The notes under the pieces are model-generated. The model made no database searches, was not told where the DNA came from, and saw only the letters and a program-made list of their open reading frames with translations. Positions 1 through 64,000 of a stretch of DNA of 64,000 nucleotides are shown piece after piece (position 1 is the first letter of the stretch; every line of letters begins with the position of its first letter). A program made the translations under genes and the position numbers. The stretch comes from Naegleria lovaniensis (Eukaryota > Heterolobosea > Eutetramitea > Acrasida > Naegleriidae). The stretch spans positions 654,340-718,339 of the forward strand of contig NW_025407835.1 of the NCBI RefSeq assembly GCF_003324165.1, given 5' to 3'.

Positions 1-213
1 GTGGTCAAGCCTGATCTAGGTATTCCACAAGGTCATGTTCCACACCATCCAGAAAATAATGTCGATCATTTAATTTGTAGCATGTGTAGAACTGGAGAGT
101 ATTTGAGAACTATTTACATACCGTACACAACCAAATATTTATATTCTGAACTGTCTGCTATGGGTATCAATATGAAGATCCGTGTAGAGGAAAACTCGAA
201 CAGAAACATGTAA
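1..213 (+). CDS. RPA2: RNA polymerase I second-largest subunit, C-terminal end (partial)
   Basis: Only the last 70 codons are in the window; the frame is open at base 1, so the first GTG is not a start. The sequence has a CxxC half of the C-terminal zinc ribbon (LICSMC), followed by the closing helix with SELSAMGI, which is typical of the Pol I subunit RPA135/RPA2 rather than of RPB2 or RPC2. In the family this segment forms the clamp/anchor region at the end of the beta-like subunit of the nucleolar rRNA-synthesising polymerase. The stop is TAA at 211-213. The family assignment is from recognised residues; the choice of Pol I over Pol II/III rests on the short terminal motif. Confidence 0.8.
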   Translation: MVKPDLGIPQGHVPHHPENNVDHLICSMCRTGEYLRTIYIPYTTKYLYSELSAMGINMKIRVEENSNRNM

Positions 214-439
214 AGAAAATTTTTGCTGCTTCTTAATAGAAATTGTCGTCTTGCTCTATTCTCGGAACCATCATATTTTTAAAATAATCCATTTTGAAAA
301 AAATTGTCCTGGTCAGGCTTGAGTTTAAAACATTGTTCGTTCACGATCATCATCTCAATCTTTTGAAATAATTGTATTATAATTTGACATCTTGTACAAC
401 AACAAAACCCTGTAAATATTTGATCATCACTCACCAGAA

Positions 440-1420
440 ATGAAATTTAGAGTCTCCCTACCGCAATCAGCTCCGATTGTTATTGATCTTCCACAACTTC
501 AATCCGATACAACCACGACATTGGATGATTTGATAAACTCTCTTGTTATGCACGACTCCATTCCCACGTCATTAAAACAATGTGCTCTTTCGTTGAAAGT
601 TGGATTTCCTCCTCAAAAACTAGATCTGATAAAGTATGGATCGTCCTCATTGAAAGATTTAAAAATCGCCAATGGAGAAAAGATTATTATTGAAGAAGAT
701 ACTGGATCGAGTGGAAAGATCGTGAAGGGAACTATAGTAGGTCCTTACGTTCCTCCATCGACAAATGTTGGTAGGTGTCATTTGAGTTATTGACGTTATA
801 ATAATACTTTACATGTTGCAAACTAAACAAATTTAAAAAAGGCTATTTTGTGAGAAGAAAGCAGCCATCTGACAATTCTTGCCTTTTCCACAGTTTATCC
901 TATGTTTTGAATGGCAAGAATAATGGAAAAGTGAAAGAATTACGTGAAATTTGTGCCCACTATGTAGCTGAAAATCCAAAGGTATACACTACTGAATTTT
1001 TGGGAATGAGAAATATTGAGTACGCAAACTGGATCTTGCATGAAGGTAATTGTCGCATTGAATTTTAATTTTGGCCTAATCTATTTTCATCTTGTTCTCA
1101 AAATTAATCATGCAGATACATGGGGAGGAGCAATCGAAGTATCAATTCTATCGGCATACTACAAAGTGAGAGTCATTGCATTTGACACAACCACATGTAG
1201 AGAAGATGTTTATGGCAGCGACCACGATGAGTACACAGCTATGGCGTTAATTATTTACACAGGAGATCACTATGATGCACTGTGCTTGAACCCTCACGGA
1301 GAAGAGGGCTCTCCAGACAAAGATATTGTGTTGTTCAATGTCAAGGATGTGAATATTCTTGGAAAAGCAAGAGCGTATGTTCAAGAAGAGCACAAGAAAT
1401 TCTTGTCCAGAAGAAAATAA
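440..1420 (+). CDS. YOD1: OTU-family deubiquitinase, YOD1/OTU1-like
   Basis: Three exons read as join(440..770, 842..1045, 1116..1420), giving about 279 aa; both introns (71 and 70 nt) are GT-AG and keep frame. The N-terminus (residues 1-100) resembles the ubiquitin-like UBX-type domain of OTU1. The OTU domain follows, with the catalytic Cys in PSDNSCLFHS and the probable catalytic His in YTGDHYDAL. OTU1 proteins remove ubiquitin from p97/Cdc48 clients in ER-associated degradation. The usual C-terminal C2H2 zinc finger is absent: the protein ends about 35 residues after the His with a basic KKFLSRRK tail. Enzyme class is well supported; the p97 link is family knowledge only. Confidence 0.88.
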
Positions 1421-1526
1421 ATTTTTCTCAACACAAGCGTTTATGGATCTTTCGCTTGATTAATCTCTCGTTCAAGAACTTGCTGAACTTTTCTGCGAAT
1501 TCGCAGTCAGATTGCGAATTAAAAAA

Positions 1527-2543
1527 ATGTCAACACAACCACTGATCGTGTGTCTCACTGATTTCACCTCAAAATCCACATCAACCGATCATCATGTAAC
1601 ACTTAAATTTCTTAAAGATAAACTACGTACTCGAAGATTGTGTGAATTTTCGATGAATTTTGAATCACCTCCTCCGAATGAACACAATCAATTACTAAAT
1701 TTACCAAAATCATGCTTTCCTCTCAATGTACGAATTTCCTACTCGTGTCAATGTATTCTCGTTTCCGATCTGTGTGGTGATCGTATTCATGTCTTTGATT
1801 ATGTGAGTAAGAAACTGAAAACCTCCATTCTCGTTTCTTCTCGACCAAGATATATATGTATTGAAGAGAATTACGATGGGAAAAGAAACGATGCTCTTTT
1901 GTATGATTGTAGCAAGGGAACGACTGTGTACAAGTATAATTTGGAAAAGTTACTGGAACATGCCACGAAAAATAAGAATGAAAGAAACGAAAACTGTTTA
2001 TGGACATCTACACATGCGTTATTGAAAGCTGCCAAAGAACTGGCTACCAATTTTCGAAAAGTTTTCATTTGTAATCATTATGGTAACAGTGTACTAGTAT
2101 TGAATTCACAAAATGGACAATTTTTGGAAAATATTTCATTGAATGAACAAATTTCAAACCCCATTGGAATTGATTTGACGACTTTTGGAGACGTTATCAT
2201 AAGTGAAGAAGCGAATCGAATTCAAATTTTGAGACGCGATATTGACAATGGACAATGGATACGAGTGCATGCTTATGGCAGTAAGGGATTTGAATATGGA
2301 TATCACTTTAACAAACCTTCTGGTCTTGTTTTTGATAAAACATCCAATCGTATTCTCGTATGCGATGCTCTCAACAATCGAATTCTAGTATTTGCTCAGA
2401 ATGGAACTCTTGAAAAGTCGTTTGGAAGTTTTGGCTCTAAGAGAAATGAATTCTTTTATCCTGAAGGCATGTGTTTGGATACTGTTTTTGGAAAACTCTA
2501 CGTGTGCGATACGCATAACAAACGAGTACTCATCTTCCAATAA
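1527..2543 (+). CDS. Cytosolic NHL-repeat beta-propeller protein
   Basis: Intronless, 338 aa. The start is ATG 1527, placed directly after six A residues; an in-frame TTG upstream is not needed. There is no signal peptide. From about residue 70 onward the protein has NHL-type blades with motifs such as ILVCDALNNRILVF and LYVCDTHNKRVLIF, the last closing the propeller at the C-terminus. It is a paralogue of the genes at 13622-14677 and 42583-43785, sharing the block order and an acidic IEENYDG-like loop with the former. NHL propellers bind protein or RNA, but nothing here fixes a partner. Confidence is high for the fold, none for function. Confidence 0.85.
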   Translation: MSTQPLIVCLTDFTSKSTSTDHHVTLKFLKDKLRTRRLCEFSMNFESPPPNEHNQLLNLPKSCFPLNVRISYSCQCILVSDLCGDRIHVFDYVSKKLKTSILVSSRPRYICIEENYDGKRNDALLYDCSKGTTVYKYNLEKLLEHATKNKNERNENCLWTSTHALLKAAKELATNFRKVFICNHYGNSVLVLNSQNGQFLENISLNEQISNPIGIDLTTFGDVIISEEANRIQILRRDIDNGQWIRVHAYGSKGFEYGYHFNKPSGLVFDKTSNRILVCDALNNRILVFAQNGTLEKSFGSFGSKRNEFFYPEGMCLDTVFGKLYVCDTHNKRVLIFQ

Positions 2544-2690
2544 GATTCTTAGGCATGGCCATGAATCATTGAGGTCTCAATGCTCATGAATCGTTGAGGT
2601 TGGCTGGGTGCTCGAACTTTTTAAATTTGAAAAAATTGTTAAACACAACATGCCGTTGGTAAAAATTTTGGCAAAGCAATAAACACCCTG

Positions 2691-4361
2691 ATGATTAGCT
2701 TGAAGAGAAAACTAACAACGGAAGAAAGCGAAGAGAATGATCATCAACAAGAAATAGTGCTGTTGGATGATGATGAGCAGGTTGATTTGAGTCATTTGGA
2801 AGACGATTTACAAACTCAATCATCGTGCTCATCATCACCGTTGAATCATCAGAATCATGATGAGAAGAATCTTGAAAGCTTTCACAATGTACAAGAAGAA
2901 GAATATTATTTTGAGCTCGATGAGCCTACTAGTATTCCAAATCATCAAGAGCCGAATACCACCAACATCCACCTGTCTGTACCAACCATTCCCGAAGAAT
3001 TAAATGTTCAGCAAGAGGAAGAGAACGATATTGATATTGAAGCAATTCAAGAGCTGCTTTCGGAAGAGGAGAACACTCAACAACATCAAGTACCACCGTT
3101 CGTTCTTCTAAATAGTGATACATCCACTTTGGAATCATCATCGATAGCTGAATCTTTGGAGAATGACAGTGTCAATGAGCGACGCCATTTCAGCAACAAC
3201 AACAATCACCAAACTGAATTATTATTTGCTCCATCCAATGAAAGCTTTGACAGCAGCTCGACAATGACATCATCTGCTGAGCAGCTCTCTTCCATTCACA
3301 CTCATCACCTAGAAATGATGCCCGTTGAGAGTATATTGACAAAGATTTCATCAAATCAAGAACGAGTTTACCGAGCAACACATATTGTACAATTATTGAA
3401 AAATCAACTAGGTATCCAAACTGTTCAAGCTCTGCTCTTGGCACAACGGAGATTAATACTTTCTATTAAGGAAATTTCCAATCAAGATTATGAAACGATC
3501 ATTTGTGCTGCCCAATCATTGGATCCAACATGTACACCATTCGGATTTACTACAGCATCTCAATATCATCATCAAATGGTGTCAAAGAGGTATCATGTGA
3601 AAACAGGTTCGAATGACCTTGACGAATTGCTTGGTGGTGGCGTAGAGTCATCAGCAGTCACGGAATTCTTTGGAGAATCAGCTTCAGGAAAAACTCAGCT
3701 TTGTCATACTCTAGCGGTCACTGCTCAAATTCCATACCAAGCCGATTCTCAGATGGGAAAGGTTATATATATTGATACAAGCGGGTCTTTTAGACCTGAA
3801 CGACTAGATTCGATTTCTTCACGCTTTAAACTTGATCCCAACCATATTCTAGATAATATTTCATATTCCCGAGTTTATCATTGTGATCAACAAACTAAGA
3901 ATGTAAATGAAATGAGAAAACTTCTCAACATGCACCAACAGCAACAACAACAAAATCCATTTCGATTAATTATTATTGATAGTGCTACAGGTTTATTCAG
4001 AACTGAATTCAAGAATAAGGATGAAATTTGTGAACGACAAAATAAGCTAGGCCAGTATCTAGAATCTCTAAACAAGCTTTCTGAGGATTTTAATATTCCT
4101 ATTGTTATCACCAATCAGGTGATGGACGTATTCGAAAAACCATCGCCATTCAACTCTCCTAGTAGCTCACCAAAAGTGAAACCTGTTGGAGGACATGTAC
4201 TGGCCCACACTGTCACGACACGAGTGCAGTTTTTTAAGGAACCTCAACAAAAGAGAAGAGCCAAAATTTTCAAGTCCAGCAACAGACCCGAGTTGTCTTG
4301 CTATTTTGGAATCTATGGAGATGGGATTGATAATTACAGAAATATTTATGATTCCTACTAA
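2691..4361 (+). CDS. Divergent RAD51/DMC1-like RecA-fold ATPase with long acidic N-terminus
   Basis: A single 556-aa ORF from ATG 2691. Residues 1-210 are acidic and Ser/Asn/Gln-rich with no visible fold. From about 215 there is an HhH-like segment and then a RAD51 core: Walker A GESASGKTQ (about residue 328), FRPERL, Walker B LIIIDSA, VITNQV and a VGGHVLAHTVTTR loop matching the RAD51 family in order. RAD51 forms the recombinase filament on ssDNA. Oddities: the core is divergent, the usual catalytic Glu of the IDTEGTF motif is Ser (YIDTSGSF, about residue 360), a Q-run and an SPSSSP insert interrupt loops, and length is about 200 aa above the family norm. It may be a regulatory paralogue rather than the main recombinase. 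Confidence 0.82.
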   Translation: MISLKRKLTTEESEENDHQQEIVLLDDDEQVDLSHLEDDLQTQSSCSSSPLNHQNHDEKNLESFHNVQEEEYYFELDEPTSIPNHQEPNTTNIHLSVPTIPEELNVQQEEENDIDIEAIQELLSEEENTQQHQVPPFVLLNSDTSTLESSSIAESLENDSVNERRHFSNNNNHQTELLFAPSNESFDSSSTMTSSAEQLSSIHTHHLEMMPVESILTKISSNQERVYRATHIVQLLKNQLGIQTVQALLLAQRRLILSIKEISNQDYETIICAAQSLDPTCTPFGFTTASQYHHQMVSKRYHVKTGSNDLDELLGGGVESSAVTEFFGESASGKTQLCHTLAVTAQIPYQADSQMGKVIYIDTSGSFRPERLDSISSRFKLDPNHILDNISYSRVYHCDQQTKNVNEMRKLLNMHQQQQQQNPFRLIIIDSATGLFRTEFKNKDEICERQNKLGQYLESLNKLSEDFNIPIVITNQVMDVFEKPSPFNSPSSSPKVKPVGGHVLAHTVTTRVQFFKEPQQKRRAKIFKSSNRPELSCYFGIYGDGIDNYRNIYDSY

Positions 4362-4659
4362 CCCAATTTACAAGGAACAAGGAATACAAATGACGATGCA
4401 TCTTTGAAATAATCCTCCAACAAGGACTCACACTCAGGAACTTGCGCGCCAATTGCTGCCCTTGTTCATTTTTAACCAATTTCAACTCCTGCCACAGAGC
4501 GCTGAAATTCTCATTTTATCATTTTGTCGAGGCCACAGACACGTGTTTTTATGCGCCCTAAACCCGGAGTGAAATTCCATTCAAAATTCACACGCTCTGG
4601 CTTTGGCCATCCCTCAAACAAACAAAAAACAAAACAACTAGATTTCAACAGCATTCAAA

Positions 4660-5421
4660 ATGATGACCAATCTTAACAACAAACTCGTTGCCATTACAGG
4701 AGCTTCATCGGGAATTGGTGCAGCCACAGCAATTGCCCTTGCCGCCAAAGGTTACAAACTCTTGCTATTGGCACGTCGTGTCCATATGCTTCAACAATTA
4801 CTAGAAGACCCATCCAATGCTTTATCTTCTGAAAACACCCTCATTGTTGAATGTGATGTTACCAACGTGGATTCTCTGTCCAATGCCGTTCAATTAGCAC
4901 ATGACAAATTCCACCTTCCTATTGACTGTCTAGTCAACAATGCAGGTGTCATGTTTTTACAACCGTTAGCAGAACAATCTTTACAAAGACAACAACAAAT
5001 GATCTCGACCAATGTCATGGGAGTTTTGAATGGCATTCATGTCGTGTTGAAAGACATGATTGAAAAACAACATGGAACCATCATTAATATTAGTTCCATC
5101 GCTGGAAAGAAGAGCTTTTCCAATCACGTTGCTTATTGTGGTACAAAATTCGCTGTCAGTGGATTAACTGAAGCATTACGAAGTGAAGTCAGTTCTTCAA
5201 AAGTGAGAGTCATTGTCATTGAGCCTGGTGTGACTCAAACCGAATTGTTGGGACACAACGACACGGAGCAAGTCGAACCCTATGAAGAATGGAAGAAGAC
5301 CATGACATTGGGAGTGTTGAAAGCTGAGGATGTGGCAGCAGCAATTTTATTTGCCTATGAAGCACCTCCTCATGTATGTGTGAGAGAGATTGCATTGGCT
5401 CCCACTGAACAGAAAGATTAA
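4660..5421 (+). CDS. Short-chain dehydrogenase/reductase (classical SDR, YdfG-like)
   Basis: Intronless, 253 aa, the normal length of a classical SDR. Residues 10-20 form the NAD(P)-binding TGASSGIG motif, NNAG lies near residue 93, and the catalytic Ser and Tyr-x-x-x-Lys are in NISSIAGK and YCGTK. An Arg-Arg after the second beta strand (LARRVHML) favours NADP(H) over NAD(H). Closest in style to serine/3-hydroxy-acid dehydrogenases of the YdfG/YMR226C group, which oxidise small hydroxy acids; substrate here is inferred only. There is no targeting signal, so a cytosolic enzyme is likely. Confidence 0.9.
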   Translation: MMTNLNNKLVAITGASSGIGAATAIALAAKGYKLLLLARRVHMLQQLLEDPSNALSSENTLIVECDVTNVDSLSNAVQLAHDKFHLPIDCLVNNAGVMFLQPLAEQSLQRQQQMISTNVMGVLNGIHVVLKDMIEKQHGTIINISSIAGKKSFSNHVAYCGTKFAVSGLTEALRSEVSSSKVRVIVIEPGVTQTELLGHNDTEQVEPYEEWKKTMTLGVLKAEDVAAAILFAYEAPPHVCVREIALAPTEQKD

Positions 5422-5764
5422 GGTTCAATGAAGATGGATTTGAAGAACTGTGCTTGGTTGTAATGAGAGCTCAACGAGTAAATCATCAAAGCTCCGTTTA
5501 GAAATCTTTTCATGTTTAGGAGATGGTTCGTTTTCAAAAAGTATTTGTTGGAATTGCATTTGAGTCTTGAGTTTGTGGATAAATCTCTCACATTCTAAAC
5601 CACAATGATATTGGATGTTCTTCCAAAAGGGGAATTGACGGTGATTTTTTTATTTTCATTGTTTTTCTTCAATGTCGAATTTTCATATTCCTCTATAACC
5701 AGAGCTAGAAATTGGAATGGTTGTGTGAAATTGATATTCCTTGAAAAACAAAAAAAAACAATCC
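5422..5764. other. Intergenic 5422-5764, no gene seen
   Basis: This holds the 3' flank of the SDR gene and the 5' flank of the CRT-like transporter. Short ORFs exist on both strands but they are T/F-rich or antisense to the transporter start. It ends in an A-run (ACAAAAAAAAACA) a few bases before ATG 5765. Confidence 0.6.
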
Positions 5765-7241
5765 ATGACTGTACCGATAACAAATTCTCCTCTTGAGAAA
5801 ACACCCTTGCTCGTTGGCGATTCTCCAAACGAACTCAAATTGAGTGTTAACCAATCAGTCAAAGACGACCAGGAATTGGAATTTTCACAACAAGTTACAA
5901 CAGTTGACAAGAAACGAAATTCGAAATGGAGACAGTGCTGGAAATCTCTTGTGTTGTATCTTCTCACCATCATTATGGTTGTTGCCAAAAGTTGTGATAC
6001 TGTCTTGTACGTGAGATTGACCTATGAAATTCAAAACTACATGTAAGTCATCTTGCACTGAATGAATTAATTATTATTCATCTTCAACAACGTTTTGACA
6101 GTTACATGCTCACAAATTTTGTGAACGTGGCCTATGTCATTATTCTGTTCCCAATTGTGGTCTTTCAAATATGGAGAGGAAAAATTACAAAAGCCATGAG
6201 AGAGTAAGTACATGCTTGCTTTTTAAAATTATGAACATAATGTTTCGATTAGAACTCGTCAATACAAATATATTGTCATGGCCTTCCTTGACAATGCCAC
6301 GAATACCTTGTCAACCATTCCAGCAGCGTTTGTGAGTGGAAGTGTCAACACCATGCTTTCTCAAGCTGTGATTGTCCTTAATATTGCGTTCAGTTTTATC
6401 TTTCTTCATGCAAGATATAACTCCTTTCACATGTCAGGTGTCATTTTGGTTGTTTGTGGACTAGTAATTAACATTTATCCTCTCTTCGCACAAGGTGTGT
6501 CCATTTCCAATGACGACACTTCCTCCAACATGAACTGGTTATGGGTCTTGTTATTGTTTTCTTCCAACATTCCAGCAGCGGCCAGTAATGTCTATAAGGA
6601 AAAGTGTTTAAAACAAGAACAGCTCGATGTTTGGCTTGTCAATTACTGGGTCTCTGTTTGGCAAGTGTTATTTGGAATTTTAACTTCGTTATTTGTCTTT
6701 GTTCCAATGCCAGGAACTTCATATACGGATTGGTTTGGAATTCCAGCATATATTTGGGGAGGAATTAAATGCAGTGTTGGAGTGAATACGATTATTGACG
6801 GAGCAGTTCCGGATCGATGTGAGGGGTTTCCAGCTGTGTTTTGGATTGACTTATTTTTTAATTTTACCTATGCCACTTTGGAGGTAAGTTAATCGATTGG
6901 AAAGAATTCTTAATGTTCTAAAAAAGGAAAATTGTACCAGTTGTATGTGTTCCAATATGGAAGTTCCACTCTTGCCGTCATTTGTTCTTTCTTGTGAATT
7001 TGTTGCTGGAGAAGCATTCGAATCTCAACTTTCCTTATTCGACGTCATTTCCTTAATCATTTTAGTTTTAGGAATTGTTGTCTATTCATTGACCAAAGAA
7101 CAAACCGCACACAAAGACGACAAGTTTAGAAAGGTCCAAGAAACCATGTACGAAAAAATATGTCACTCCCTCAAATCCATGAATCTTTCGCGTTATTTGA
7201 AATCAAAATTATTTCAATCTTCCTTACTTCAAAATCATTAA
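5765..7241 (+). CDS. CRT-like (chloroquine-resistance-transporter family) membrane transporter, apparent frameshift in last exon
   Basis: Exons read as 5765..6042, 6102..6203, 6253..6883 and 6941..7241. The start is ATG 5765; an in-frame TTG lies upstream. The product has about ten membrane segments and the family hallmark SNVYKEKCL after an AAxSNVYKE stretch. CRT proteins belong to the drug/metabolite transporter superfamily and export small peptides or amino acids from the digestive vacuole or lysosome. Exon 4 starts correctly (LYVFQYGSSTLAVICSF) but hits TGA at 6995, while the expected continuation (CEFVAGEAFESQLSLFDV) is one frame over and about ten residues of the family pattern appear missing. 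Either a real deletion has broken the last helices or this is an assembly error. Family call is firm; the intact status is not. Confidence 0.78.
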
Positions 7242-7327
7242 ATAATTTCCAAAATTGTTTTTAATATTTACATTTCAAATATTTACATCTCAATTTCTAA
7301 CTATTTACATTCAAAATCTTGGACATT

Positions 7328-9298
7328 TCACAATTGTTCCAATGCAATCTTTTTCAAAACTTCAAAATTCGGAGTTCCCCATCCGGTCACCACATCGAAT
7401 CCTTTCGTTGCAGGAAATCCTGGACAAGGAGCCATTGCATTATTTCCAAAAACGACATCATAAAAAGCATTTAACTGTTGTAAGGCAACCTTCTTATAGA
7501 GCCAATAATTTAAAAATCCCAAAGGTTTCATTCCTTGCCTCATTCGAGCATCGTTCAGTAAGGCAATCATACCTGCAACGACTGGAGTACTGGCACTGGT
7601 TCCGTCGACACTTTCGAATTTTCCTTGGTGCATGACTTGATAATTGACTCCGAAAGCGGAGATGTCGGGATAAGCTCTTCCGTTCCGATTGAAATATTTT
7701 GGGGAGGGAAGATGAGGTTGAGAGAGGTAGGAGGTGACGGCATCGTTTTGATAACTTGGACGAGAATAGGCATTACTGAAACCTCCTCCACTCCATTCCG
7801 TAGCTTCTTCTTGGAGTGAATAATTTCTCCAGTAAACCATTCGATTCGATGGTTTGGTTGCTCCGACACTTGTCACATACGGAGAAGAAGTTGGCCATTC
7901 TATCATGATGAGTTTATAAATTATCACATTGGTGGTTGTTATTTGTGATTAAGGTTACATCTTAAAATTAACAAATTCATTTACAAACCTGGTTCGAAAG
8001 AATTTTGATCCTCACTACATCTGGCTCCGTCGTCTCCACTCGCAATTAACACGGTTCGTCCCGTAACTGCTAATTTTTGAAATTCATAATCCAATGTCAT
8101 TTGGACATCTTCCGGAATGTATTTTTCAACAGCTCCGTAAGAAATGGAATGTACTTGGGCACATTCTTCTCCTTGAGATTGTAAAAGAGCAATCCAGTCG
8201 AGGAAGGGATCTGCAGTTTCTTCGTCGGGAATGGAGTTGATGGTTGTGTTCATGTTGTGACCAGTTGCCATAATCTAGAGTGTGTTAAACAAAACCAAAT
8301 GGTCAAGTGTTGTTGAAAATTAGTGAACTTACATATTGAATGTCTAAGGAGGCTTCAATTCCTGGCTTGGATGCATCGTTGGGTCCGTTGACAATAGGTT
8401 GAATTCTAGAGAGATTAAAAGCTTGTTGGAACATTTCTAAATCTTTGGGAGAATAGTATTCTCCTAAAAAGGAAGCGATCGCTTGTCTATTTTTGGGGAA
8501 AGGAATGGCATTGAGGTCATCTCGAGTCATGTTATATCGTTTCCAAATGGATTGAGGTGTGGTTATTGGACTTTCAGATAAATCTTTTGCTTGAAGGAGT
8601 GGTCGTCGATGTTTGACCATTCGTCGATATTGAGGAAAATGGTGAATTCCAAAAACAGTATGAATTCCAGGTGCTACTTGAAGTGGAAGTGCAAAACCTT
8701 CAATGGAACGGAAGAGGACCTGTCCGTTGTCTTTATGAACAAAAGGTTTCATTTTGGCTTTCAGAAAAGTATCGACAGATTTAACGCTCATTCTCACGGT
8801 AACAAAATTCAAATGTTTTGACAAGTGAGTGATGTGTACGTCTGGAATGCTGTTCAAAAATTGGAAGAGTGCTTTCGAATGCGAGTCTTCAGGCGCTGTT
8901 ATCTTTGCCACTTGAGCCATGGACAAGAAGTTACCATAGTCTTCACTGTCTGGATTGCTGACACGTTCGAAAGTTTTCGTCAGCCATTCCGTGTTTCGAT
9001 GTTTCAAAGCAAAGGTCAATCGGACACGTTGATTTTCTAACGCAATTCTTGTTTTCAACACGTGAGATTCACTCAGTGGTTGGAAGGATGGGGGAACTCG
9101 TAACTGATGAGAGTATTTCATTTGAACGTACGGGGATGATAAAAAACTTTGTGCCATGTCCAATGCATGCATCGGAGATGTGAAAAAGAGTTGCATGCTC
9201 AGAAGTAGAAAACAAAGCGTTAACGGAAACAAGCAAAAGGAAAAAAATCGAGAACGAAGCATGAGTTTTTTTAAATATTGAATACCTATCTGTTGCAT
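7328..9298 (-). CDS. TPP1: Sedolisin family (S53) serine-carboxyl peptidase, tripeptidyl peptidase 1-like
   Basis: Three exons on the minus strand: 8333..9298, 7989..8274 and 7328..7899, about 607 aa. The start is ATG 9298; ATG 9262 would begin right at the signal peptide (LRSRFFSFCLFPLTLCFLLL) and is equally plausible. A pro-kumamolisin activation domain spans about residues 50-210. The Glu and Asp of the catalytic triad are in GIEASLDIQY, the oxyanion Asp in ASGDDGARC and the nucleophile Ser in DGTSASTPVVAG; the calcium-site region ends with GWGTPNF. TPP1 is a lysosomal enzyme removing tripeptides from N-termini, fitting digestion of engulfed bacteria. It is convergent with the transporter gene, 86 bp apart. 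Confidence 0.92.
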
Positions 9299-9521
9299 TT
9301 GGTTGAAACAGTTATTTATATCAAACGGAGAAGCAAACTCCGATCCGATCCGGAGAACAATTTACCTTATTTAATTCTTGACATCATTCTAAGATGCAAT
9401 CAATAACTCTCTAAGGCAGCCACCAATGTCGTCCAAGGTTTGTTTTTTGTTCGTGGTTATCCAATGAACTTGGAACCATTTTCAATTCGTTCTTGTTCAT
9501 GTTTTACGAACACCAAAAAAA

Positions 9522-10731
9522 ATGTCGAAACAAACTCTACTTGTTCTTCCTCCTGAAATATTGGTTCAAATATTAGAGTACTTACTGGATCGACATATCC
9601 GAACGAGCGGGACCATCCTCCTCACTCAAGAACATTCTTTTGGATTTGTTGAATATTGTCCGGAAACGAAATTACATGAACTCGTGAAACAAATGAATAT
9701 CGTGATGAGTATTCATCCATTATTTTCAATGATCATAAGAAGAACAGCAACTACTCGATCATCCGAATATCAGAATACAGACTCGTCCTTGATTACAGAA
9801 TATTTCAATGATCTTTGGTGGAGAATTTTTCTGAAGAAGTGTTCCACACTTGAAAAAAGAAATGTCAATGAAATGAAATTGCTACAAGAACAAGTGTTAA
9901 AGAAGGGAATGAAAAGATGTTTGAGCTTGTTTTTGAAAGTGAAAAGGTCATTAATGAAAGTAAAAGAAGGGAAAATTGATTTGAATCGTTCAGCAGAATT
10001 TAAGATTGTGGTGTTTGGAGCAGGTGGTGTTGGAAAATCAGCACTTGTCATTCAATTTATTATGGGACAATTTATTGGCGAATATGACCCAACTATTGAA
10101 GACAGCTATCGAAAACAAATTGAGGTTGATGGAGAAATGGCCTTGTTAGACATTCTAGACACTGCAGGTGCGTTTTGTTATTTAAACAATGTTCGACTGA
10201 CACGATTATTGTGTTAAGGCCCGGAAGACTATTATGCGTAAGTAATCATGAAGTGAAGACAACATCAAGATGGTGATGACGGACATTATGGATAGATTAA
10301 GACGTTCTTATATACGTTGTGCAGACTGTTTTATTTTTGTGTGTGCTGTTGATGACCCACGCACTGTGCATGAGTTTGATTATTTAATTGAAAGCTCAGA
10401 AAGAGAAAAAGAGTCATGTGACATTCCTTGCATTTTTGCAATCAACAAAATTGATCTTGTTCGTGAAAATTTAATTGAGGATGTAAGCAACATTGTGACC
10501 GAAGATATGGTTGGCAACGTGATCAAAAAGCACAAATTAACCAATTACTCAATTTTTGAATCAAGTGGAAAACGAGCAATTAATTCAACCGCTATATTTG
10601 AAGAAATTGTTCGAAGAAAACGAATGGGAGACATTCATTGCACACAATTAATGAGTGAAATTATTGAACATGACGTAAATGTGTTCGAAGCTCGTAATGT
10701 TAGAGAAAAGAAAAAGTGTCTGTTCATGTAA
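9522..10731 (+). CDS. F-box/Ras fusion: small GTPase with N-terminal F-box-like region and CAAX box
   Basis: Exons 9522..10167, 10219..10237 (only 19 nt) and 10296..10731 give about 366 aa. Residues 9-60 look like an F-box ([14 protein letters not shown]). The Ras domain starts near 163 with [14 protein letters not shown], the Ras-type effector loop [13 protein letters not shown] from the exon junction, NKID and ESSGK in place of SAK. It ends KKCLFM, a prenylation CAAX box. The microexon encodes the switch II stretch GPEDYYA, so the Gln-61 equivalent of Ras is Pro. Acceptor 10295 was chosen because it restores ALRRSY, matching Ras; the AG at 10269 gives a stop. An F-box would link to SCF ubiquitin ligases; that coupling is inference. 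Confidence 0.85.
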
Positions 10732-10772
10732 TGGTAGTGAGTTCATATGTATTGTGAAGCCAACAAGCCATT

Positions 10773-12092
10773 TTAAACAATTGAACTCTTTTGTACACTT
10801 GTTAAAACTTGTTTTTGAATCTCTTGATCCATTTGTAGCAAGTCGTCAATGGCAATAAGTTTGAAATGTTTCACAATATAATTGATACAGAAAGTATTGA
10901 GGCTTGTCACTTGATAGTCATAAATCTCATTCAATATGGCACACACATTCTTTGAGTTGATCTGTGCGATTAATACCTCAGTCACTAAATTCTCCATCTC
11001 GGTCAACAATAACATATTGCCAGCTTTTAAAATTTCCAACAAGACAGGAACTGTGTAAACTTGTTCAGTGCCATTGTTGGCATTCTCTAATTCCCCTGTG
11101 TAAATATATTGAATGACTGCTTGTACAGCATTGTATGAAAGGCCTGACATTTCAATAACCTTGGGATTTTTAGGTGTAAACTCTACTGTCGTTTCATTCC
11201 ATTCCTTACTCAGAATTTTTCTAAAATATTCCGACCGAACCGCTAGCATGACATCATTGGCTCTAATCACTTGATCCGTGTCAGAAAATTTTAAGAGCAC
11301 GTTGGAAAATTCATGCATGGTCAACATCTTTTTTAAGTCCTTCTTGAGCAACATGTCACATGTTTGATTGTTGCGGCCGTGTAACGATAAAGAACTTGTC
11401 GTGAGTGGTTCATCACTCTTCATGTCCATTTGAATGTCTTCTTGCGACAATGCACGATTGTACATTCTAAAGTTTTTCATCTCAACATTTCCCTGTGTGT
11501 AACCTCCTGGTGAACAAAATATGCGAAACTGCTGATTTGGAATTCTCTTAATGACTCCTGAATTTGCAACCTCATCACATTTGCCATCGAGATATAAAAT
11601 TTGGTACGTGTCATAATATACGACCGCAACATGATACCAAGAATTATATTTATCCAAACTCTCAGTGCTATCAAAACCATCATTATTACTTTTCGTGGTA
11701 TCCACTCGGCAATGGAGAGTATTTTCATGAGGTGACAACCACATGGCTGGTTGCCGAACATGATCCGAGTTACCATAATGAAATAGGCATCTCCAATTTC
11801 CAGTAGAACCACTTAACAATTTCAATCGGAATGTAATGGTCCATTGAAATTTGAGAGGAGAATAACCATCAGTCATGAATGATAAATCTTCATCAAGTTT
11901 TGATCGCTTCGGAAGAAGGTAGGGCAAGATTGAGTCTGCAGATGAATTAATTTCTTGAGGATGAACCAACTGTTGGGAGGGAGGAAAGACCAATTGTTGT
12001 TGTTGAGCATGGATCGGTTGGGACCCAATAAATTCTTGGCATTCAAGCCTGCTGCTAGCAGCGAGAGGACGGAGGTTATGGGAACTGGACAT
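10773..12092 (-). CDS. Concanavalin-like (LamG-type) plus BTB/POZ domain protein
   Basis: Intronless, 439 aa, start ATG 12092. Residues 1-65 are Gln/Ser-rich. About 75-235 is a LamG/concanavalin-A-like jelly roll (WTITFRLKLL, WYHVAVVYYD, ILYLDGKC, FRMYNRALSQEDI). About 255-380 is a BTB domain (FSNVLLKFSD, IRANDVMLAVRSEYFRKIL, VIQYIYTGEL) with a BACK-like helical tail. BTB proteins of this layout are usually Cullin-3 substrate adaptors, with the second domain selecting the target; here a jelly roll sits where Kelch or MATH domains are usual. It has no signal peptide, so the LamG fold is intracellular. It is tail-to-tail with the F-box/Ras gene, 41 bp apart. Confidence 0.85.
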   Translation of the reverse strand: MSSSHNLRPLAASSRLECQEFIGSQPIHAQQQQLVFPPSQQLVHPQEINSSADSILPYLLPKRSKLDEDLSFMTDGYSPLKFQWTITFRLKLLSGSTGNWRCLFHYGNSDHVRQPAMWLSPHENTLHCRVDTTKSNNDGFDSTESLDKYNSWYHVAVVYYDTYQILYLDGKCDEVANSGVIKRIPNQQFRIFCSPGGYTQGNVEMKNFRMYNRALSQEDIQMDMKSDEPLTTSSLSLHGRNNQTCDMLLKKDLKKMLTMHEFSNVLLKFSDTDQVIRANDVMLAVRSEYFRKILSKEWNETTVEFTPKNPKVIEMSGLSYNAVQAVIQYIYTGELENANNGTEQVYTVPVLLEILKAGNMLLLTEMENLVTEVLIAQINSKNVCAILNEIYDYQVTSLNTFCINYIVKHFKLIAIDDLLQMDQEIQKQVLTSVQKSSIV

Positions 12093-12526
12093 TTTTCTCT
12101 TTTTTTGAAAAGATCATTGTAAGATCTAAAGAATTAATAGTAATTGTAAATTGAACGGGATCCCTGTTTGCGATAATGGAAAGCATCAAATTAAGGAGTT
12201 ATTATGCAACAATTTTGAGCTCATTAAGCATTTTAAACAGGTCAACAACTCCATTGATTGTGTCCAAATACACCACCAGAAATTGAAGATGATCATGATG
12301 TCGTTGTTGAAAACACTTGAAACCATCCTTTCCATATTTTGTTAATACATGTTGCAAGATGATGTTACGAACTTTTCCAAATGGCTACTTTAGTTTTGGG
12401 AGGTTCCATCAACTGGATCTTGCTTTTATGAAGAATTCCTATCAAATTTTCGATTGATTCAACACATGAAGATGATTACAACGGCTAAAGGCCATCTCTG
12501 GGTAGCCTCGCGTTACAATTAGAAAA
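12093..12526. other. Intergenic 12093-12526, divergent promoter region with possible NHL relic
   Basis: The region lies between the divergent BTB gene and the small membrane-protein gene. A non-ATG open frame at 12151-12345 contains VCDNGKHQIK, which resembles an NHL blade motif, but the rest does not match the NHL genes. No other signal is seen. Confidence 0.5.
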
Positions 12527-12943
12527 ATGTTGAAACAAGCATCAAGGAACTCCTTGCGACTGATCCAATCAAAGAGAAGTTATTGTTTACCCTCCTCCTC
12601 CGTCCTAAATGCATCAACCACATCATTCCAATGCAATACTAATCCTCTCATCATGACCAGTGCCATCATGACGAATCAAAACACACTCCGATTTAATAGT
12701 AACAACGCCAATAAGAAGGAACAACAAGATCCAGCAGAAGACACCCCTAACAAGGATCAATTCAAAGCTCGGGAGAAATTAAAACGGAAATGGATTTATT
12801 GGTTGCAGCGCCTGTTGCTTGGCGTCTTGTTGCTGGTAGCTGCAGGTTATGCTGTTTCTGTTTTTTTTGGTTTGGCATTCACCTATGCAGTGGTGGTTGC
12901 TGTTTTTGCCGTGCTCGCTGCACTGTTGGCAGCTTTTAATTGA
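12527..12943 (+). CDS. Small predicted mitochondrial membrane protein
   Basis: Intronless, 138 aa, start ATG 12527 after an A-run. The N-terminus (MLKQASRNSLRLIQSKRSY) is Arg/Ser-rich without acidic residues, as in a mitochondrial presequence. A hydrophilic Asn/Gln/Asp linker follows, then a basic helix (KAREKLKRKWIYWLQ) and about 45 hydrophobic residues forming one or two transmembrane helices (LLLGVLLLVAAGYAVSVFFG, then AVVVAVFAVLAALLAAFN) up to the C-terminus. I do not recognise a family. Location in the inner or outer mitochondrial membrane is inferred from these features alone. Confidence 0.7.
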   Translation: MLKQASRNSLRLIQSKRSYCLPSSSVLNASTTSFQCNTNPLIMTSAIMTNQNTLRFNSNNANKKEQQDPAEDTPNKDQFKAREKLKRKWIYWLQRLLLGVLLLVAAGYAVSVFFGLAFTYAVVVAVFAVLAALLAAFN

Positions 12944-13621
12944 GAAGAATGGAATCTTGATGATGAACAAATCCTCTAGATTTTACACTTTCACTACGCA
13001 AGAAAAAAAAACAACCAACGAAATAAACAGATAACAAGAGCGTTCGTCTTCATGATCGAAAGATTTTAATATATTTCCAATCCTGTGGATGTAACTGGAG
13101 TATATGACCAAGTACCATCGATAATCAATAAATTGTCTTCTCCGTTTTATGTCGAGAATGGTTCATTCTAATGATCACAACAATAAATGAGACTTTATTC
13201 AATATTTGGCGTTAAATGACTTGTGTCCTGTTCCGCTTGGACAGCATTTCCTCCAGGAACTGATCGTTGGAGTTTGTCCCCCAAACACAACAACAAAAGT
13301 CACAATTTAAAAGAGCAAAAACGGCGTTTATTAGAGAGTACACGGGCCTTAGTTATGTTCCGTCATTTTGTTATGTTGGACGCAAAGTAGAGATGATGGA
13401 AAGTCGCTGGTAGTGACAATAGTGAACGTTAAATAGGAAAAAGAACATTTGCCATTTGTAACACCGACAGATGAAATGCAAAACATTTTCACTACAATCC
13501 TCCAAAACAATGTTGTTTTGTTGATGAAATGCTCGTCCCTGGTAGTGACTTGTAAAATCTCGAGGAAATTAAAAGAGTTTAAAAAGAACACAACAGAAAG
13601 GAAAGTTTAGAGCAAAAAAAA
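12944..13621. other. Intergenic 12944-13621, no gene supported
   Basis: A 678-bp gap. An 80-codon minus-strand frame at 13349-13591 has no recognisable motif. An 11-mer CTGGTAGTGAC occurs twice between 13400 and 13560, and a short perfect inverted repeat (AAAACAATGTTGTTTT) lies near 13505-13520. The gap ends in an eight-A tract before ATG 13622. Confidence 0.55.
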
Positions 13622-14677
13622 ATGACATTGTTTGATCCCCTCAGTAGGTCATCGGAAGATGGTGATTGTGCACGATTGAAATTGATCAGTAATCTTTGTA
13701 ATTATTCTCATCATTTGGATGAATTCTATTCCAAGTTACAAAGTAAAATGAGAAATGATCGAAAAAGAGTTCATGGCTTTCCGATGCATCATGAAATGAT
13801 CTTCACCTTTTCTCCTGATACATCGGATCCTAACATTTACATAAGAAATGATAACACAAACGTTAGTGATCCCACTGATATTCAAATATCGTACAGGTTG
13901 AATTTGATTTTAGTCAGTGATTATGAAGGAAGTAAAATTGAAGTATTTGATTTGGAAACGAAAAAGCACAAGAATAGTATATTTCCATTGCCACAAGAAA
14001 AGCCTCGCCATTTTTGCATTGAAGAGAATTATGATGGACAAAATAATGAGGCAATCATTTTGTGTTGTAAAGACGATATTCTCAAATATGATTTGAAACA
14101 ATTTCTTACAATTGGCAAACAAGAAGTTGGAAAAATTTGGGCAAGTTCTAAATGTGACTGGGCTCAAGGACTTGCCATCTCATACTCAACACGACAATTA
14201 TATGTTTGTGATCATGGACAAAGTAATATTGTGATTCTAAATTTAATATCTGGAGAGTTCGTTTATCAATTCCCAGTGAACGAAGCTTTTGGCTTGGCCT
14301 TGACTAATGATGAACAATATTTGGTGGTAACTCAAGTAAATTCATGCAACACTGTGCAAATTTTCAAAAAAGAGTCCTTCAATGCAGTGAATGGTGAAAC
14401 AGAATGGAAATCCATCAAAACATTGGGAATAGTACAAAACGAGCATGGTTCAAAATTTCACAATCCTTGTGCTGTGATTTTTGATCGATTTTCTCGTAAT
14501 CTATTAGTTTGCGATAATGGAAATCGTCGAATTCAGGTTTTTTCATTCAATACTTTTGAACCGGTTGGTGTTTTTGGGGATGTTGATAACCAATTTTTTC
14601 GATATTTTCCCTACTCTCTGTGTTTAAACGAATTGACTGGAGAATTATTGGTTTGTCAATGCGAAGAGTGCTTTTAA
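13622..14677 (+). CDS. NHL-repeat beta-propeller protein with altered C-terminus
   Basis: Intronless, 351 aa, start ATG 13622 directly after eight A residues. It is a paralogue of the genes at 1527-2543 and 42583-43785: shared block order, IEENYDGQNNE loop, and blades such as LYVCDHGQSNIVIL and LLVCDNGNRRIQVF. It has no signal peptide. The last blade is broken: where the paralogues end in DTHN(K/Q)RVxIF, this one reads GELLVCQCEECF and stops. Another frame over the same bases would give MRRVLL, so a small deletion or indel probably removed the closing strand. Fold call is strong; function unknown. Confidence 0.82.
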   Translation: MTLFDPLSRSSEDGDCARLKLISNLCNYSHHLDEFYSKLQSKMRNDRKRVHGFPMHHEMIFTFSPDTSDPNIYIRNDNTNVSDPTDIQISYRLNLILVSDYEGSKIEVFDLETKKHKNSIFPLPQEKPRHFCIEENYDGQNNEAIILCCKDDILKYDLKQFLTIGKQEVGKIWASSKCDWAQGLAISYSTRQLYVCDHGQSNIVILNLISGEFVYQFPVNEAFGLALTNDEQYLVVTQVNSCNTVQIFKKESFNAVNGETEWKSIKTLGIVQNEHGSKFHNPCAVIFDRFSRNLLVCDNGNRRIQVFSFNTFEPVGVFGDVDNQFFRYFPYSLCLNELTGELLVCQCEECF

Positions 14678-15375
14678 AAGTAAACGAGGAATTTTCACTG
14701 GAATTTACTTCACACATCCAGAACTGGAAGCAATAACAGCTTATGCAAAGCCCATGCCAACTGGAAATGTTTGCTGCAGGACATTAATTGGCAATGAATG
14801 AAGAATCTTGTAACAACGTTAAAAAGAGCAACTCGAGCTAAAAAAAAAGTTAAAAAATTTGTCCCCACCGAGGATCGAACTCGGGACCTCTCGCGTGTGA
14901 GGCGAGCGATCTAACCACTGATCTATGAAGACATTCACGAACAAAACACTTTGGAAGGGATATTGGTTGTTATGATGCAAGTTTGGTGTCTGTTGAGTGC
15001 AATTCCGTATAGAGCCTGTATTTTCATTTTGATCGTTCTCAATAATACAATTTAATATCAGATCATTGTCTTTCGGTCGTTTTAATCTTGTTTGATTGGT
15101 TTAAACGCCTAACCAACCTCGCTGATTGAATGCAAGGAATCAAGGTTTGATTTCCAAAGACTCCTATCGGTGCTTTTCTAAATTAATCGAAATGAGCTGT
15201 CTGAAAGAAACACACCGAGGAGCAAGTACAACTCGTGTCTCCTGAAAACCATTGGTTCTTCAAGGAGTTAACCGGAGTTGTTTTTGTTGAAATTCTAATG
15301 CCAACTGTCAACAATATTGTCCAAGCAAAAAAAATAATCATTACTTTGATTCGGCAGTTATTAAACTCTCTCAAC
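14678..15375. other. Intergenic 14678-15375 containing the tRNA gene
   Basis: Apart from tRNA-Val on the minus strand, nothing else is supported. In-frame non-ATG or extra codons run upstream of the CC-repeat gene from 15235 (GTG) and ATG 15298, but the domain match begins at ATG 15376. Confidence 0.5.
14861..14932 (-). tRNA. tRNA-Val (anticodon CAC)
   Basis: A 72-nt minus-strand cloverleaf. The acceptor stem pairs GTCTTCA with TGGGGAC (with G-T pairs), the D stem is GATC/GATC, the anticodon stem CTCGC/GCGAG with loop CTCACAC giving anticodon CAC (Val, GUG codons), and the T arm CCGAG-TTCGATC-CTCGG. There is no intron and no encoded CCA. A T-run follows the 3' end on the minus strand (the A-rich stretch at about 14841-14857 on the plus strand), serving as Pol III terminator. 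Confidence 0.95.
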
Positions 15376-17658
15376 ATGTCTTCACAACAACCAACCCTTC
15401 CATTCGAGCTCTCTACATGGATCTCTCGTGTCAATACTCACTTATCCTTCCTTCGTAGCATTTCCTCTCAATCCGAACTCTATTTCAATGAAGAACGATT
15501 ACAGATCATGATCCATCTCTACAATTTAATGATGCCACTCGTGTCCAAGTATGGTGCTCCACGTGTATGGCTCCCTGAATGCGTCCAATGGATCATGCAT
15601 TGTCATTTGCTTCATCCCATTGATTTTATGAAAGATTGTGAAAATTGTTTTGGACATTTAATCTTGTTGAATACTGAAGCACACAAATTGGATGCTACTC
15701 AAACCATGCAATGGTTCCAACATGAGTATGGATGCTCCTTTGTACAAGCAGTTCAAAATGCTCTTGTCAATCGAAAGGATGAAGAGTTGAAATTTTCGTT
15801 GAAAATGTTCAAACCTTCTCGTGACTTGGTGAAAGCAGCCATGAATCAACAAACTTTCACCACTCAATGTAAGCAAGTGTTTGGTGAGAAGATTGAGAAT
15901 CCCATTCAAATTTCATTCATGTTGGACAAGTATTACAAATTTATCCTCGCCATCAAGGACATGATGTTGAAAACTGAAGATCCAAATTCCAATGTTTCAG
16001 AATTGGAATTCATGTTAGTCCCAACATTGGAAATTGATTTAATGTGGCACACTCATTTGAGATATCCTTTTGATTATTTGACCTTTGTCAAGAATGAAAC
16101 TGGATACTTGTTAAATCATGAGGATGACATGAGTGACTTGGATGAAGAATTTGAAAAGACAAAAACATTTTGGAAATCCAAATATGGTGAGGATTATGTT
16201 CGTCCACTCCACAATGAGAATGCCAAAGGAGATTGTTGCAATGTAGCAAAGGAAAATGAGAAAATTGTAAATGTCTTGCAACCAGAAATGACTCAAAAAG
16301 GAGAATGTTGTAATGCAGCTCAACAAAATGTGAATTCACAAGTTTTGGAGCCAACCATGAATCAAAAAGGTGATTGTTGCAATGTTGCACGACAAAATTC
16401 TCAACAAGCAATTACTCCCTTGTCTATGAATCAAAAAGGTGAATGTTGCAATGCAGCTCAACAAAATGTCAAACTTGACATTCCATTGACGGGAATGAAT
16501 CAAAAAGGTGAATGTTGTAATGCTGCACAACAAAATGTGAATGCACCAATCTTGTCCATGGGAATGAATCAAAAAGGAGAATGTTGTAACGTTGCCAAAC
16601 AAAATACCAAAATCTCGTCCATTACTCCTCTCTCAATGAATCAAAAAGGAGAATGTTGTAACGTTGCTCTGAACAATGTCAATGCTCAAGTTTTAGAACT
16701 CTCCATGAATCAAAAAGGAGAATGTTGCAATGTGGCCAAACTCAATTCCAAGGTCACTTCAGTCACTCCTTTAGCAATGAATCAAAAAGGTGAATGTTGC
16801 AATGCAGCTCAGAAAAATGTCAAACTTGACATTCCATTGACGGGAATGAATCAAAAAGGTGAATGTTGTAATGCTGCACAACAAAATGTGAATGCACCAA
16901 TCTTATCTTTGGGAATGAATCAAAAAGGTGAATGCTGTAATGTTGCACGTCAGAATTCTCAACAAGAAATAATTCCCTTGTCTATGAATCAGAAAGGAGA
17001 ATGTTGCAACGCTTCCAAGCAAAACATGAATGCACCAGTCTTGTCTATGGGAATGAACCAAAAAGGAGAATGTTGCAACGCTGCCAAACAAAATGTCAAA
17101 CTTGACATTCCATCGATGGGAATGAATCAAAAAGGAGAATGTTGTAATGCAGCGAAGCAAAATGTGAAACTCAATGTGTTGAATCTCTCAATGAATCAAA
17201 AAGGAAATTGTTGCAATGCAGCTCAACAAAATCTCAAACTCGACATTCTTCCACTGTCCATGAATCAAAAAGCAGAATGCTGCAACGTTTCATTGCAAAA
17301 TGAAATGATCAAGACTCTCATTCCATTGGCCATGAATCAAAAAGGAGATTGTTGTAATGTTTCACAACAAAATGTCAAGAGTCAAGTACTTTCAATGGGA
17401 ATGAATCAAAAAGGAGAATGTTGCAACGCTGCTCAACAAAACGTGAATGCACCAATCTTGTATATGGGAATGAATCAAAAAGGGGATTGTTGCAATGTTG
17501 CCAAGAATAATGAGTTGTGTTTGAATGTTCTTGAATTGGGAATGAATCAGAAAGCAGAGTGTTGTAATGTCGCTCTTCAAAATACCAAATTTGAGAATGC
17601 ATTACTGATTGAGGTTGGAGCCAATCAGGGTCTCTTCCAACAAGCGGTCATGTGTTAA
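15376..17658 (+). CDS. DUF1399/glycine-rich-domain-like protein with twenty 23-residue CC repeats
   Basis: Intronless, 760 aa. I start at ATG 15376 (MSSQQPTLPF) because the domain begins there; ATG 15298 is in frame. Residues 1-270 resemble the DUF1399 domain of glycine-rich domain-containing proteins: LSFLRSISSQ, then PTLEIDLMWHTHLRYPFDY, and a closing FWKSKYGEDY. Residues 282-748 are twenty tandem units of about 23 aa, each starting MNQKGECCN followed by a variable amphipathic spacer (for example VKLDIPLTG), so the array alone holds 40 vicinal cysteines. The protein ends ANQGLFQQAVMC. It has no signal peptide. I know no family with this repeat; metal binding, disulfide switching or palmitoylation of the CC pairs are inferences. 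Confidence 0.85.
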   Translation: MSSQQPTLPFELSTWISRVNTHLSFLRSISSQSELYFNEERLQIMIHLYNLMMPLVSKYGAPRVWLPECVQWIMHCHLLHPIDFMKDCENCFGHLILLNTEAHKLDATQTMQWFQHEYGCSFVQAVQNALVNRKDEELKFSLKMFKPSRDLVKAAMNQQTFTTQCKQVFGEKIENPIQISFMLDKYYKFILAIKDMMLKTEDPNSNVSELEFMLVPTLEIDLMWHTHLRYPFDYLTFVKNETGYLLNHEDDMSDLDEEFEKTKTFWKSKYGEDYVRPLHNENAKGDCCNVAKENEKIVNVLQPEMTQKGECCNAAQQNVNSQVLEPTMNQKGDCCNVARQNSQQAITPLSMNQKGECCNAAQQNVKLDIPLTGMNQKGECCNAAQQNVNAPILSMGMNQKGECCNVAKQNTKISSITPLSMNQKGECCNVALNNVNAQVLELSMNQKGECCNVAKLNSKVTSVTPLAMNQKGECCNAAQKNVKLDIPLTGMNQKGECCNAAQQNVNAPILSLGMNQKGECCNVARQNSQQEIIPLSMNQKGECCNASKQNMNAPVLSMGMNQKGECCNAAKQNVKLDIPSMGMNQKGECCNAAKQNVKLNVLNLSMNQKGNCCNAAQQNLKLDILPLSMNQKAECCNVSLQNEMIKTLIPLAMNQKGDCCNVSQQNVKSQVLSMGMNQKGECCNAAQQNVNAPILYMGMNQKGDCCNVAKNNELCLNVLELGMNQKAECCNVALQNTKFENALLIEVGANQGLFQQAVMC
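16219..17619 (+). repeat. Coding tandem array, 20 units of about 69 bp (MNQKGECCN repeat)
   Basis: Twenty in-frame units, each with a CCN core; spacers vary in size by one or two codons, mostly 14 residues. The cores vary little (KGECC, KGDCC, KGNCC, KAECC), the spacers more. Units 4-5 (about 16441-16555) and 9-10 (about 16800-16915) are nearly identical at the DNA level with only about five differences, showing recent block duplication inside the array. Confidence 0.95.
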
Positions 17659-17755
17659 TATTTTCTCTTTTCAAAACAAAATTAAATACTGCAATTCTTC
17701 AATAATAATAATAACTTGTAAGTTACAGTAATGGCGAAGAATTTCCAAAAAAAAT

Positions 17756-20700
17756 ATGAAAACAAAACGCAAAGAGGAAAACACAAAGAAGAGAAAACAG
17801 GCACCGAAAAAACAAATATCCCTCCCAAAGAAATTGAAAGTTAAGGATACGGAAGAACGGATCCGTGAAGTATTGGGAGAGGATGCCAAAGAAGAAAATT
17901 TTCATTGTGATGATGATGGCATGGTTGATGACGATATTGAAAATCATGACGACATGAATGATGAACGAGAAGATGAAGGTGAAAACAATTCAATTAAATC
18001 TGGTATTGAAGATATGAGAAGGTGAGTAGTGCCTTGTGCCGTCAGTCAGAAAATTAATGAACTCGGCGATTGTCTTATAAACCAGCCGAAAATCTAAAAA
18101 ACTGGATTGGATACAAGGTGAGTCCTTCTGATGCACATAACAACTTCTATTAACTCTAAACGATGAAAACTTAGGGTTTTTCTATTTACCAAAATTTGAC
18201 TGCTATCTTCCTAGACCTGTATTCCACGAAATTTTGAACTATATTCAACCATTTCCATATTACTTGACTCTTCGAGGAGTTTGTCAACAATGGCTCGATG
18301 AGCTCTATCAAAATATATTTCCAAACGTGAAGGAAATGAATCTTGTGAAAAGACACGAGTTCGAAGATAGCATCAATTACAAATATCCGTGGTACAACAA
18401 AAATGTAAGTTTTCAAAGAGATGTTTTTGATACATCAGTCTCATGGGCATTACAGGCTAAAAACACTTACAGTTCGTGCATTCGCTATTTAGCTTTGTTG
18501 TTCCCCAACGTTGAAGTAATCTCAATGCCGTTGTTTACCAATAGTGGTTGGTACAGCATTCATGAATTGCATGCTCCAAACCAATTTATATATCTATTTC
18601 GCAAACTAACAAAATTGTGTTTGTTTAGTACTACGCCATTCGATGAATCACATTATGGGAGACAACTTTTCATAAAATTGGAATTTTTTGACTTTGAGGA
18701 AATTATGGACGCTTACCCAGATGTTATCCGAGACATCAACAAGTTATTACGACACAGCAAAGACACAGATATATGCAAGCCCTATACTCTCGACAAATCT
18801 TCTGATAGGACAGTTTTTTTTGAAGCCATCAAGCACTTGGTGTTGCAAGAAAAATTTTCATTCGAGCACATGGACTTGTTCAGCATGAAAGGCATTCATT
18901 TCTCTAAGGAAATTATTGATTTTTTTGTTGACAATTATAGAAAGCATAGCGAACATGGCTACAAGAAAATGTATCCGTACGAGGAATATTTCAACCCTCA
19001 CGGAATACTGACGGTGAAGGACGATGTGGCTGATTATATTTTAGAAAAAGAGATGTTCAAAATAGCTTTCTCACATGCAGTCACAAATGATGAAATTGCT
19101 TTCACAATAGTTGGAAAAATTTTATGTAATGTCTCATCCTTATCCGTGGCAAAAGCGATCTTTGAGCAAGCAAAATTTCCAGTTATTTTTGAGCAAGAAG
19201 TCAATCCCTTGCTCGTTCTTCTCAACAATAATTACTCTCGTGAAGTTCCTGCAATTATTGAGCTATTGTGCTCGTTATATCCACTAGATTTACTAACTCT
19301 TGGAGACAGCAATGGAAATATTATTAAGAATGTCGATGGCCAATTTGTTCATGAGTTTAAATTATTGTACAAGTATATCGAAAATAAGGGATCACGTTGC
19401 TCAGGAGAGGTGATCAAATGTCTGTACAATCTGGGTTTTAATTTACACTATGTCGACCCAGTAACCAATGATAACTTACTTCACATTTGCCCTATTCCAT
19501 GTAAGTACAAGCAAAAGAATATCTGAATTTTTCATAACCATATTTGAAATAAGACTTATTTGAAGTTCTTCCAACAGACTTTTTGCTGATGAAGAACAAG
19601 GACGGTATGACACCAATTCATACCCTTCTTTCGCAGAATTCGTCAATTGGCACAAAAGATTTGTGTAGGTGTTGCCAAAATAAGGGAATTTCTTTGAACA
19701 ACATTCATGACCCTAATAACAAAAATCTACTCCATTACTGGGCAGATGTTGGTCTCTCAAGTTTGACTTGTACCGACTTCATTGAAGCCGGGGTTGATCC
19801 TAACGCTATTGACAACTCCAAAAAAACTCCATTACACTACTACGTCCATAATGAACACAAAGATTACGACGTTCTTGTACAACTGGGAAATAGAATGAGT
19901 TCTAATGCGCTCAATCAGGAAGATGAGAATGGAAAATTGGCGTTCACATATCTTATCGAAGACTTGCTCTTCAAACGCAAACCAGAGACCTACACCTCAA
20001 GATTTGTTCCTCTTTCGCAAGAGGTTGAGCAAGCTGTTCAACGATTGATCGAAACCAGTTGTGATGTACAAAAGGTTTTTCAGGCTATTAGCATAAGTAT
20101 CACCAAGCAAGGTGACCCCGTTCTTAATGGAGCTCTTTCCTTGATATCCTTGATCAATTATCCATTAAGGGGCAACAGTGAGAAGGCTAAGCCTATGTTG
20201 ATAACCTTGTGTAAAGAATTGGCCAAAATTAGAGATGAGACTCTTGATAAGTTATTAGTGAGAAAATTAGATTTTTCTCACATTGAGTTGGACCAATCAT
20301 TGAGAAATGTGCCAATTAATGCTCTTTCCATGTTATTGTGTGTTTGGTGTAAATTCCCTCAACCGGTAACGCTACAAAATTGGTTCAAAGGAGAGAATGC
20401 AATACTATCCGATAGACTTTTTTCCAACATTTTTGATACCGACAATGGTTTACAATGCGACTTTATATACTATTTTCTTGCAGGTCGCTTTAACTTGACC
20501 AAGTTTGATTCTTATGTATCTGGTTTTTATGGCTATCTGAATAGTTGGCAAGGGTTTCAGTATTTTACCACTCAGCTCAAAAATTTGACTTTTGTTATTC
20601 CCAATTATGGAGAGTTAAACATTTTTCAATTGTGCTGCAAACTTGATAATTATGCTGCATTTCGTCACTTTGCTAGCCAAAAACCATACAGAGCTCAAGA

Positions 20701-21659
20701 ATTTGTGGATTTAATAGCAGAGAATGGAGATAGCTTTGGTCCATTTATTGATGAATATCCATCAGTAAAATGGAAGCCTGAGCACATCAGTAAGTAATGT
20801 CAAGTGCTTTGAATTTGGGAAATTATTATTTTTTCAACATTTAAAATTAATAGTTACAGCATTGAAGAATCATCATTACTCTCTATGTTTCAAGTTAATC
20901 AGTACATATGACGAATTACTGACAACAATATCGTTGGAGGAAATTGTAGAAATTATTTGTGGATGTACTTATTCATCCAATGATATTGTAAACTTTGATA
21001 TGCAGGCTATGAAACTATTGGATAGTGTTAACATAACCGAAGAAGAAAGGTTAAATTTATTTTCCAAGCAAAGAATCATTTACATCAATGACACATATGA
21101 AGAGTTGGACAAAAGTACTGATTATTGGCACCGAACGCTTGTAGAAACTCTAAAAACTAATAAGCTAATTTTCGAAGGTCCATCTAGAGTTCAAAAGACA
21201 ATGTCATTAATGGAGATTTGTTACTTGTTTGGATTGTACTTTGTGGCTGCTTATTTTATCACAAATTCTTCTAACACCAAACAGCGAGGAAAAAAACTGT
21301 TCACCAAAACCGACATCAAACAAGAAACAGTATTAGAATGGCTATCAAGGAAGAATACGGTCACCTATCCAGGTTTCACTTTAGCTCATTTAGTGTGTAC
21401 TTTTAAATGGCCCTCGAACTTGGCACAAACAAACCAAGCTGAAAAAAACAAGGTCTATTTGGCTCAAGATCTCATCCAATATTTGAAGGATGTGAAAAGA
21501 ATTGATATTCTCAACATCAAAGATGACGACGGAGAAACACCATTATTTATGGCTTATCGAAATCGTTTTATGGAAACGGAATTTTCATCCGTCATTGACA
21601 CTGAAATTGTTAATAATGATGGAGAAAAAGCGGAAGAGGTTGTACAAAACGAAGAATAA
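17756..21659 (+). CDS. Large F-box/ankyrin-like protein
   Basis: Five exons: 17756..18021, 18086..18117 (32 nt), 18175..19500, 19578..20789 and 20854..21659, about 1213 aa. The N-terminus is Lys/Arg-rich (likely nuclear localisation) followed by an acidic stretch. An F-box follows just after the microexon (LPRPVFHEILNYI, YYLTLRGVCQQWLDEL). Ankyrin-like units are visible in exon 4 (DGMTPIHTLL, NLLHYWADVG, KTPLHYYVHN) and near the end (TLAHLVCTF, DGETPLFMAY). The microexon is needed: joining exon 1 directly to 18175 gives a stop. By family logic the ankyrin part would select substrates for an SCF ligase; this is inferred. Splice choices are mine. Confidence 0.78.
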
Positions 21660-21668
21660 ACCTGCGTA

Positions 21669-22007
21669 ATGAACGAAGATGATCTTGACGTCAGTAAAGG
21701 GCCGCAATGTTTCTCAGGACGACAACCATATGATACTCTTCTAAAAGCAATTCGTTCAACTAATAATTATCATGACAATGTTGTTGTGGTCTGTCCTCAT
21801 GCTCAATCCATCCGTCACTCATCATCCTTCTTTCGTTACTTTGGATTCTCCTTTCAAGATACAAATTCAATAGGTTCTTTCCTTTTGCTCAATTCCAACT
21901 TTTCCGAAAGGCATTGCTTGGTTAGTATTTTGGAAACAAAAAGACACCAATCTTTCCAAATTGCGATCAATGAAAAGGAGTTCAACAAGGATGACAACCA
22001 GATGTAG
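21669..22007 (+). CDS. Possible small hypothetical protein
   Basis: An ATG-initiated 112-codon frame that begins nine bases after the stop of the F-box/ankyrin gene. The composition is protein-like (mixed polar and hydrophobic, no low complexity) but I recognise no motif, signal peptide or membrane segment. It could be a small gene, a 3' UTR frame, or an alternative last exon. Confidence 0.3.
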   Translation: MNEDDLDVSKGPQCFSGRQPYDTLLKAIRSTNNYHDNVVVVCPHAQSIRHSSSFFRYFGFSFQDTNSIGSFLLLNSNFSERHCLVSILETKRHQSFQIAINEKEFNKDDNQM

Positions 22008-23161
22008 AGCTCATTCCAAAATTTCCAATAAGGATCCATTCCAAAATGATCAAAAGCTGATGAATGAACTTGGTTTTGTGTAAGTTGTTTGTGATGGGCG
22101 ATTATGTTGTATGCATTTGTCGTTATCCATTCTGCACCAACATTGTTCTTTCAATGACAAAGAGTTCAGAGTCTATTCATTTCAAACAACATCCAACATG
22201 ATTTTATTGGAAAGACAAACGTCTTTGACCTCAATAACAATTCCACATGTTTGTTGGTGTTGATACGCCATCTGGCAGGAGGGACATGTAGCAATCTCTC
22301 ATTGGAGTGTTACATGCAAGCTCAGTACCAGCGTACTGTTGAACAAGATGAAAGCTCGCTCTCAACTCTCAGAATACACGATGCATGTATTACTATAGAG
22401 GTGACAGCTGTCTTGAAAACTTAAAGAATGGACCACCAAATGTATCCATCTTCCAAAGCAATTTCATACTTGAATTCTTCTCTCACTTGTCTTTCCTTTC
22501 GAAAAGCTTTGGAATGTTGGTCCTCCACAAACATGAATGTTTTAAAGTTACTAATACTACTAATTTCATGTGGTTGAGGAGGAGCTTGTGGTGGAGTCTT
22601 TTGAGGAGGATGATACATGGAATGAGCATGCGATATAAAAGGTTGAGAAATCATATACTGTGTGGGTGTGTGGTGCACTCGGCAAGTGTTTGATTGTTTT
22701 TGATTGTTTTTTAAATTCAGCTCAACGACGACGACGACGTGAAACGACAATATTTTGCAATCTTGTCTTGACGATGAATGATCTTTTTGAAAACATCTTT
22801 ATAAAGAGCAGTGCTCGAATATATATCTCTTAAAAAAACAGTGCGGTGCGGGTGAATTGAGGCCTTCTAATTGGAAATGAAGAAATTCCCTGCGCAAAGA
22901 GCTCGTTCCGCACGAGGTGTTGCATGTTTCAATGGAATGAACCAAAACGAGTGTGAATGAAAACACAACAAAAAAGATGTTGTGCTCAGCTCCGCTCTTT
23001 AAAAGGAAATCTGAAAAGAGTGGGTTACTATTTTCAACTTTCGATTTCAAACACAAGGAGTAATGATTACGATGATGGTTATTTACAAAATCGATGATCA
23101 TGTATTTGTTTTTTGTGTAGTGACACAGTATTACAATGTAAGACTAGTATTTGAATCATGG
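22008..23161. other. Intergenic about 22.0-23.2 kb, no gene supported
   Basis: Over 1.1 kb without a convincing gene. A minus-strand frame at 22421-22750 has a Pro/Gln-rich patch (PPQKTPPQAPPQPH) and could be coding from an internal ATG, but has no family match. The region contains a CGACGACGACGACG microrepeat near 22725. Confidence 0.45.
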
Positions 23162-24799
23162 TTACAAGTAAATGAAGGAAGAGGCACAGGGATCTCCAAA
23201 AGGACATCGTTGTTTTCTTTCCTCATTATGACTTGCTTGTTTGGATGTTGAAGATGATTTTGCAGCTCCCACGTTCATGTCTTCATCTTCATAGAGTGGA
23301 TGAAATTGTTCCATATTTGGATAGGTGAGAGCTTTGACCCAAAAAGCTCTGTCAAAAGATTTCAATAATTGATATTCACATGGATAATGATTTTGAAATT
23401 CATAATCTTGTTGCATTAAATACCAAACAAAACGATCCAAATCTTTGTGAGTTTGAAAAACGAGAGCACCTGCAGGAAGTTCATCTTCTGCTCCTGATCC
23501 TTCTCCTCCTTGTGTTTGATCGGATTTGGTTTCTTGAGAGGAGTTGTCAAGAGCTCGTCGCAACGATGGATACAAGTCCACTAATTTGAATTTTTCAATA
23601 AATTCTCGAGTCATTTCAAATTGAAGTTTGCTATTTCCTGTTTTCTTTAAACGAGTGATAAAGTTTTTGAGAGCTCCTTCAAAATTCAATTTCACTCCTA
23701 AAGCTGCCAAGCAATCATCTACAAAATCTTGACAGTTACCATGCTTGGTTGGATCTCCTCCTGTTTGTTTGTAGATCATGTTGACATTCCATTTGCAAAT
23801 GACTTTGGCAAGAGTATCAATTACTTCTTCAAGTCTATCCACTGTTGAAATGTAATCAATATCTGCGGTTAATACGGCAGCTTGTGACATGATTTTACGA
23901 GGTACGACAATTCCAGAGTCGTTGAACTGTGTGTGAGCAATTTTGGAAAAAAATTATAAAAATGACAGTTGATTGTGTGTGAGATGAAATTGTCATCCAA
24001 ATGAAATAACATACCTCCAATTTCCATGGTCCAACAATGAGAGCTATCAAAGTATGTGGCAATTTATCCAGTAAATTATGAAAACAAATACATTTCACAT
24101 TCACGAATGATTTTTTGATGCGTTCCAATCCAATCCAGTAATCATCCATTCACACACACAAATCAGTCACAAAATGATCATTTCACACAAAAATTAACAC
24201 CTACCTGTATGAAACATTCCCATCTCTGGCAATACATTAAACGAATTCAACACAGGTGACAATAATTGTCGAATGGTTCGATCCGTACTATTTCTCGCCG
24301 TCTCTGTCACTAACAATTTAATTCGAATCTTGTCTTTCAATTGTATGGGTGGTTGTTTTGAAATTTCCATATTTATCAAATCTCCTTCTCCTTGACTATT
24401 GCTCATGGTCGAATTAAAATTACCAATAATTTTCATATCGTTAGCGGATTGAGTCGATTGTAACAATTGCGAACCTCTTCGAATCAAATCCGAAGAATTT
24501 GAATTTAATGTCGAAGATGCATCTTCATTGACTTTGTTCGAAATGTCAGAAATCAATTTGGTGGTTTGAACCCAATCCGTATGTAAATAGGATTCTTTCA
24601 ATTCTTCGGGATCACTCAATTGTTGAGCGAACATTCGCATTTGTTGAATATTATTTCCAAGTTTTTGTTTAATAATTGGATTGGCAAGAACCTTGTCCAA
24701 AACAATGTCTTCGGGTTTTTTTGTATTCGAAGAGGAAGATCGATTGGTTTTGGGTTTTGTAAAATCTTCGTTGGTTGTTTTTGAAATTTGTGATCCCAT
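23162..24799 (-). CDS. Putative LRAT/PPPDE-like (papain-fold) protein with N-myristoylation signal
   Basis: Minus-strand exons 24205..24799, 24015..24043 (29 nt) and 23162..23926, about 462 aa. The start MGSQISK fits an N-myristoylation motif. Residues 20-150 are Ser/Asn-rich with helices. After the first junction, the microexon encodes LIVGPWKLE, so the text reads FHTALIVGPWKLEFND; about 75 residues later comes GNCQDFVDDCL. A His in an H-T-x-x-x-V-G strand followed by N-C-x-x-F-V is the layout of LRAT and PPPDE cysteine peptidase-fold proteins, suggesting a hydrolase or acyltransferase at membranes. I infer this from two short motifs; the family is not certain. The tail is Ser-rich. Confidence 0.6.
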
Positions 24800-25199
24800 G
24801 ATGATGTATGGTTTTGGATTAATAATTGAAATTGGATTTATAATTGGATGATGATAAAATTGGTTGATGAAAAAGTTGATGTGGACTTGGTGCGGATGAT
24901 GATTTTGAAGTGTGTCAAGTATTTTTTTTGTTTGGTTCTGTAAATAAATTTTGACCAGTGACAGCTTGTTGATGTCTTCAAGAGAGATGAGAAGCTTTGA
25001 GAAAATGGTTTGGATTGTTGATATTAGTATTCATTGATGAGTGAAGGCCAAGTAATTCTAGTATACGGAAGATCATTGCAATTACAATTCCAAAAAAAAT
25101 AAGAATTTTCTGTACCAATAACAACACCGCAGCAAGGCTTCTTTATCATGTCCTCAAGCCTTTGATCATCAAATCACACCGAATAATATTCATCAAATC
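24800..25199. other. Divergent promoter region 24800-25199
   Basis: A 400-bp gap between the myristoylated protein (minus) and the helicase (plus). It is T/G-rich near the left gene with ATG-like repeats (GATGATGATG) and A-rich at the right. No RNA gene or ORF is supported. Confidence 0.5.
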
Positions 25200-28100
25200 A
25201 TGGCGGATTCTTCCATTAAAACATTTCAAGTATTGTACACGAAACAATTGCTCAAGAAACATCCTTCCTACTCGGATGGATTTTTGAAATTTAATCCCGA
25301 AACCAAAGCAATTACGTTGTTGGATGAGAAGAATAGTAAATTAGAGAATACTTTTCTTCATTATTGTGAGATTCCAACGATTGAGAGTGGAGTAGAGTTT
25401 CAAACAAAGACATTCAAAATTCAAGTAGAGGATGAGATTGGAGGAGGCAAAACCAATTCTAGTAGTGCCAATAATAATAACAACAGTAGCAATTCAACAA
25501 CAACATCATCCTCACAATCAAAGCCTTCTTCCTTCACCTCAGCAGCCTCTGTTTCAAAATCCAGCACTTCCGATGTAAAAACCACAACATCCAAACCAGC
25601 TACAACAACGAGAAGCGTAACTTCTACCCGTAAACCATTCAAGCCTCCCCTGAAGGAAAATTATGAGAGTTGGAATAAGAATTTTGGCAGTGGCTCAAAA
25701 TCATCCTCTGCTACCTTATCTGACGATGGTGGCAATGATTCCGGTGGTGCTCGGAACACAGTTGCTTTCAGTAGCAATAACAGAAATAATATTAACAGTA
25801 TTACACAAACAAAGTCAAATATCAAAGCCATCGGGAACGACCATGATGATTTGGATGATTTAGATTTTGGAGAATTTGATGTTCCTGTTCACTCGACAGG
25901 AGCTACAAGTCGATTTTTCAAAGGAGGAAATACTTCAAGTTCTGTACATAATAATTCAAAAAACTCATTCAACGTTTCCTCCCGTACTAACCCTTCAAAA
26001 TCTGTTGTACCTGCCCAAAATAGTGACAACAGCTTTGACGACGATGAAGTGGATGATTTTGATTTAAACGATTTGGAATTACATAACGACTCTTCTAACG
26101 TCACACATTCAACGAAAAACTTCTTACTGAACAAACAACAAAATATCAAACAAACGAGATCTAGGTATGAGCCACCACCGCTTGACCCTGAAGAAAAAGA
26201 GGAACTGTATGACGACACTATGCTTGATGTTGAAGAGGATGAGAACTTAAGTGTGCCTCAGACTTTGAAAAATTCCCGAACACCACAACCAACAAATATC
26301 ACAAAACAGAACATTCCCTCGACGAAACAAAATATGTTGAACAACAATACTACCAACTCAAAACCAACGTTAGATCTCGTAATAGATGACGAGGAGTTTG
26401 AGGAAGGGTTATTATCAAATTCATCCTCAAAGCACTTTCAAGAGCCAAAGAAAGTAGAAACTACTGCAAGTTCAGGTTTTCAGTCAGCATCTAAAGTGTT
26501 GCAGGCATCATCAGGAACGAAACCAAAGGTTGCTCCCAATCTGGATCTTAGCCTTGATAACTTGGACGTAGACTCTGACGAAGATTTAAAGTTAGAAAGT
26601 CCACCTTCAAAATCAAGCAATCAATCTGTTTTCAGACCTCCACAGCCAATTAAGCCCACGAATACGAGCCAAAACTCTTTCACTCCTCCTTCTACATTTT
26701 CTAAGCAACCACCAAAGGTAAAGAAAATTAATTTTGATGATGACGACGACGAAGAACCTAAAGAATCACACACCACTCCAAGACAATCCCAAAAATTTAC
26801 TCCTCCTCAACAATTTATAAGGCCATCTCCACCACAATCAACGCCTCCATCCAATGAGAAAAGTCTTACAAGCAAAAAATTCTTAGAAACAACCAAGTCA
26901 TCTCCCAACAAAAAGTTCAAGCAAACTCAGCTAAACATGGGACAAAAGCCAGCATCATCTCCAGCTTCATCACCCATTGCTACAAGCGATGACATACCCA
27001 TACTTTCACTCGTCCAGAACGTCAAGAGAACAAAACACGAAATTATTTTCCCAGATGTGGCCATGAATGATTTATTTGAGCAAAGAAACGCCTCACCTAA
27101 ACGTTTTGTGGAGGTTCCTGACAAATTCAGTAGCGTGGAACATTACAAGACAGTTTTTTTAGATGCGCTTTATGAAGAAATGAATTTGCAAATGCTCAAT
27201 CTTGCAATGAACTTCTATAAGACGTACAGAAAGATTACACAAACCTCCTCAACCTCTTTTACACCCAAAACCAATAATCCACTATGTCATTGCAAACTTC
27301 AGTCGAAGTTGGCGATTGTAAAAAAAGACGGCCCAAATAAGGGAAAGCCATTTTACACATGCGGAAAGCCAAACAAATCAGAACAATGTAAATTCTTTGC
27401 GTGGGCAAACAATGTTCATCCAAGTATGGTCACCAACACAAAAAATGGGTTTATTGAAAACAAGACCGGCGAGTATGATAGAATGGCATTCTTTCGAAGA
27501 AACACAATTTATTTTTATTTTGGTTGCGAAGTTTTAAAACAAACATTTGGCTCGGCTAGAAAAAAGAATGCTATCACACAATGGTACCTTCATATTGACT
27601 CTCACAAGGAAAAAAGTCAATTTTATGCCAAAGATGACATTTGGATTCTTTCTAAAAGCAAAGATTTTCAATACAAGACAGGTAATCTTGTCATTGCAAA
27701 AAGCGTTTTCCATGGACCTGACAAAGATGGGAAGATTGAGCTTTCAATTTTGAGTGGAATTCCCGAAAATTTGGAGAATGAAAGCATTTACGCTATTCGA
27801 GGTCCTAATTTCACCTCAGAGTTTGAAATGATCGAAAATTTAAATGATCTAGATCCTCTTAAGCTGCCTCTGTTAAGCGACATTCTAGGAACAACCGAAG
27901 AAGAGAATTTGAAGATAATGAGGAAGAGACTCAATACCAAATTTAAGCCTCCTGTGGCTTCCTCTTCAAATAGTGACACAAATGAAGAACCTAATATCAC
28001 AGACACCTCAAATGCAACAACCTTTGAAATTAACATGGATATGGAAGAAATTCAATCCATAGCCAAGTCCTTCATTTCTGAATACAAACTCAATGAAGAT

Positions 28101-30267
28101 CAAGCAAATCTTATTCAGAGGTGTGCTCAGTGGTTTTACAAAGGAGATACCTCATCTCCAATTTGTCTAGGTACGTTCTTTAATAACCGTAATTTCAAAC
28201 TTACGCGCGTCTATATTTTTAACAGTGCATGGAGTCTATGGGTCAGGAAAAACCACTGCCTTAATGGTACTGATCTTATTTATGTGTAGAGTGTTAGATG
28301 AGGCAGACGATCAATCTATTAGAATATTAGTAGCATCTGGAACCAATGTTGCTGTCGACAATATATTAGAGGGTCTTATTACTGAAAATTATAAGAATTT
28401 GGTACGAGTTGGAAGTCAAAAGAAAATTGCAAAAGCTGTCCTGCCGTATACGGTCATAACTGAAACTACCTCAGTTAAAGATCAAATTAAATCCTTGAAG
28501 GATATGCTAAATAATGAAGCCATGGATCCAGAGGAAGAAGCAGGTGTCAAACAAGCCATTAAGGAACTTCAAAGTGGCGCTCATGAAAATCGAAAGCAAT
28601 CTGTCAGAGATGCGAGAGTCGTCGGAGTCACATGTGCAGCAACTGGATTCGAAGTGTTAAAAGGTCAAAAATTTTCAATTTTAATTTTGGACGAAAGCTC
28701 CCAATGTCTTGAACCTAGTGCCTTATTACCTCTGGCAAGATTTGGGTGTTTGAAATTTGTTGCCGTTGGAGATCCATTGCAGCTTCCTCCAACCCTCACT
28801 GGAACCAGAACCGAAAATCCAGAACATTCACTAGAAAAAACCATTTTCATTAGATTATCAAATATTGGACATGAACCGCTTTTGCTTCGAACTCAATACC
28901 GTTGTCACCCTCAGATATCAAAAATTACAAACGAGTTATTCTATCAAAACAAATTGATTGATGGAATTACAGAATCAGATAGAGAGCCATTGATTCCTGG
29001 AATGCCTCCTGTGATGGTTCTGGATTGTGAAGAAGGTGTGGAAGTTTCTGAAAATACCTCTATCAAGAATGATCTTGAAGCGAAGGTAATTCTTCATTTC
29101 ATCAAGTTATTGCTTCAGAATGGAATAGCACCTCAAGATATTGGTGTCATTGCTCTCTACAAGCTCCAAGAAAGGTTCCTTTACTCATCTATACACGCTG
29201 AAGCAAAAGCAGTGAAAGTCAGCACTGTAGACGCATTTCAAGGAGGTGAGAGAAATATTATACTTGTGAGCACTTCGAGAACAAGTGAATATGGCCTTTC
29301 CTTTATTGAACAAAAACAACGTCTTAACGTTGCCTTGTCACGCGCAAGAAATCACTTGGTCATTGTTGGTAAAATGAGCACTCTCATGAAAGGTACTCTA
29401 TGGAGCAAGGTGATCAACACAGCAAAGACTGTGAAAGGAGCTATTTGGAAGAGTAATGTTGTTTTAGCAAACAATGATTTTGACTTCCTGAGCAAATTTA
29501 GAGATTTTTATCATCCAGCCTTTCATCCCAACTCGTCAAGACCAAGAATCATGTTGGACGACGATGACGATTCTTCTATTTTGGACGAAGAACTTTTGCC
29601 AAAGAATAAGCATCTTGAAAAGTTTTCAAAAATTACTCATCGAAGAACTTCAGAATCCTCCATCATTACGGATCATGACGAAGAAGAAGAGTACAAATTT
29701 GATGATGATGATATTGAGGTTTCTGTTGCAGTACCAGAAGATGAGGAATCAACAAACATTCCTACTAAAAAGCCTCAAGCTGTAGAGGATGAAGAACTTG
29801 AATATCATTTTAGTGACGACGAAGAAATTGATTTTAACCAAGCAGATGAAATTATGAATGAAATGGAACAAGAATTCAAAGCCAAGCGAAGTCTCACTGA
29901 CATGAAAGAGAGTGACAAAAATATTGATGAAACAGCAGAAGAAAATGACACAAAGAAAACGAAAAGGGACAACGACAACGAGGGAAATGAGATCAAGAAT
30001 TTCACTCCTCTCCCAAATGATTCAGAAACGGACGAGCTTGCAAACCAAGATGAAAAAATGTCAGACATCTCCACTTTTAATGAGCCACTTCAAACCTTGG
30101 ATGTAAGCAACACACCGCTACTGGTTCAATTTAACAACAATCAGAGAACATTACTGCAAGAAATTCCATCCATCACGCCACAAGAAAGTACCGCATCAAG
30201 TAAGGAAGCACCTCAAGCCTCAAATGACTTGGATGATGATTTGGCTTTCCTTGAAGAGCTCGAATAA
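25200..30267 (+). CDS. ZGRF1: ZGRF1-like SF1 DNA helicase with GRF zinc finger
   Basis: Exons 25200..28170 and 28226..30267, about 1670 aa. Residues 5-85 match the N-terminal DUF2439-type domain of ZGRF1 (YTKQLLKKHPSYSDGFL). A long Ser/Asn/acidic disordered region follows. A GRF zinc finger lies near 696-735 (CHCKL, FYTCGKP, CKFFAW). The Upf1-like SF1B helicase has Walker A GVYGSGKT (about 994-1000), DESSQ, GDPLQLPP, QYRCHPQI, DAFQGGE and NVALSRARNHL. The C-terminal 260 residues are acidic and disordered. ZGRF1 is a 5'-3' helicase that helps resolve interstrand crosslinks and D-loops with RAD51; the window also encodes a RAD51-like protein, but no link is shown. Confidence 0.9.
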
Positions 30268-30364
30268 AAATGATCTTCTTAAAACATGAATGTGGTGTCA
30301 TTATTTATTAAGAAGCAATGACGCATGGTGGAAATCTCTTCAAAATTATTGAAAAATTGGGATA

Positions 30365-31887
30365 TTAAATTTCATTCTCTGCATTAACAACATCATCAAC
30401 AATCTCTTCAAGTTTTGCTTTTAGAGAAGCCTTGTCCAAGGCCGTCAAGTAAATCACTCCTCGTAATTTATCATGACTGTCTTTAAGCTTGTACAACCCT
30501 TCAACATATTGTTTGGCTGCCTCTTCGTCGTATTGATCGCCTGTATAATCTTTGAATGTGTCCTTTAATCTGACACCTCTCTTGATTTTATCTGTGAACA
30601 AGTCAATCTTATTCAAAATTAAATAAACAAGAGAGCTCTCAAAATAGGTCGAGTTGATGTAACTTTCAAATAAATCCAGTGACTCTTTCATTCTATTGGT
30701 CACTTCATCTTCGTAACATTTTTGGTCAAACTCTGACAAGCTGCAAATGTACAAAATGGCATCGACGTTCTCGAATTGGTGAATCCACTTTTTTCGTTCC
30801 GTTCGTTGACCTCCTACATCAATCATTGTAAAAGGTTTTCCATTAGACATGAATGTTTGTTCCACTATTGTTGTGTGAAAAATTTTGGAGTGAAAAACGA
30901 TTAGTTCAAGTAAAGAAATTAATAAAAAGAAAAACGTACCCAGTCCTGTCGTTTTGATTCTTGTTCTCAAAAGATCTTCATCGGAGGGTACCCAACCAGG
31001 TTTTCCTATTTCATCTAGTTTTTCAAAGTAATAGTTTACACTATCCTCAATTAAATATTCAGATCGATGGTCTGTGAAAACCTTCTTGATACTAGGTGTG
31101 ATTCAATATAGTTTGTTAAATACAAGTCCATGTTCAAAGATAATGTCACTTGTCAAAATACCCAATAACATACCCTTCGTCATTCCACAAAGCTTTAAAA
31201 TCGTTTGCCATATTTTGATTCCATAATTTGGCTCCTTGCAGTGGAGCTCGTTGATTCTTTGTCATCTCCGCATAATAATCTCGCTTCTCGACATTTTCTT
31301 CTCGCACTGAAATTTGTAACGTTTTTGTGGCGTGACATAGTTGAATCATGTTTCTGATAATATTCTCTAATATATATGGAATGGCTGTCTTTAATTCTTC
31401 GTCTGTGAAGCCATTTGTATATATTCTCTTCAGTTGTTTAAATATCGTACCTATAAATGTCAAATGTCATCAAGATATTCCACATGTGTTACAAGAGAGA
31501 TGATCGAACAGATTTCGATCATCATGACACGATGTTGTTGATCATCACACATGATCATTCATACAAAATACATAACATGAACACATTTTCGAAAACGAAA
31601 AACACATTTCAAACCAATAAAAGACGTCATGAATCAACAATCACCACTTCCAACAACAATTATTACTTACTCTTTCCCGAATCTCCTGCTCCCACTAACA
31701 ACAATCTTCTTCCTTTCTGATGTGCATTCGATCCTGATTTACTTCGAGGTGAAGTTGGAGTTTTTGAACGATTTCCTCCCGAGGAACTATTGTTTGGATT
31801 TCTTCCATTGTTGTTATTGTTCTTATTGTTTGAGGATGATGATGAACCTCCATCCGATGAGTCTTTACCTCCGCATATATTACCCAT
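30365..31887 (-). CDS. Heterotrimeric G-protein alpha subunit
   Basis: Four minus-strand exons: 31671..31887, 31174..31450, 30940..31091 and 30365..30864, about 381 aa. MGNICGG provides Gly-2 for myristoylation and Cys-5 for palmitoylation. Residues 8-60 are a Ser/Asn/Gly-rich stretch in place of the usual alpha-N helix that binds G-beta. Next come P-loop GAGDSGKST (split by intron 1), switch I RTRIKTTG (the Arg is the usual ADP-ribosylation site), switch II DVGGQRTERKKW, NKIDLF, and TALD where TCAT is usual. The protein ends VVNAENEI without the usual hydrophobic receptor-contacting tail. Plasma-membrane signalling is the family role; coupling specificity cannot be read. Confidence 0.93.
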
Positions 31888-32566
31888 GATGATGATATTG
31901 TTGTTATTGATATTTTGTTGTTATTATTTAAATAATGATTGGATGGTATTGATTTTTAAAGATTTTCAATCATAGAAGAATGGAAGAAGGATGATGATCC
32001 GAGAGTGGAATGGGTACAACTCTCTCTTGGAGTTCAAAAAGCCTTTGTTTTGAAATTTCCTGATATGAAATTCCGTAGAATGAGAGAGTGTGAGGCTTGT
32101 TCTTGTTTTTTGTAAAAGTGTCTGGCTATTCTCTCACCAATAATTACAATTGAACACACTATGAAATCAGAACAAGAGAACTCTGGAATGTCAAAACTTG
32201 TGTAGAGATGGAATTAAAACAAGTGACACACGAAATGAGAATTATGTTGATGATGATGGTATAGAAGGAAAAACCTATGGGATGATGAAGGGTTTGAGAC
32301 TCGTAATACGAGGACACTTGTGCGTGCGGGAAGATTCAGTGATATTTTTTAATCTTTCTGCAAACGACTGTTTTGGAAGAATTTAGAATAAATGTGGCAA
32401 GTGACAGGTGGAGTGGGTGTTAAACTTTCAAAATGTAATGTCCTATTGGGATGTGTTAGGATGAACCACTGAGACATGAATTGATATTCCCTATGATCTA
32501 GTTCATAATTTGTACAATGTTTTTAATCTCATTTACAATAATGACATGACATCGATCATAAGAAAA
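31888..32566. other. Intergenic 31888-32566, no gene seen
   Basis: The 5' flank of the G-alpha gene and the 3' flank of the 120-aa paralogue. A 62-codon non-homologous frame at 32198-32386 lacks any motif. It is AT-rich with no structured RNA evident. Confidence 0.55.
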
Positions 32567-33010
32567 CTATTTCACATCCAAGACGCCAGTGTTGCATCCC
32601 TTATCACCAACTGAACATCCAACACCTGCTTTTTCGAGTTGAAACTCCAAACGAACTTGAGAACCTTTCACGAGAGGGAATGTCCCCTTGTAAGTAATGA
32701 CTCGACCATCATCAACCATAACTTTAACATTGAGCTGATTGTTGATGTAGGTTCCAGCTTTGAATTTGTTTGAATCCATCCAAGAAGGAAATATATTGCG
32801 TATAAAATTGTTTGTATAACGGAATTAAGGAACAAAACCATATGTCTTCTTTGCACTTGCTCCTTCATTCTTGTTGGATCCCGTTACGACTCCCTGATCA
32901 TCCACTTCAATTTTCATTTCCCATCCCTTAACAGTCGTGTTTGCTGGAACTCCTCGAAAGACAGTATAGGTGGAAGTACCTTCATCTCCTCCAATTTTGA
33001 TTTTGACCAT
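32567..33010 (-). CDS. Small beta-rich hypothetical protein, tandem paralogue A
   Basis: Two exons, 32839..33010 (172 nt) and 32567..32757 (191 nt), 120 aa. The start is MVKIKIGGDEG at 33010; an upstream in-frame ATG at 33094 adds residues absent from the paralogue. Alternating hydrophobic residues and Gly turns (KGWEMKIEVDDQGVVTGS, GTYINNQLNVKVMVDDGR) suggest an all-beta fold with two related halves each containing VDDxGxV/VDDGRV. It has no signal peptide or membrane segment. I do not recognise a family. It is most similar to its neighbour at 33221-33803, which has the same exon lengths. Confidence 0.75.
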
Positions 33011-33220
33011 TCGAGTTGTGTTATTAATGTTTTTGTTTTTTTTTTGTTTTGGTGAATCTACAAGTACTTCAGGCTCACCTAAAACGATCCTCAAAGCAAG
33101 TGCTAAGGTCGGAATTGTGAATTTTCATGAGCTTTTCAACTGAATATTAAGGGCAGCAGTGAACTTGCTTATTCAAGATTTATCATCTCTATCAAATTTA
33201 TTGAACTCTCTCTACAATGA

Positions 33221-33803
33221 TTATTTAGTTTCCAAGATGCCCGTATTGAATCCTTTATCGCCTGTAGAGGTACCACCTCCTCCATTCTCCATAACAAAGT
33301 CGAGTTTGACTAGAGTCCCATTTACGAGAGGGAATGTGCCCTTGTAGGTAATGACTCTGCCATCATCAACTGTTACTCGTACATCAAGTTGATTATTGAG
33401 ATAGGTTCCGGCTATGAATAGCGGTGATGAAATATTGTTAATGATCATTATTATTGTTAATGATCAAGTGGTGAATTATTGTTAATTTTAAGTGGTTAAA
33501 CCGTTTCATTCAATTTTTGACGATGAATTGTAATACATTCCGAGAATAAGTACATCCGAATATTGAAAACAATTTGATTATTTAATGGGATAATTATGAT
33601 GAAAGAATTCATAAAGAGCATGACAACTTACAATATGTCTTTTTTGCTTTTGATCCTTCGTTCTTATTGGATCCGCTCACGACCCCGTTATCATCAATAT
33701 CCACCTTCATTTCCCATCCTTTTACTGCTCTATTGGCAGACTGTCCTTTCAACAGTGTGTAAGTGGAAATGCCATCATCCCCTCCGATTTTGATTTTCAC
33801 CAT
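33221..33803 (-). CDS. Small beta-rich hypothetical protein, tandem paralogue B
   Basis: Two exons, 33632..33803 (172 nt) and 33221..33411 (191 nt), 120 aa, the same exon lengths and phase as paralogue A but with a 220-nt intron instead of 81 nt. The sequence is highly similar (MVKIKIGGDDG, VKGWEMKVDIDDNGVV, RVITYKGTFPLV). It replaces a Cys pair of A (GCSVGDKGCN) with GTSTGDKGFN. No known family. The genes are head-to-tail, 210 bp apart, indicating tandem duplication. Confidence 0.75.
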
Positions 33804-33895
33804 TCGTACTATTTTTTTCTTTAACAATTTCTAAATTCGGGCGACACAACCACACAGACATTAATTTCATAACCTTTGTAAGAACTGTTCAATTT

Positions 33896-34813
33896 TTACC
33901 TCAAAAGCTTTCTGTATAGTTTTTTAACCCTTGAAAATAAACTAGTTGTTCGACCCAATATTTTGTTTAGCTTTACCACGGTCTCCTGTACTTCCTTAAT
34001 GTCAGGACGAGTTTCAATGTCGTTGCTTGTCATTTTTTCCAATAATTTTGATAAGCTTGGAATTAAGTCGTCAGAGTCCGTCAGCAGTTGAATAGTTTTT
34101 CCTAACGAATAAATGTCAGACTTGAAGGGGTTGGTGAACTCTGGCGGCGCTTCGTTTCTTGTAAAAACTTTCTTTTCAGTAGCGAAGGAAAAATCTCCCA
34201 AAATCAAATGCATGTCTTCATCGTTATCATCTTCCACGAAAATGTTATCGGCATGAATATCTCTATGAATCACTTTGTTGGAGTGAATATCATTGAGAGC
34301 TTCCGCCATTTGCTCCAAAACAAGCACAGCAGTTTTGGAGTTCATTTTGATCGAGGAATACTTTGTTTGCAATGTCTGAGGATAGTATGGCATTTCTAAA
34401 GCCATAAATTCATCGGCAAAGGTGTAACCGCTTTCCTCGTCGTTTTGTGAAAATTGATGTGAATCAATAATTTTGATCACATGACCCGAGCTGAACGGTT
34501 TTGAAGCAATTTTAGTTGCTTCGTATCTGTAATTTAAATCATCCTTTTTAATCACTTTAAACACTCTTGTTTCGTTGTTCTTTAATTTAACTTTAAATAC
34601 TCCGGCAGCTTTGACTTGAAGGGCTTGCACTGAACTAGAGTCATTAATTCTTTGATGTTTCTGTAAGAATACTTGAAGAAGATGATGACATTTCATTGCT
34701 TGACAATGATATCCATTTACAGAAACAACGCAAATACCGAATGATGGAATGTACAATAGCATGAGAATCGTGAGAACGACCACCCAATTCATGAACTGCT
34801 TGGTGCAGGACAT
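33896..34813 (-). CDS. Membrane-anchored protein kinase-like protein (DFG altered to DFS)
   Basis: Intronless, 305 aa from ATG 34813, preceded by five A residues. The frame stays open further upstream over the divergent neighbour but that stretch is antisense to it. Residues 8-32 are a signal anchor (MNWVVVLTILMLLYIPSFGI). The kinase-like domain shows FKVIKK (candidate VAIK Lys), HRDIHADNIF, GDFSFA in place of DFG, and APPEF with SDIYSLG. No glycine-rich loop is evident. The metal-binding Asp is present, so activity cannot be excluded. The C-terminus is basic (SRVKKLYRKLLR). It shares a 61-bp bidirectional gap with a second kinase. Confidence 0.78.
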   Translation of the reverse strand: MSCTKQFMNWVVVLTILMLLYIPSFGICVVSVNGYHCQAMKCHHLLQVFLQKHQRINDSSSVQALQVKAAGVFKVKLKNNETRVFKVIKKDDLNYRYEATKIASKPFSSGHVIKIIDSHQFSQNDEESGYTFADEFMALEMPYYPQTLQTKYSSIKMNSKTAVLVLEQMAEALNDIHSNKVIHRDIHADNIFVEDDNDEDMHLILGDFSFATEKKVFTRNEAPPEFTNPFKSDIYSLGKTIQLLTDSDDLIPSLSKLLEKMTSNDIETRPDIKEVQETVVKLNKILGRTTSLFSRVKKLYRKLLR

Positions 34814-34874
34814 TTTTTGCGACAAGTCGTCGGTTTTTAATTTTTTGTAATTGTTTAAAAAATATTCCTTGGAC
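34814..34874. promoter_or_regulatory. Compact bidirectional promoter between two kinase genes
   Basis: Only 61 bp separate the two divergent start codons (34813 on minus, 34875 on plus). Any promoter and both 5' UTRs must fit here or lie inside the opposite genes. The stretch is AT-rich with T-runs at the left and A-runs mid-way. Confidence 0.55.
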
Positions 34875-35939
34875 ATGTCTTGGATATACAGTTTAACATC
34901 GTATTTTGGCAGGCCTTTAGAGAATGTGGCAAAAGACATTGAAAAAGATGTGAAAATGTCAGCTCGGAACATCTTTGCAGCAGATCCAAGCATTTGCCAT
35001 TGTGTTCCTCTTGCCAAAACATTCATGTCAGAAGTGTTCATTATTTTTCGAAGAAACAACGACTCTGATTTGTTCACAACAAGTGTCATGAAAATTGTGT
35101 TCAAAGATAACGTTCCCAGTCGTAGTAGTTGTAGAGACCTTCTTATTAGAGAGGCCTCCAATCATGAGCAAGCGTCTGAGAGCAACATCGCCAAATGTTT
35201 GAATGTCTTTGAAAAAGACAATTTCTGGTTGATTGAAATGAAATTTTATGGACTCGGATCGTTGCGAGATTTATCATTCAACACCGACCAGAAAAGACCA
35301 TTGACCACTGAAATGGCGATCACTGTGCTGCATCAAATTACCAAGGCTCTCGACTTCATTCAAATACTTCCATACGACAAACGCGACACCCTTCTTCTCC
35401 CTATTGTAGCAGATGGACGCTACATTCATCGAGACATTAAACCTGAAAACATTTTGGTCCAAAAGTATGACAAAGACAATGACGAAATTGAAGTTGTGTT
35501 GACAGATTTTGGTCTGTGTCGGTCCCTCAATTCTGTCGAAGAGGACAATGGTGGCACAGACGGGTACAGAGCTCCTGAAAAAAAGATTACAATTCGAAGT
35601 GATTTTTTCTCACTTGGAACATCATTACTGGAGATGTGGAATGAAACGAATGATGAACAGGGTCGAAAGTTAAAAGCATTTCTTTCAATTATGACCAAGG
35701 AGAATCCAGATGATCGTCCTCAGTCCACAAATGAGATTCTCCAGTTTTGCGAGTTGTTTCAGAACCCTGATCAAACGATTAGAATAGAACAGAAAGAACT
35801 CACAGTGACCAGCTATTCAAAACAGAGTACTTCTAACAACTGTGAACAAGTGAATTCCAATAACGGCTCGTTGAAAAGAAAAATCGAGAATTTAAGGGCA
35901 ACAATGAAAAACAAAGAGGCCAAAAAGAAAAAGAAGTGA
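34875..35939 (+). CDS. Protein kinase (Ser/Thr-type)
   Basis: Intronless, 354 aa, start ATG 34875 (MSWIYSL). The kinase domain covers about residues 35-290: SVMKIVFKD (candidate ATP-site Lys), YIHRDIKPENILV, TDFGLC, GTDGYRAPE, RSDFFSLGTSLLEMW. The glycine-rich loop is not recognisable and the lobe between alpha-C and the hinge is short. The C-terminal 60 residues are Asn/Ser then Lys-rich (KNKEAKKKKK), a possible nuclear or membrane-association signal. HRD, DFG and APE are intact, so it is probably active. Substrate is unknown. Confidence 0.85.
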   Translation: MSWIYSLTSYFGRPLENVAKDIEKDVKMSARNIFAADPSICHCVPLAKTFMSEVFIIFRRNNDSDLFTTSVMKIVFKDNVPSRSSCRDLLIREASNHEQASESNIAKCLNVFEKDNFWLIEMKFYGLGSLRDLSFNTDQKRPLTTEMAITVLHQITKALDFIQILPYDKRDTLLLPIVADGRYIHRDIKPENILVQKYDKDNDEIEVVLTDFGLCRSLNSVEEDNGGTDGYRAPEKKITIRSDFFSLGTSLLEMWNETNDEQGRKLKAFLSIMTKENPDDRPQSTNEILQFCELFQNPDQTIRIEQKELTVTSYSKQSTSNNCEQVNSNNGSLKRKIENLRATMKNKEAKKKKK

Positions 35940-36002
35940 TATTATTTTAAATACATCGCTGCCTTAGTTTGTGAAGGGTAATAAAGCAGTATTTTTGAGG
36001 GA

Positions 36003-38996
36003 ATGAAAACGTTTGGTGGTGTTATTGTAAAAATTCCAAACTTGGTTGTTGAAAGTCATGACCTGTCATTCGCTCAAAAAATTAATTGGTGTGAAACAAC
36101 AACGACTAACAAACCACAACAATCCTGCTTCATTTCCTATCTCTTCCCTATGACCACCGAGCCACACAAATTAATTGATCCAGCTGTCTTTTCATCATCT
36201 TTTTGTCTTTCCGATTATTTTGGCATGATGACAAGTGGCGTGATGAATCAAAAAATCACATCAGAGCAACAACAACCATCAGAAGAAGTCCAACAATCCA
36301 CAGCATCTACTACAACAACAACAACCGAAACCAATGACGTTCCAGAATTTCATTATCGTGTCGATTGTTTTAATAATTGTTCGGAGACTTGTCGAAACTT
36401 TTTGAAACATTTCCAAAATAATTGCCAGTTATTGTCCCTTCACGAAGAGACGAGTACTGAACCGAATCATCAATTATATCATCCAAATATCGATCTTGAT
36501 TTGAAGGAACATGTTGAAATTTCGAGTCTCATTGAACAATTTATTGTCACAATCGAATCGTCTCCAATAGAAGAAGTTGAAACAACCAGTAACAGTGGCA
36601 ATTCTCCCAATACAAGTTCTGAATCATCTTCAGCTTCGACAGAAAAGGATTTGAAAATCATTGATCTTGCTACTTTGGATATAAAAGGAAAACTGTCGAT
36701 TTCAAAAGCAAGTGGTTCGATACAGACCAATCTCAATTCCGATCCCATGAAAGATATGGATTCTAACAAGTTATGGATGCAGCTAGACTCACTCAACGGA
36801 ATTTCCTTTCACAAATGGATCGAGAAAATTATATTTCCATATTTGAGATTATCAAACATTCCTCCAAAAATTTACAACCACTTGAATGTATGGCATGATT
36901 TGATAAGAATTAATCCAGAATTGACACAAGAAATGACTGAAGTATTCTTTGCCTGTTATCCTTCACTGTTTAAACAACTGTCAGAGCATTATCCTTATTC
37001 CAACGATCAGAAAAATTGTCACCTGTTACTAGCTGAATATTTAATTGGAATTCTGTGGACGAATTACTTGACTATCCATGAAAAGAAGGAGTTACACATT
37101 TTCAATGAGATTGTTATGCAGAGAACTCTTCACTGTCTGAAATATTGGACCCAATACTATTTTGATCGTTTTGATTTTTGGACGAATCAATTTGTGTCAA
37201 ATTCTCTTCAAGAACTTATGGAGCTATTCCAAAATCTTCAACTGATATCAGAAGAATCATACGAGAAATTGTCACAATTCAGGGTTTGCCTTTCTTCCAT
37301 TCGAGAATTGTTACAAACTTCACAAGTTCAAAGAGATTTTCCCTTTTCCATGTCTAGATGGAAGGAATATGTAGAAACGAAAAAGGAAGAACTTGGTTTG
37401 AATGAAAAAGAGACTCCCAATGAAGAAGAAGGCGAAAGACAGTCTCTAAATGAACAAGCAGATACTGATATCATTCAAGTAGTGGAAGAAGTTGCTGAAA
37501 ATGGAGAAGAGGAAGACGACGAGGATGAGGATGACATGGATCTCTCTGAAATGTTTCACAATTTGTCATGTTCCATCATGTCTCAATTCGATTTATCACA
37601 AATTCACATTCCAGAGCTCTTCAAAGACAAGCTTGATGAGTCCATGTTGAATTCTCTTCTTGAAACGACATTTGACAACATGAATGACACTGACTCGTCA
37701 CAACTCATTCAACAATTCGTGCTCTCCTTCATGAAAAGAATTTATCCCGAAAGGAGTGAAAGCGGCGAATTGGAAAACATGCCCACTACTGATTTATATT
37801 TTGAATTTATTTCGTTATGGTCTCCACTAGAAATTGCCAAACAGTTGACAAATTATGAATTTGTGTATTGTTTCGAGGCATGCAACACCCATGACTTTTT
37901 TGCAACCATTTCCAAAAGTTCATCAAACACACATTCGTCACAAAATCCCTATAATTTGAATCACATGATTGAAAGATTTAATTGGCTCTCCTTTTGGATT
38001 TGTTACATCATATTGAAACAAAAAGACATGAAAACTCGAGTCAAAACGATGGCATACTTCGTTCAGGTGATGTTCTTTGTCATGTGCTTGCAAAACTATC
38101 AAAGTTCAATGAGTATTCTGAGTGCCTTTCACAGCACGTCAATTGTGAAATTAAGCAAAGCTTGGGATCAACTATCAACATTCGAAAATGACGAAGAAGA
38201 TGTTACATTTAACTTGCCATCATTTCCTTATTATCAATTTTTGAAAGGAGCCAATGAGTTATTTTCTTTTGACAAGAAATTTTTCAATCTCAAATGTCAC
38301 ATCATTTCAGAAATTGAGAAAAAGTTACAATCTAATGAGAGTGAATCCTCCATTTCTTGCATTCCATATATTGGAGCTTTTTTGGGTGAAATTTCAGCCA
38401 TTGAAACTTATTTCAATGACTTTTTCTCGTTCAATGAAGCAAATATTCCACAACATGGACATAACAAGCCTCATCATCCTCATCATCATCATCAGCATAG
38501 CTATTTCAAAACAAACCCCAACACAACCATTCACACTCATCAAATTCCACATCATTACATGTTTAATTATGAAAAGAAAAAGAAAATTACAAAACCAATT
38601 AAGGAAATTCAAACATTCCAAAAACTTTCTCGAGTGAGAACAACTACCGATCAATTGAACCAGAGTATTCCACATGCGTTATTTAAACCAATTCCAATTT
38701 TGCACGTATTGCTTTCAACGAGCGAATTGATCAAATCGCTTCCAACAGATCCTAAACTTTCTGACACTATCCATGTGAATGGAAGTGTCAATCCATTAAT
38801 TCGAAGTGACAGCTTGACGAGTATTGGTTTGGACAGTCCTACACTCTCAACAGCATCGAATAGCTCAAACAATGGATCTGGATTTTTCCAAAGTCAATCT
38901 GTCATGGCGTTAATGGCTCTCAAGTCCAATGCTCACAGCGATTATATCAAGAAAATATTTAGAGAAATGGCTAAGGAAATTGTGAAGAATGAATAA
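36003..38996 (+). CDS. Ras guanine-nucleotide exchange factor (RasGEF)
   Basis: Intronless, 997 aa, start ATG 36003. Residues 1-255 are low complexity. A REM/RasGEF-N helical region spans about 256-440 (LWMQLDSLNG, WMNYLTIHEK-like helices). An acidic linker (EEEDDEDEDDMD) follows. The CDC25-type catalytic domain begins near 606 with SPLEIAKQLTNYEF and continues through MIERFNWLSFWICYIIL, FVQVMFFVMCLQNYQSSMSI and HSTSIVKLSKAWDQL. A His-rich insert lies near 820-850. RasGEFs load GTP onto Ras; the window encodes an F-box/Ras fusion and a pseudo-Ras fusion, but specificity is not shown. Confidence 0.88.
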   Translation: MKTFGGVIVKIPNLVVESHDLSFAQKINWCETTTTNKPQQSCFISYLFPMTTEPHKLIDPAVFSSSFCLSDYFGMMTSGVMNQKITSEQQQPSEEVQQSTASTTTTTTETNDVPEFHYRVDCFNNCSETCRNFLKHFQNNCQLLSLHEETSTEPNHQLYHPNIDLDLKEHVEISSLIEQFIVTIESSPIEEVETTSNSGNSPNTSSESSSASTEKDLKIIDLATLDIKGKLSISKASGSIQTNLNSDPMKDMDSNKLWMQLDSLNGISFHKWIEKIIFPYLRLSNIPPKIYNHLNVWHDLIRINPELTQEMTEVFFACYPSLFKQLSEHYPYSNDQKNCHLLLAEYLIGILWTNYLTIHEKKELHIFNEIVMQRTLHCLKYWTQYYFDRFDFWTNQFVSNSLQELMELFQNLQLISEESYEKLSQFRVCLSSIRELLQTSQVQRDFPFSMSRWKEYVETKKEELGLNEKETPNEEEGERQSLNEQADTDIIQVVEEVAENGEEEDDEDEDDMDLSEMFHNLSCSIMSQFDLSQIHIPELFKDKLDESMLNSLLETTFDNMNDTDSSQLIQQFVLSFMKRIYPERSESGELENMPTTDLYFEFISLWSPLEIAKQLTNYEFVYCFEACNTHDFFATISKSSSNTHSSQNPYNLNHMIERFNWLSFWICYIILKQKDMKTRVKTMAYFVQVMFFVMCLQNYQSSMSILSAFHSTSIVKLSKAWDQLSTFENDEEDVTFNLPSFPYYQFLKGANELFSFDKKFFNLKCHIISEIEKKLQSNESESSISCIPYIGAFLGEISAIETYFNDFFSFNEANIPQHGHNKPHHPHHHHQHSYFKTNPNTTIHTHQIPHHYMFNYEKKKKITKPIKEIQTFQKLSRVRTTTDQLNQSIPHALFKPIPILHVLLSTSELIKSLPTDPKLSDTIHVNGSVNPLIRSDSLTSIGLDSPTLSTASNSSNNGSGFFQSQSVMALMALKSNAHSDYIKKIFREMAKEIVKNE

Positions 38997-39128
38997 TGAA
39001 AAGTCATGAATTGATTCAAGAACGTAAAAAGATTAGCTAATTTTGTGGTATCATTTTGCACATGTCATTTGTCACGGCTATTTGTTTGTACATTTTTGGA
39101 CTCCAACTCATTTGCTAACATCAAAAAA

Positions 39129-40583
39129 ATGTTACTTGATTTAATTGGTATTGTGACCCTCGTTGTTTGTATTATTTGGTTGATACAGCAAGACGGAGCA
39201 TCCATCGAAGCAATCATCAACAATATTTCATCATCGACATTTGCTGTCATTGGCAAAACAAAACACTCGAAAAATGTAGTAGATGAAAAATTAGATAACT
39301 CCTCATGCGGTCGTCACTCTCGACGTTGTTTATTGCAATGTCATGATGAAACTGCAATTACTGGGAAGGAACTAGTATTTTATGTAGAATTGAATTTTGA
39401 ACCTTTTTTGGATGGAAATAATGGAATCGTTTCTTGTTCCTCGAGAATGACCACAAATTTTGAAACGGATGAGCATGCAACAACAGAAGCAAAGGAAGAG
39501 GAGGTTAATGGCAGTGAAGTGTTTTCGGTTCTAAAAAAGGAAATTATGAACGGTGTCAAAAACGTCATTCAATGTCCTTATTATGACATCAAAATTTCAT
39601 ATTACGACAATGAATGGAAACGTCCATTGGTGGTGGTGAATGACCAGGGTGTTGACAAGATGTTTCGAACCATCCTTAGACATCAGCATTTGCATCATGA
39701 TTCCAAAACATTTCCATCGTCCTCTCCACACCACTCGGACCTGAACATGTTGCCAAACGATACATCCTATCATGTCTACAACGACATTAACCATCGACCA
39801 GTAATTGTTGTAAATATTGTGCCATTACACGACGCTAGGCCATTCCTTAATCTCGGTAAAAGATTGATGGAATATTGTAAATATGAAAAAGCAATTTACA
39901 GCTTCACAAAAGCCATTGAACGACAATCTAAGGAAGCTCATCTCTTTAGAGGTGAATGTTATATTGATTCAAAGGAAAAGGAACTCGAAGGAAATATTTT
40001 AGAAGATTTCACAGCGTTTATTGACTCATGTCAACATTCTTCATATGGCCAACAATTAGGTTTATTGGTGAGAGGAAGTTTTCATCACGACATGGGAAAC
40101 TATCATGCCGCCCTCGAAGATTTGAGTCAAGTTGTAAATCATGTCACCTATTCCACATGGGCGCATTTACTTCTTGCACTGGTATTTAAGGATTTGCGAC
40201 AGCTTGAGAAAGCTTCTCAGGAAATTTCTCGTGTGAATATTCCACTAGATCCTGCTTGTGAATTACCTCGTGCTGGAGAAGAGAATCAACAAGACCCAGT
40301 TGGTACTAGCTCAACGATTCAGAATCCAGAAAATCAGGAAACATCTACAACTCCCTTCCATGGCACGAGAAACAATTCACTTCAATGCAGTTATCTGTCA
40401 CATGACTTGTTTTTATTTCCATCCGTGATAAACAAAATTGTGAGACGAGATGGAGAATTGGGCAATGTCTTTTCCAAGCTCCTGACCAAGAGCAAACAAT
40501 TTCAACAACACAACGAGGATATGAGCGAAATGCAAGAACTCTTCCCAACAACGAACTTGGAACCAACCATAAATGTACATTAA
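39129..40583 (+). CDS. TPR-containing predicted membrane protein
   Basis: Intronless, 484 aa from ATG 39129, which follows six A residues; an in-frame GTG at 39045 is not used. Residues 1-22 form a hydrophobic signal anchor (LLDLIGIVTLVVCIIWLI). A poorly structured Ser/His region follows. About 235-380 contains TPR-like helix pairs (GKRLMEYCKYEKAIYSFTKA, GSFHHDMGNYHAALEDLSQ, LALVFKDLRQLEKASQEI). The C-terminus has a short helical stretch (VINKIVRRDGELGNVFSKLL). TPRs bind peptide segments of partner proteins; no partner can be inferred. Confidence 0.72.
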   Translation: MLLDLIGIVTLVVCIIWLIQQDGASIEAIINNISSSTFAVIGKTKHSKNVVDEKLDNSSCGRHSRRCLLQCHDETAITGKELVFYVELNFEPFLDGNNGIVSCSSRMTTNFETDEHATTEAKEEEVNGSEVFSVLKKEIMNGVKNVIQCPYYDIKISYYDNEWKRPLVVVNDQGVDKMFRTILRHQHLHHDSKTFPSSSPHHSDLNMLPNDTSYHVYNDINHRPVIVVNIVPLHDARPFLNLGKRLMEYCKYEKAIYSFTKAIERQSKEAHLFRGECYIDSKEKELEGNILEDFTAFIDSCQHSSYGQQLGLLVRGSFHHDMGNYHAALEDLSQVVNHVTYSTWAHLLLALVFKDLRQLEKASQEISRVNIPLDPACELPRAGEENQQDPVGTSSTIQNPENQETSTTPFHGTRNNSLQCSYLSHDLFLFPSVINKIVRRDGELGNVFSKLLTKSKQFQQHNEDMSEMQELFPTTNLEPTINVH

Positions 40584-40612
40584 AACGGAAAAGAGTTCCA
40601 TCACAAAAAAAA

Positions 40613-41405
40613 ATGAAACTCCCATATGCCCTTATTGCCTTAGTAATGATGATGATCATGATCGCTGCGGGCGTGAAGGCCATCTCCACCGATCAATTAA
40701 TGGCAGTCATGCCAAAATTGAAAAGAACTAAGGCGGAGGGATATCTTCCATATTTGAATCGGGCCATGAGTGATGGTAGTATTAATACTTGTTGTAGAAT
40801 GAGTGCGTTTTTGGCTCAACTTGCCCATGAATCGGGAGATTTGGCTTGGTGGACTGAATTTTCTTCCGGTGAGCAATATGAAGGAAGAAAGGTAAGGGGA
40901 ACATTATTCTCTCATCTTGTTTTTCAATTTGAATGATTATTAATTTTTGGTTCATCAAAGGATTTGGGAAATATTTATCCAGGAGATGGTCCAAAGGTAA
41001 GTGTTTTTGGTCTTTGAGAGAAGTAACATCGTTATCACACAATCAACAGTATAAAGGCCGCGGTCCAATTCAAATATGTGGTAGAGCAAATTATAGAGCT
41101 GCTGGCCAAGCTATTGGTGTGGATTTGTAAGTGGATACATTTATTTTGATCATAAAACAAGAAGATTTTAACGATTAATATCTATGCTTGAAAATCACAG
41201 AGAGAACAATCCAACAAGAGCATCAGACACTGATGTCGGATTTAAAACAGCTGCATGGTTCTGGAATAGTCGTTCCCTTAATAAGTATGCAGACTGCTCT
41301 CAAAGTGGCTTTGACACCATCACCAAGAAGATTAACGGAGGCTACAATGGCAAAGAAGATCGTGACAAGAAATTCGCAAATGCCAAGTCTGTTCTTGGAT
41401 GCTAA
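40613..41405 (+). CDS. Secreted GH19 chitinase-like glycoside hydrolase
   Basis: Four exons: 40613..40891, 40961..40996 (36 nt), 41050..41126 and 41201..41405, 198 aa. A signal peptide spans residues 1-23 (LPYALIALVMMMIMIAAGVKA). The domain is a compact bacterial-type GH19: FLAQLAHESG with the first catalytic Glu, YEGRK with the second, then [27 protein letters not shown], and WFWNSRSLNKYAD. GH19 enzymes cut chitin or related cell-wall glycans, fitting a predator of bacteria or fungi. The length (about 175 aa mature) resembles bacterial and phage lysozyme-type members more than plant chitinases; horizontal acquisition followed by intron gain is an inference. Confidence 0.9.
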
Positions 41406-41750
41406 GATGTAACACAAATAAACTTCCATCGTTGATCAATTTGGAACTTTGCAACTCCTTGTCTCATCCGTCAAGCCAAAGATAAAAACGCGAAAAAAAC
41501 TGTCTCACTCCCCTGCTGCCTTTTGGCACATATTTTTCAATGATTGTTGCTCTGTGAAATCCAACATTTAGTTACTGTTTTCGATTTTTGCACGCCCACA
41601 TTCACACTCGGATATCATTTCTTCAATAATTATCAACATCACTCAGTCCGATTTTTTGAAACCAAACATCTACATCACCACACACACCATCCAACCACCT
41701 TTGATTATTACTCTCTGTCTACACTGCCACACCCCATTCGTGTCTTTCCA
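41406..41750. other. Intergenic 41406-41750, no gene seen
   Basis: The 3' flank of the chitinase and the leader of the following gene. The frame of the downstream gene is open from a TTG at 41544, but there is no ATG before 41751; the region is rich in CAC/CAT. Confidence 0.5.
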
Positions 41751-42485
41751 ATGAGTAACAACATTCCTCTCCTCGAACCATCAACAACAGAAGATTCGAA
41801 CAACATTCAACTCGTAGAATCTGCCTACTACACACAACCCGTTCATGACTTGGAAATTGTCGATGATGCCAAATCGACTCTTCCCGATTCCACACCCACT
41901 GCCACGCCCCCAAAACTCACACGACGAGAACAATTAAAAAAATATTGGACCATTTTCAGGAGAGCTACTTTTGGAAATCGAAGATTGAAATCTTACTTGT
42001 TGACTGTGTGTAAATTTTTCAGTGTCACGTTTTTACAAGCAAATAATTTATTTGAGTTGGAGAAGGCTACTATTCATCCTGCTTTTGCCAAATCGATTGA
42101 AATTATTTCTTATACTTTTATGGCAGTGTTGATCTTGTCATTTACTTTTAGATATGTCAGAGAAGTTTATTGTTCTTGGAAAAAAAGACCGTTGAACATT
42201 ACTTTGAATTGGGCAGAAGCTTGTATTTTCTTTCTTTACTTTATTTTTTCATGCATGACAGCTGTCACTCATTTGGTTTTTATTGGAAAAAGTGCATACA
42301 ATGAAACAAATCCTGCAACGCCAACCAAAATCGGCATGGGTGTATTTGGAGTATTAGTGAATTATTACATTATTTTGGAAAAAGCTTGGGCCTATTTGAA
42401 AGCTTCAAAATATTCTGCGAGTATGTATTTGGCTAAGGGAACTCTTATTCCAAAAGCCCATCCAAACGAAAAGAAGACCAAGTAG
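41751..42485 (+). CDS. Multi-pass membrane protein of unknown function
   Basis: Intronless, 244 aa from ATG 41751 (MSNNIPLLEP). Residues 1-70 are polar with an acidic/Pro-rich tail. Three or four membrane helices follow: around SYLLTVCKFFSVTFL, then IEIISYTFMAVLILSF, ACIFFLYFIFSCMTAVTHLVF and MGVFGVLVNYYIILEKAW. The C-terminus is Lys-rich (HPNEKKTK), a possible ER-retention type tail (KKTK). There is no signal peptide. I do not recognise the family. Confidence 0.7.
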   Translation: MSNNIPLLEPSTTEDSNNIQLVESAYYTQPVHDLEIVDDAKSTLPDSTPTATPPKLTRREQLKKYWTIFRRATFGNRRLKSYLLTVCKFFSVTFLQANNLFELEKATIHPAFAKSIEIISYTFMAVLILSFTFRYVREVYCSWKKRPLNITLNWAEACIFFLYFIFSCMTAVTHLVFIGKSAYNETNPATPTKIGMGVFGVLVNYYIILEKAWAYLKASKYSASMYLAKGTLIPKAHPNEKKTK

Positions 42486-42582
42486 AGTCATGGTTGAAAA
42501 CTCCTAAAAAACTGTTTTGGTCAAATTCCAAATGTTATAAATTTGATGAATTCTTACTACCTTAGAACCTAAGACAATTAAT

Positions 42583-43785
42583 TCAAACGAAAATTTGAAC
42601 TCTTTGATTATGGGTGTCACAAAGAAACAATTCTCCTGTCAGTCGATTCAAACAGTGACCATCAGGCAACATGAATTGAGATTCTCCTCGACCTTTGCTC
42701 CCGAAACATTTCACTACTGTTCCATCATGTAAATTCATTACTTGCATTCTGCAGTTCATGTGATCGATCACGAGTAATAGATCTGAGCAGCTGTCAAAAG
42801 TCATTCCTCGTGGAAATGAAAAACATCCTACTGTGGATCCATGAGTTCCAACAGTACGAATGCATTTCCACACAGGCGCTTCTTTGATGCTCGAGTTGTT
42901 GCCAAGTTCATCTGAATTTTCTATCATTCCACTATTTCTGTAAATGTTAATACCACTCGAACTATTGTTACTCACAATCAAATCTCCATTAATGGTATTG
43001 AATTCCAAACCCCAAGGACACCCTTCAACGTAAAATGTTTGTAAAATTTGTCCATTCTCAGAGTCAAGAATTTTCACACAACGATCTGCAAAGTCTCCAA
43101 CAAAGACTTGATTAGGAAATTTTTGCTTGAAAAGTGCAATTCCAGTAACCACTTTAAAATTTGAGCACTTCCATATCATGTCACTCTTTTTGCCATTCTT
43201 CAATATTTCATTTAAATTGTATTTCGAAATGGAATTTCCGTGAGAGGCAAAATATAAGGCATCTTCTTGAACTGTCTCAGTGGCTCGTGAATATTCAGTA
43301 TTTTCGCTATTGAACAACTCCTCAATATATAAATGTCCAGCTTGAACTGTTGAAGAATTTTTAAAATTCATGATTAATTGTTTGGATTCCAAGTCAAAAA
43401 TTAAAATTCGGTCATTACCATTATCGCTCACGCAAAAACATTGGTGCGTGTAGCTAATTTTCACGTCGAGAGGATAACTGAACGTCAATTGTTTGTTCGA
43501 GTGGGCTGCGTACAAAGCACGACTCTTGTGAAATGACATCTTGTCAATTGTGAAAATGTTTTTAAAAGCGAGAGAGAAGGGCTTGTTCCTGGTTTTTCTC
43601 AACTTGGTTTTAAGCTTATCCAACAGCAAACCTCTCGAGGACAACTCGTTCATTGAGGTATAAAATTCATCATTTAATGATGCTTCATGAATGTCATTGT
43701 CAATCAGTACAAGTGTCACAGCTTGTGCATGAATGTTGAAAAAGAAATGAGGATCTTCATGGCTGGAGAGAGAATTTACAAGCAT
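42583..43785 (-). CDS. NHL-repeat beta-propeller protein
   Basis: Intronless, 400 aa, start ATG 43785. It is the third soluble NHL paralogue in the window. Blades include CFCVSDNGNDRILIFDL, QVFVGDFADRCVKIL, DLIVSNNSSSGINIY, LLLVIDHMNCRMQVM and the closing ELFLCDTHNQRVQIFV. The N-terminal 90 residues are helical/charged and lack a signal peptide. It keeps the intact final blade that is missing from the gene at 13622. Function unknown. Confidence 0.85.
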   Translation of the reverse strand: MLVNSLSSHEDPHFFFNIHAQAVTLVLIDNDIHEASLNDEFYTSMNELSSRGLLLDKLKTKLRKTRNKPFSLAFKNIFTIDKMSFHKSRALYAAHSNKQLTFSYPLDVKISYTHQCFCVSDNGNDRILIFDLESKQLIMNFKNSSTVQAGHLYIEELFNSENTEYSRATETVQEDALYFASHGNSISKYNLNEILKNGKKSDMIWKCSNFKVVTGIALFKQKFPNQVFVGDFADRCVKILDSENGQILQTFYVEGCPWGLEFNTINGDLIVSNNSSSGINIYRNSGMIENSDELGNNSSIKEAPVWKCIRTVGTHGSTVGCFSFPRGMTFDSCSDLLLVIDHMNCRMQVMNLHDGTVVKCFGSKGRGESQFMLPDGHCLNRLTGELFLCDTHNQRVQIFV

Positions 43786-43905
43786 TGTTAGTTGATTTTC
43801 TTTTTTTCGTTCATGTTTTTCTGAAAATCCTTCAGCACCAAATTTTTAGTTCTTGGCGCCATTTTAAATTCCTCTCAAGAGAATTCTTTGGACAGAATCA
43901 TCTTC

Positions 43906-44370
43906 TCAATCATGAATTATGGCATCCACTTCAATTTCAACCAAATATTCTTTTCCAATCAATGCACTCACCTCAACCAATGTTGCCACTGGTTTCATGT
44001 CTTGGAAAAACTCAAAGTGAGCTTTGGTAATTTCCTCCCATTGAGAAGCATTGATAACAAACATGCGAGTTCTCACCACGTGCTTTCGTTGAGCTCCAAC
44101 CTTGTTCAAATACCGTTCAATTTTGGAGAGAATGAACGCAGCTTGTTGATAGGGATCATTACAACCCACCACGTTTCCAGTTTCTTCATCGGAGGATACG
44201 GTGCCAGCAACAAAGACTTGATTGCCAACACGAACCACTCGACTGTAACCAACGAGGGATTCCCATTTGGATCCAGAGGAAATGTTGATTCGTGCGGTGG
44301 TTGGAAGTGAAGACAACTCACTGTTGTTGTTGGATGATGGTGATGAAGAAGGTTTTGTTTGTTCAGACAT
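43906..44370 (-). CDS. RIDA: RidA (YjgF/YER057c/UK114) family protein
   Basis: Intronless, 154 aa, start ATG 44370. Residues 1-25 are Ser/Asn-rich; the RidA fold follows: VGYSRVVRVGNQVFVAGTVSSDE, QAAFILSKIERYLNKVGA, VVRTRMFVINASQW, and MKPVATLVEVSALIGKEYLVEIEVDA. The family deaminates reactive enamine/imine intermediates from PLP enzymes; the Arg in VVRTRMF is at the position of the family's active-site Arg. It forms trimers in known members. It lies on the same strand as the NHL gene. Confidence 0.93.
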   Translation of the reverse strand: MSEQTKPSSSPSSNNNSELSSLPTTARINISSGSKWESLVGYSRVVRVGNQVFVAGTVSSDEETGNVVGCNDPYQQAAFILSKIERYLNKVGAQRKHVVRTRMFVINASQWEEITKAHFEFFQDMKPVATLVEVSALIGKEYLVEIEVDAIIHD

Positions 44371-44469
44371 TTTTGTTCTTTTGGTAAACCAACTAGCCGT
44401 TACAAAATGAATTTTAAAAAATTGAAAATTGAAAATTTAAAACGATTTGTTTGTCTACAACGATCATGT

Positions 44470-45300
44470 TCATTCCTTCAAGGTCGAATCGTGTTCCACA
44501 AACGACTTTACTCTCTCCAATCTCTTCAGTGCTTCACGAGCCATATTCGCTTGCGCATGTTCATCATTCGTGTGCATGGATTGCTTGTCCTTCTCAATAT
44601 AACTCTTAACCTTCTCTAATTGTTGATCCAATGAAAGAGTTGCAACAAGAGAAGAACGTTCCGAATTGGATGATGATGATACTTGTTTTTCATTCTCTCC
44701 ACACAATACAATGGGAGCCCATTCCGAGCTATTCAACAGACCCTTCTTTCCTGCAAAACCAATCCTTGCCAAGCCTCTTCCTACAAATTGTCGTTGCCCT
44801 CCTACAAAACACGTCTGCTCCAAATACATGAAACGATCATCATAGGAAATGACTTGAGATTCAATACGAAGCCACCGAAACATTCCAACATCTCTTCTAA
44901 ATTGAAAGGAGATTCCCATCAGCAGAGGATTAGCCTTTAAAACACTTTTAGCTCGGGTCCACATTTGAGTCGTAAAGCCATAGCTAATTCTTGCAAATTC
45001 TAACGCCGTAAGATATTGAGCATTATTTAAATGTAAATTCCAATCCACATCCAAAGGTGTTACTAAATAGTGAGTAATGTGTTTCGAGGTGGGAATAATG
45101 CTATGATAGACATCGGGAGCGTGATGGTGTTGTGAATGTTGTTGTTGCGAAATATCATGATCGTCATCTTTCTTTTTCCTGCTTGATGTAGGAAAGTGTT
45201 CTTGCTTCAACAAATCATCTCGAGTTAGGAGCAAGTGTTGTTTGGATTTGAAGAGAAAAACCACGATGAGAAGCCACACAAAACGAATCCAGTCAAACAT
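44470..45300 (-). CDS. THEM6-like hotdog thioesterase, membrane-anchored
   Basis: Intronless, 276 aa, start ATG 45300. Residues 3-17 form a short signal anchor (DWIRFVWLLIVVFLF). A His/Gln/Asp-rich linker follows. The hotdog domain (about 75-200) has VTPLDVDWNLHLNNAQYL, the THEM6/4HBT-type motif with the catalytic-site Asp and the NxH-like turn, then FQFRRDVGMFRWLRIESQV and GGQRQFVGRGLARIGF. The C-terminal 60 residues are helical and charged. THEM6 relatives sit at the ER and act on acyl-thioesters; substrate is unknown. Confidence 0.82.
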   Translation of the reverse strand: MFDWIRFVWLLIVVFLFKSKQHLLLTRDDLLKQEHFPTSSRKKKDDDHDISQQQHSQHHHAPDVYHSIIPTSKHITHYLVTPLDVDWNLHLNNAQYLTALEFARISYGFTTQMWTRAKSVLKANPLLMGISFQFRRDVGMFRWLRIESQVISYDDRFMYLEQTCFVGGQRQFVGRGLARIGFAGKKGLLNSSEWAPIVLCGENEKQVSSSSNSERSSLVATLSLDQQLEKVKSYIEKDKQSMHTNDEHAQANMAREALKRLERVKSFVEHDSTLKE

Positions 45301-45959
45301 TTCTTTTGGTTTTTTTAATTGTGTTTTGGATTTCGAGTTCTTTTGTGGTAAATTTCAACAATTTGAAATTGTTGGTTTGAAGACTTTTTTGGTCCACATG
45401 GGAAAGATGGATCTTGACATACCTTCACTTGTATCATCACCCAGTCTCTCAACATGTTATAATTATTCAGTGAATAAGAGCTATCTGACTTTCAATCACA
45501 ATGACTTGTACCTTTACAATTTTCCAAATTCTATAATAGCCGTCTCCATTTGTAATAACGTTTACCAAAGATTGTACATTTTGAAATGATATTCAAGTGC
45601 ATCTCACCTCGAGAGATCTGTATGAAAATGTGACAAATAACCATACCAAGATGAGAGATTTCTACACTAAAATTCATGTCAAACTGTCACAATTACTTGC
45701 AACGTCGGAACAACCCTTAAACTTGTGAGCTACACGGGCGTGTGGTAGACAATGGACGGTACATTATCTCTTCTTAATTGAAAAAAGAACCTCAACAACA
45801 CATCACCAACACCTTACATCAACGCTTGTCAAGAAATTTCATCAAGGCGATTTGCAAAGATTTCAACAACAACAACAGATTCACGACAACAATCAATCCG
45901 CGGTTCAAACTCTTCTGAAATCTGCACAGGGGCGTTCGGCTTTTTCCTTCAACAATTTA
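45301..45959. other. Divergent intergenic 45301-45959
   Basis: A gap between the thioesterase (minus) and the F-box/pseudo-Ras gene (plus). The frame of the right-hand gene is open from TTG 45852 but its first ATG is 45960; an upstream exon cannot be excluded. No RNA gene is apparent. Confidence 0.5.
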
Positions 45960-48900
45960 ATGATTACGACAACCTCTACTTCTTCAACAAGTAGTAAAAT
46001 ACGACAAACGAATACTAATAATAATAACAAATCTTCCTCACCTCCAAACAAACGAAGACGAAAACGAGGAATTTCAAATACAAAATTGTTGGAACAGGCT
46101 TCAAGCGGAGGTCAAAAACAATTTCAAAAGCAGCCTTCCTACATTAGAGGAAAACAACCAACGACACCATCAAAAAGTATTTCAAGTCATCCATCTAAAA
46201 ACATCAACAATAACACGACAACAACACCTGTTGCAGATACATCTTGTATCATCCACCAAACAAGCATTCAAGCATCAAACAAGCATCATCCAACTTCTCT
46301 TGAACAACAAGATTCAAAAGTACTTCCGCCCCAATTGAAACTACTAAGAGATCATACAGGATCTTTGGTGTGTTCAAAACAATCATCAACACTTCAGCCA
46401 AGATCTCGAGTCATCATCCAATACAGACCCGAAATGCCCAATAAGAAGAGAGGTTCTTTAATATTGACTTGCTCAAGTGGAGGTGAAGAGGAAACGAACA
46501 ACAGTCATCATATTCAAGGAATTGAACACTGCACTGGGACAGCAAAGAAGGAAGGTTTTGAGACAAAAGCAATTGTCCATCCATCTGATAACATTGTTGA
46601 GAAGTGTCACCATTGTGATGATTTGTGCTCGTCCAATGAAAACAACAACAACAACACTAGCCACTCGTTGATGCCACAACCTTCAAGCATCTCTTCTCCT
46701 GTATCTGAAGCCACAACACCCGAGGATGTTGTTGTGAGTTTGAATACTTGTGGCCTTAATACGACTAAGGCTACTTCTAACAATCATCCATCGACAACTA
46801 GAAGTCGCTCCAATTCCAAGACGATGTCATTGAGTATCAAGATTGATGATACTAACATATCTTCTGTTGTCATGATTAACTCCAAAACCACGAATGATCC
46901 TTCGATTGTGGTCACTCCTCCAATGCCTTCAACACCAAAGCATGATTCCGAGTCACAACATGCCTCATCGACATCATTCAGCACCAACAAACCCTCCACA
47001 GGTATTCTTTCACGACTACTTGCTGTGAGAAAGAATACAATCTTAATCAATTCAAACTCAGAAAGTCCAACTCATGAACCTCCTACTCGTTCATCATCGA
47101 GATTTAGAAAATGGAAGAAACATGCACGTTCTCAAAGCATGTCTCACTCTTCATCCAATGCTGCCTCAAGTAATGCATCCACAAGTGTGAGTAGTACATG
47201 TGGTAATTCATCCTCAACTGTGAGCAGTTTCTCCAGTAGCAAAAGTGTAGGAAATAGTTCGAGCCGAGAATACTTCTCATCTTCAAGGACATGCTCAGAA
47301 TTTGATTCTCATGGACATTCATCGTCATGCTTGACCAATAGTCAGCATAGCGACTCTCCTCAACATCACACCAAATGCCAAGATCTTCCCTCTTCGTCAA
47401 ACCAATCTAAAAAAAGCATTTCTCAAAGAAGAAGCAAAATACACCAGCAAAAAATGACAGAAGTCCAAGCCAGCTGTCACCCTTCAAATTCTCATCATGC
47501 AATGTTTCAAGCCGCTCCAAGCAGAGAAACAACAGCAACTGTGTTTGTTGAGGGTGATGATGGCTTGGATGGCGGTGTGATACCATCAACAACTACAACA
47601 TCGCCGAGAAGTACTACAACTTCCAGTACCACACAACAAACCGCAAGAAACTACAAAAACGTTTTTTTGAATATGGTAGATGATCATATTACTTTGTTTT
47701 TGAAAAAGAATTCTTTCAGAAACAGCCACAACAGCTCTTCAATAATGATTGATGCCTCTCAAACATCATCTCGGAAGTTAACATTGGCTGATTGTCCTCC
47801 TGAAATTTTGCTTTACATTGCAAGTTTTGTTTTAACCACGATCAATTGTTGTGATTATCCAACGGAAAAAGCTTCATCACCTGTTGGAATTATTGTTGGT
47901 TCGGCATTCAATTTTTCAACATCTAGTTTATCACCTTCTGGATTCATGTATGATTCAAGTAGCAACATGTCATCAAGAAGCGGCAGACATTCGTCAACTT
48001 TGAAAAGGTTCGAATATTATCCTAAATATACCATGTTTCCGAAAGAGTTGACACGAGATTATTTCAGCTTGATGTTAACCTGTAAAGCGTTTTATTATGC
48101 ACTCAACTTTGATCCAGATATTAAGAATGAAATGAAAAATGGATTGATTGAAGGATTTTGGGAGTATATTCTTTTTTGGCATTATGTCTATCCAAATTTT
48201 GCATCAATTGACAAGATGGATGATTTCATGACAGACGTAAGGTTAAGAAAACCACCAGAACTTTCCTACAAGAGAATTTATCAATATGTGAACATGCAAG
48301 TACAACAAATCAAGGTACAAATTCCTAAAAAGAAAAACTCATTTGACCCTACCAATTACTTTTATCTGTTAGTAGCGGGTGTGAACAGTCTTGTCATCCA
48401 AACAATTAGAGCTTTATTCTATGAAAGTAAGTGAGAATTTTTTAACACAAAGAATTAATAATTTGTTTCTGAGCATTTGTTGTTAGAATGATGCACATGT
48501 CACAAAATAGGCAAATCTGATTTCGAATGTAAAAGCATTCGATTCGATGGAGAAGAATACAAAGTGCGGATTGAATCTTGCAGTTTTATGGATTACTCTC
48601 TTGCTCCAAACTGTGCTGAATATAAATTCAGAGGAACAGATGGTATTCTATTTGTTTGTTACATGTCAAGTCGAAAATCACTTGATGCCATGATCAAGTA
48701 TATTGAGAAATGCATTGACTTTCGAAAAAAAGATGATGCCCGAACGACAATGGACCCACCAGCAGCCATCATTATGGGCAACATTACTAACAACACGACC
48801 ATTCAAGAACTCACAATTGATGATCTCATAGAAGTGAAGAATACTTACTCCTATTTCATCAGAGACGTAGTGATTGTGAATACAGATACCCTTGAAAACA

Positions 48901-49073
48901 TTCAAACCTCATTTGAGAAGGTAGCAACCATGATGTACAGAACTAAAATGAAGAGCTATGTAAATACCATTCCAATTATTGAGGAAACCCTTAGAAAAGA
49001 TGAGGAGACACTAACTTTAGATATAAGGAAAGGAAAACGACGACACACTCAACAGCGATGCTCCGTCATGTAG
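45960..49073 (+). CDS. F-box/pseudo-Ras fusion with CAAX box
   Basis: Exons 45960..48426 and 48511..49073, about 1009 aa; ATG 45960 is the first in frame. Residues 1-600 are Ser/Thr/Asn-rich and disordered. An F-box-like segment follows (LADCPPEILLYIASFV, about 608-625; FSLMLTCKAFYYAL). Near 800 a Ras-like domain begins: VAGVNSLVIQTIRALF aligns with the Ras P-loop [16 protein letters not shown] of the gene at 9522 but lacks the GKS. DTAG is absent and the NKxD position is degenerate (IIMGNITNN), though FRGTDGILFVCYM keeps the Ras beta strand. It ends QRCSVM, a CAAX box. It is likely a non-nucleotide-binding relative of the 9522 protein. Confidence 0.78.
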
Positions 49074-49336
49074 TAGGTCTTTTTACTCTCTGTGACATTT
49101 GCTACCTTTTCTAACTGACGATACATGAATCAAAGTTTTCACCAACATTTCACACGATACAACAACCTTGAAATCAACCTGCTGTACTTTAGAAAACATG
49201 TTCTTCCTCTAGATTCTCTTAAACAAACAATATGATGAATGTTTTTGTATTTCACACAACAACAAGTAAAATTCAAGGAACAAGATTTCATGAACACCTG
49301 AAGTGGATGATGAACCTTTTCTCAAACATCAAAAAA

Positions 49337-51220
49337 ATGTACAACAACAAACCAACACTTGGCTATCCAACTCAACCACAGCAACAAGGAACCTATCCGG
49401 GATCAACATCCACACAACAGGGAATGATGAATAACAGTTTTTATGGAACCATTCCACAACAAACCATGATGTACAACAATCCAAGTATGAACAATTCCTC
49501 CTACATGATGATGAGTAATAATCCATCCACAATGAACAATAACGTCATGTACAATAATTATGGTACAACTACTACCAATAACAACATGATGATGGTGAAT
49601 AATGCCCAACCATTCAACACTGCCGGATCTATGAATAATAATAATTTTATGAACAATAATTTCAACAACATTCCAACACCGAATAACATGATGGTGATGG
49701 GCAACAACCCATCATCAACCAATGTTGGTGGTGTTACTAACAACATCACTAGTTCTTCAAATGTTGGAATGACGACAACAACGACATTGCCTCCACTTCC
49801 TGTGAATCTCAAAAAACCTCGAGTTCATATCATTCCTTCACTCACGCCAAATGAAAAGCCTTTATCCATCAAGACTCTTGCTGAGCTCTCGCTACCCAGA
49901 TGGATCATTCCATATCAATTGAAAATGAGCTCCAAATATTCGAGTACTGGGAATACCATTGCTTGTTTGAGTGAAGAAGGAGAAACAGCTGGTCTTGCAG
50001 GAGTTTGTACGAATTCGGAAGAACAACCATTTGTACAGATCATGTTCAAGGAGAAGGTTAGAGTTTCCCGAATGATTATTAGCCCATGTATTGCTTCTTC
50101 ATGGGGAAGTCAATATTTAGAAGGGTGTGTGGTGGAGTATGAAACAGATAATGGTCAATGGAATCAATTGGCAACTGTGACATTCCAAAACGGATTGAAA
50201 ACTTTAGATCTATCTTGGAGTAATGTTATTTCTGCAAGTACATTTAGAGTTAGGAAAAATGGAACAGGTTATATTGGTATTGGTGTGTGGAGATTATTTG
50301 GTATTTGTCAATATGACGAAGAGGAGCCAATTGAGGAACAAGTGAGTGATGAAATTGATTCTGCAAGAACGATGGATTTACTGTGCCTTCCTTATAATTT
50401 GAAAATGAGTTCCAAATATTCTTCGTGTGACAACTCGACGGCAGCATTGTGGGATGAAAGTAACTTGGGTACAGGTGCTGGTACATGCTCTGAAAATAAT
50501 GCATATATTGAAGCTGCATTTAAGGGACCTCAATATTTCACTCATATCAGATTGAAACCACTTGTAGCTTCTGGTTGGGGAAGCTCCTACACGAGCAACA
50601 CGTTATTGGAGTTCTCAGAAAACGGACTTGAATGGAGAACATGTATGAGCCTAGTTGACATTACTGAAAATCAACCAATTATTACTCTTCGCAGTCCTGT
50701 TTTGGCTTCAAATTGGCGAATTAGAAGAGAAGCTGCTGGTTATGTTGGAGTTGGTCTTTTGAAATTCTATACATTCAAACCATATTACAATCCTTATTCA
50801 CAACCTGCCCAGCAGCCCAATCCTCTCAAATATACTCTAACTATGAGCAGCAAGTACGTACAATGCCAAAATACTTTTGAAATTCTTCAAGAAGAAACAA
50901 AAACCGGTGGTGCTGGAACAGATAAAGACACAGACGCTTGGATTCAAGCTAATTTGGATGATATTTACAACATTTATGCTCTCAAGATTCGACCAATTCA
51001 ATTACCAGAGTGGGGCATAAAATATTTGCAAACAGCGACAGTGGACTGTTCTGTGGACGGATCAACCTGGGTCAATGTGAAAACTTTACCTCAAGTGGAA
51101 CCAGCTGTTAATGTTGTATCCATTTCAAGAGTTCCTGCAAAATATATTAGAATTTCTATGAAGCACGATCAAGGTACATTCGTTGGTTTGGGAACTTTTA
51201 AGGTTTATGGCTACAAGTAA
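49337..51220 (+). CDS. Protein with three discoidin-like (F5/8 C-type) domains
   Basis: Intronless, 627 aa if started at ATG 49337, which follows six A residues; ATG 49232 is in frame and adds 35 residues unlike the rest. Residues 1-175 are Asn/Met/Gln/Thr-rich and disordered. Three related jelly-roll units follow, each opening with LKMSSKYSS or LTMSSKYVQ and containing a W-G-x-x-Y strand (ASSWGSQYL, ASGWGSSYT, LPEWGIKYL) and a GxxGVG/GIGVWRLF closing strand. This pattern fits discoidin/F5-8C carbohydrate- or lipid-binding domains. There is no signal peptide, so it is cytosolic or released unconventionally, as with amoeba discoidins. Confidence 0.78.
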   Translation: MYNNKPTLGYPTQPQQQGTYPGSTSTQQGMMNNSFYGTIPQQTMMYNNPSMNNSSYMMMSNNPSTMNNNVMYNNYGTTTTNNNMMMVNNAQPFNTAGSMNNNNFMNNNFNNIPTPNNMMVMGNNPSSTNVGGVTNNITSSSNVGMTTTTTLPPLPVNLKKPRVHIIPSLTPNEKPLSIKTLAELSLPRWIIPYQLKMSSKYSSTGNTIACLSEEGETAGLAGVCTNSEEQPFVQIMFKEKVRVSRMIISPCIASSWGSQYLEGCVVEYETDNGQWNQLATVTFQNGLKTLDLSWSNVISASTFRVRKNGTGYIGIGVWRLFGICQYDEEEPIEEQVSDEIDSARTMDLLCLPYNLKMSSKYSSCDNSTAALWDESNLGTGAGTCSENNAYIEAAFKGPQYFTHIRLKPLVASGWGSSYTSNTLLEFSENGLEWRTCMSLVDITENQPIITLRSPVLASNWRIRREAAGYVGVGLLKFYTFKPYYNPYSQPAQQPNPLKYTLTMSSKYVQCQNTFEILQEETKTGGAGTDKDTDAWIQANLDDIYNIYALKIRPIQLPEWGIKYLQTATVDCSVDGSTWVNVKTLPQVEPAVNVVSISRVPAKYIRISMKHDQGTFVGLGTFKVYGYK

Positions 51221-51274
51221 TCAATAACAGATTACTATGATTTGTTAAACTAATTTGAAATCCATTATAAGATC

Positions 51275-52429
51275 TCACTCAGAATCAACAAGATTTTGAC
51301 AGATTGGCTTGTAATTTGTTTTCTCTCCATTAACGTACAGAAAATCAGTAGCCTTTGTAAATTCCAAATTTTTCCAATTCCATGGAAATGAGATATAAAA
51401 CAATATCCTTTTTGATAGATCGATTTTGGTAAGGGAATAGAATTTGTAATACACTTACCATTTACCCCAACCATTTCCATGGAGAACTGCTGGATAATTA
51501 CTGTGAGGCACAAACTCTAACCAGAAGTCAGCATGTGTTGCCTTCGCCTCTTCTTCATGCACTGGTGGGTTATAGCTACCTCGAACCAGTATCTCATGTG
51601 TCTGTACCTCCAGCAGTGACAAAAACAAATCACCCTTGTAATCCAAAGTGAGATAATCTCGTGCTTGAGTCAACCAAACATATGCAGTCATTCCTTGATC
51701 ATCAAATAAATCATCCTTGATATCTTGAGGCAATGCAAGAATTTTCTTATACAAGTCCAATAATGCTGATTGACGACCTATAAAACCACCAGAGTTTAGG
51801 TATTTAAATCTCGTTGGAGATGATGGGTATTCTTTTTGACAAAAAGAGTTACCTCCCCATCGTTTTATAGCACTCTCAACCACTCCAAATGGATGACAAT
51901 TCATTTCTGCGTTGAAAACAATTGAATAATTGGAAAAGTGATTTACAAATTTTGAAATAATAGCTTCTGCATGTTGCAATACAACAACATCATACGCATC
52001 CAAGAACATCAAAATGGCATTTGGATTTTTGACTTTTTCTAAGGCTTCGAAAATGATATCAATTTTTTGTGAGAGAGTGAACTTCTCCATTCCATATCCT
52101 AAAATATTGAAATTGATTCCATTTCTCAAAGCAGAATACAATAATTTGCAAGCATTTTCATTGAGTTTTGTTGCAATGGTGATGGGATAAAATTCTTCTC
52201 CAAGAACATTCATTGGAACCATTTCCGTAAACGATTTGAAGCTAGTTGGTAGAAATGGTAGTTGGGAAACCTCTTCAAACGGTTCCTGCTGTCCGTCATT
52301 AATTTCATTCTCTTCCGAAACACTGGATATTGATCTGAGCTTGAAGATGAACACCAACAAACACACGTTTGCCAAAACGAACATGACGACCACGAACTTG
52401 AGAAGCCTAAAAGGAGAGAATTGAGGCAT
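51275..52429 (-). CDS. PLOD-type glycosyltransferase, type II membrane protein (copy 1, with intron)
   Basis: Minus-strand exons 51459..52429 and 51275..51407, 367 aa. The start is ATG 52429 after six A residues; longer upstream frames lack support. Residues 8-32 are a signal anchor (LLKFVVVMFVLANVCLLVFIF). The domain resembles the glycosyltransferase part of procollagen lysyl hydroxylases: ITIATKLNENACKLL, MFLDAYDVVVL (DxxD metal motif), FNAEMNCHPFG, LNSGGFIGR, DDQGMTAYVW, LHGNGWGKW. It probably acts in the Golgi/ER lumen on a glycoprotein. The 51-nt intron falls in GKW; the copy at 57036 has no intron there. Donor and acceptor were chosen by matching that copy. Confidence 0.85.
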
Positions 52430-53057
52430 TTTTTTAATTGTCCCGACTGATCTCCCGCGCATTAAGGTCACAAACGATCTCATCATCTCAATCAGGAGAA
52501 CGATAACGAGCAAGTTGAAATCTTTTTGAGGGTTATTCGAAAGACATAATAAGGAGCAAGTCCAGTTGCGAAGCTTCGCCTCGCACAAAACACTGAAGAT
52601 TGCTCTTTTAAGCCGTTTTTAAAGAGCAATGATGAAGATTGCTCTTTTAAGCCGTTTTTTTCCTTAATTTTCTCTTTTCCAGATCGGCATTCATTAACAA
52701 GTGTTGTGGTTTTGGCCATCTCAAAATCAATTCCCACCACCCCATTCAATTTCATTAAGGAAGACCGATCTCAAAACTCCGTTCCGAGTTAATTGAGCAC
52801 AGTATCTCCCTCCAACACATTTTTTGCAAAGTTTGAATTCAAGTATTTCCAGATTCACAACGGGTAGCTCACGGAATTTGGCAAAAACCCCAAAAAGTTG
52901 GTGTGACGGCATCTGTGGCACCCCTGTGCGAAGAAGACTTGCTCGTCTTATTTGTATTAAGGATGGTATCAAAAGAGCGAGCGAACTCAGTTGATGACCT
53001 CTCACAGTACTAACACAGTTTGATAACAAAGATTTTTTCGCGAATAACACAAAAAAA
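52430..53057. other. Divergent intergenic 52430-53057 with a repeat/hairpin
   Basis: This lies between the glycosyltransferase (minus) and the receptor kinase (plus). It holds a 39-bp-period direct repeat with an internal hairpin at 52594-52659. No ORF is supported. Confidence 0.55.
52594..52659. repeat. 39-bp tandem direct repeat (1.7 copies) with 10-bp inverted repeat
   Basis: A 27-bp word starting TGAAGATTGCTCTTTTAAG occurs exactly at 52594-52620 and 52633-52659. Between and within them ATTGCTCTTT (52599-52608) pairs with AAAGAGCAAT (52621-52630) across a 12-nt loop, a perfect 10-bp stem. Confidence 0.9.
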
Positions 53058-56000
53058 ATGAGCACGTCACAACACACAAACATTCTCTGTCTCTCATTAC
53101 TCTTTGTTGTGACATTCTGCTTGGTCTCCGCTCGGTCATCACCATTATTTTCAAAACTAACAATAACAACAACGTCGGATACTCATCATGACACTGATGT
53201 AACTTCCTCCTCACGACTACCAACTTTGAGAACTTCTCGGCCGAAGGACTCAATTTCCAGTACTGACATCCTCGCTACTTCTGCAGCAGTAAATACGAAT
53301 GGCATTATTCCGACGTATTTACGCATCTCAACCATAGCAGGATATGACGCCACAGCGAATGGTCTCTCTGCTACTGAATCACAATTATTGACGCCTGTAG
53401 GAATTAGTTGTGCCACTGCTCCTTCTTCTTCTCGAGAAAATTGCGTCATGGTCGACCAAGGTCTAAGTCTAATTCGAAAAATTCAAGTTGTGGAAAATTC
53501 TTCTTCTGGAGTTCAACAAAGAGTCATGAATACTCTCGTTGGAGTGCTGGGAACACAATCGTATAATGGTGAGGGTTTAGACGGACCAAATACTTTCTTG
53601 AATAATCCCAGTGGAGTTTTTGTCACCCCATGGGGAGATGTTTATTTTACAGAGACACAATCGAACGTGGTACGAAGATGGTCTTCTTCCTATGGAAAGG
53701 TGTATGCCGTAGCAGGAAGAGTTTATAATGGTAAAACAATGTTTTATGGCGATGGAGGACCTGCACTTTTGGCAGCATGTAAGTTTACTTTATGATTATT
53801 TGAATTGTTTTTGAAATTATGGTTGAATGTACAATTATTGCTTTTTTTATATAATTTCTTATGCAATATTGAAAATGGTGTTACTTGCCAATGTTGAAGT
53901 GGCTTCTCCTCGTGGAGTCTTTGTCAGTCCACATACTTTGGAAATTTACATTGCGGATACATTTAATAATAGAATTCGAAAAGTATTTACAAATGGAACT
54001 ATTGTCTCCATTGCTGGTTCTGGTGGCAATGGACCGTTCGATGACCACACTCAACCATTCGATCAAATGTTGGCTATTGATTCAAAATTATATTTTCCAA
54101 CACATGTGGAAACTCGAAAAAACCATTTGGGGGAGGAGGAAGTGTACATTGCAGATTCCAATAATGCATGTATTCGAAAAATTTTGAGCAATGGAACACT
54201 TGTCACAATTGTTGGAGTTTTGGGACAAAAAGGATTTAATGGAGATGGTATTCCTGCAACGACCGCTTTATTGAACAATCCCTCAGACTTTTCATTTACT
54301 TCAACTGGAGAAATGATTATTAACGATAGCGACAATGGTCGAGTTCGAAAAGTCTCGAAGGATGGAATTATTTCGACCATTGCTATTGCAAGTGTTTCAG
54401 GTTTCGAAAAATGTAAATTTTCTGATGAAGAAGCAATTGCCAAGAATGCCACTAATTTTTTTGGAAGCATTAGTTTTGTTCATGTCGCCCCCAATGATGA
54501 CATTCTAGTTTCAGATGTCAAATGTAAAAGAATTCGAAGAATATCAGGTGTCACTGGAAAAGCTTCAGCCTATGCTGGCACAGGTACATACGGATACAAT
54601 GGCGATAATATTGCCGCAACAAGAGCTGTACTGTCAGCACCAACCAAAATGGCGATCCTACCAACGACTGGCGAATTAATTTTCACAGATTCATCTTTTG
54701 AACGAGTTCGAAAAATTACTAAAGATGGCCTCATACAAACCATTGTAGGAAGTGGACTAAATGGAAAAGCAACAGATGGAACGAACGCACTTCAAGCTCC
54801 ATTAGCCCATCCAAAAGGATTGGTTGTCAATACTACTGGTGAATTGATAGTTACAGATACAAATAATCATTCAATTCGAAAAATTACCTCCTCTGGGACA
54901 ATATTAAGAATTGTAGGGCTAGACACAGAGGGTTATAATTACGACTATGTCAACCCTTTACTTGCTGTGGATGCTCAAATTTCAACTCCTCGAGGACTAA
55001 GTATTTCTCCCCAAGGAGAGCTCTACTTTACCGCTTCTAATTATATTGCAAAAATTACTGTGGATGGTTATTTTAAAATGGTTGCTGGTACATCGTTCGC
55101 TGGATATGAAGGAGATTTCAGTTCTATTGATTATGCTCGCTTCAATCAACCTAATAACATTTTCATTTCCAAGCAAAATGAAATATTTGTGGCCGACAGT
55201 TTAAATCATGTCATTCGAATGATTGCGCCAAATGGAACAACGTACACCATATGTGGAACAGGTACGGCAGGATATAATGGAGAGAATATTTCACCTCCTC
55301 GACGTGCTCAACTCAATTATCCAACTGGAATTTATTTGAGTGAACAAAATGAACTGTTCATAGCCGATACGAATAACCATCGCATTCGAAAAGTTTCTAG
55401 AGACGGAGTTGTAACAACAGTTGCTGGAAACGGAGTTCAAGGAGGTACCGACATTGGAGATGAATCTATTCGTAATGCTAAAGATTTTAAATTGAACAAT
55501 CCCACTGGAATATTGGTGGTCAATAATACTTTGTTTATTGCTGACAAGGGAAGCAATAGAATTAGAATAGTTGAAAATGCTTGCGAAGAAGGATATGTGA
55601 TGAACATTGAACAATCCACATGTACTCCAACTTGCTTTGGAATTGTTGCTTCAGATCCATCTGTTTGCTCAGGAAATGGAGTTTGTAAAGGAGTGAATGT
55701 TTGCGAGTGTAAAGCAGCATACAGTGGAGACAAATGTGACCAAACCTTCTTGGTCTATTTCATTCCAATTAGTATTTCATTGCTTGTATTATGTGTCATA
55801 ACGTCACTTGTCGTTATGACTATTGCTTGGTGCAATTTTAAAAGATGGAAACGAATGAAATTTAAGGAAAGTGAGCTTGAGCAAAAACTATTGGATCTTA
55901 ATGAATATTCAAGTGGTATTGAGAAAACTTCTTTCATACCATTTGATGAATTGGAAATTATCAGTCGAGTCGGAAGTGGAGCTTTTGGAAATGTTTTCAA

Positions 56001-56964
56001 AGCCAAATGGAAACAGGCCATTGTAGCCGTGAAATCCATCGACGTTTCTTCCGAGGATATTGAAGAAGATGATTTTGCAAAAGAAGCCATGCTATTAAGC
56101 ACATTGAAGCATCCCAATATCGTGTCGTTTTTTGGAATTTCTCTTTCTGAAACAAAACGACTGCTTGTTGTTGAATATTTGGACGGAGGTAGCTTGGAAG
56201 CTTTAATTTCAGAATTGAGAACAGGAAAACGCAAGTGCACGGTTTTACAGAAAATCAAATACCTGATCGATATTGCGAATGGAATTTTATATTTACACAC
56301 TCTTTCTCCAAATGCAATCATACACAGAGATTTGAAACCAGCAAATATTCTGTTAAGTAGTAGTGGAGTTTGTAAAGTGTGCGATTTTGGACAGAGTAGA
56401 ATGTTTTCAAAAGAAACAAAGAATGCCATGACAAGTCATATTGGAACATTCTTTTACATGGCCAATGTAAGTAATTTACAACTACGTTTCATGACAGATT
56501 GGTGATACTGGCACCTTTAATTATTTTAATAGGAAATGCTCTCAGCAGATAATAACATTGACTCAAGATTTGCCACTGCCATAGATGTGTACAGCTTCTC
56601 CATTGTCATGTGGGAATTATTATTCGAAGAGCCGCCTTATCTTTCTCGAAATTTCGAAAAACTTTTCTTTGAGGAAAATTTTGAATCATCTATTTATTCA
56701 AAACTAACAAGTTATAACATTTTGATTGAAGTAGTGAAGGGACTTCGACCACCAATTCCATTTTCAACTCAGGAGAGTTGCTTGAGGTGGTGTGAAATAT
56801 TCCTTCAACAACAACACTCACTGTCAGTTGTCAACCTTTCAAATGTGGTATGGAAGTTGACTACACTAATTCAACAATGCTGGTCAAGCAACCCACAAGA
56901 AAGACCTTCATTTTCTGATATTGTTAACACTCTTTCTCAACTGAAACATGAGTTGGAACCATAA
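53058..56964 (+). CDS. Receptor kinase: NHL-repeat ectodomain, EGF-like domain, TM, cytosolic kinase
   Basis: Exons 53058..53778, 53900..56466 and 56533..56964, about 1239 aa; ATG 53058 follows seven A residues. Signal peptide at 8-25 (ILCLSLLFVVTFCLVSA). Residues 90-800 are NHL blades of the YNGDG/IADTxNNRIRKV type, with many N-glycosylation sequons. An EGF-like unit spans about 802-845 (CSGNGVCKGVNVCECKAAYSGDKC), one TM about 856-880 (PISISLLVLCVITSLVVMTIAW), then a TKL-like kinase: VGSGAFGNVFKAKW, VAVKSID, HRDLKPANIL, CDFGQS. The APE motif reads ANE across intron 2 (FFYMANEML). Acceptor 53899 is the first AG after the donor, supporting it. It is likely a cell-surface sensor; ligand unknown. 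Confidence 0.88.
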
Positions 56965-57035
56965 AGTTTACTAAATCGAACTTGTCATCCCTGAAAACTG
57001 TTGTTATCTTTTCTCACTTGACCCACAACAAAAAA

Positions 57036-58283
57036 ATGTCTCAACTCAAATCGAGGACACAAACATCATCACGAAAAACGCTCATCATTATTGTGGTCTT
57101 GTTCTTCTTTGCGAACGGTGGTTTATTTTTATTTGTCATCAATCGGCGGTCTTCGGCTTCGAATCTCTCCTCTGATAATGAGATCCAAGATGATTTACCA
57201 ATGATTAGTGACTCGGATCTGCATGATAACTTTCCTTCGGACGATACCATCACCTTCCTGAAAAACCAATTCGTTTCATTGGAGAAAGAAAATAATGAAA
57301 AGGATAACAAGGACAAATCAACTATGGAACAAACTTCCGAGTCGGAGACAAGGTCAATCACACCGACCAACTCAAACACTGCTTCAACTCGAATGGTTCC
57401 AATGAATGTTCTTGGAGAAGAATTTTACCCAATCACCATTGCAACAAAACTCAATGAAAATGCTTGCAAATTATTGTATTCTGCTTTGAGAAATGGAATC
57501 AATTTCAATATTTTAGGATATGGAATGGAGAAGTTCACTCTCTCACAAAAAATTGACATTACTTTTGAAGAAATTGAAAAAGTGAACAATCCAAATGCCA
57601 TTTTGATGTTCTTGGATGCGTATGATGTTGTTGTATTGCAACATGCAGAAGCTATTATTTCAAAATTTTTGAAAAAGTTTCCAGGTTACTCAGCGGTCTA
57701 TAATGCAGAAATGAATTGTCATCCATTTGGTGTGGTTGAGAGTGCAAAGAAACGATGGGGAGGAGATCCGTATTGTTTGAGTCAATACCCACCATCTCCC
57801 AATAGATTTCGATATTTGAACAGTGGAGCTTTTATAGGTCGTCAATCTGCATTATTGGATCTGTACAAGAAAATTCTTGCATTGCCTCAAGATATCAAGG
57901 ATGATTTATTTGATGATCAAGGAATGACTGCATATGTTTGGTTGACTCAAGCACGAGATTATCTCACTTTGGATTACAAGGGTGATTTGTTTTTATCACT
58001 TTTGGAAGTGCAAGCTCATGAATTTCGAGTTCATAAACAGAATAATCCACCTGAACGAAACGAAGACGTCACAGCAACACATGCTGACTTTTGGTTGGAA
58101 TTTAACACTCATCACAACTATCCAGCAACTCTTCATGGAAATGGATGGGGTAAATGGACCTTATTTTCTGTGGAAGCAACATTGCCGTGGAATTGGAAGT
58201 CTTTGGATTTTACCAAAGCCAGTGATTTTGTTTGGATTAACGGAGAGAAGACAAGCTTCAACTCTATTTGTTCCAAATATTAA
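57036..58283 (+). CDS. PLOD-type glycosyltransferase, type II membrane protein (copy 2, intronless)
   Basis: Intronless, 415 aa, start ATG 57036 after six A residues and only 71 bp beyond the receptor-kinase stop. Residues 15-34 form the signal anchor (IIIVVLFFFANGGLFLFVI). A charged Ser/Asp/Asn stem of about 90 residues follows. The catalytic domain matches copy 1, with a block of over 50 residues identical (for example VPMNVLGEEFYPITIATKL), MFLDAYDVVVL near residue 195, YLNSGAFIGRQSALL and LHGNGWGKW, ending FTKASDFVWINGEKTSFNSI. It is longer than copy 1 in the stem. Donor sugar and acceptor are inferred only by family. Confidence 0.87.
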   Translation: MSQLKSRTQTSSRKTLIIIVVLFFFANGGLFLFVINRRSSASNLSSDNEIQDDLPMISDSDLHDNFPSDDTITFLKNQFVSLEKENNEKDNKDKSTMEQTSESETRSITPTNSNTASTRMVPMNVLGEEFYPITIATKLNENACKLLYSALRNGINFNILGYGMEKFTLSQKIDITFEEIEKVNNPNAILMFLDAYDVVVLQHAEAIISKFLKKFPGYSAVYNAEMNCHPFGVVESAKKRWGGDPYCLSQYPPSPNRFRYLNSGAFIGRQSALLDLYKKILALPQDIKDDLFDDQGMTAYVWLTQARDYLTLDYKGDLFLSLLEVQAHEFRVHKQNNPPERNEDVTATHADFWLEFNTHHNYPATLHGNGWGKWTLFSVEATLPWNWKSLDFTKASDFVWINGEKTSFNSICSKY

Positions 58284-58654
58284 ACGAGTATTGGATTCTC
58301 TTTACCATGAGCTTGTGAATATCTCTTCTTTGACAAAGATTTTATTGAGAATCGATTGCTCTTGTCATTTGCCAATTTGTAGCTGTGGAATAAGAAGGAT
58401 TTTTCAGAATGCAAGGAAAGTGACTTTAAATCGTTGTTTTGGGCGACACGATATCCATTAATGTCGACATGCCACAACCGGTAACATGATTTCAGTCACT
58501 TGGTGGTGACATCAAGACTGTGTTAATTCCATGAGAAGTGTTTGGTCCAATACTCCTGCAAAAACCCACGGTGTTGCACTACCGAAACCTTCTCTCTCAC
58601 ATCATTCCTGTCTCATACAGATGGCGCTCACCTTTGACCGACGACCAAGAGACT
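58284..58654. other. Intergenic 58284-58654, no gene seen
   Basis: The 3' flank of glycosyltransferase copy 2 and leader of the NHL-EGF-GPS gene. ATG 58531 opens an 80-codon frame that overlaps the next gene in another frame, without homology. Confidence 0.5.
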
Positions 58655-60628
58655 ATGCGAAAAAAAAGCACCAATATGAGACACCAACCATTCTTCCTAG
58701 ATACCACCACTCCTTGTTGGTTACTAGTTGCATTCTTCGTGTTCTTCGTGGTCACCATGATGCCTCCAAGTAGTGTCTCGTCCGCTCCTCTCAAATACCA
58801 GTTATCAACCATTGCTGGAGTGTTTTCACCGGGGTCCTCAGCAGATGGACCTGTAGCAACCACACAAATCAATAGACCCTTCTTTGTGGTTGAGGCTCCT
58901 AATGGTGACCTCTTTTTGAGTGAACGTTTCAAAATTCGAAGAATTAGTGGAGGGAATATCACTACAGTAGCAGGCATTGGCTCGAAAGGATATTCTGGAG
59001 ATTCAGGTCCTGCCACTTCTGCAGCTATCAACAATCCTGGAGGAATGGCTTTCGTCCCTGCCACCAATGAATTGCTCTTCTCTGATACTGGAAATAATGT
59101 ATTACGATTGATTGACGCTAGTGGATTAATTTCAACAGTTGGAGGTATTGGTAGTGGAGGATTTAATGGAGATGGTTTATCTTTGAAAAGTACACAATTA
59201 TGGAATCCAGAAAAACTCATCTTTCGAAATAATACATTGTATTTTGTGGACAAACTAAATCATCGTATCAGAAAAGTATCATTTGATTCCAAAGTCGAGC
59301 TTGTGAGAACTATTGCAGGTAATGGAAACAGCACCATGTCCAATAACGAAGAAGGAATCGCGGCTACATTGGCAAGTCTTGACAATCCTTATGAAATGGA
59401 ATTTGACAAAGCATCTGATGACATGTTTATTGCAGATTATGGTCACAACTTGATTCGAAAGGTTTCCAGCTCAGGAATGATTTGGACTGTGGCTGGAGGT
59501 GGTGCCAAATATCAAAATAATGTATTGGCTACACAAACAACTCTTAATTACCCTCAAAGCGTGGTTGTCTCTCCAACAGGCGATATTTTCATTTCTGATT
59601 TGAATACGATTCGAAAGATTTCAAAGAATGGAATTATCACAACTATTTGTGGTCAACCAGGAGTTACTGGTCTATCTCAAGACACCATCGATGCAGCCAA
59701 TGCACAGCTCAACTCTCCACAATCGCTGTTTATCAACAAGAATGGAGAAGTTGTGTTTTCCGATTATTACAATAATCTGGTTAGAAAGTTAACGCCTTAT
59801 TGTTCGGAGGGAACGGTCATGTCCTCTGATGGCACTTTTTGTTTAGAGTACTGTTATAGAAAACTTCAGAACATGACCAATGTTTGTAGCGGAAACGGAT
59901 TTTGTGTGTCAACAAATTCTTGTGCATGTTTAACTGGATTTTACGGAAACGAGTGTCAATTCTTTACTTGTTTTGGTAAGAACGCAAGTGATGTCAATGT
60001 TTGTAGCAAACACGGCTCATGCTCTGGCCTAGATAACTGTACCTGTGAGGAAGGATGGATGGGTAGCGATTGTTCAATTCCTGTTTGTGTTCCAATTATG
60101 AACGCCAATCAAACCGTGGAGTGCTCCAAGAAGGTCATTTCTGGAAGTTCCATGTTATTAGAGCACATTGGGCAGGTTCAAAATTTAGATTCGAAGAATA
60201 TTTCTCTCTCTCTTGAAGGATCTATATTCTCCAAAGTGCAAGTGATCTTTCCTCCTTCCATTTCCAAAGAATTGAGTCCTTACCTTAATGGAACGATATT
60301 GTCATTAGTCACCTCCGTCTATGAACAGAAAAACACAACACAAACTGCTTTAAAAAGCCCTCTTATTTCGATTACCATTTTAAATTCTACTTCAGGAGAT
60401 GAAGTTTCGATACAACAATTACAAAAAGGAATATCATTGAAAATTCCAATGCAAAATTATCTTGATTTTTCAAATCAAAATTTGACATGCATGTATTTTG
60501 ACGTGGCAGATCAGTCGTGGAAGAAAGATGGAGTCACCACAATTCGAGATGAGGTTACCATGGAATTCATATGCATAACTAATCACTTAACCTCGTTTGG
60601 AGTGGTGGATATCAATGGGTTTGGATAG
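58655..60628 (+). CDS. NHL-EGF-GPS protein ending just after the GPS motif (possibly truncated receptor)
   Basis: Intronless, 657 aa. ATG 58655 (MRKKSTN) precedes a hydrophobic signal (PCWLLVAFFVFFVVTM); ATG 58676 is an alternative. NHL blades span about 45-380 (YSGDSGPATSA, FNGDGLSLKST, VDKLNHRIRKVS, ISDLNTIRKIS). Two EGF-like units lie at about 400-475 (CSGNGFCVSTNSCACLTGFY, GSCSGLDNCTCEEGW). A GAIN-like region ends in a GPS motif: CMYFD near residue 612, SWKKDGV, then CITNHLTSFGVV, with the H-L-T autoproteolysis site. Twelve residues after the cleavage point the frame ends at TAG 60626 with no membrane segment. It is the last gene before the telomere. Confidence 0.85.
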   Translation: MRKKSTNMRHQPFFLDTTTPCWLLVAFFVFFVVTMMPPSSVSSAPLKYQLSTIAGVFSPGSSADGPVATTQINRPFFVVEAPNGDLFLSERFKIRRISGGNITTVAGIGSKGYSGDSGPATSAAINNPGGMAFVPATNELLFSDTGNNVLRLIDASGLISTVGGIGSGGFNGDGLSLKSTQLWNPEKLIFRNNTLYFVDKLNHRIRKVSFDSKVELVRTIAGNGNSTMSNNEEGIAATLASLDNPYEMEFDKASDDMFIADYGHNLIRKVSSSGMIWTVAGGGAKYQNNVLATQTTLNYPQSVVVSPTGDIFISDLNTIRKISKNGIITTICGQPGVTGLSQDTIDAANAQLNSPQSLFINKNGEVVFSDYYNNLVRKLTPYCSEGTVMSSDGTFCLEYCYRKLQNMTNVCSGNGFCVSTNSCACLTGFYGNECQFFTCFGKNASDVNVCSKHGSCSGLDNCTCEEGWMGSDCSIPVCVPIMNANQTVECSKKVISGSSMLLEHIGQVQNLDSKNISLSLEGSIFSKVQVIFPPSISKELSPYLNGTILSLVTSVYEQKNTTQTALKSPLISITILNSTSGDEVSIQQLQKGISLKIPMQNYLDFSNQNLTCMYFDVADQSWKKDGVTTIRDEVTMEFICITNHLTSFGVVDINGFG

Positions 60629-61163
60629 GTGCCCAGCTTGACTTGTAATCTTAATTTTTCGACATGCTTAATCATTGGATTTTTAATTTTTATGAAATCG
60701 TCGGGGATGGAGGTATATCTATGTGTTGATATGACTTTCATCCATTAATTATGGGTAATTATTGAACTGTTCTCGCTTAAAGTAGACCTCTCGTGCATGG
60801 TCGGGTTTTTCGTCATCTTTGATGTTGAGCTTGATCCAAGCATTTCATTCGATAGGATTTGAAGAGTAGTACAATCGTGCTAGCGACATCAATGAATAGT
60901 GAGCTAAGTTGGTTGAGTCGTTCAACAAATGGTGACAGGTGTCAAATTTTTGATAGAATTTAAGCGACACCTTTTTTGTAGATCTCACGAAAATAATGGG
61001 GGTCATGATAGAGCATTCGATCAGGTTTAGGGTAGTTTTCGAGAAAATCAAGTTTAAAGGAGTTTCAGTGAGGTCAAAAATGACATGAAAATTTTTCAAA
61101 AAAAAATTAAAAAAAAATGAAGCCAAAACTCCCTGCATTTTTGAGGTGATCATCATCAACATC

Positions 61164-61182
61164 GGGTTGGGTTTGGGTTTGG
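61164..61182 (+). repeat. Interstitial telomere-like tract
   Basis: GGGTTGGGTTTGGGTTTGG sits about 2.2 kb inside the chromosome from the terminal array, in the same orientation. It includes the same one-T-short variant (GGGTTGGG) seen in the telomere. Confidence 0.9.
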
Positions 61183-61472
61183 ATTCCTCTCAGTAGGATT
61201 TTTAAAAAGATTCAATATAACAATATATAACTTGTTTTTAATATCAATTAGTCCCACGCAGAGAGGAAGGAGATATTAAGCGAAAGATTTCTTGTTGTTA
61301 TAGTGGATATTGAGATAACCCCTATTTTTGTACTAAAAAATCAGGTCCTGTGGTGGTTGACCATCCTCAAAAATTATCGTTGAATGATCAAAACTTGAAT
61401 ATTTCCATCAATTAAGATATAAGGAAGTAAGGCGCTGCTGTTTCGTTCGAGTTGAATGTGAAAATAGTTAAA

Positions 61473-61566
61473 TATTTTGTGCGTCCAAGTAGGTGATATG
61501 TTACTCTTGAAGTTGGTCATAATTTAAAAATGGACGAGCAAAAGTCGGTATTCCCTCGAAATTGGA
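61473..61566 (+). repeat. Subtelomeric duplicated segment, copy 1
   Basis: It shares TCCAAGTAGGTGAT, an ACTCTTG(A/G)AGTT block and AAATGGACGAGCAAAA with copy 2, 733 bp away. The ATG at 61530 opens a 33-codon frame (MDEQKSVFPRNW) that soon stops. Confidence 0.8.
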
Positions 61567-62206
61567 TACCGTTAACGTTGATTGAAGAGTCGTTTCGTGA
61601 TATGTTGGCCTTGAACAGCTTCCATGGTTGATCTCTAAAGTATTGTTGCTGTGAACCACTCTCAAATCAATCATAATTCAATGATGCTGTTTTCATTCAG
61701 GATGAAACATTGAATTATCGTTGTTGAGTCCTATCCCGAAACATGGTTATGGAATCTTTATGAGAATGTGTCTATTGAAATTGAGTTTTTATTGGTAGTT
61801 GTGAGTGGTGAGTTGCTACTATTCTACATAATCATGGTAAAATGTTTACCACATGAGATGAACATTATTGAATTGATTTAATTGAGAAAGGGAGGTGTGT
61901 TCTTGTTTTTTGGTGTTTGGTTTCATTCAATGAAAAGGCATGTAGTGATCATATTGAGATTGGTTCAAAATATTGCCTTGAATTCGACAACGGTTCATCA
62001 AGGGTGGTGATTTATTCACTAAATGTCATGAGTACAAACCAGGAATTGAACAGACTCACCAATGGATCATACTTGATTGAAATTTGAACAGCTCCTTTTT
62101 CATGTATTGATTATTGAGTGACTCCGATTGTTTGGTAGTTGTTGTTATTGTTGAACATTGAGTGCCCTCATCTTAGTGGTATGATTAGCCGGTGGATTTG
62201 TCCTGT

Positions 62207-62300
62207 GATTTTGCGAGTCCAAGTAGGTGATGTTAACTCTTGGAGTTTGTTATAATTTTTAAATGGACGAGCAAAAATTCGTTAATACATTCCCTCCAAA
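62207..62300 (+). repeat. Subtelomeric duplicated segment, copy 2
   Basis: The same blocks as copy 1. The ATG at 62263 opens a 63-codon frame starting MDEQKFVNTFPPK, diverging after about a dozen residues. The two copies could be decayed 5' ends of a subtelomeric gene family. Confidence 0.8.
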
Positions 62301-63401
62301 ACGATTACGGATGAACCATTCACAAACAACAGCAAGTATGGTTCAGTGTAAAACTGTTCAGCAAGTAAGTGATGGAATCATGATCGATACAATTTCACAA
62401 TTTGAACTTGTATTCGTCCTGGTCTGCAACTATTTTGGATCTTCCATCGAATGAATTCAATGTTTAATGATACATTCATCAGTATGTCATGAGATTCTAA
62501 CTCTGATAGATGTACTTTATCACTGAGTGTTTATTCTTGTGTCATCTGTATCGAGTTGGTGGAGCGCTCTCATCTGTTGTATGATTCATTGCAAGAAGTG
62601 ACCTTGTTATATTTTGCATTTGTTTGCTGTGATTCATTGTTGAAAACAAATGTTCAATATGACGATTTTCATGATTTGTGCATGTACTCTATGGATTATG
62701 TTCAAGGTGTGTTCATGTTTGTGGTCGTCATCTCATTTAGTGAATTTCGTTCAACAAGTGATCATGTCGATAGTTGATGGATTGTATCATTTTGAATAAA
62801 TCATGATGAACTACATTGATAGTGATCATCTTTATGTGTGTTTCAAATGTGTTGTTTGATTCATTTGACTAATCTCTACAGACTGTACTGACCATAACAT
62901 TTGGCGGATGAAACATAAGATGAAAAGTGTGTGGTAGATTTCATGTTTTCCAAATTCTAATATTCATTGGAGTACATGTTGACCATGATGATGACATGAT
63001 ATGGGATTGATTTCGGGGATCCATCTTTTATGCTCATTGTGAATTTTGCAATAACATGTTAAATAGTTGATGGAGTTGTGCACCACAGAGATGACATGAA
63101 TTTTGATTATTCTATCATCATCATGAAGTGATCATGGTATATTATATATTATATCAATTTGAAGTGTTGTTCGTTGTTGTGTGCATGATGTGATATGAAT
63201 GTTTGAAAAAAATGTGACATGTTCTTTGTATGTTGTGATGATGTTGACCACTCCTTATGAAAGTGATACTACATCTTTACAATAGCTAGTACAACATATC
63301 TATGAAGTTATATTGAATGTCTATTGATACTTGTGGAGATAATTGATAAATGTTGACTTTGAATGTTTTTAATTTGGTCTTGGTCTTGGACATTTCTGAT
63401 T

Positions 63402-63473
63402 GGGTTTATTGGGTTTATTGGGTTTATTGGGTTTATTGGGTTTATTGGGTTTATTGGGTTTATTGGGTTTATT
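63402..63473 (+). repeat. GGGTTTATT tandem array (8 copies)
   Basis: Eight exact 9-bp units abut the inner edge of the telomere. The unit contains the telomeric GGGTTT plus ATT, so it looks like a related, internally amplified variant marking the junction. Confidence 0.97.
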
Positions 63474-64000
63474 GGGTTTTGGGTTTGGGTTTGGGTTTGG
63501 GTTTGGGTTTGGGTTTGGGTTTGGGTTTGGGTTTGGGTTTGGGTTTGGGTTTGGGTTTGGTTGGGTTTGGGTTTGGGTTTGGGTTTGGGTTTGGGTTTGG
63601 GTTTGGGTTTGGGTTTGGGTTTGGGTTTGGGTTTGGGTTTGGGTTTGGGTTTGGTTTGGGTTTGGGTTTGGGTTTGGGTTTGGGTTTGGGTTTGGGTTTG
63701 GGTTTGGGTTTGGGTTTGGTTTGGGTTTGGGTTTGGTTTGGGTTTGGTTTGGGTTTGGGTTTGGGTTTGGGTTTGGGTTTGGGTTTGGGTTTGGGTTTGG
63801 GTTTGGGTTTGGGTTTGGGTTTGGGTTTGGGTTTGGGTTTGGGTTTGGGTTTGGGTTTGGGTTTGGGTTTGGGTTTGGGTTTGGGTTTGGTTGGGTTTGG
63901 GTTTGGGTTTGGGTTTGGGTTTGGGTTTGGGTTTGGGTTTGGGTTTGGGTTTGGGTTTGGGTTTGGGTTTGGGTTTGGGTTGGGTTTGGGTTTGGGTTTT
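63474..64000 (+). repeat. Telomere, (GGGTTT)n
   Basis: About 527 bp of GGGTTT, G-rich strand 5' to 3' toward the window end, as expected at a right chromosome end. Occasional slips (GGTTGGG, GGTTTGGTTTGGG, one GGGTTTTGGG at the start) break the hexamer. The array reaches the last base, so its length here is a minimum. Confidence 0.97.

What the first reader, a model, noticed from the sequence alone, without database searches (positions are those of the whole stretch)
16219..17619. Twenty-unit vicinal-cysteine repeat (MNQKGECCN) fused to a DUF1399-type domain
The array is strikingly regular: every unit has an invariant CCN core after MNQKG, with 40 cysteines in CC pairs at about 23-residue spacing and amphipathic spacers. 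No signal peptide means the cysteines sit in a reducing cytosol. I know of no described family with this repeat. The spacing and Met/Cys content suggest polyvalent metal binding, redox switching or clustered palmitoylation, but none is shown. This is the best candidate for something undescribed in the window.
Basis: partly seen in the sequence, partly recalled or inferred. Interest (0 to 1): 0.82.

Follow-up and report, generated by a model that had tools for sequence, protein, structure and literature searches.

The report
Amoeba protein with twenty double-cysteine repeats
An amoeba gene encodes a protein whose tail repeats a paired-cysteine motif twenty times; its head belongs to a widespread family whose bacterial members often carry cysteine-bearing tails too, so the repeats look like an extreme, probably metal- or chemistry-related version of a shared design.

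Summary
The array is real: one 760-aa ORF (15376-17658 +) with 20 units, all CCN, spaced 23 (14 of 19) or 24 aa (5 of 19). It is under protein-level selection: pN/pS is 0.087 in MNQKGECCN and 0.80 in the spacer, and 0 of 1,000 bootstraps reverse this. The repeat was found nowhere else in the collections searched and once in this genome. Eukaryote databases could not be searched.

The head is a PF07173 (GRDP-like, formerly DUF1399) domain built from two copies of a [WM]-H-x-H module. The new point comes from bacterial relatives of the module: 34 of 47 have at least two Cys in their last 40 residues, against 4 of 31 neighbouring genes. Six of 43 carry tandem Cys arrays. One also holds a TIGR04222 domain, a family proposed as MNIO/RiPP substrates (PMC12452194). 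The array therefore looks like an amoeba version of a recurrent "module plus C-terminal Cys tail".

Most likely function: polyvalent thiol ligand for soft metals (0.4, inferred). A eukaryotic multi-core RiPP-like precursor is the boldest reading (0.18); no MNIO was found in this genome.

The parts
15376..17658 (+). Whole coding sequence, 760 aa, uninterrupted: GRDP-like head plus 20-unit Cys-Cys array plus short tail
   Evidence: one copy found in own genome
15565..15747 (+). First M-H-x-H module (aa 64-124, HCHLLHPIDFMKDCENCFGHLI)
   Evidence: internal duplication, 27% identity over 52 columns with module 2, two-sequence blastp E 2e-5
15625..16080 (+). Pfam PF07173 GRDP-like (formerly DUF1399) match, aa 84-235
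   Evidence: 36.5 bits, cut-off 22.7; 40.4 bits in the whole-genome search
16015..16203 (+). Second WHxH module (aa 214-276, LVPTLEIDLMWHTHL...), homologous to bacterial single-module proteins
   Evidence: hhalign to an alignment of 14 bacterial proteins, probability 96.1, E 3.3e-9
16216..17610 (+). Twenty 23/24-aa units, consensus MNQKGECCN-[AV]-A-x-Q-N plus a 9-10 aa hydrophobic-patterned spacer
   Evidence: pN/pS 0.087 core and 0.80 spacer
17611..17655 (+). C-terminal tail EVGANQGLFQQAVMC, ends in Cys
15298..15375 (+). Possible 26-aa N-terminal extension from an upstream ATG (not favoured)
   Evidence: codon log-odds -0.08 per codon; another frame scores higher, +0.17

Best explanation
The array is the C-terminal Cys 'cargo' of a GRDP-like (WHxH-module) protein. 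SHOWN: the head is a duplicated module; the tail is 20 vicinal-Cys cassettes kept by purifying selection; bacterial relatives of the module repeatedly carry C-terminal Cys tails or arrays with unrelated flanking motifs. INFERRED: what is common to the family is the display of several thiols behind a folded head, and in the amoeba cytosol each MNQKG(E/D)CCN cassette is a vicinal-dithiol site (with Met1 as a possible extra ligand) that binds a soft metal such as Cu(I), Zn(II) or As(III)/Hg(II). The 20 sites would act as a buffer or store, and the regular 23/24-aa spacing with a hydrophobic spacer would let cassettes pack or share a metal. The duplicated head would position the array or dock it to a partner.
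For: CC is invariant in 20 of 20 cassettes while synonymous sites in the core are highly diverged (pS 0.605, pN 0.052). pN/pS is 0.087 (95% 0.03-0.18) in the core and 0.80 (0.73-0.88) in the spacer, with 0 of 1,000 bootstraps reversed. Met1 is present in 19 of 20 units. In bacterial module proteins, 34 of 47 have at least 2 Cys in the last 40 aa against 4 of 31 neighbours, Fisher p 2e-7. Six tandem Cys arrays were found among 43 proteins. The two Cupriavidus orthologues (63.7% identical) each keep four YCAR, one YCAL and a last Cys while the spacers change. L045 joins the module to TIGR04222 and a CGGCGGGD tail, and Gloeothece L071, annotated TIGR04222, ends in GGCGCGC. TIGR04222 proteins are proposed substrates of MNIO enzymes, and MNIO-modified bufferins chelate copper (PMC12452194, passages). 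AtGRDP2's tail has interspersed Cys (PMC4299439, passage).
Against: No metal, redox or expression data. Cys density is low (42 of 480 residues from the first unit to the end, 8.75%) with no CxC and no CxxC. K4, N9 and N14 are as invariant as the Cys although they are not soft-metal ligands, so the motif may be a binding or structural motif instead. A copper study in N. gruberi and N. fowleri does not contain 'cysteine', 'glycine-rich' or 'thiol' in its main text (PMC9035749). The bacterial arrays found have one Cys per unit, not CC. The 47 bacterial proteins are related to one another, and the alignment used to find 30 of them (A7) itself contained some Cys tails, so the p-value overstates the case. 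Six of 47 have no Cys in the last 40 aa.
Confidence: 0.4

Rival explanations
1. Multi-core RiPP-like precursor: the WHxH modules are the leader or recognition domain and the 20 cassettes are cores whose Cys are enzymatically modified, as may hold for some bacterial relatives.
For: Conserved core with variable spacer, repeated after a leader-like domain. Bacterial module genes lie beside SAM methyltransferase and TauD-type genes in two loci (A. ramasamyi L031; G448 L067, where a pentapeptide-repeat protein and a UvrA-like ATPase follow), before a methyltransferase in Gloeothece and Stanieria, and downstream of a radical SAM gene in Streptomyces. Link to TIGR04222.
Against: No MNIO (PF05114) in the amoeba genome. 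No dibasic site in the 480-aa array and tail. No signal peptide seen. No modification gene noticed beside it in the window (four neighbouring ORFs scanned, NHL only). In four of five bacterial genome neighbourhoods the nine neighbouring ORFs scanned show no modifying enzyme. MNIO genes occur in 17 of 32 module-bearing bacterial genomes, but none was found within 60 kb of the module gene on its contig. A core kept nearly identical 20 times would give one product, not many.
Confidence: 0.18
2. Multivalent docking scaffold: MNQKGECCN-x-A-x-Q-N is a peptide motif bound by a partner protein, and twenty copies give avidity. CC is part of the binding epitope or a redox switch on it.
For: K4, N9, N14 and near-invariant M1, N2, Q3, G5 are conserved along with CC; the spacer is far less constrained.
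Against: Near-constant spacing (23/24) and I, V or L at a fixed place before the next unit (19 of 20) suggest more than loose linkers. No partner is known. Bacterial arrays share the Cys but not the rest of the motif.
Confidence: 0.2
3. Structural repeat: units stack as a 23-residue beta-type solenoid or an N/Q-rich self-assembling fibre, with CC and Asn in ladders and optional disulfide locking under oxidation.
For: Hydrophobic pattern of the spacer; invariant Asn and Cys at a near-fixed period; 127 of 480 residues are N or Q.
Against: AlphaFold2 on six units gives mean pLDDT 46.8 and pTM 0.41, which is uninformative. No PDB relative of the unit profile.
Confidence: 0.15

Closest known systems
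GRDP / DUF1399 proteins (Pfam PF07173), e.g. Arabidopsis AtGRDP2
   Same: PF07173 domain at the N-terminus and a low-complexity, Cys-containing C-terminal tail (AtGRDP2 aa 713-766; PMC4299439 passage).
   Different: The tail here is a regular N/Q-rich MNQKGECCN array, not glycine-rich. The RNP-1 sequence given for AtGRDP2 is absent and no RRM-type family appears among the Pfam hits.
Bacterial single-module GRDP-like proteins with Cys arrays (L032, L035, L062, L069, L070, L073)
   Same: WHxH-type module followed by tandem Cys repeats; L035 even has a 23-aa period.
   Different: One module, one Cys per repeat, unrelated motif, fewer units.
Module proteins with CGGCGG-type tails, and the TIGR04222 (near_uncomplex) family
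   Same: Their module is homologous to the bacterial GRDP-like module (hhalign 99.3, E 3e-20); C-terminal Cys.
   Different: The TIGR04222 proteins have membrane segments and Ser/Gly-rich tails predicted periplasmic (PMC12452194, passage). TIGR04222 itself is the part after the module and is absent here.
Metallothioneins
   Same: Many reduced Cys expected in the cytosol.
   Different: Much lower Cys density, no CxC, large folded head. The class is recalled; no relative was found.

Membership tests
GRDP-like (PF07173, formerly DUF1399) | Profile match above the curated cut-off | tested here: met
   36.5 bits against 22.7
GRDP-like (PF07173, formerly DUF1399) | [IVL]-D-x-x-W-H-x-H module shared with bacterial members | tested here: met
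   hhalign probability 96.1, E 3.3e-9 to 14 bacterial proteins
Plant-type GRDP | RNP-1 motif plus glycine-rich tail (PMC4299439 passage) | tested here: not met
   Gly is 29 of 480 residues after the head, 18 of them the G5 of a unit; the AtGRDP2 RNP-1 sequence is absent
TIGR04222 (MNIO-associated membrane proteins) | TIGR04222 profile match | tested here: not met
   No NCBIfam hit up to E 1
RiPP precursor modified by MNIO | MNIO enzyme in the genome | tested here: not met
   PF05114: no match in own genome, searched without regard to introns; controls ring in Caulobacter and Deinobacterium
RiPP precursor (any class) | Cys or other residues enzymatically modified | not testable with these tools
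   Needs mass spectrometry
RiPP precursor (any class) | Core released by proteolysis at recognisable sites | tested here: inconclusive
   0 dibasic sites in 480 aa; other proteases not excluded
Metallothionein | Dense CxC/CxxC clusters | tested here: not met
   0 CxC and 0 CxxC; CC pairs 23/24 aa apart; 8.75% Cys
Metallothionein | Binds metal through its Cys | not testable with these tools
   Needs the purified protein

The most novel reading that the evidence does not exclude
The WHxH (GRDP-like) module is an ancient carrier or leader domain for C-terminal Cys peptides in bacteria and eukaryotes, and this gene is a eukaryotic multi-core version: a cytosolic precursor or scaffold with 20 near-identical double-Cys cores that are modified or metallated as a series, with enzymes unlike MNIO.
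Probability: 0.18. Interest if true: 0.85.

Novelty: new variant of a known kind. Interest (0 to 1): 0.6.

Why it matters
PF07173 is a domain without a known molecular function, seen here in an amoeba and in bacteria and described in plants (PMC4299439). The recurrent pairing of its module with C-terminal Cys tails and arrays gives it a testable common theme (thiol display, metal handling or a modified-peptide carrier) and ties plant GRDPs to bacterial proteins suspected of being RiPP precursors. The amoeba array, with 20 near-identical cassettes, is the largest such array seen here and a convenient substrate for a direct metal-binding or mass-spectrometry test.

Tried and rejected
Repeat searches: units in viral contigs (no stretch, 12 stretches, none a relative), genome contigs (18 stretches, none a relative), tblastn in phages (no match), unit profile against the PDB (none). 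The Pfam side hit (PF22460, below cut-off), the weak PHROG hits and the PDB hits (OspA, TOM40) are taken as chance.

Pattern DLxWHTHQ in viral and genome contigs: 2 and 18 stretches. On reading the frames, none looks like a GRDP relative. PF07173 in the genomes of 11 of those loci: 0 of 11.

Head against viral contigs: 2 and 71 pattern stretches, none a relative. Head against plasmids with the amoeba query: one weak hit, Piscirickettsia, E 0.2; the same place came back more strongly with bacterial queries (E 1e-7 and 1e-8).

Structure prediction: six units on a 3-row self-alignment, pLDDT 46.8; head alone, pLDDT 40.3. Both are too poor to use, so no fold search was run. A 15-window self-alignment (A2) was dropped because overlapping windows fell back into native register.

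MNIO as the modifying enzyme: not found in this genome and not near the module genes in the 32 bacterial genomes searched.

Palmitoylation: not pursued (polar context, no anchor seen).

One search read the four cyanobacterial loci in wrong frames. Its tail counts are replaced; its array count is used only for the other 43.

Full report
What is there. The window lies at G000:C15:654340-718339 of a 30,690,286-bp, 97-contig genome. Size, GC near 37% and gene content fit Naegleria, most likely N. lovaniensis (published assembly 30,838,059 bp, 111 contigs, 37% GC; PMC6125883, passages). The ORF 15376-17658 (+) encodes 760 aa without interruption. It has a 280-aa head, 20 units from 16216 to 17610, and a 15-aa tail ending in Cys. 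In the own genome I found one copy of the array, of the head (plus one match at E 0.2) and of PF07173.

The array is a selected protein feature. CCN is in 20 of 20 units, K4 and N14 are invariant, M1, N2 and Q3 are each in 19 of 20 and G5 in 18 of 20. Codons for the invariant residues vary (for example TGC/TGT 11:9 at the second Cys), although K4 is AAA throughout. pN/pS is 0.087 in the nine-residue core (bootstrap 0.03-0.18) and 0.80 in the last nine spacer codons (0.73-0.88); dropping six near-duplicate units leaves 0.14 and 0.82. pS near 0.6 in the core means the units are not merely recent copies, although segmental duplication has also occurred (units 4 and 9 97%, 5 and 10 96% identical). 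Only the annotated frame has coding-like codon use in the array (+0.27 against +0.01 and +0.04). The spacer is not featureless: I, V or L stands fifth before the next unit in 19 of 20, and L or M second before it in 16 of 20.

The repeat itself has no relative in what could be searched: Pfam and NCBIfam, PHROGs, PDB by sequence and by profile, viral contigs, 84,980 prokaryote genomes by pattern plus tblastn, and phages. The pattern step needs exact short words, so distant relatives could be missed. Eukaryotic proteins could not be searched, so uniqueness among eukaryotes is not claimed.

The head is a duplicated module. PF07173 matches aa 84-235 (36.5 bits, cut-off 22.7). Two segments, starting HCHLLHPIDFMKDCENCFGHLI and HTHLRYPFDYLTFVKNETGYLL, are copies of each other (27% over 52 columns). 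The second aligns to 14 bacterial proteins with hhalign probability 96.1, E 3.3e-9. Bacterial members were reached through 386 genomes of the phylum of a Limnothrix MAG (4 with a PF07173 match, 2 of them over the cut-off), tblastn on plasmids (27 and 36 records) and 398 genomes of the phylum of a betaproteobacterial MAG (28 with a match to alignment A7, 34 matches, 30 held as loci).

The tails of the relatives are the main new evidence. I read 47 bacterial module proteins: 30 loci (30 of 34 matches), 4, and 13 plasmid records opened (5, 8). Of these, 41 of 47 have at least one Cys in the last 40 residues and 34 of 47 at least two; among 31 annotated neighbouring genes the counts are 14 and 4 (Fisher p 2e-7). 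The proteins are related, and the alignment used included some Cys tails, so the p-value overstates the case. Tails fall into types: short Cys tails (L034, L036: HACH.P.SCACR.PGACK); Gly/Ser/Cys tails, many ending CGGCGGD or similar (much of L039-L060); and tandem arrays: TAYCAGPHIGKLAASGDSAVSGD-type units in L035, 8 units spaced exactly 23 aa, AFCAGPH in a gene 440 bp further on (L062), YCAR in two Cupriavidus orthologues (L032, L069), DCLREAKA (L070) and WCSLEA (L073). Array detection (a Cys-centred pentamer at least three times) covers the 43 proteins read in the right frame: 6 of 43. In seven full units of L035 pN/pS is about 0.05 in the motif and 0.34 in the spacer, the same trend as in the amoeba.

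The module is also shared with the CGGCGG-tail proteins (hhalign 99.3, E 3e-20). One of them, L045, contains a full TIGR04222 domain (136.8 bits), and a Gloeothece module protein (L071) is annotated TIGR04222 and ends GGCGCGC. Antoine et al. 2025 (PMC12452194; outline and passages read) report TIGR04222 as 40% of more than 1,000 signal-peptide-less Cys proteins encoded before MNIO genes. They describe C-terminal Ser/Gly-rich regions with Cys, and consider subsets of the family likely MNIO substrates; they also state that more than a quarter lack C-proximal Cys and that many are not linked to MNIO. 'GRDP' and 'DUF1399' do not occur in its main text. My searches for the link listed no paper that joins GRDP-like domains to Cys arrays or RiPPs by title or abstract start; one search listed 8 of 692 papers.

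Neighbours in bacteria are suggestive only. A SAM methyltransferase and a TauD-type gene sit beside the module gene in A. ramasamyi (TauD 26.4 bits on a cut-off piece, just under its threshold of 27) and in G448 (TauD 29 bits, methyltransferase 48.8 bits), where a pentapeptide-repeat protein and a UvrA-like ATPase follow. A methyltransferase follows in Gloeothece and, one gene on, in Stanieria. A radical SAM gene lies upstream in Streptomyces. Of the 13 plasmid loci, 10 are annotated, and 4 of 10 have such a gene. Of five genome neighbourhoods opened, G448 has them; in the other four the nine nearby ORFs scanned gave a histidine kinase, an epimerase, an antiporter, a transhydrogenase subunit and five without a family. 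MNIO genes exist in 17 of 32 module-bearing genomes, but none was found within 60 kb of the module gene on its contig (nearest 66 kb, G690). The amoeba genome has none.

How it most likely works. Across the relatives read, the constant parts are the module and, in most, C-terminal thiols; the peptide around the Cys changes completely. That argues that the thiols are the point. In a reducing cytosol, unmodified vicinal dithiols bind soft metals (general knowledge), and 20 copies give capacity. This step is inferred. The invariant K4, N9 and N14 are not explained by it and leave room for a docking or structural motif. A RiPP-like fate is possible but lacks a known enzyme, dibasic cleavage sites and neighbours here.

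What remains unknown: expression, metal content, Cys state, structure (both AlphaFold2 runs were too poor), and whether other Naegleria keep the array.

Noticed in passing
window 63399-63999: Chromosome end: nine copies of ATTGGGTTT, then (TTGGGT)n for over 500 bases, telomere-like.
   Followed up: no
window 14859-14933 (-): tRNA-Val(cac) just upstream of the gene.
   Followed up: no
window 1527-2543 (+), 13622-14677 (+), 42583-43785 (-): Similar-looking beta-propeller ORFs by eye; only 13622-14674 was scanned (NHL).
   Followed up: partly
window 51455-52486 (-) and 57036-58283 (+): Two ORFs share a long identical stretch (GEEFYPITIATKLNENACKLLYSALRNGINFNILGYGMEKFTLSQKID), an inverted duplicated pair.
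   Followed up: no
L067 (G448:C13): Module gene, TauD-type gene, SAM methyltransferase, pentapeptide-repeat protein and UvrA-like ATPase in a row; might be a self-immune peptide antibiotic cluster.
   Followed up: partly
L035, L062, L032, L069: Cys spacings of 10 and 23 recur in arrays with different motifs; the amoeba array has 23/24. May be chance.
   Followed up: no
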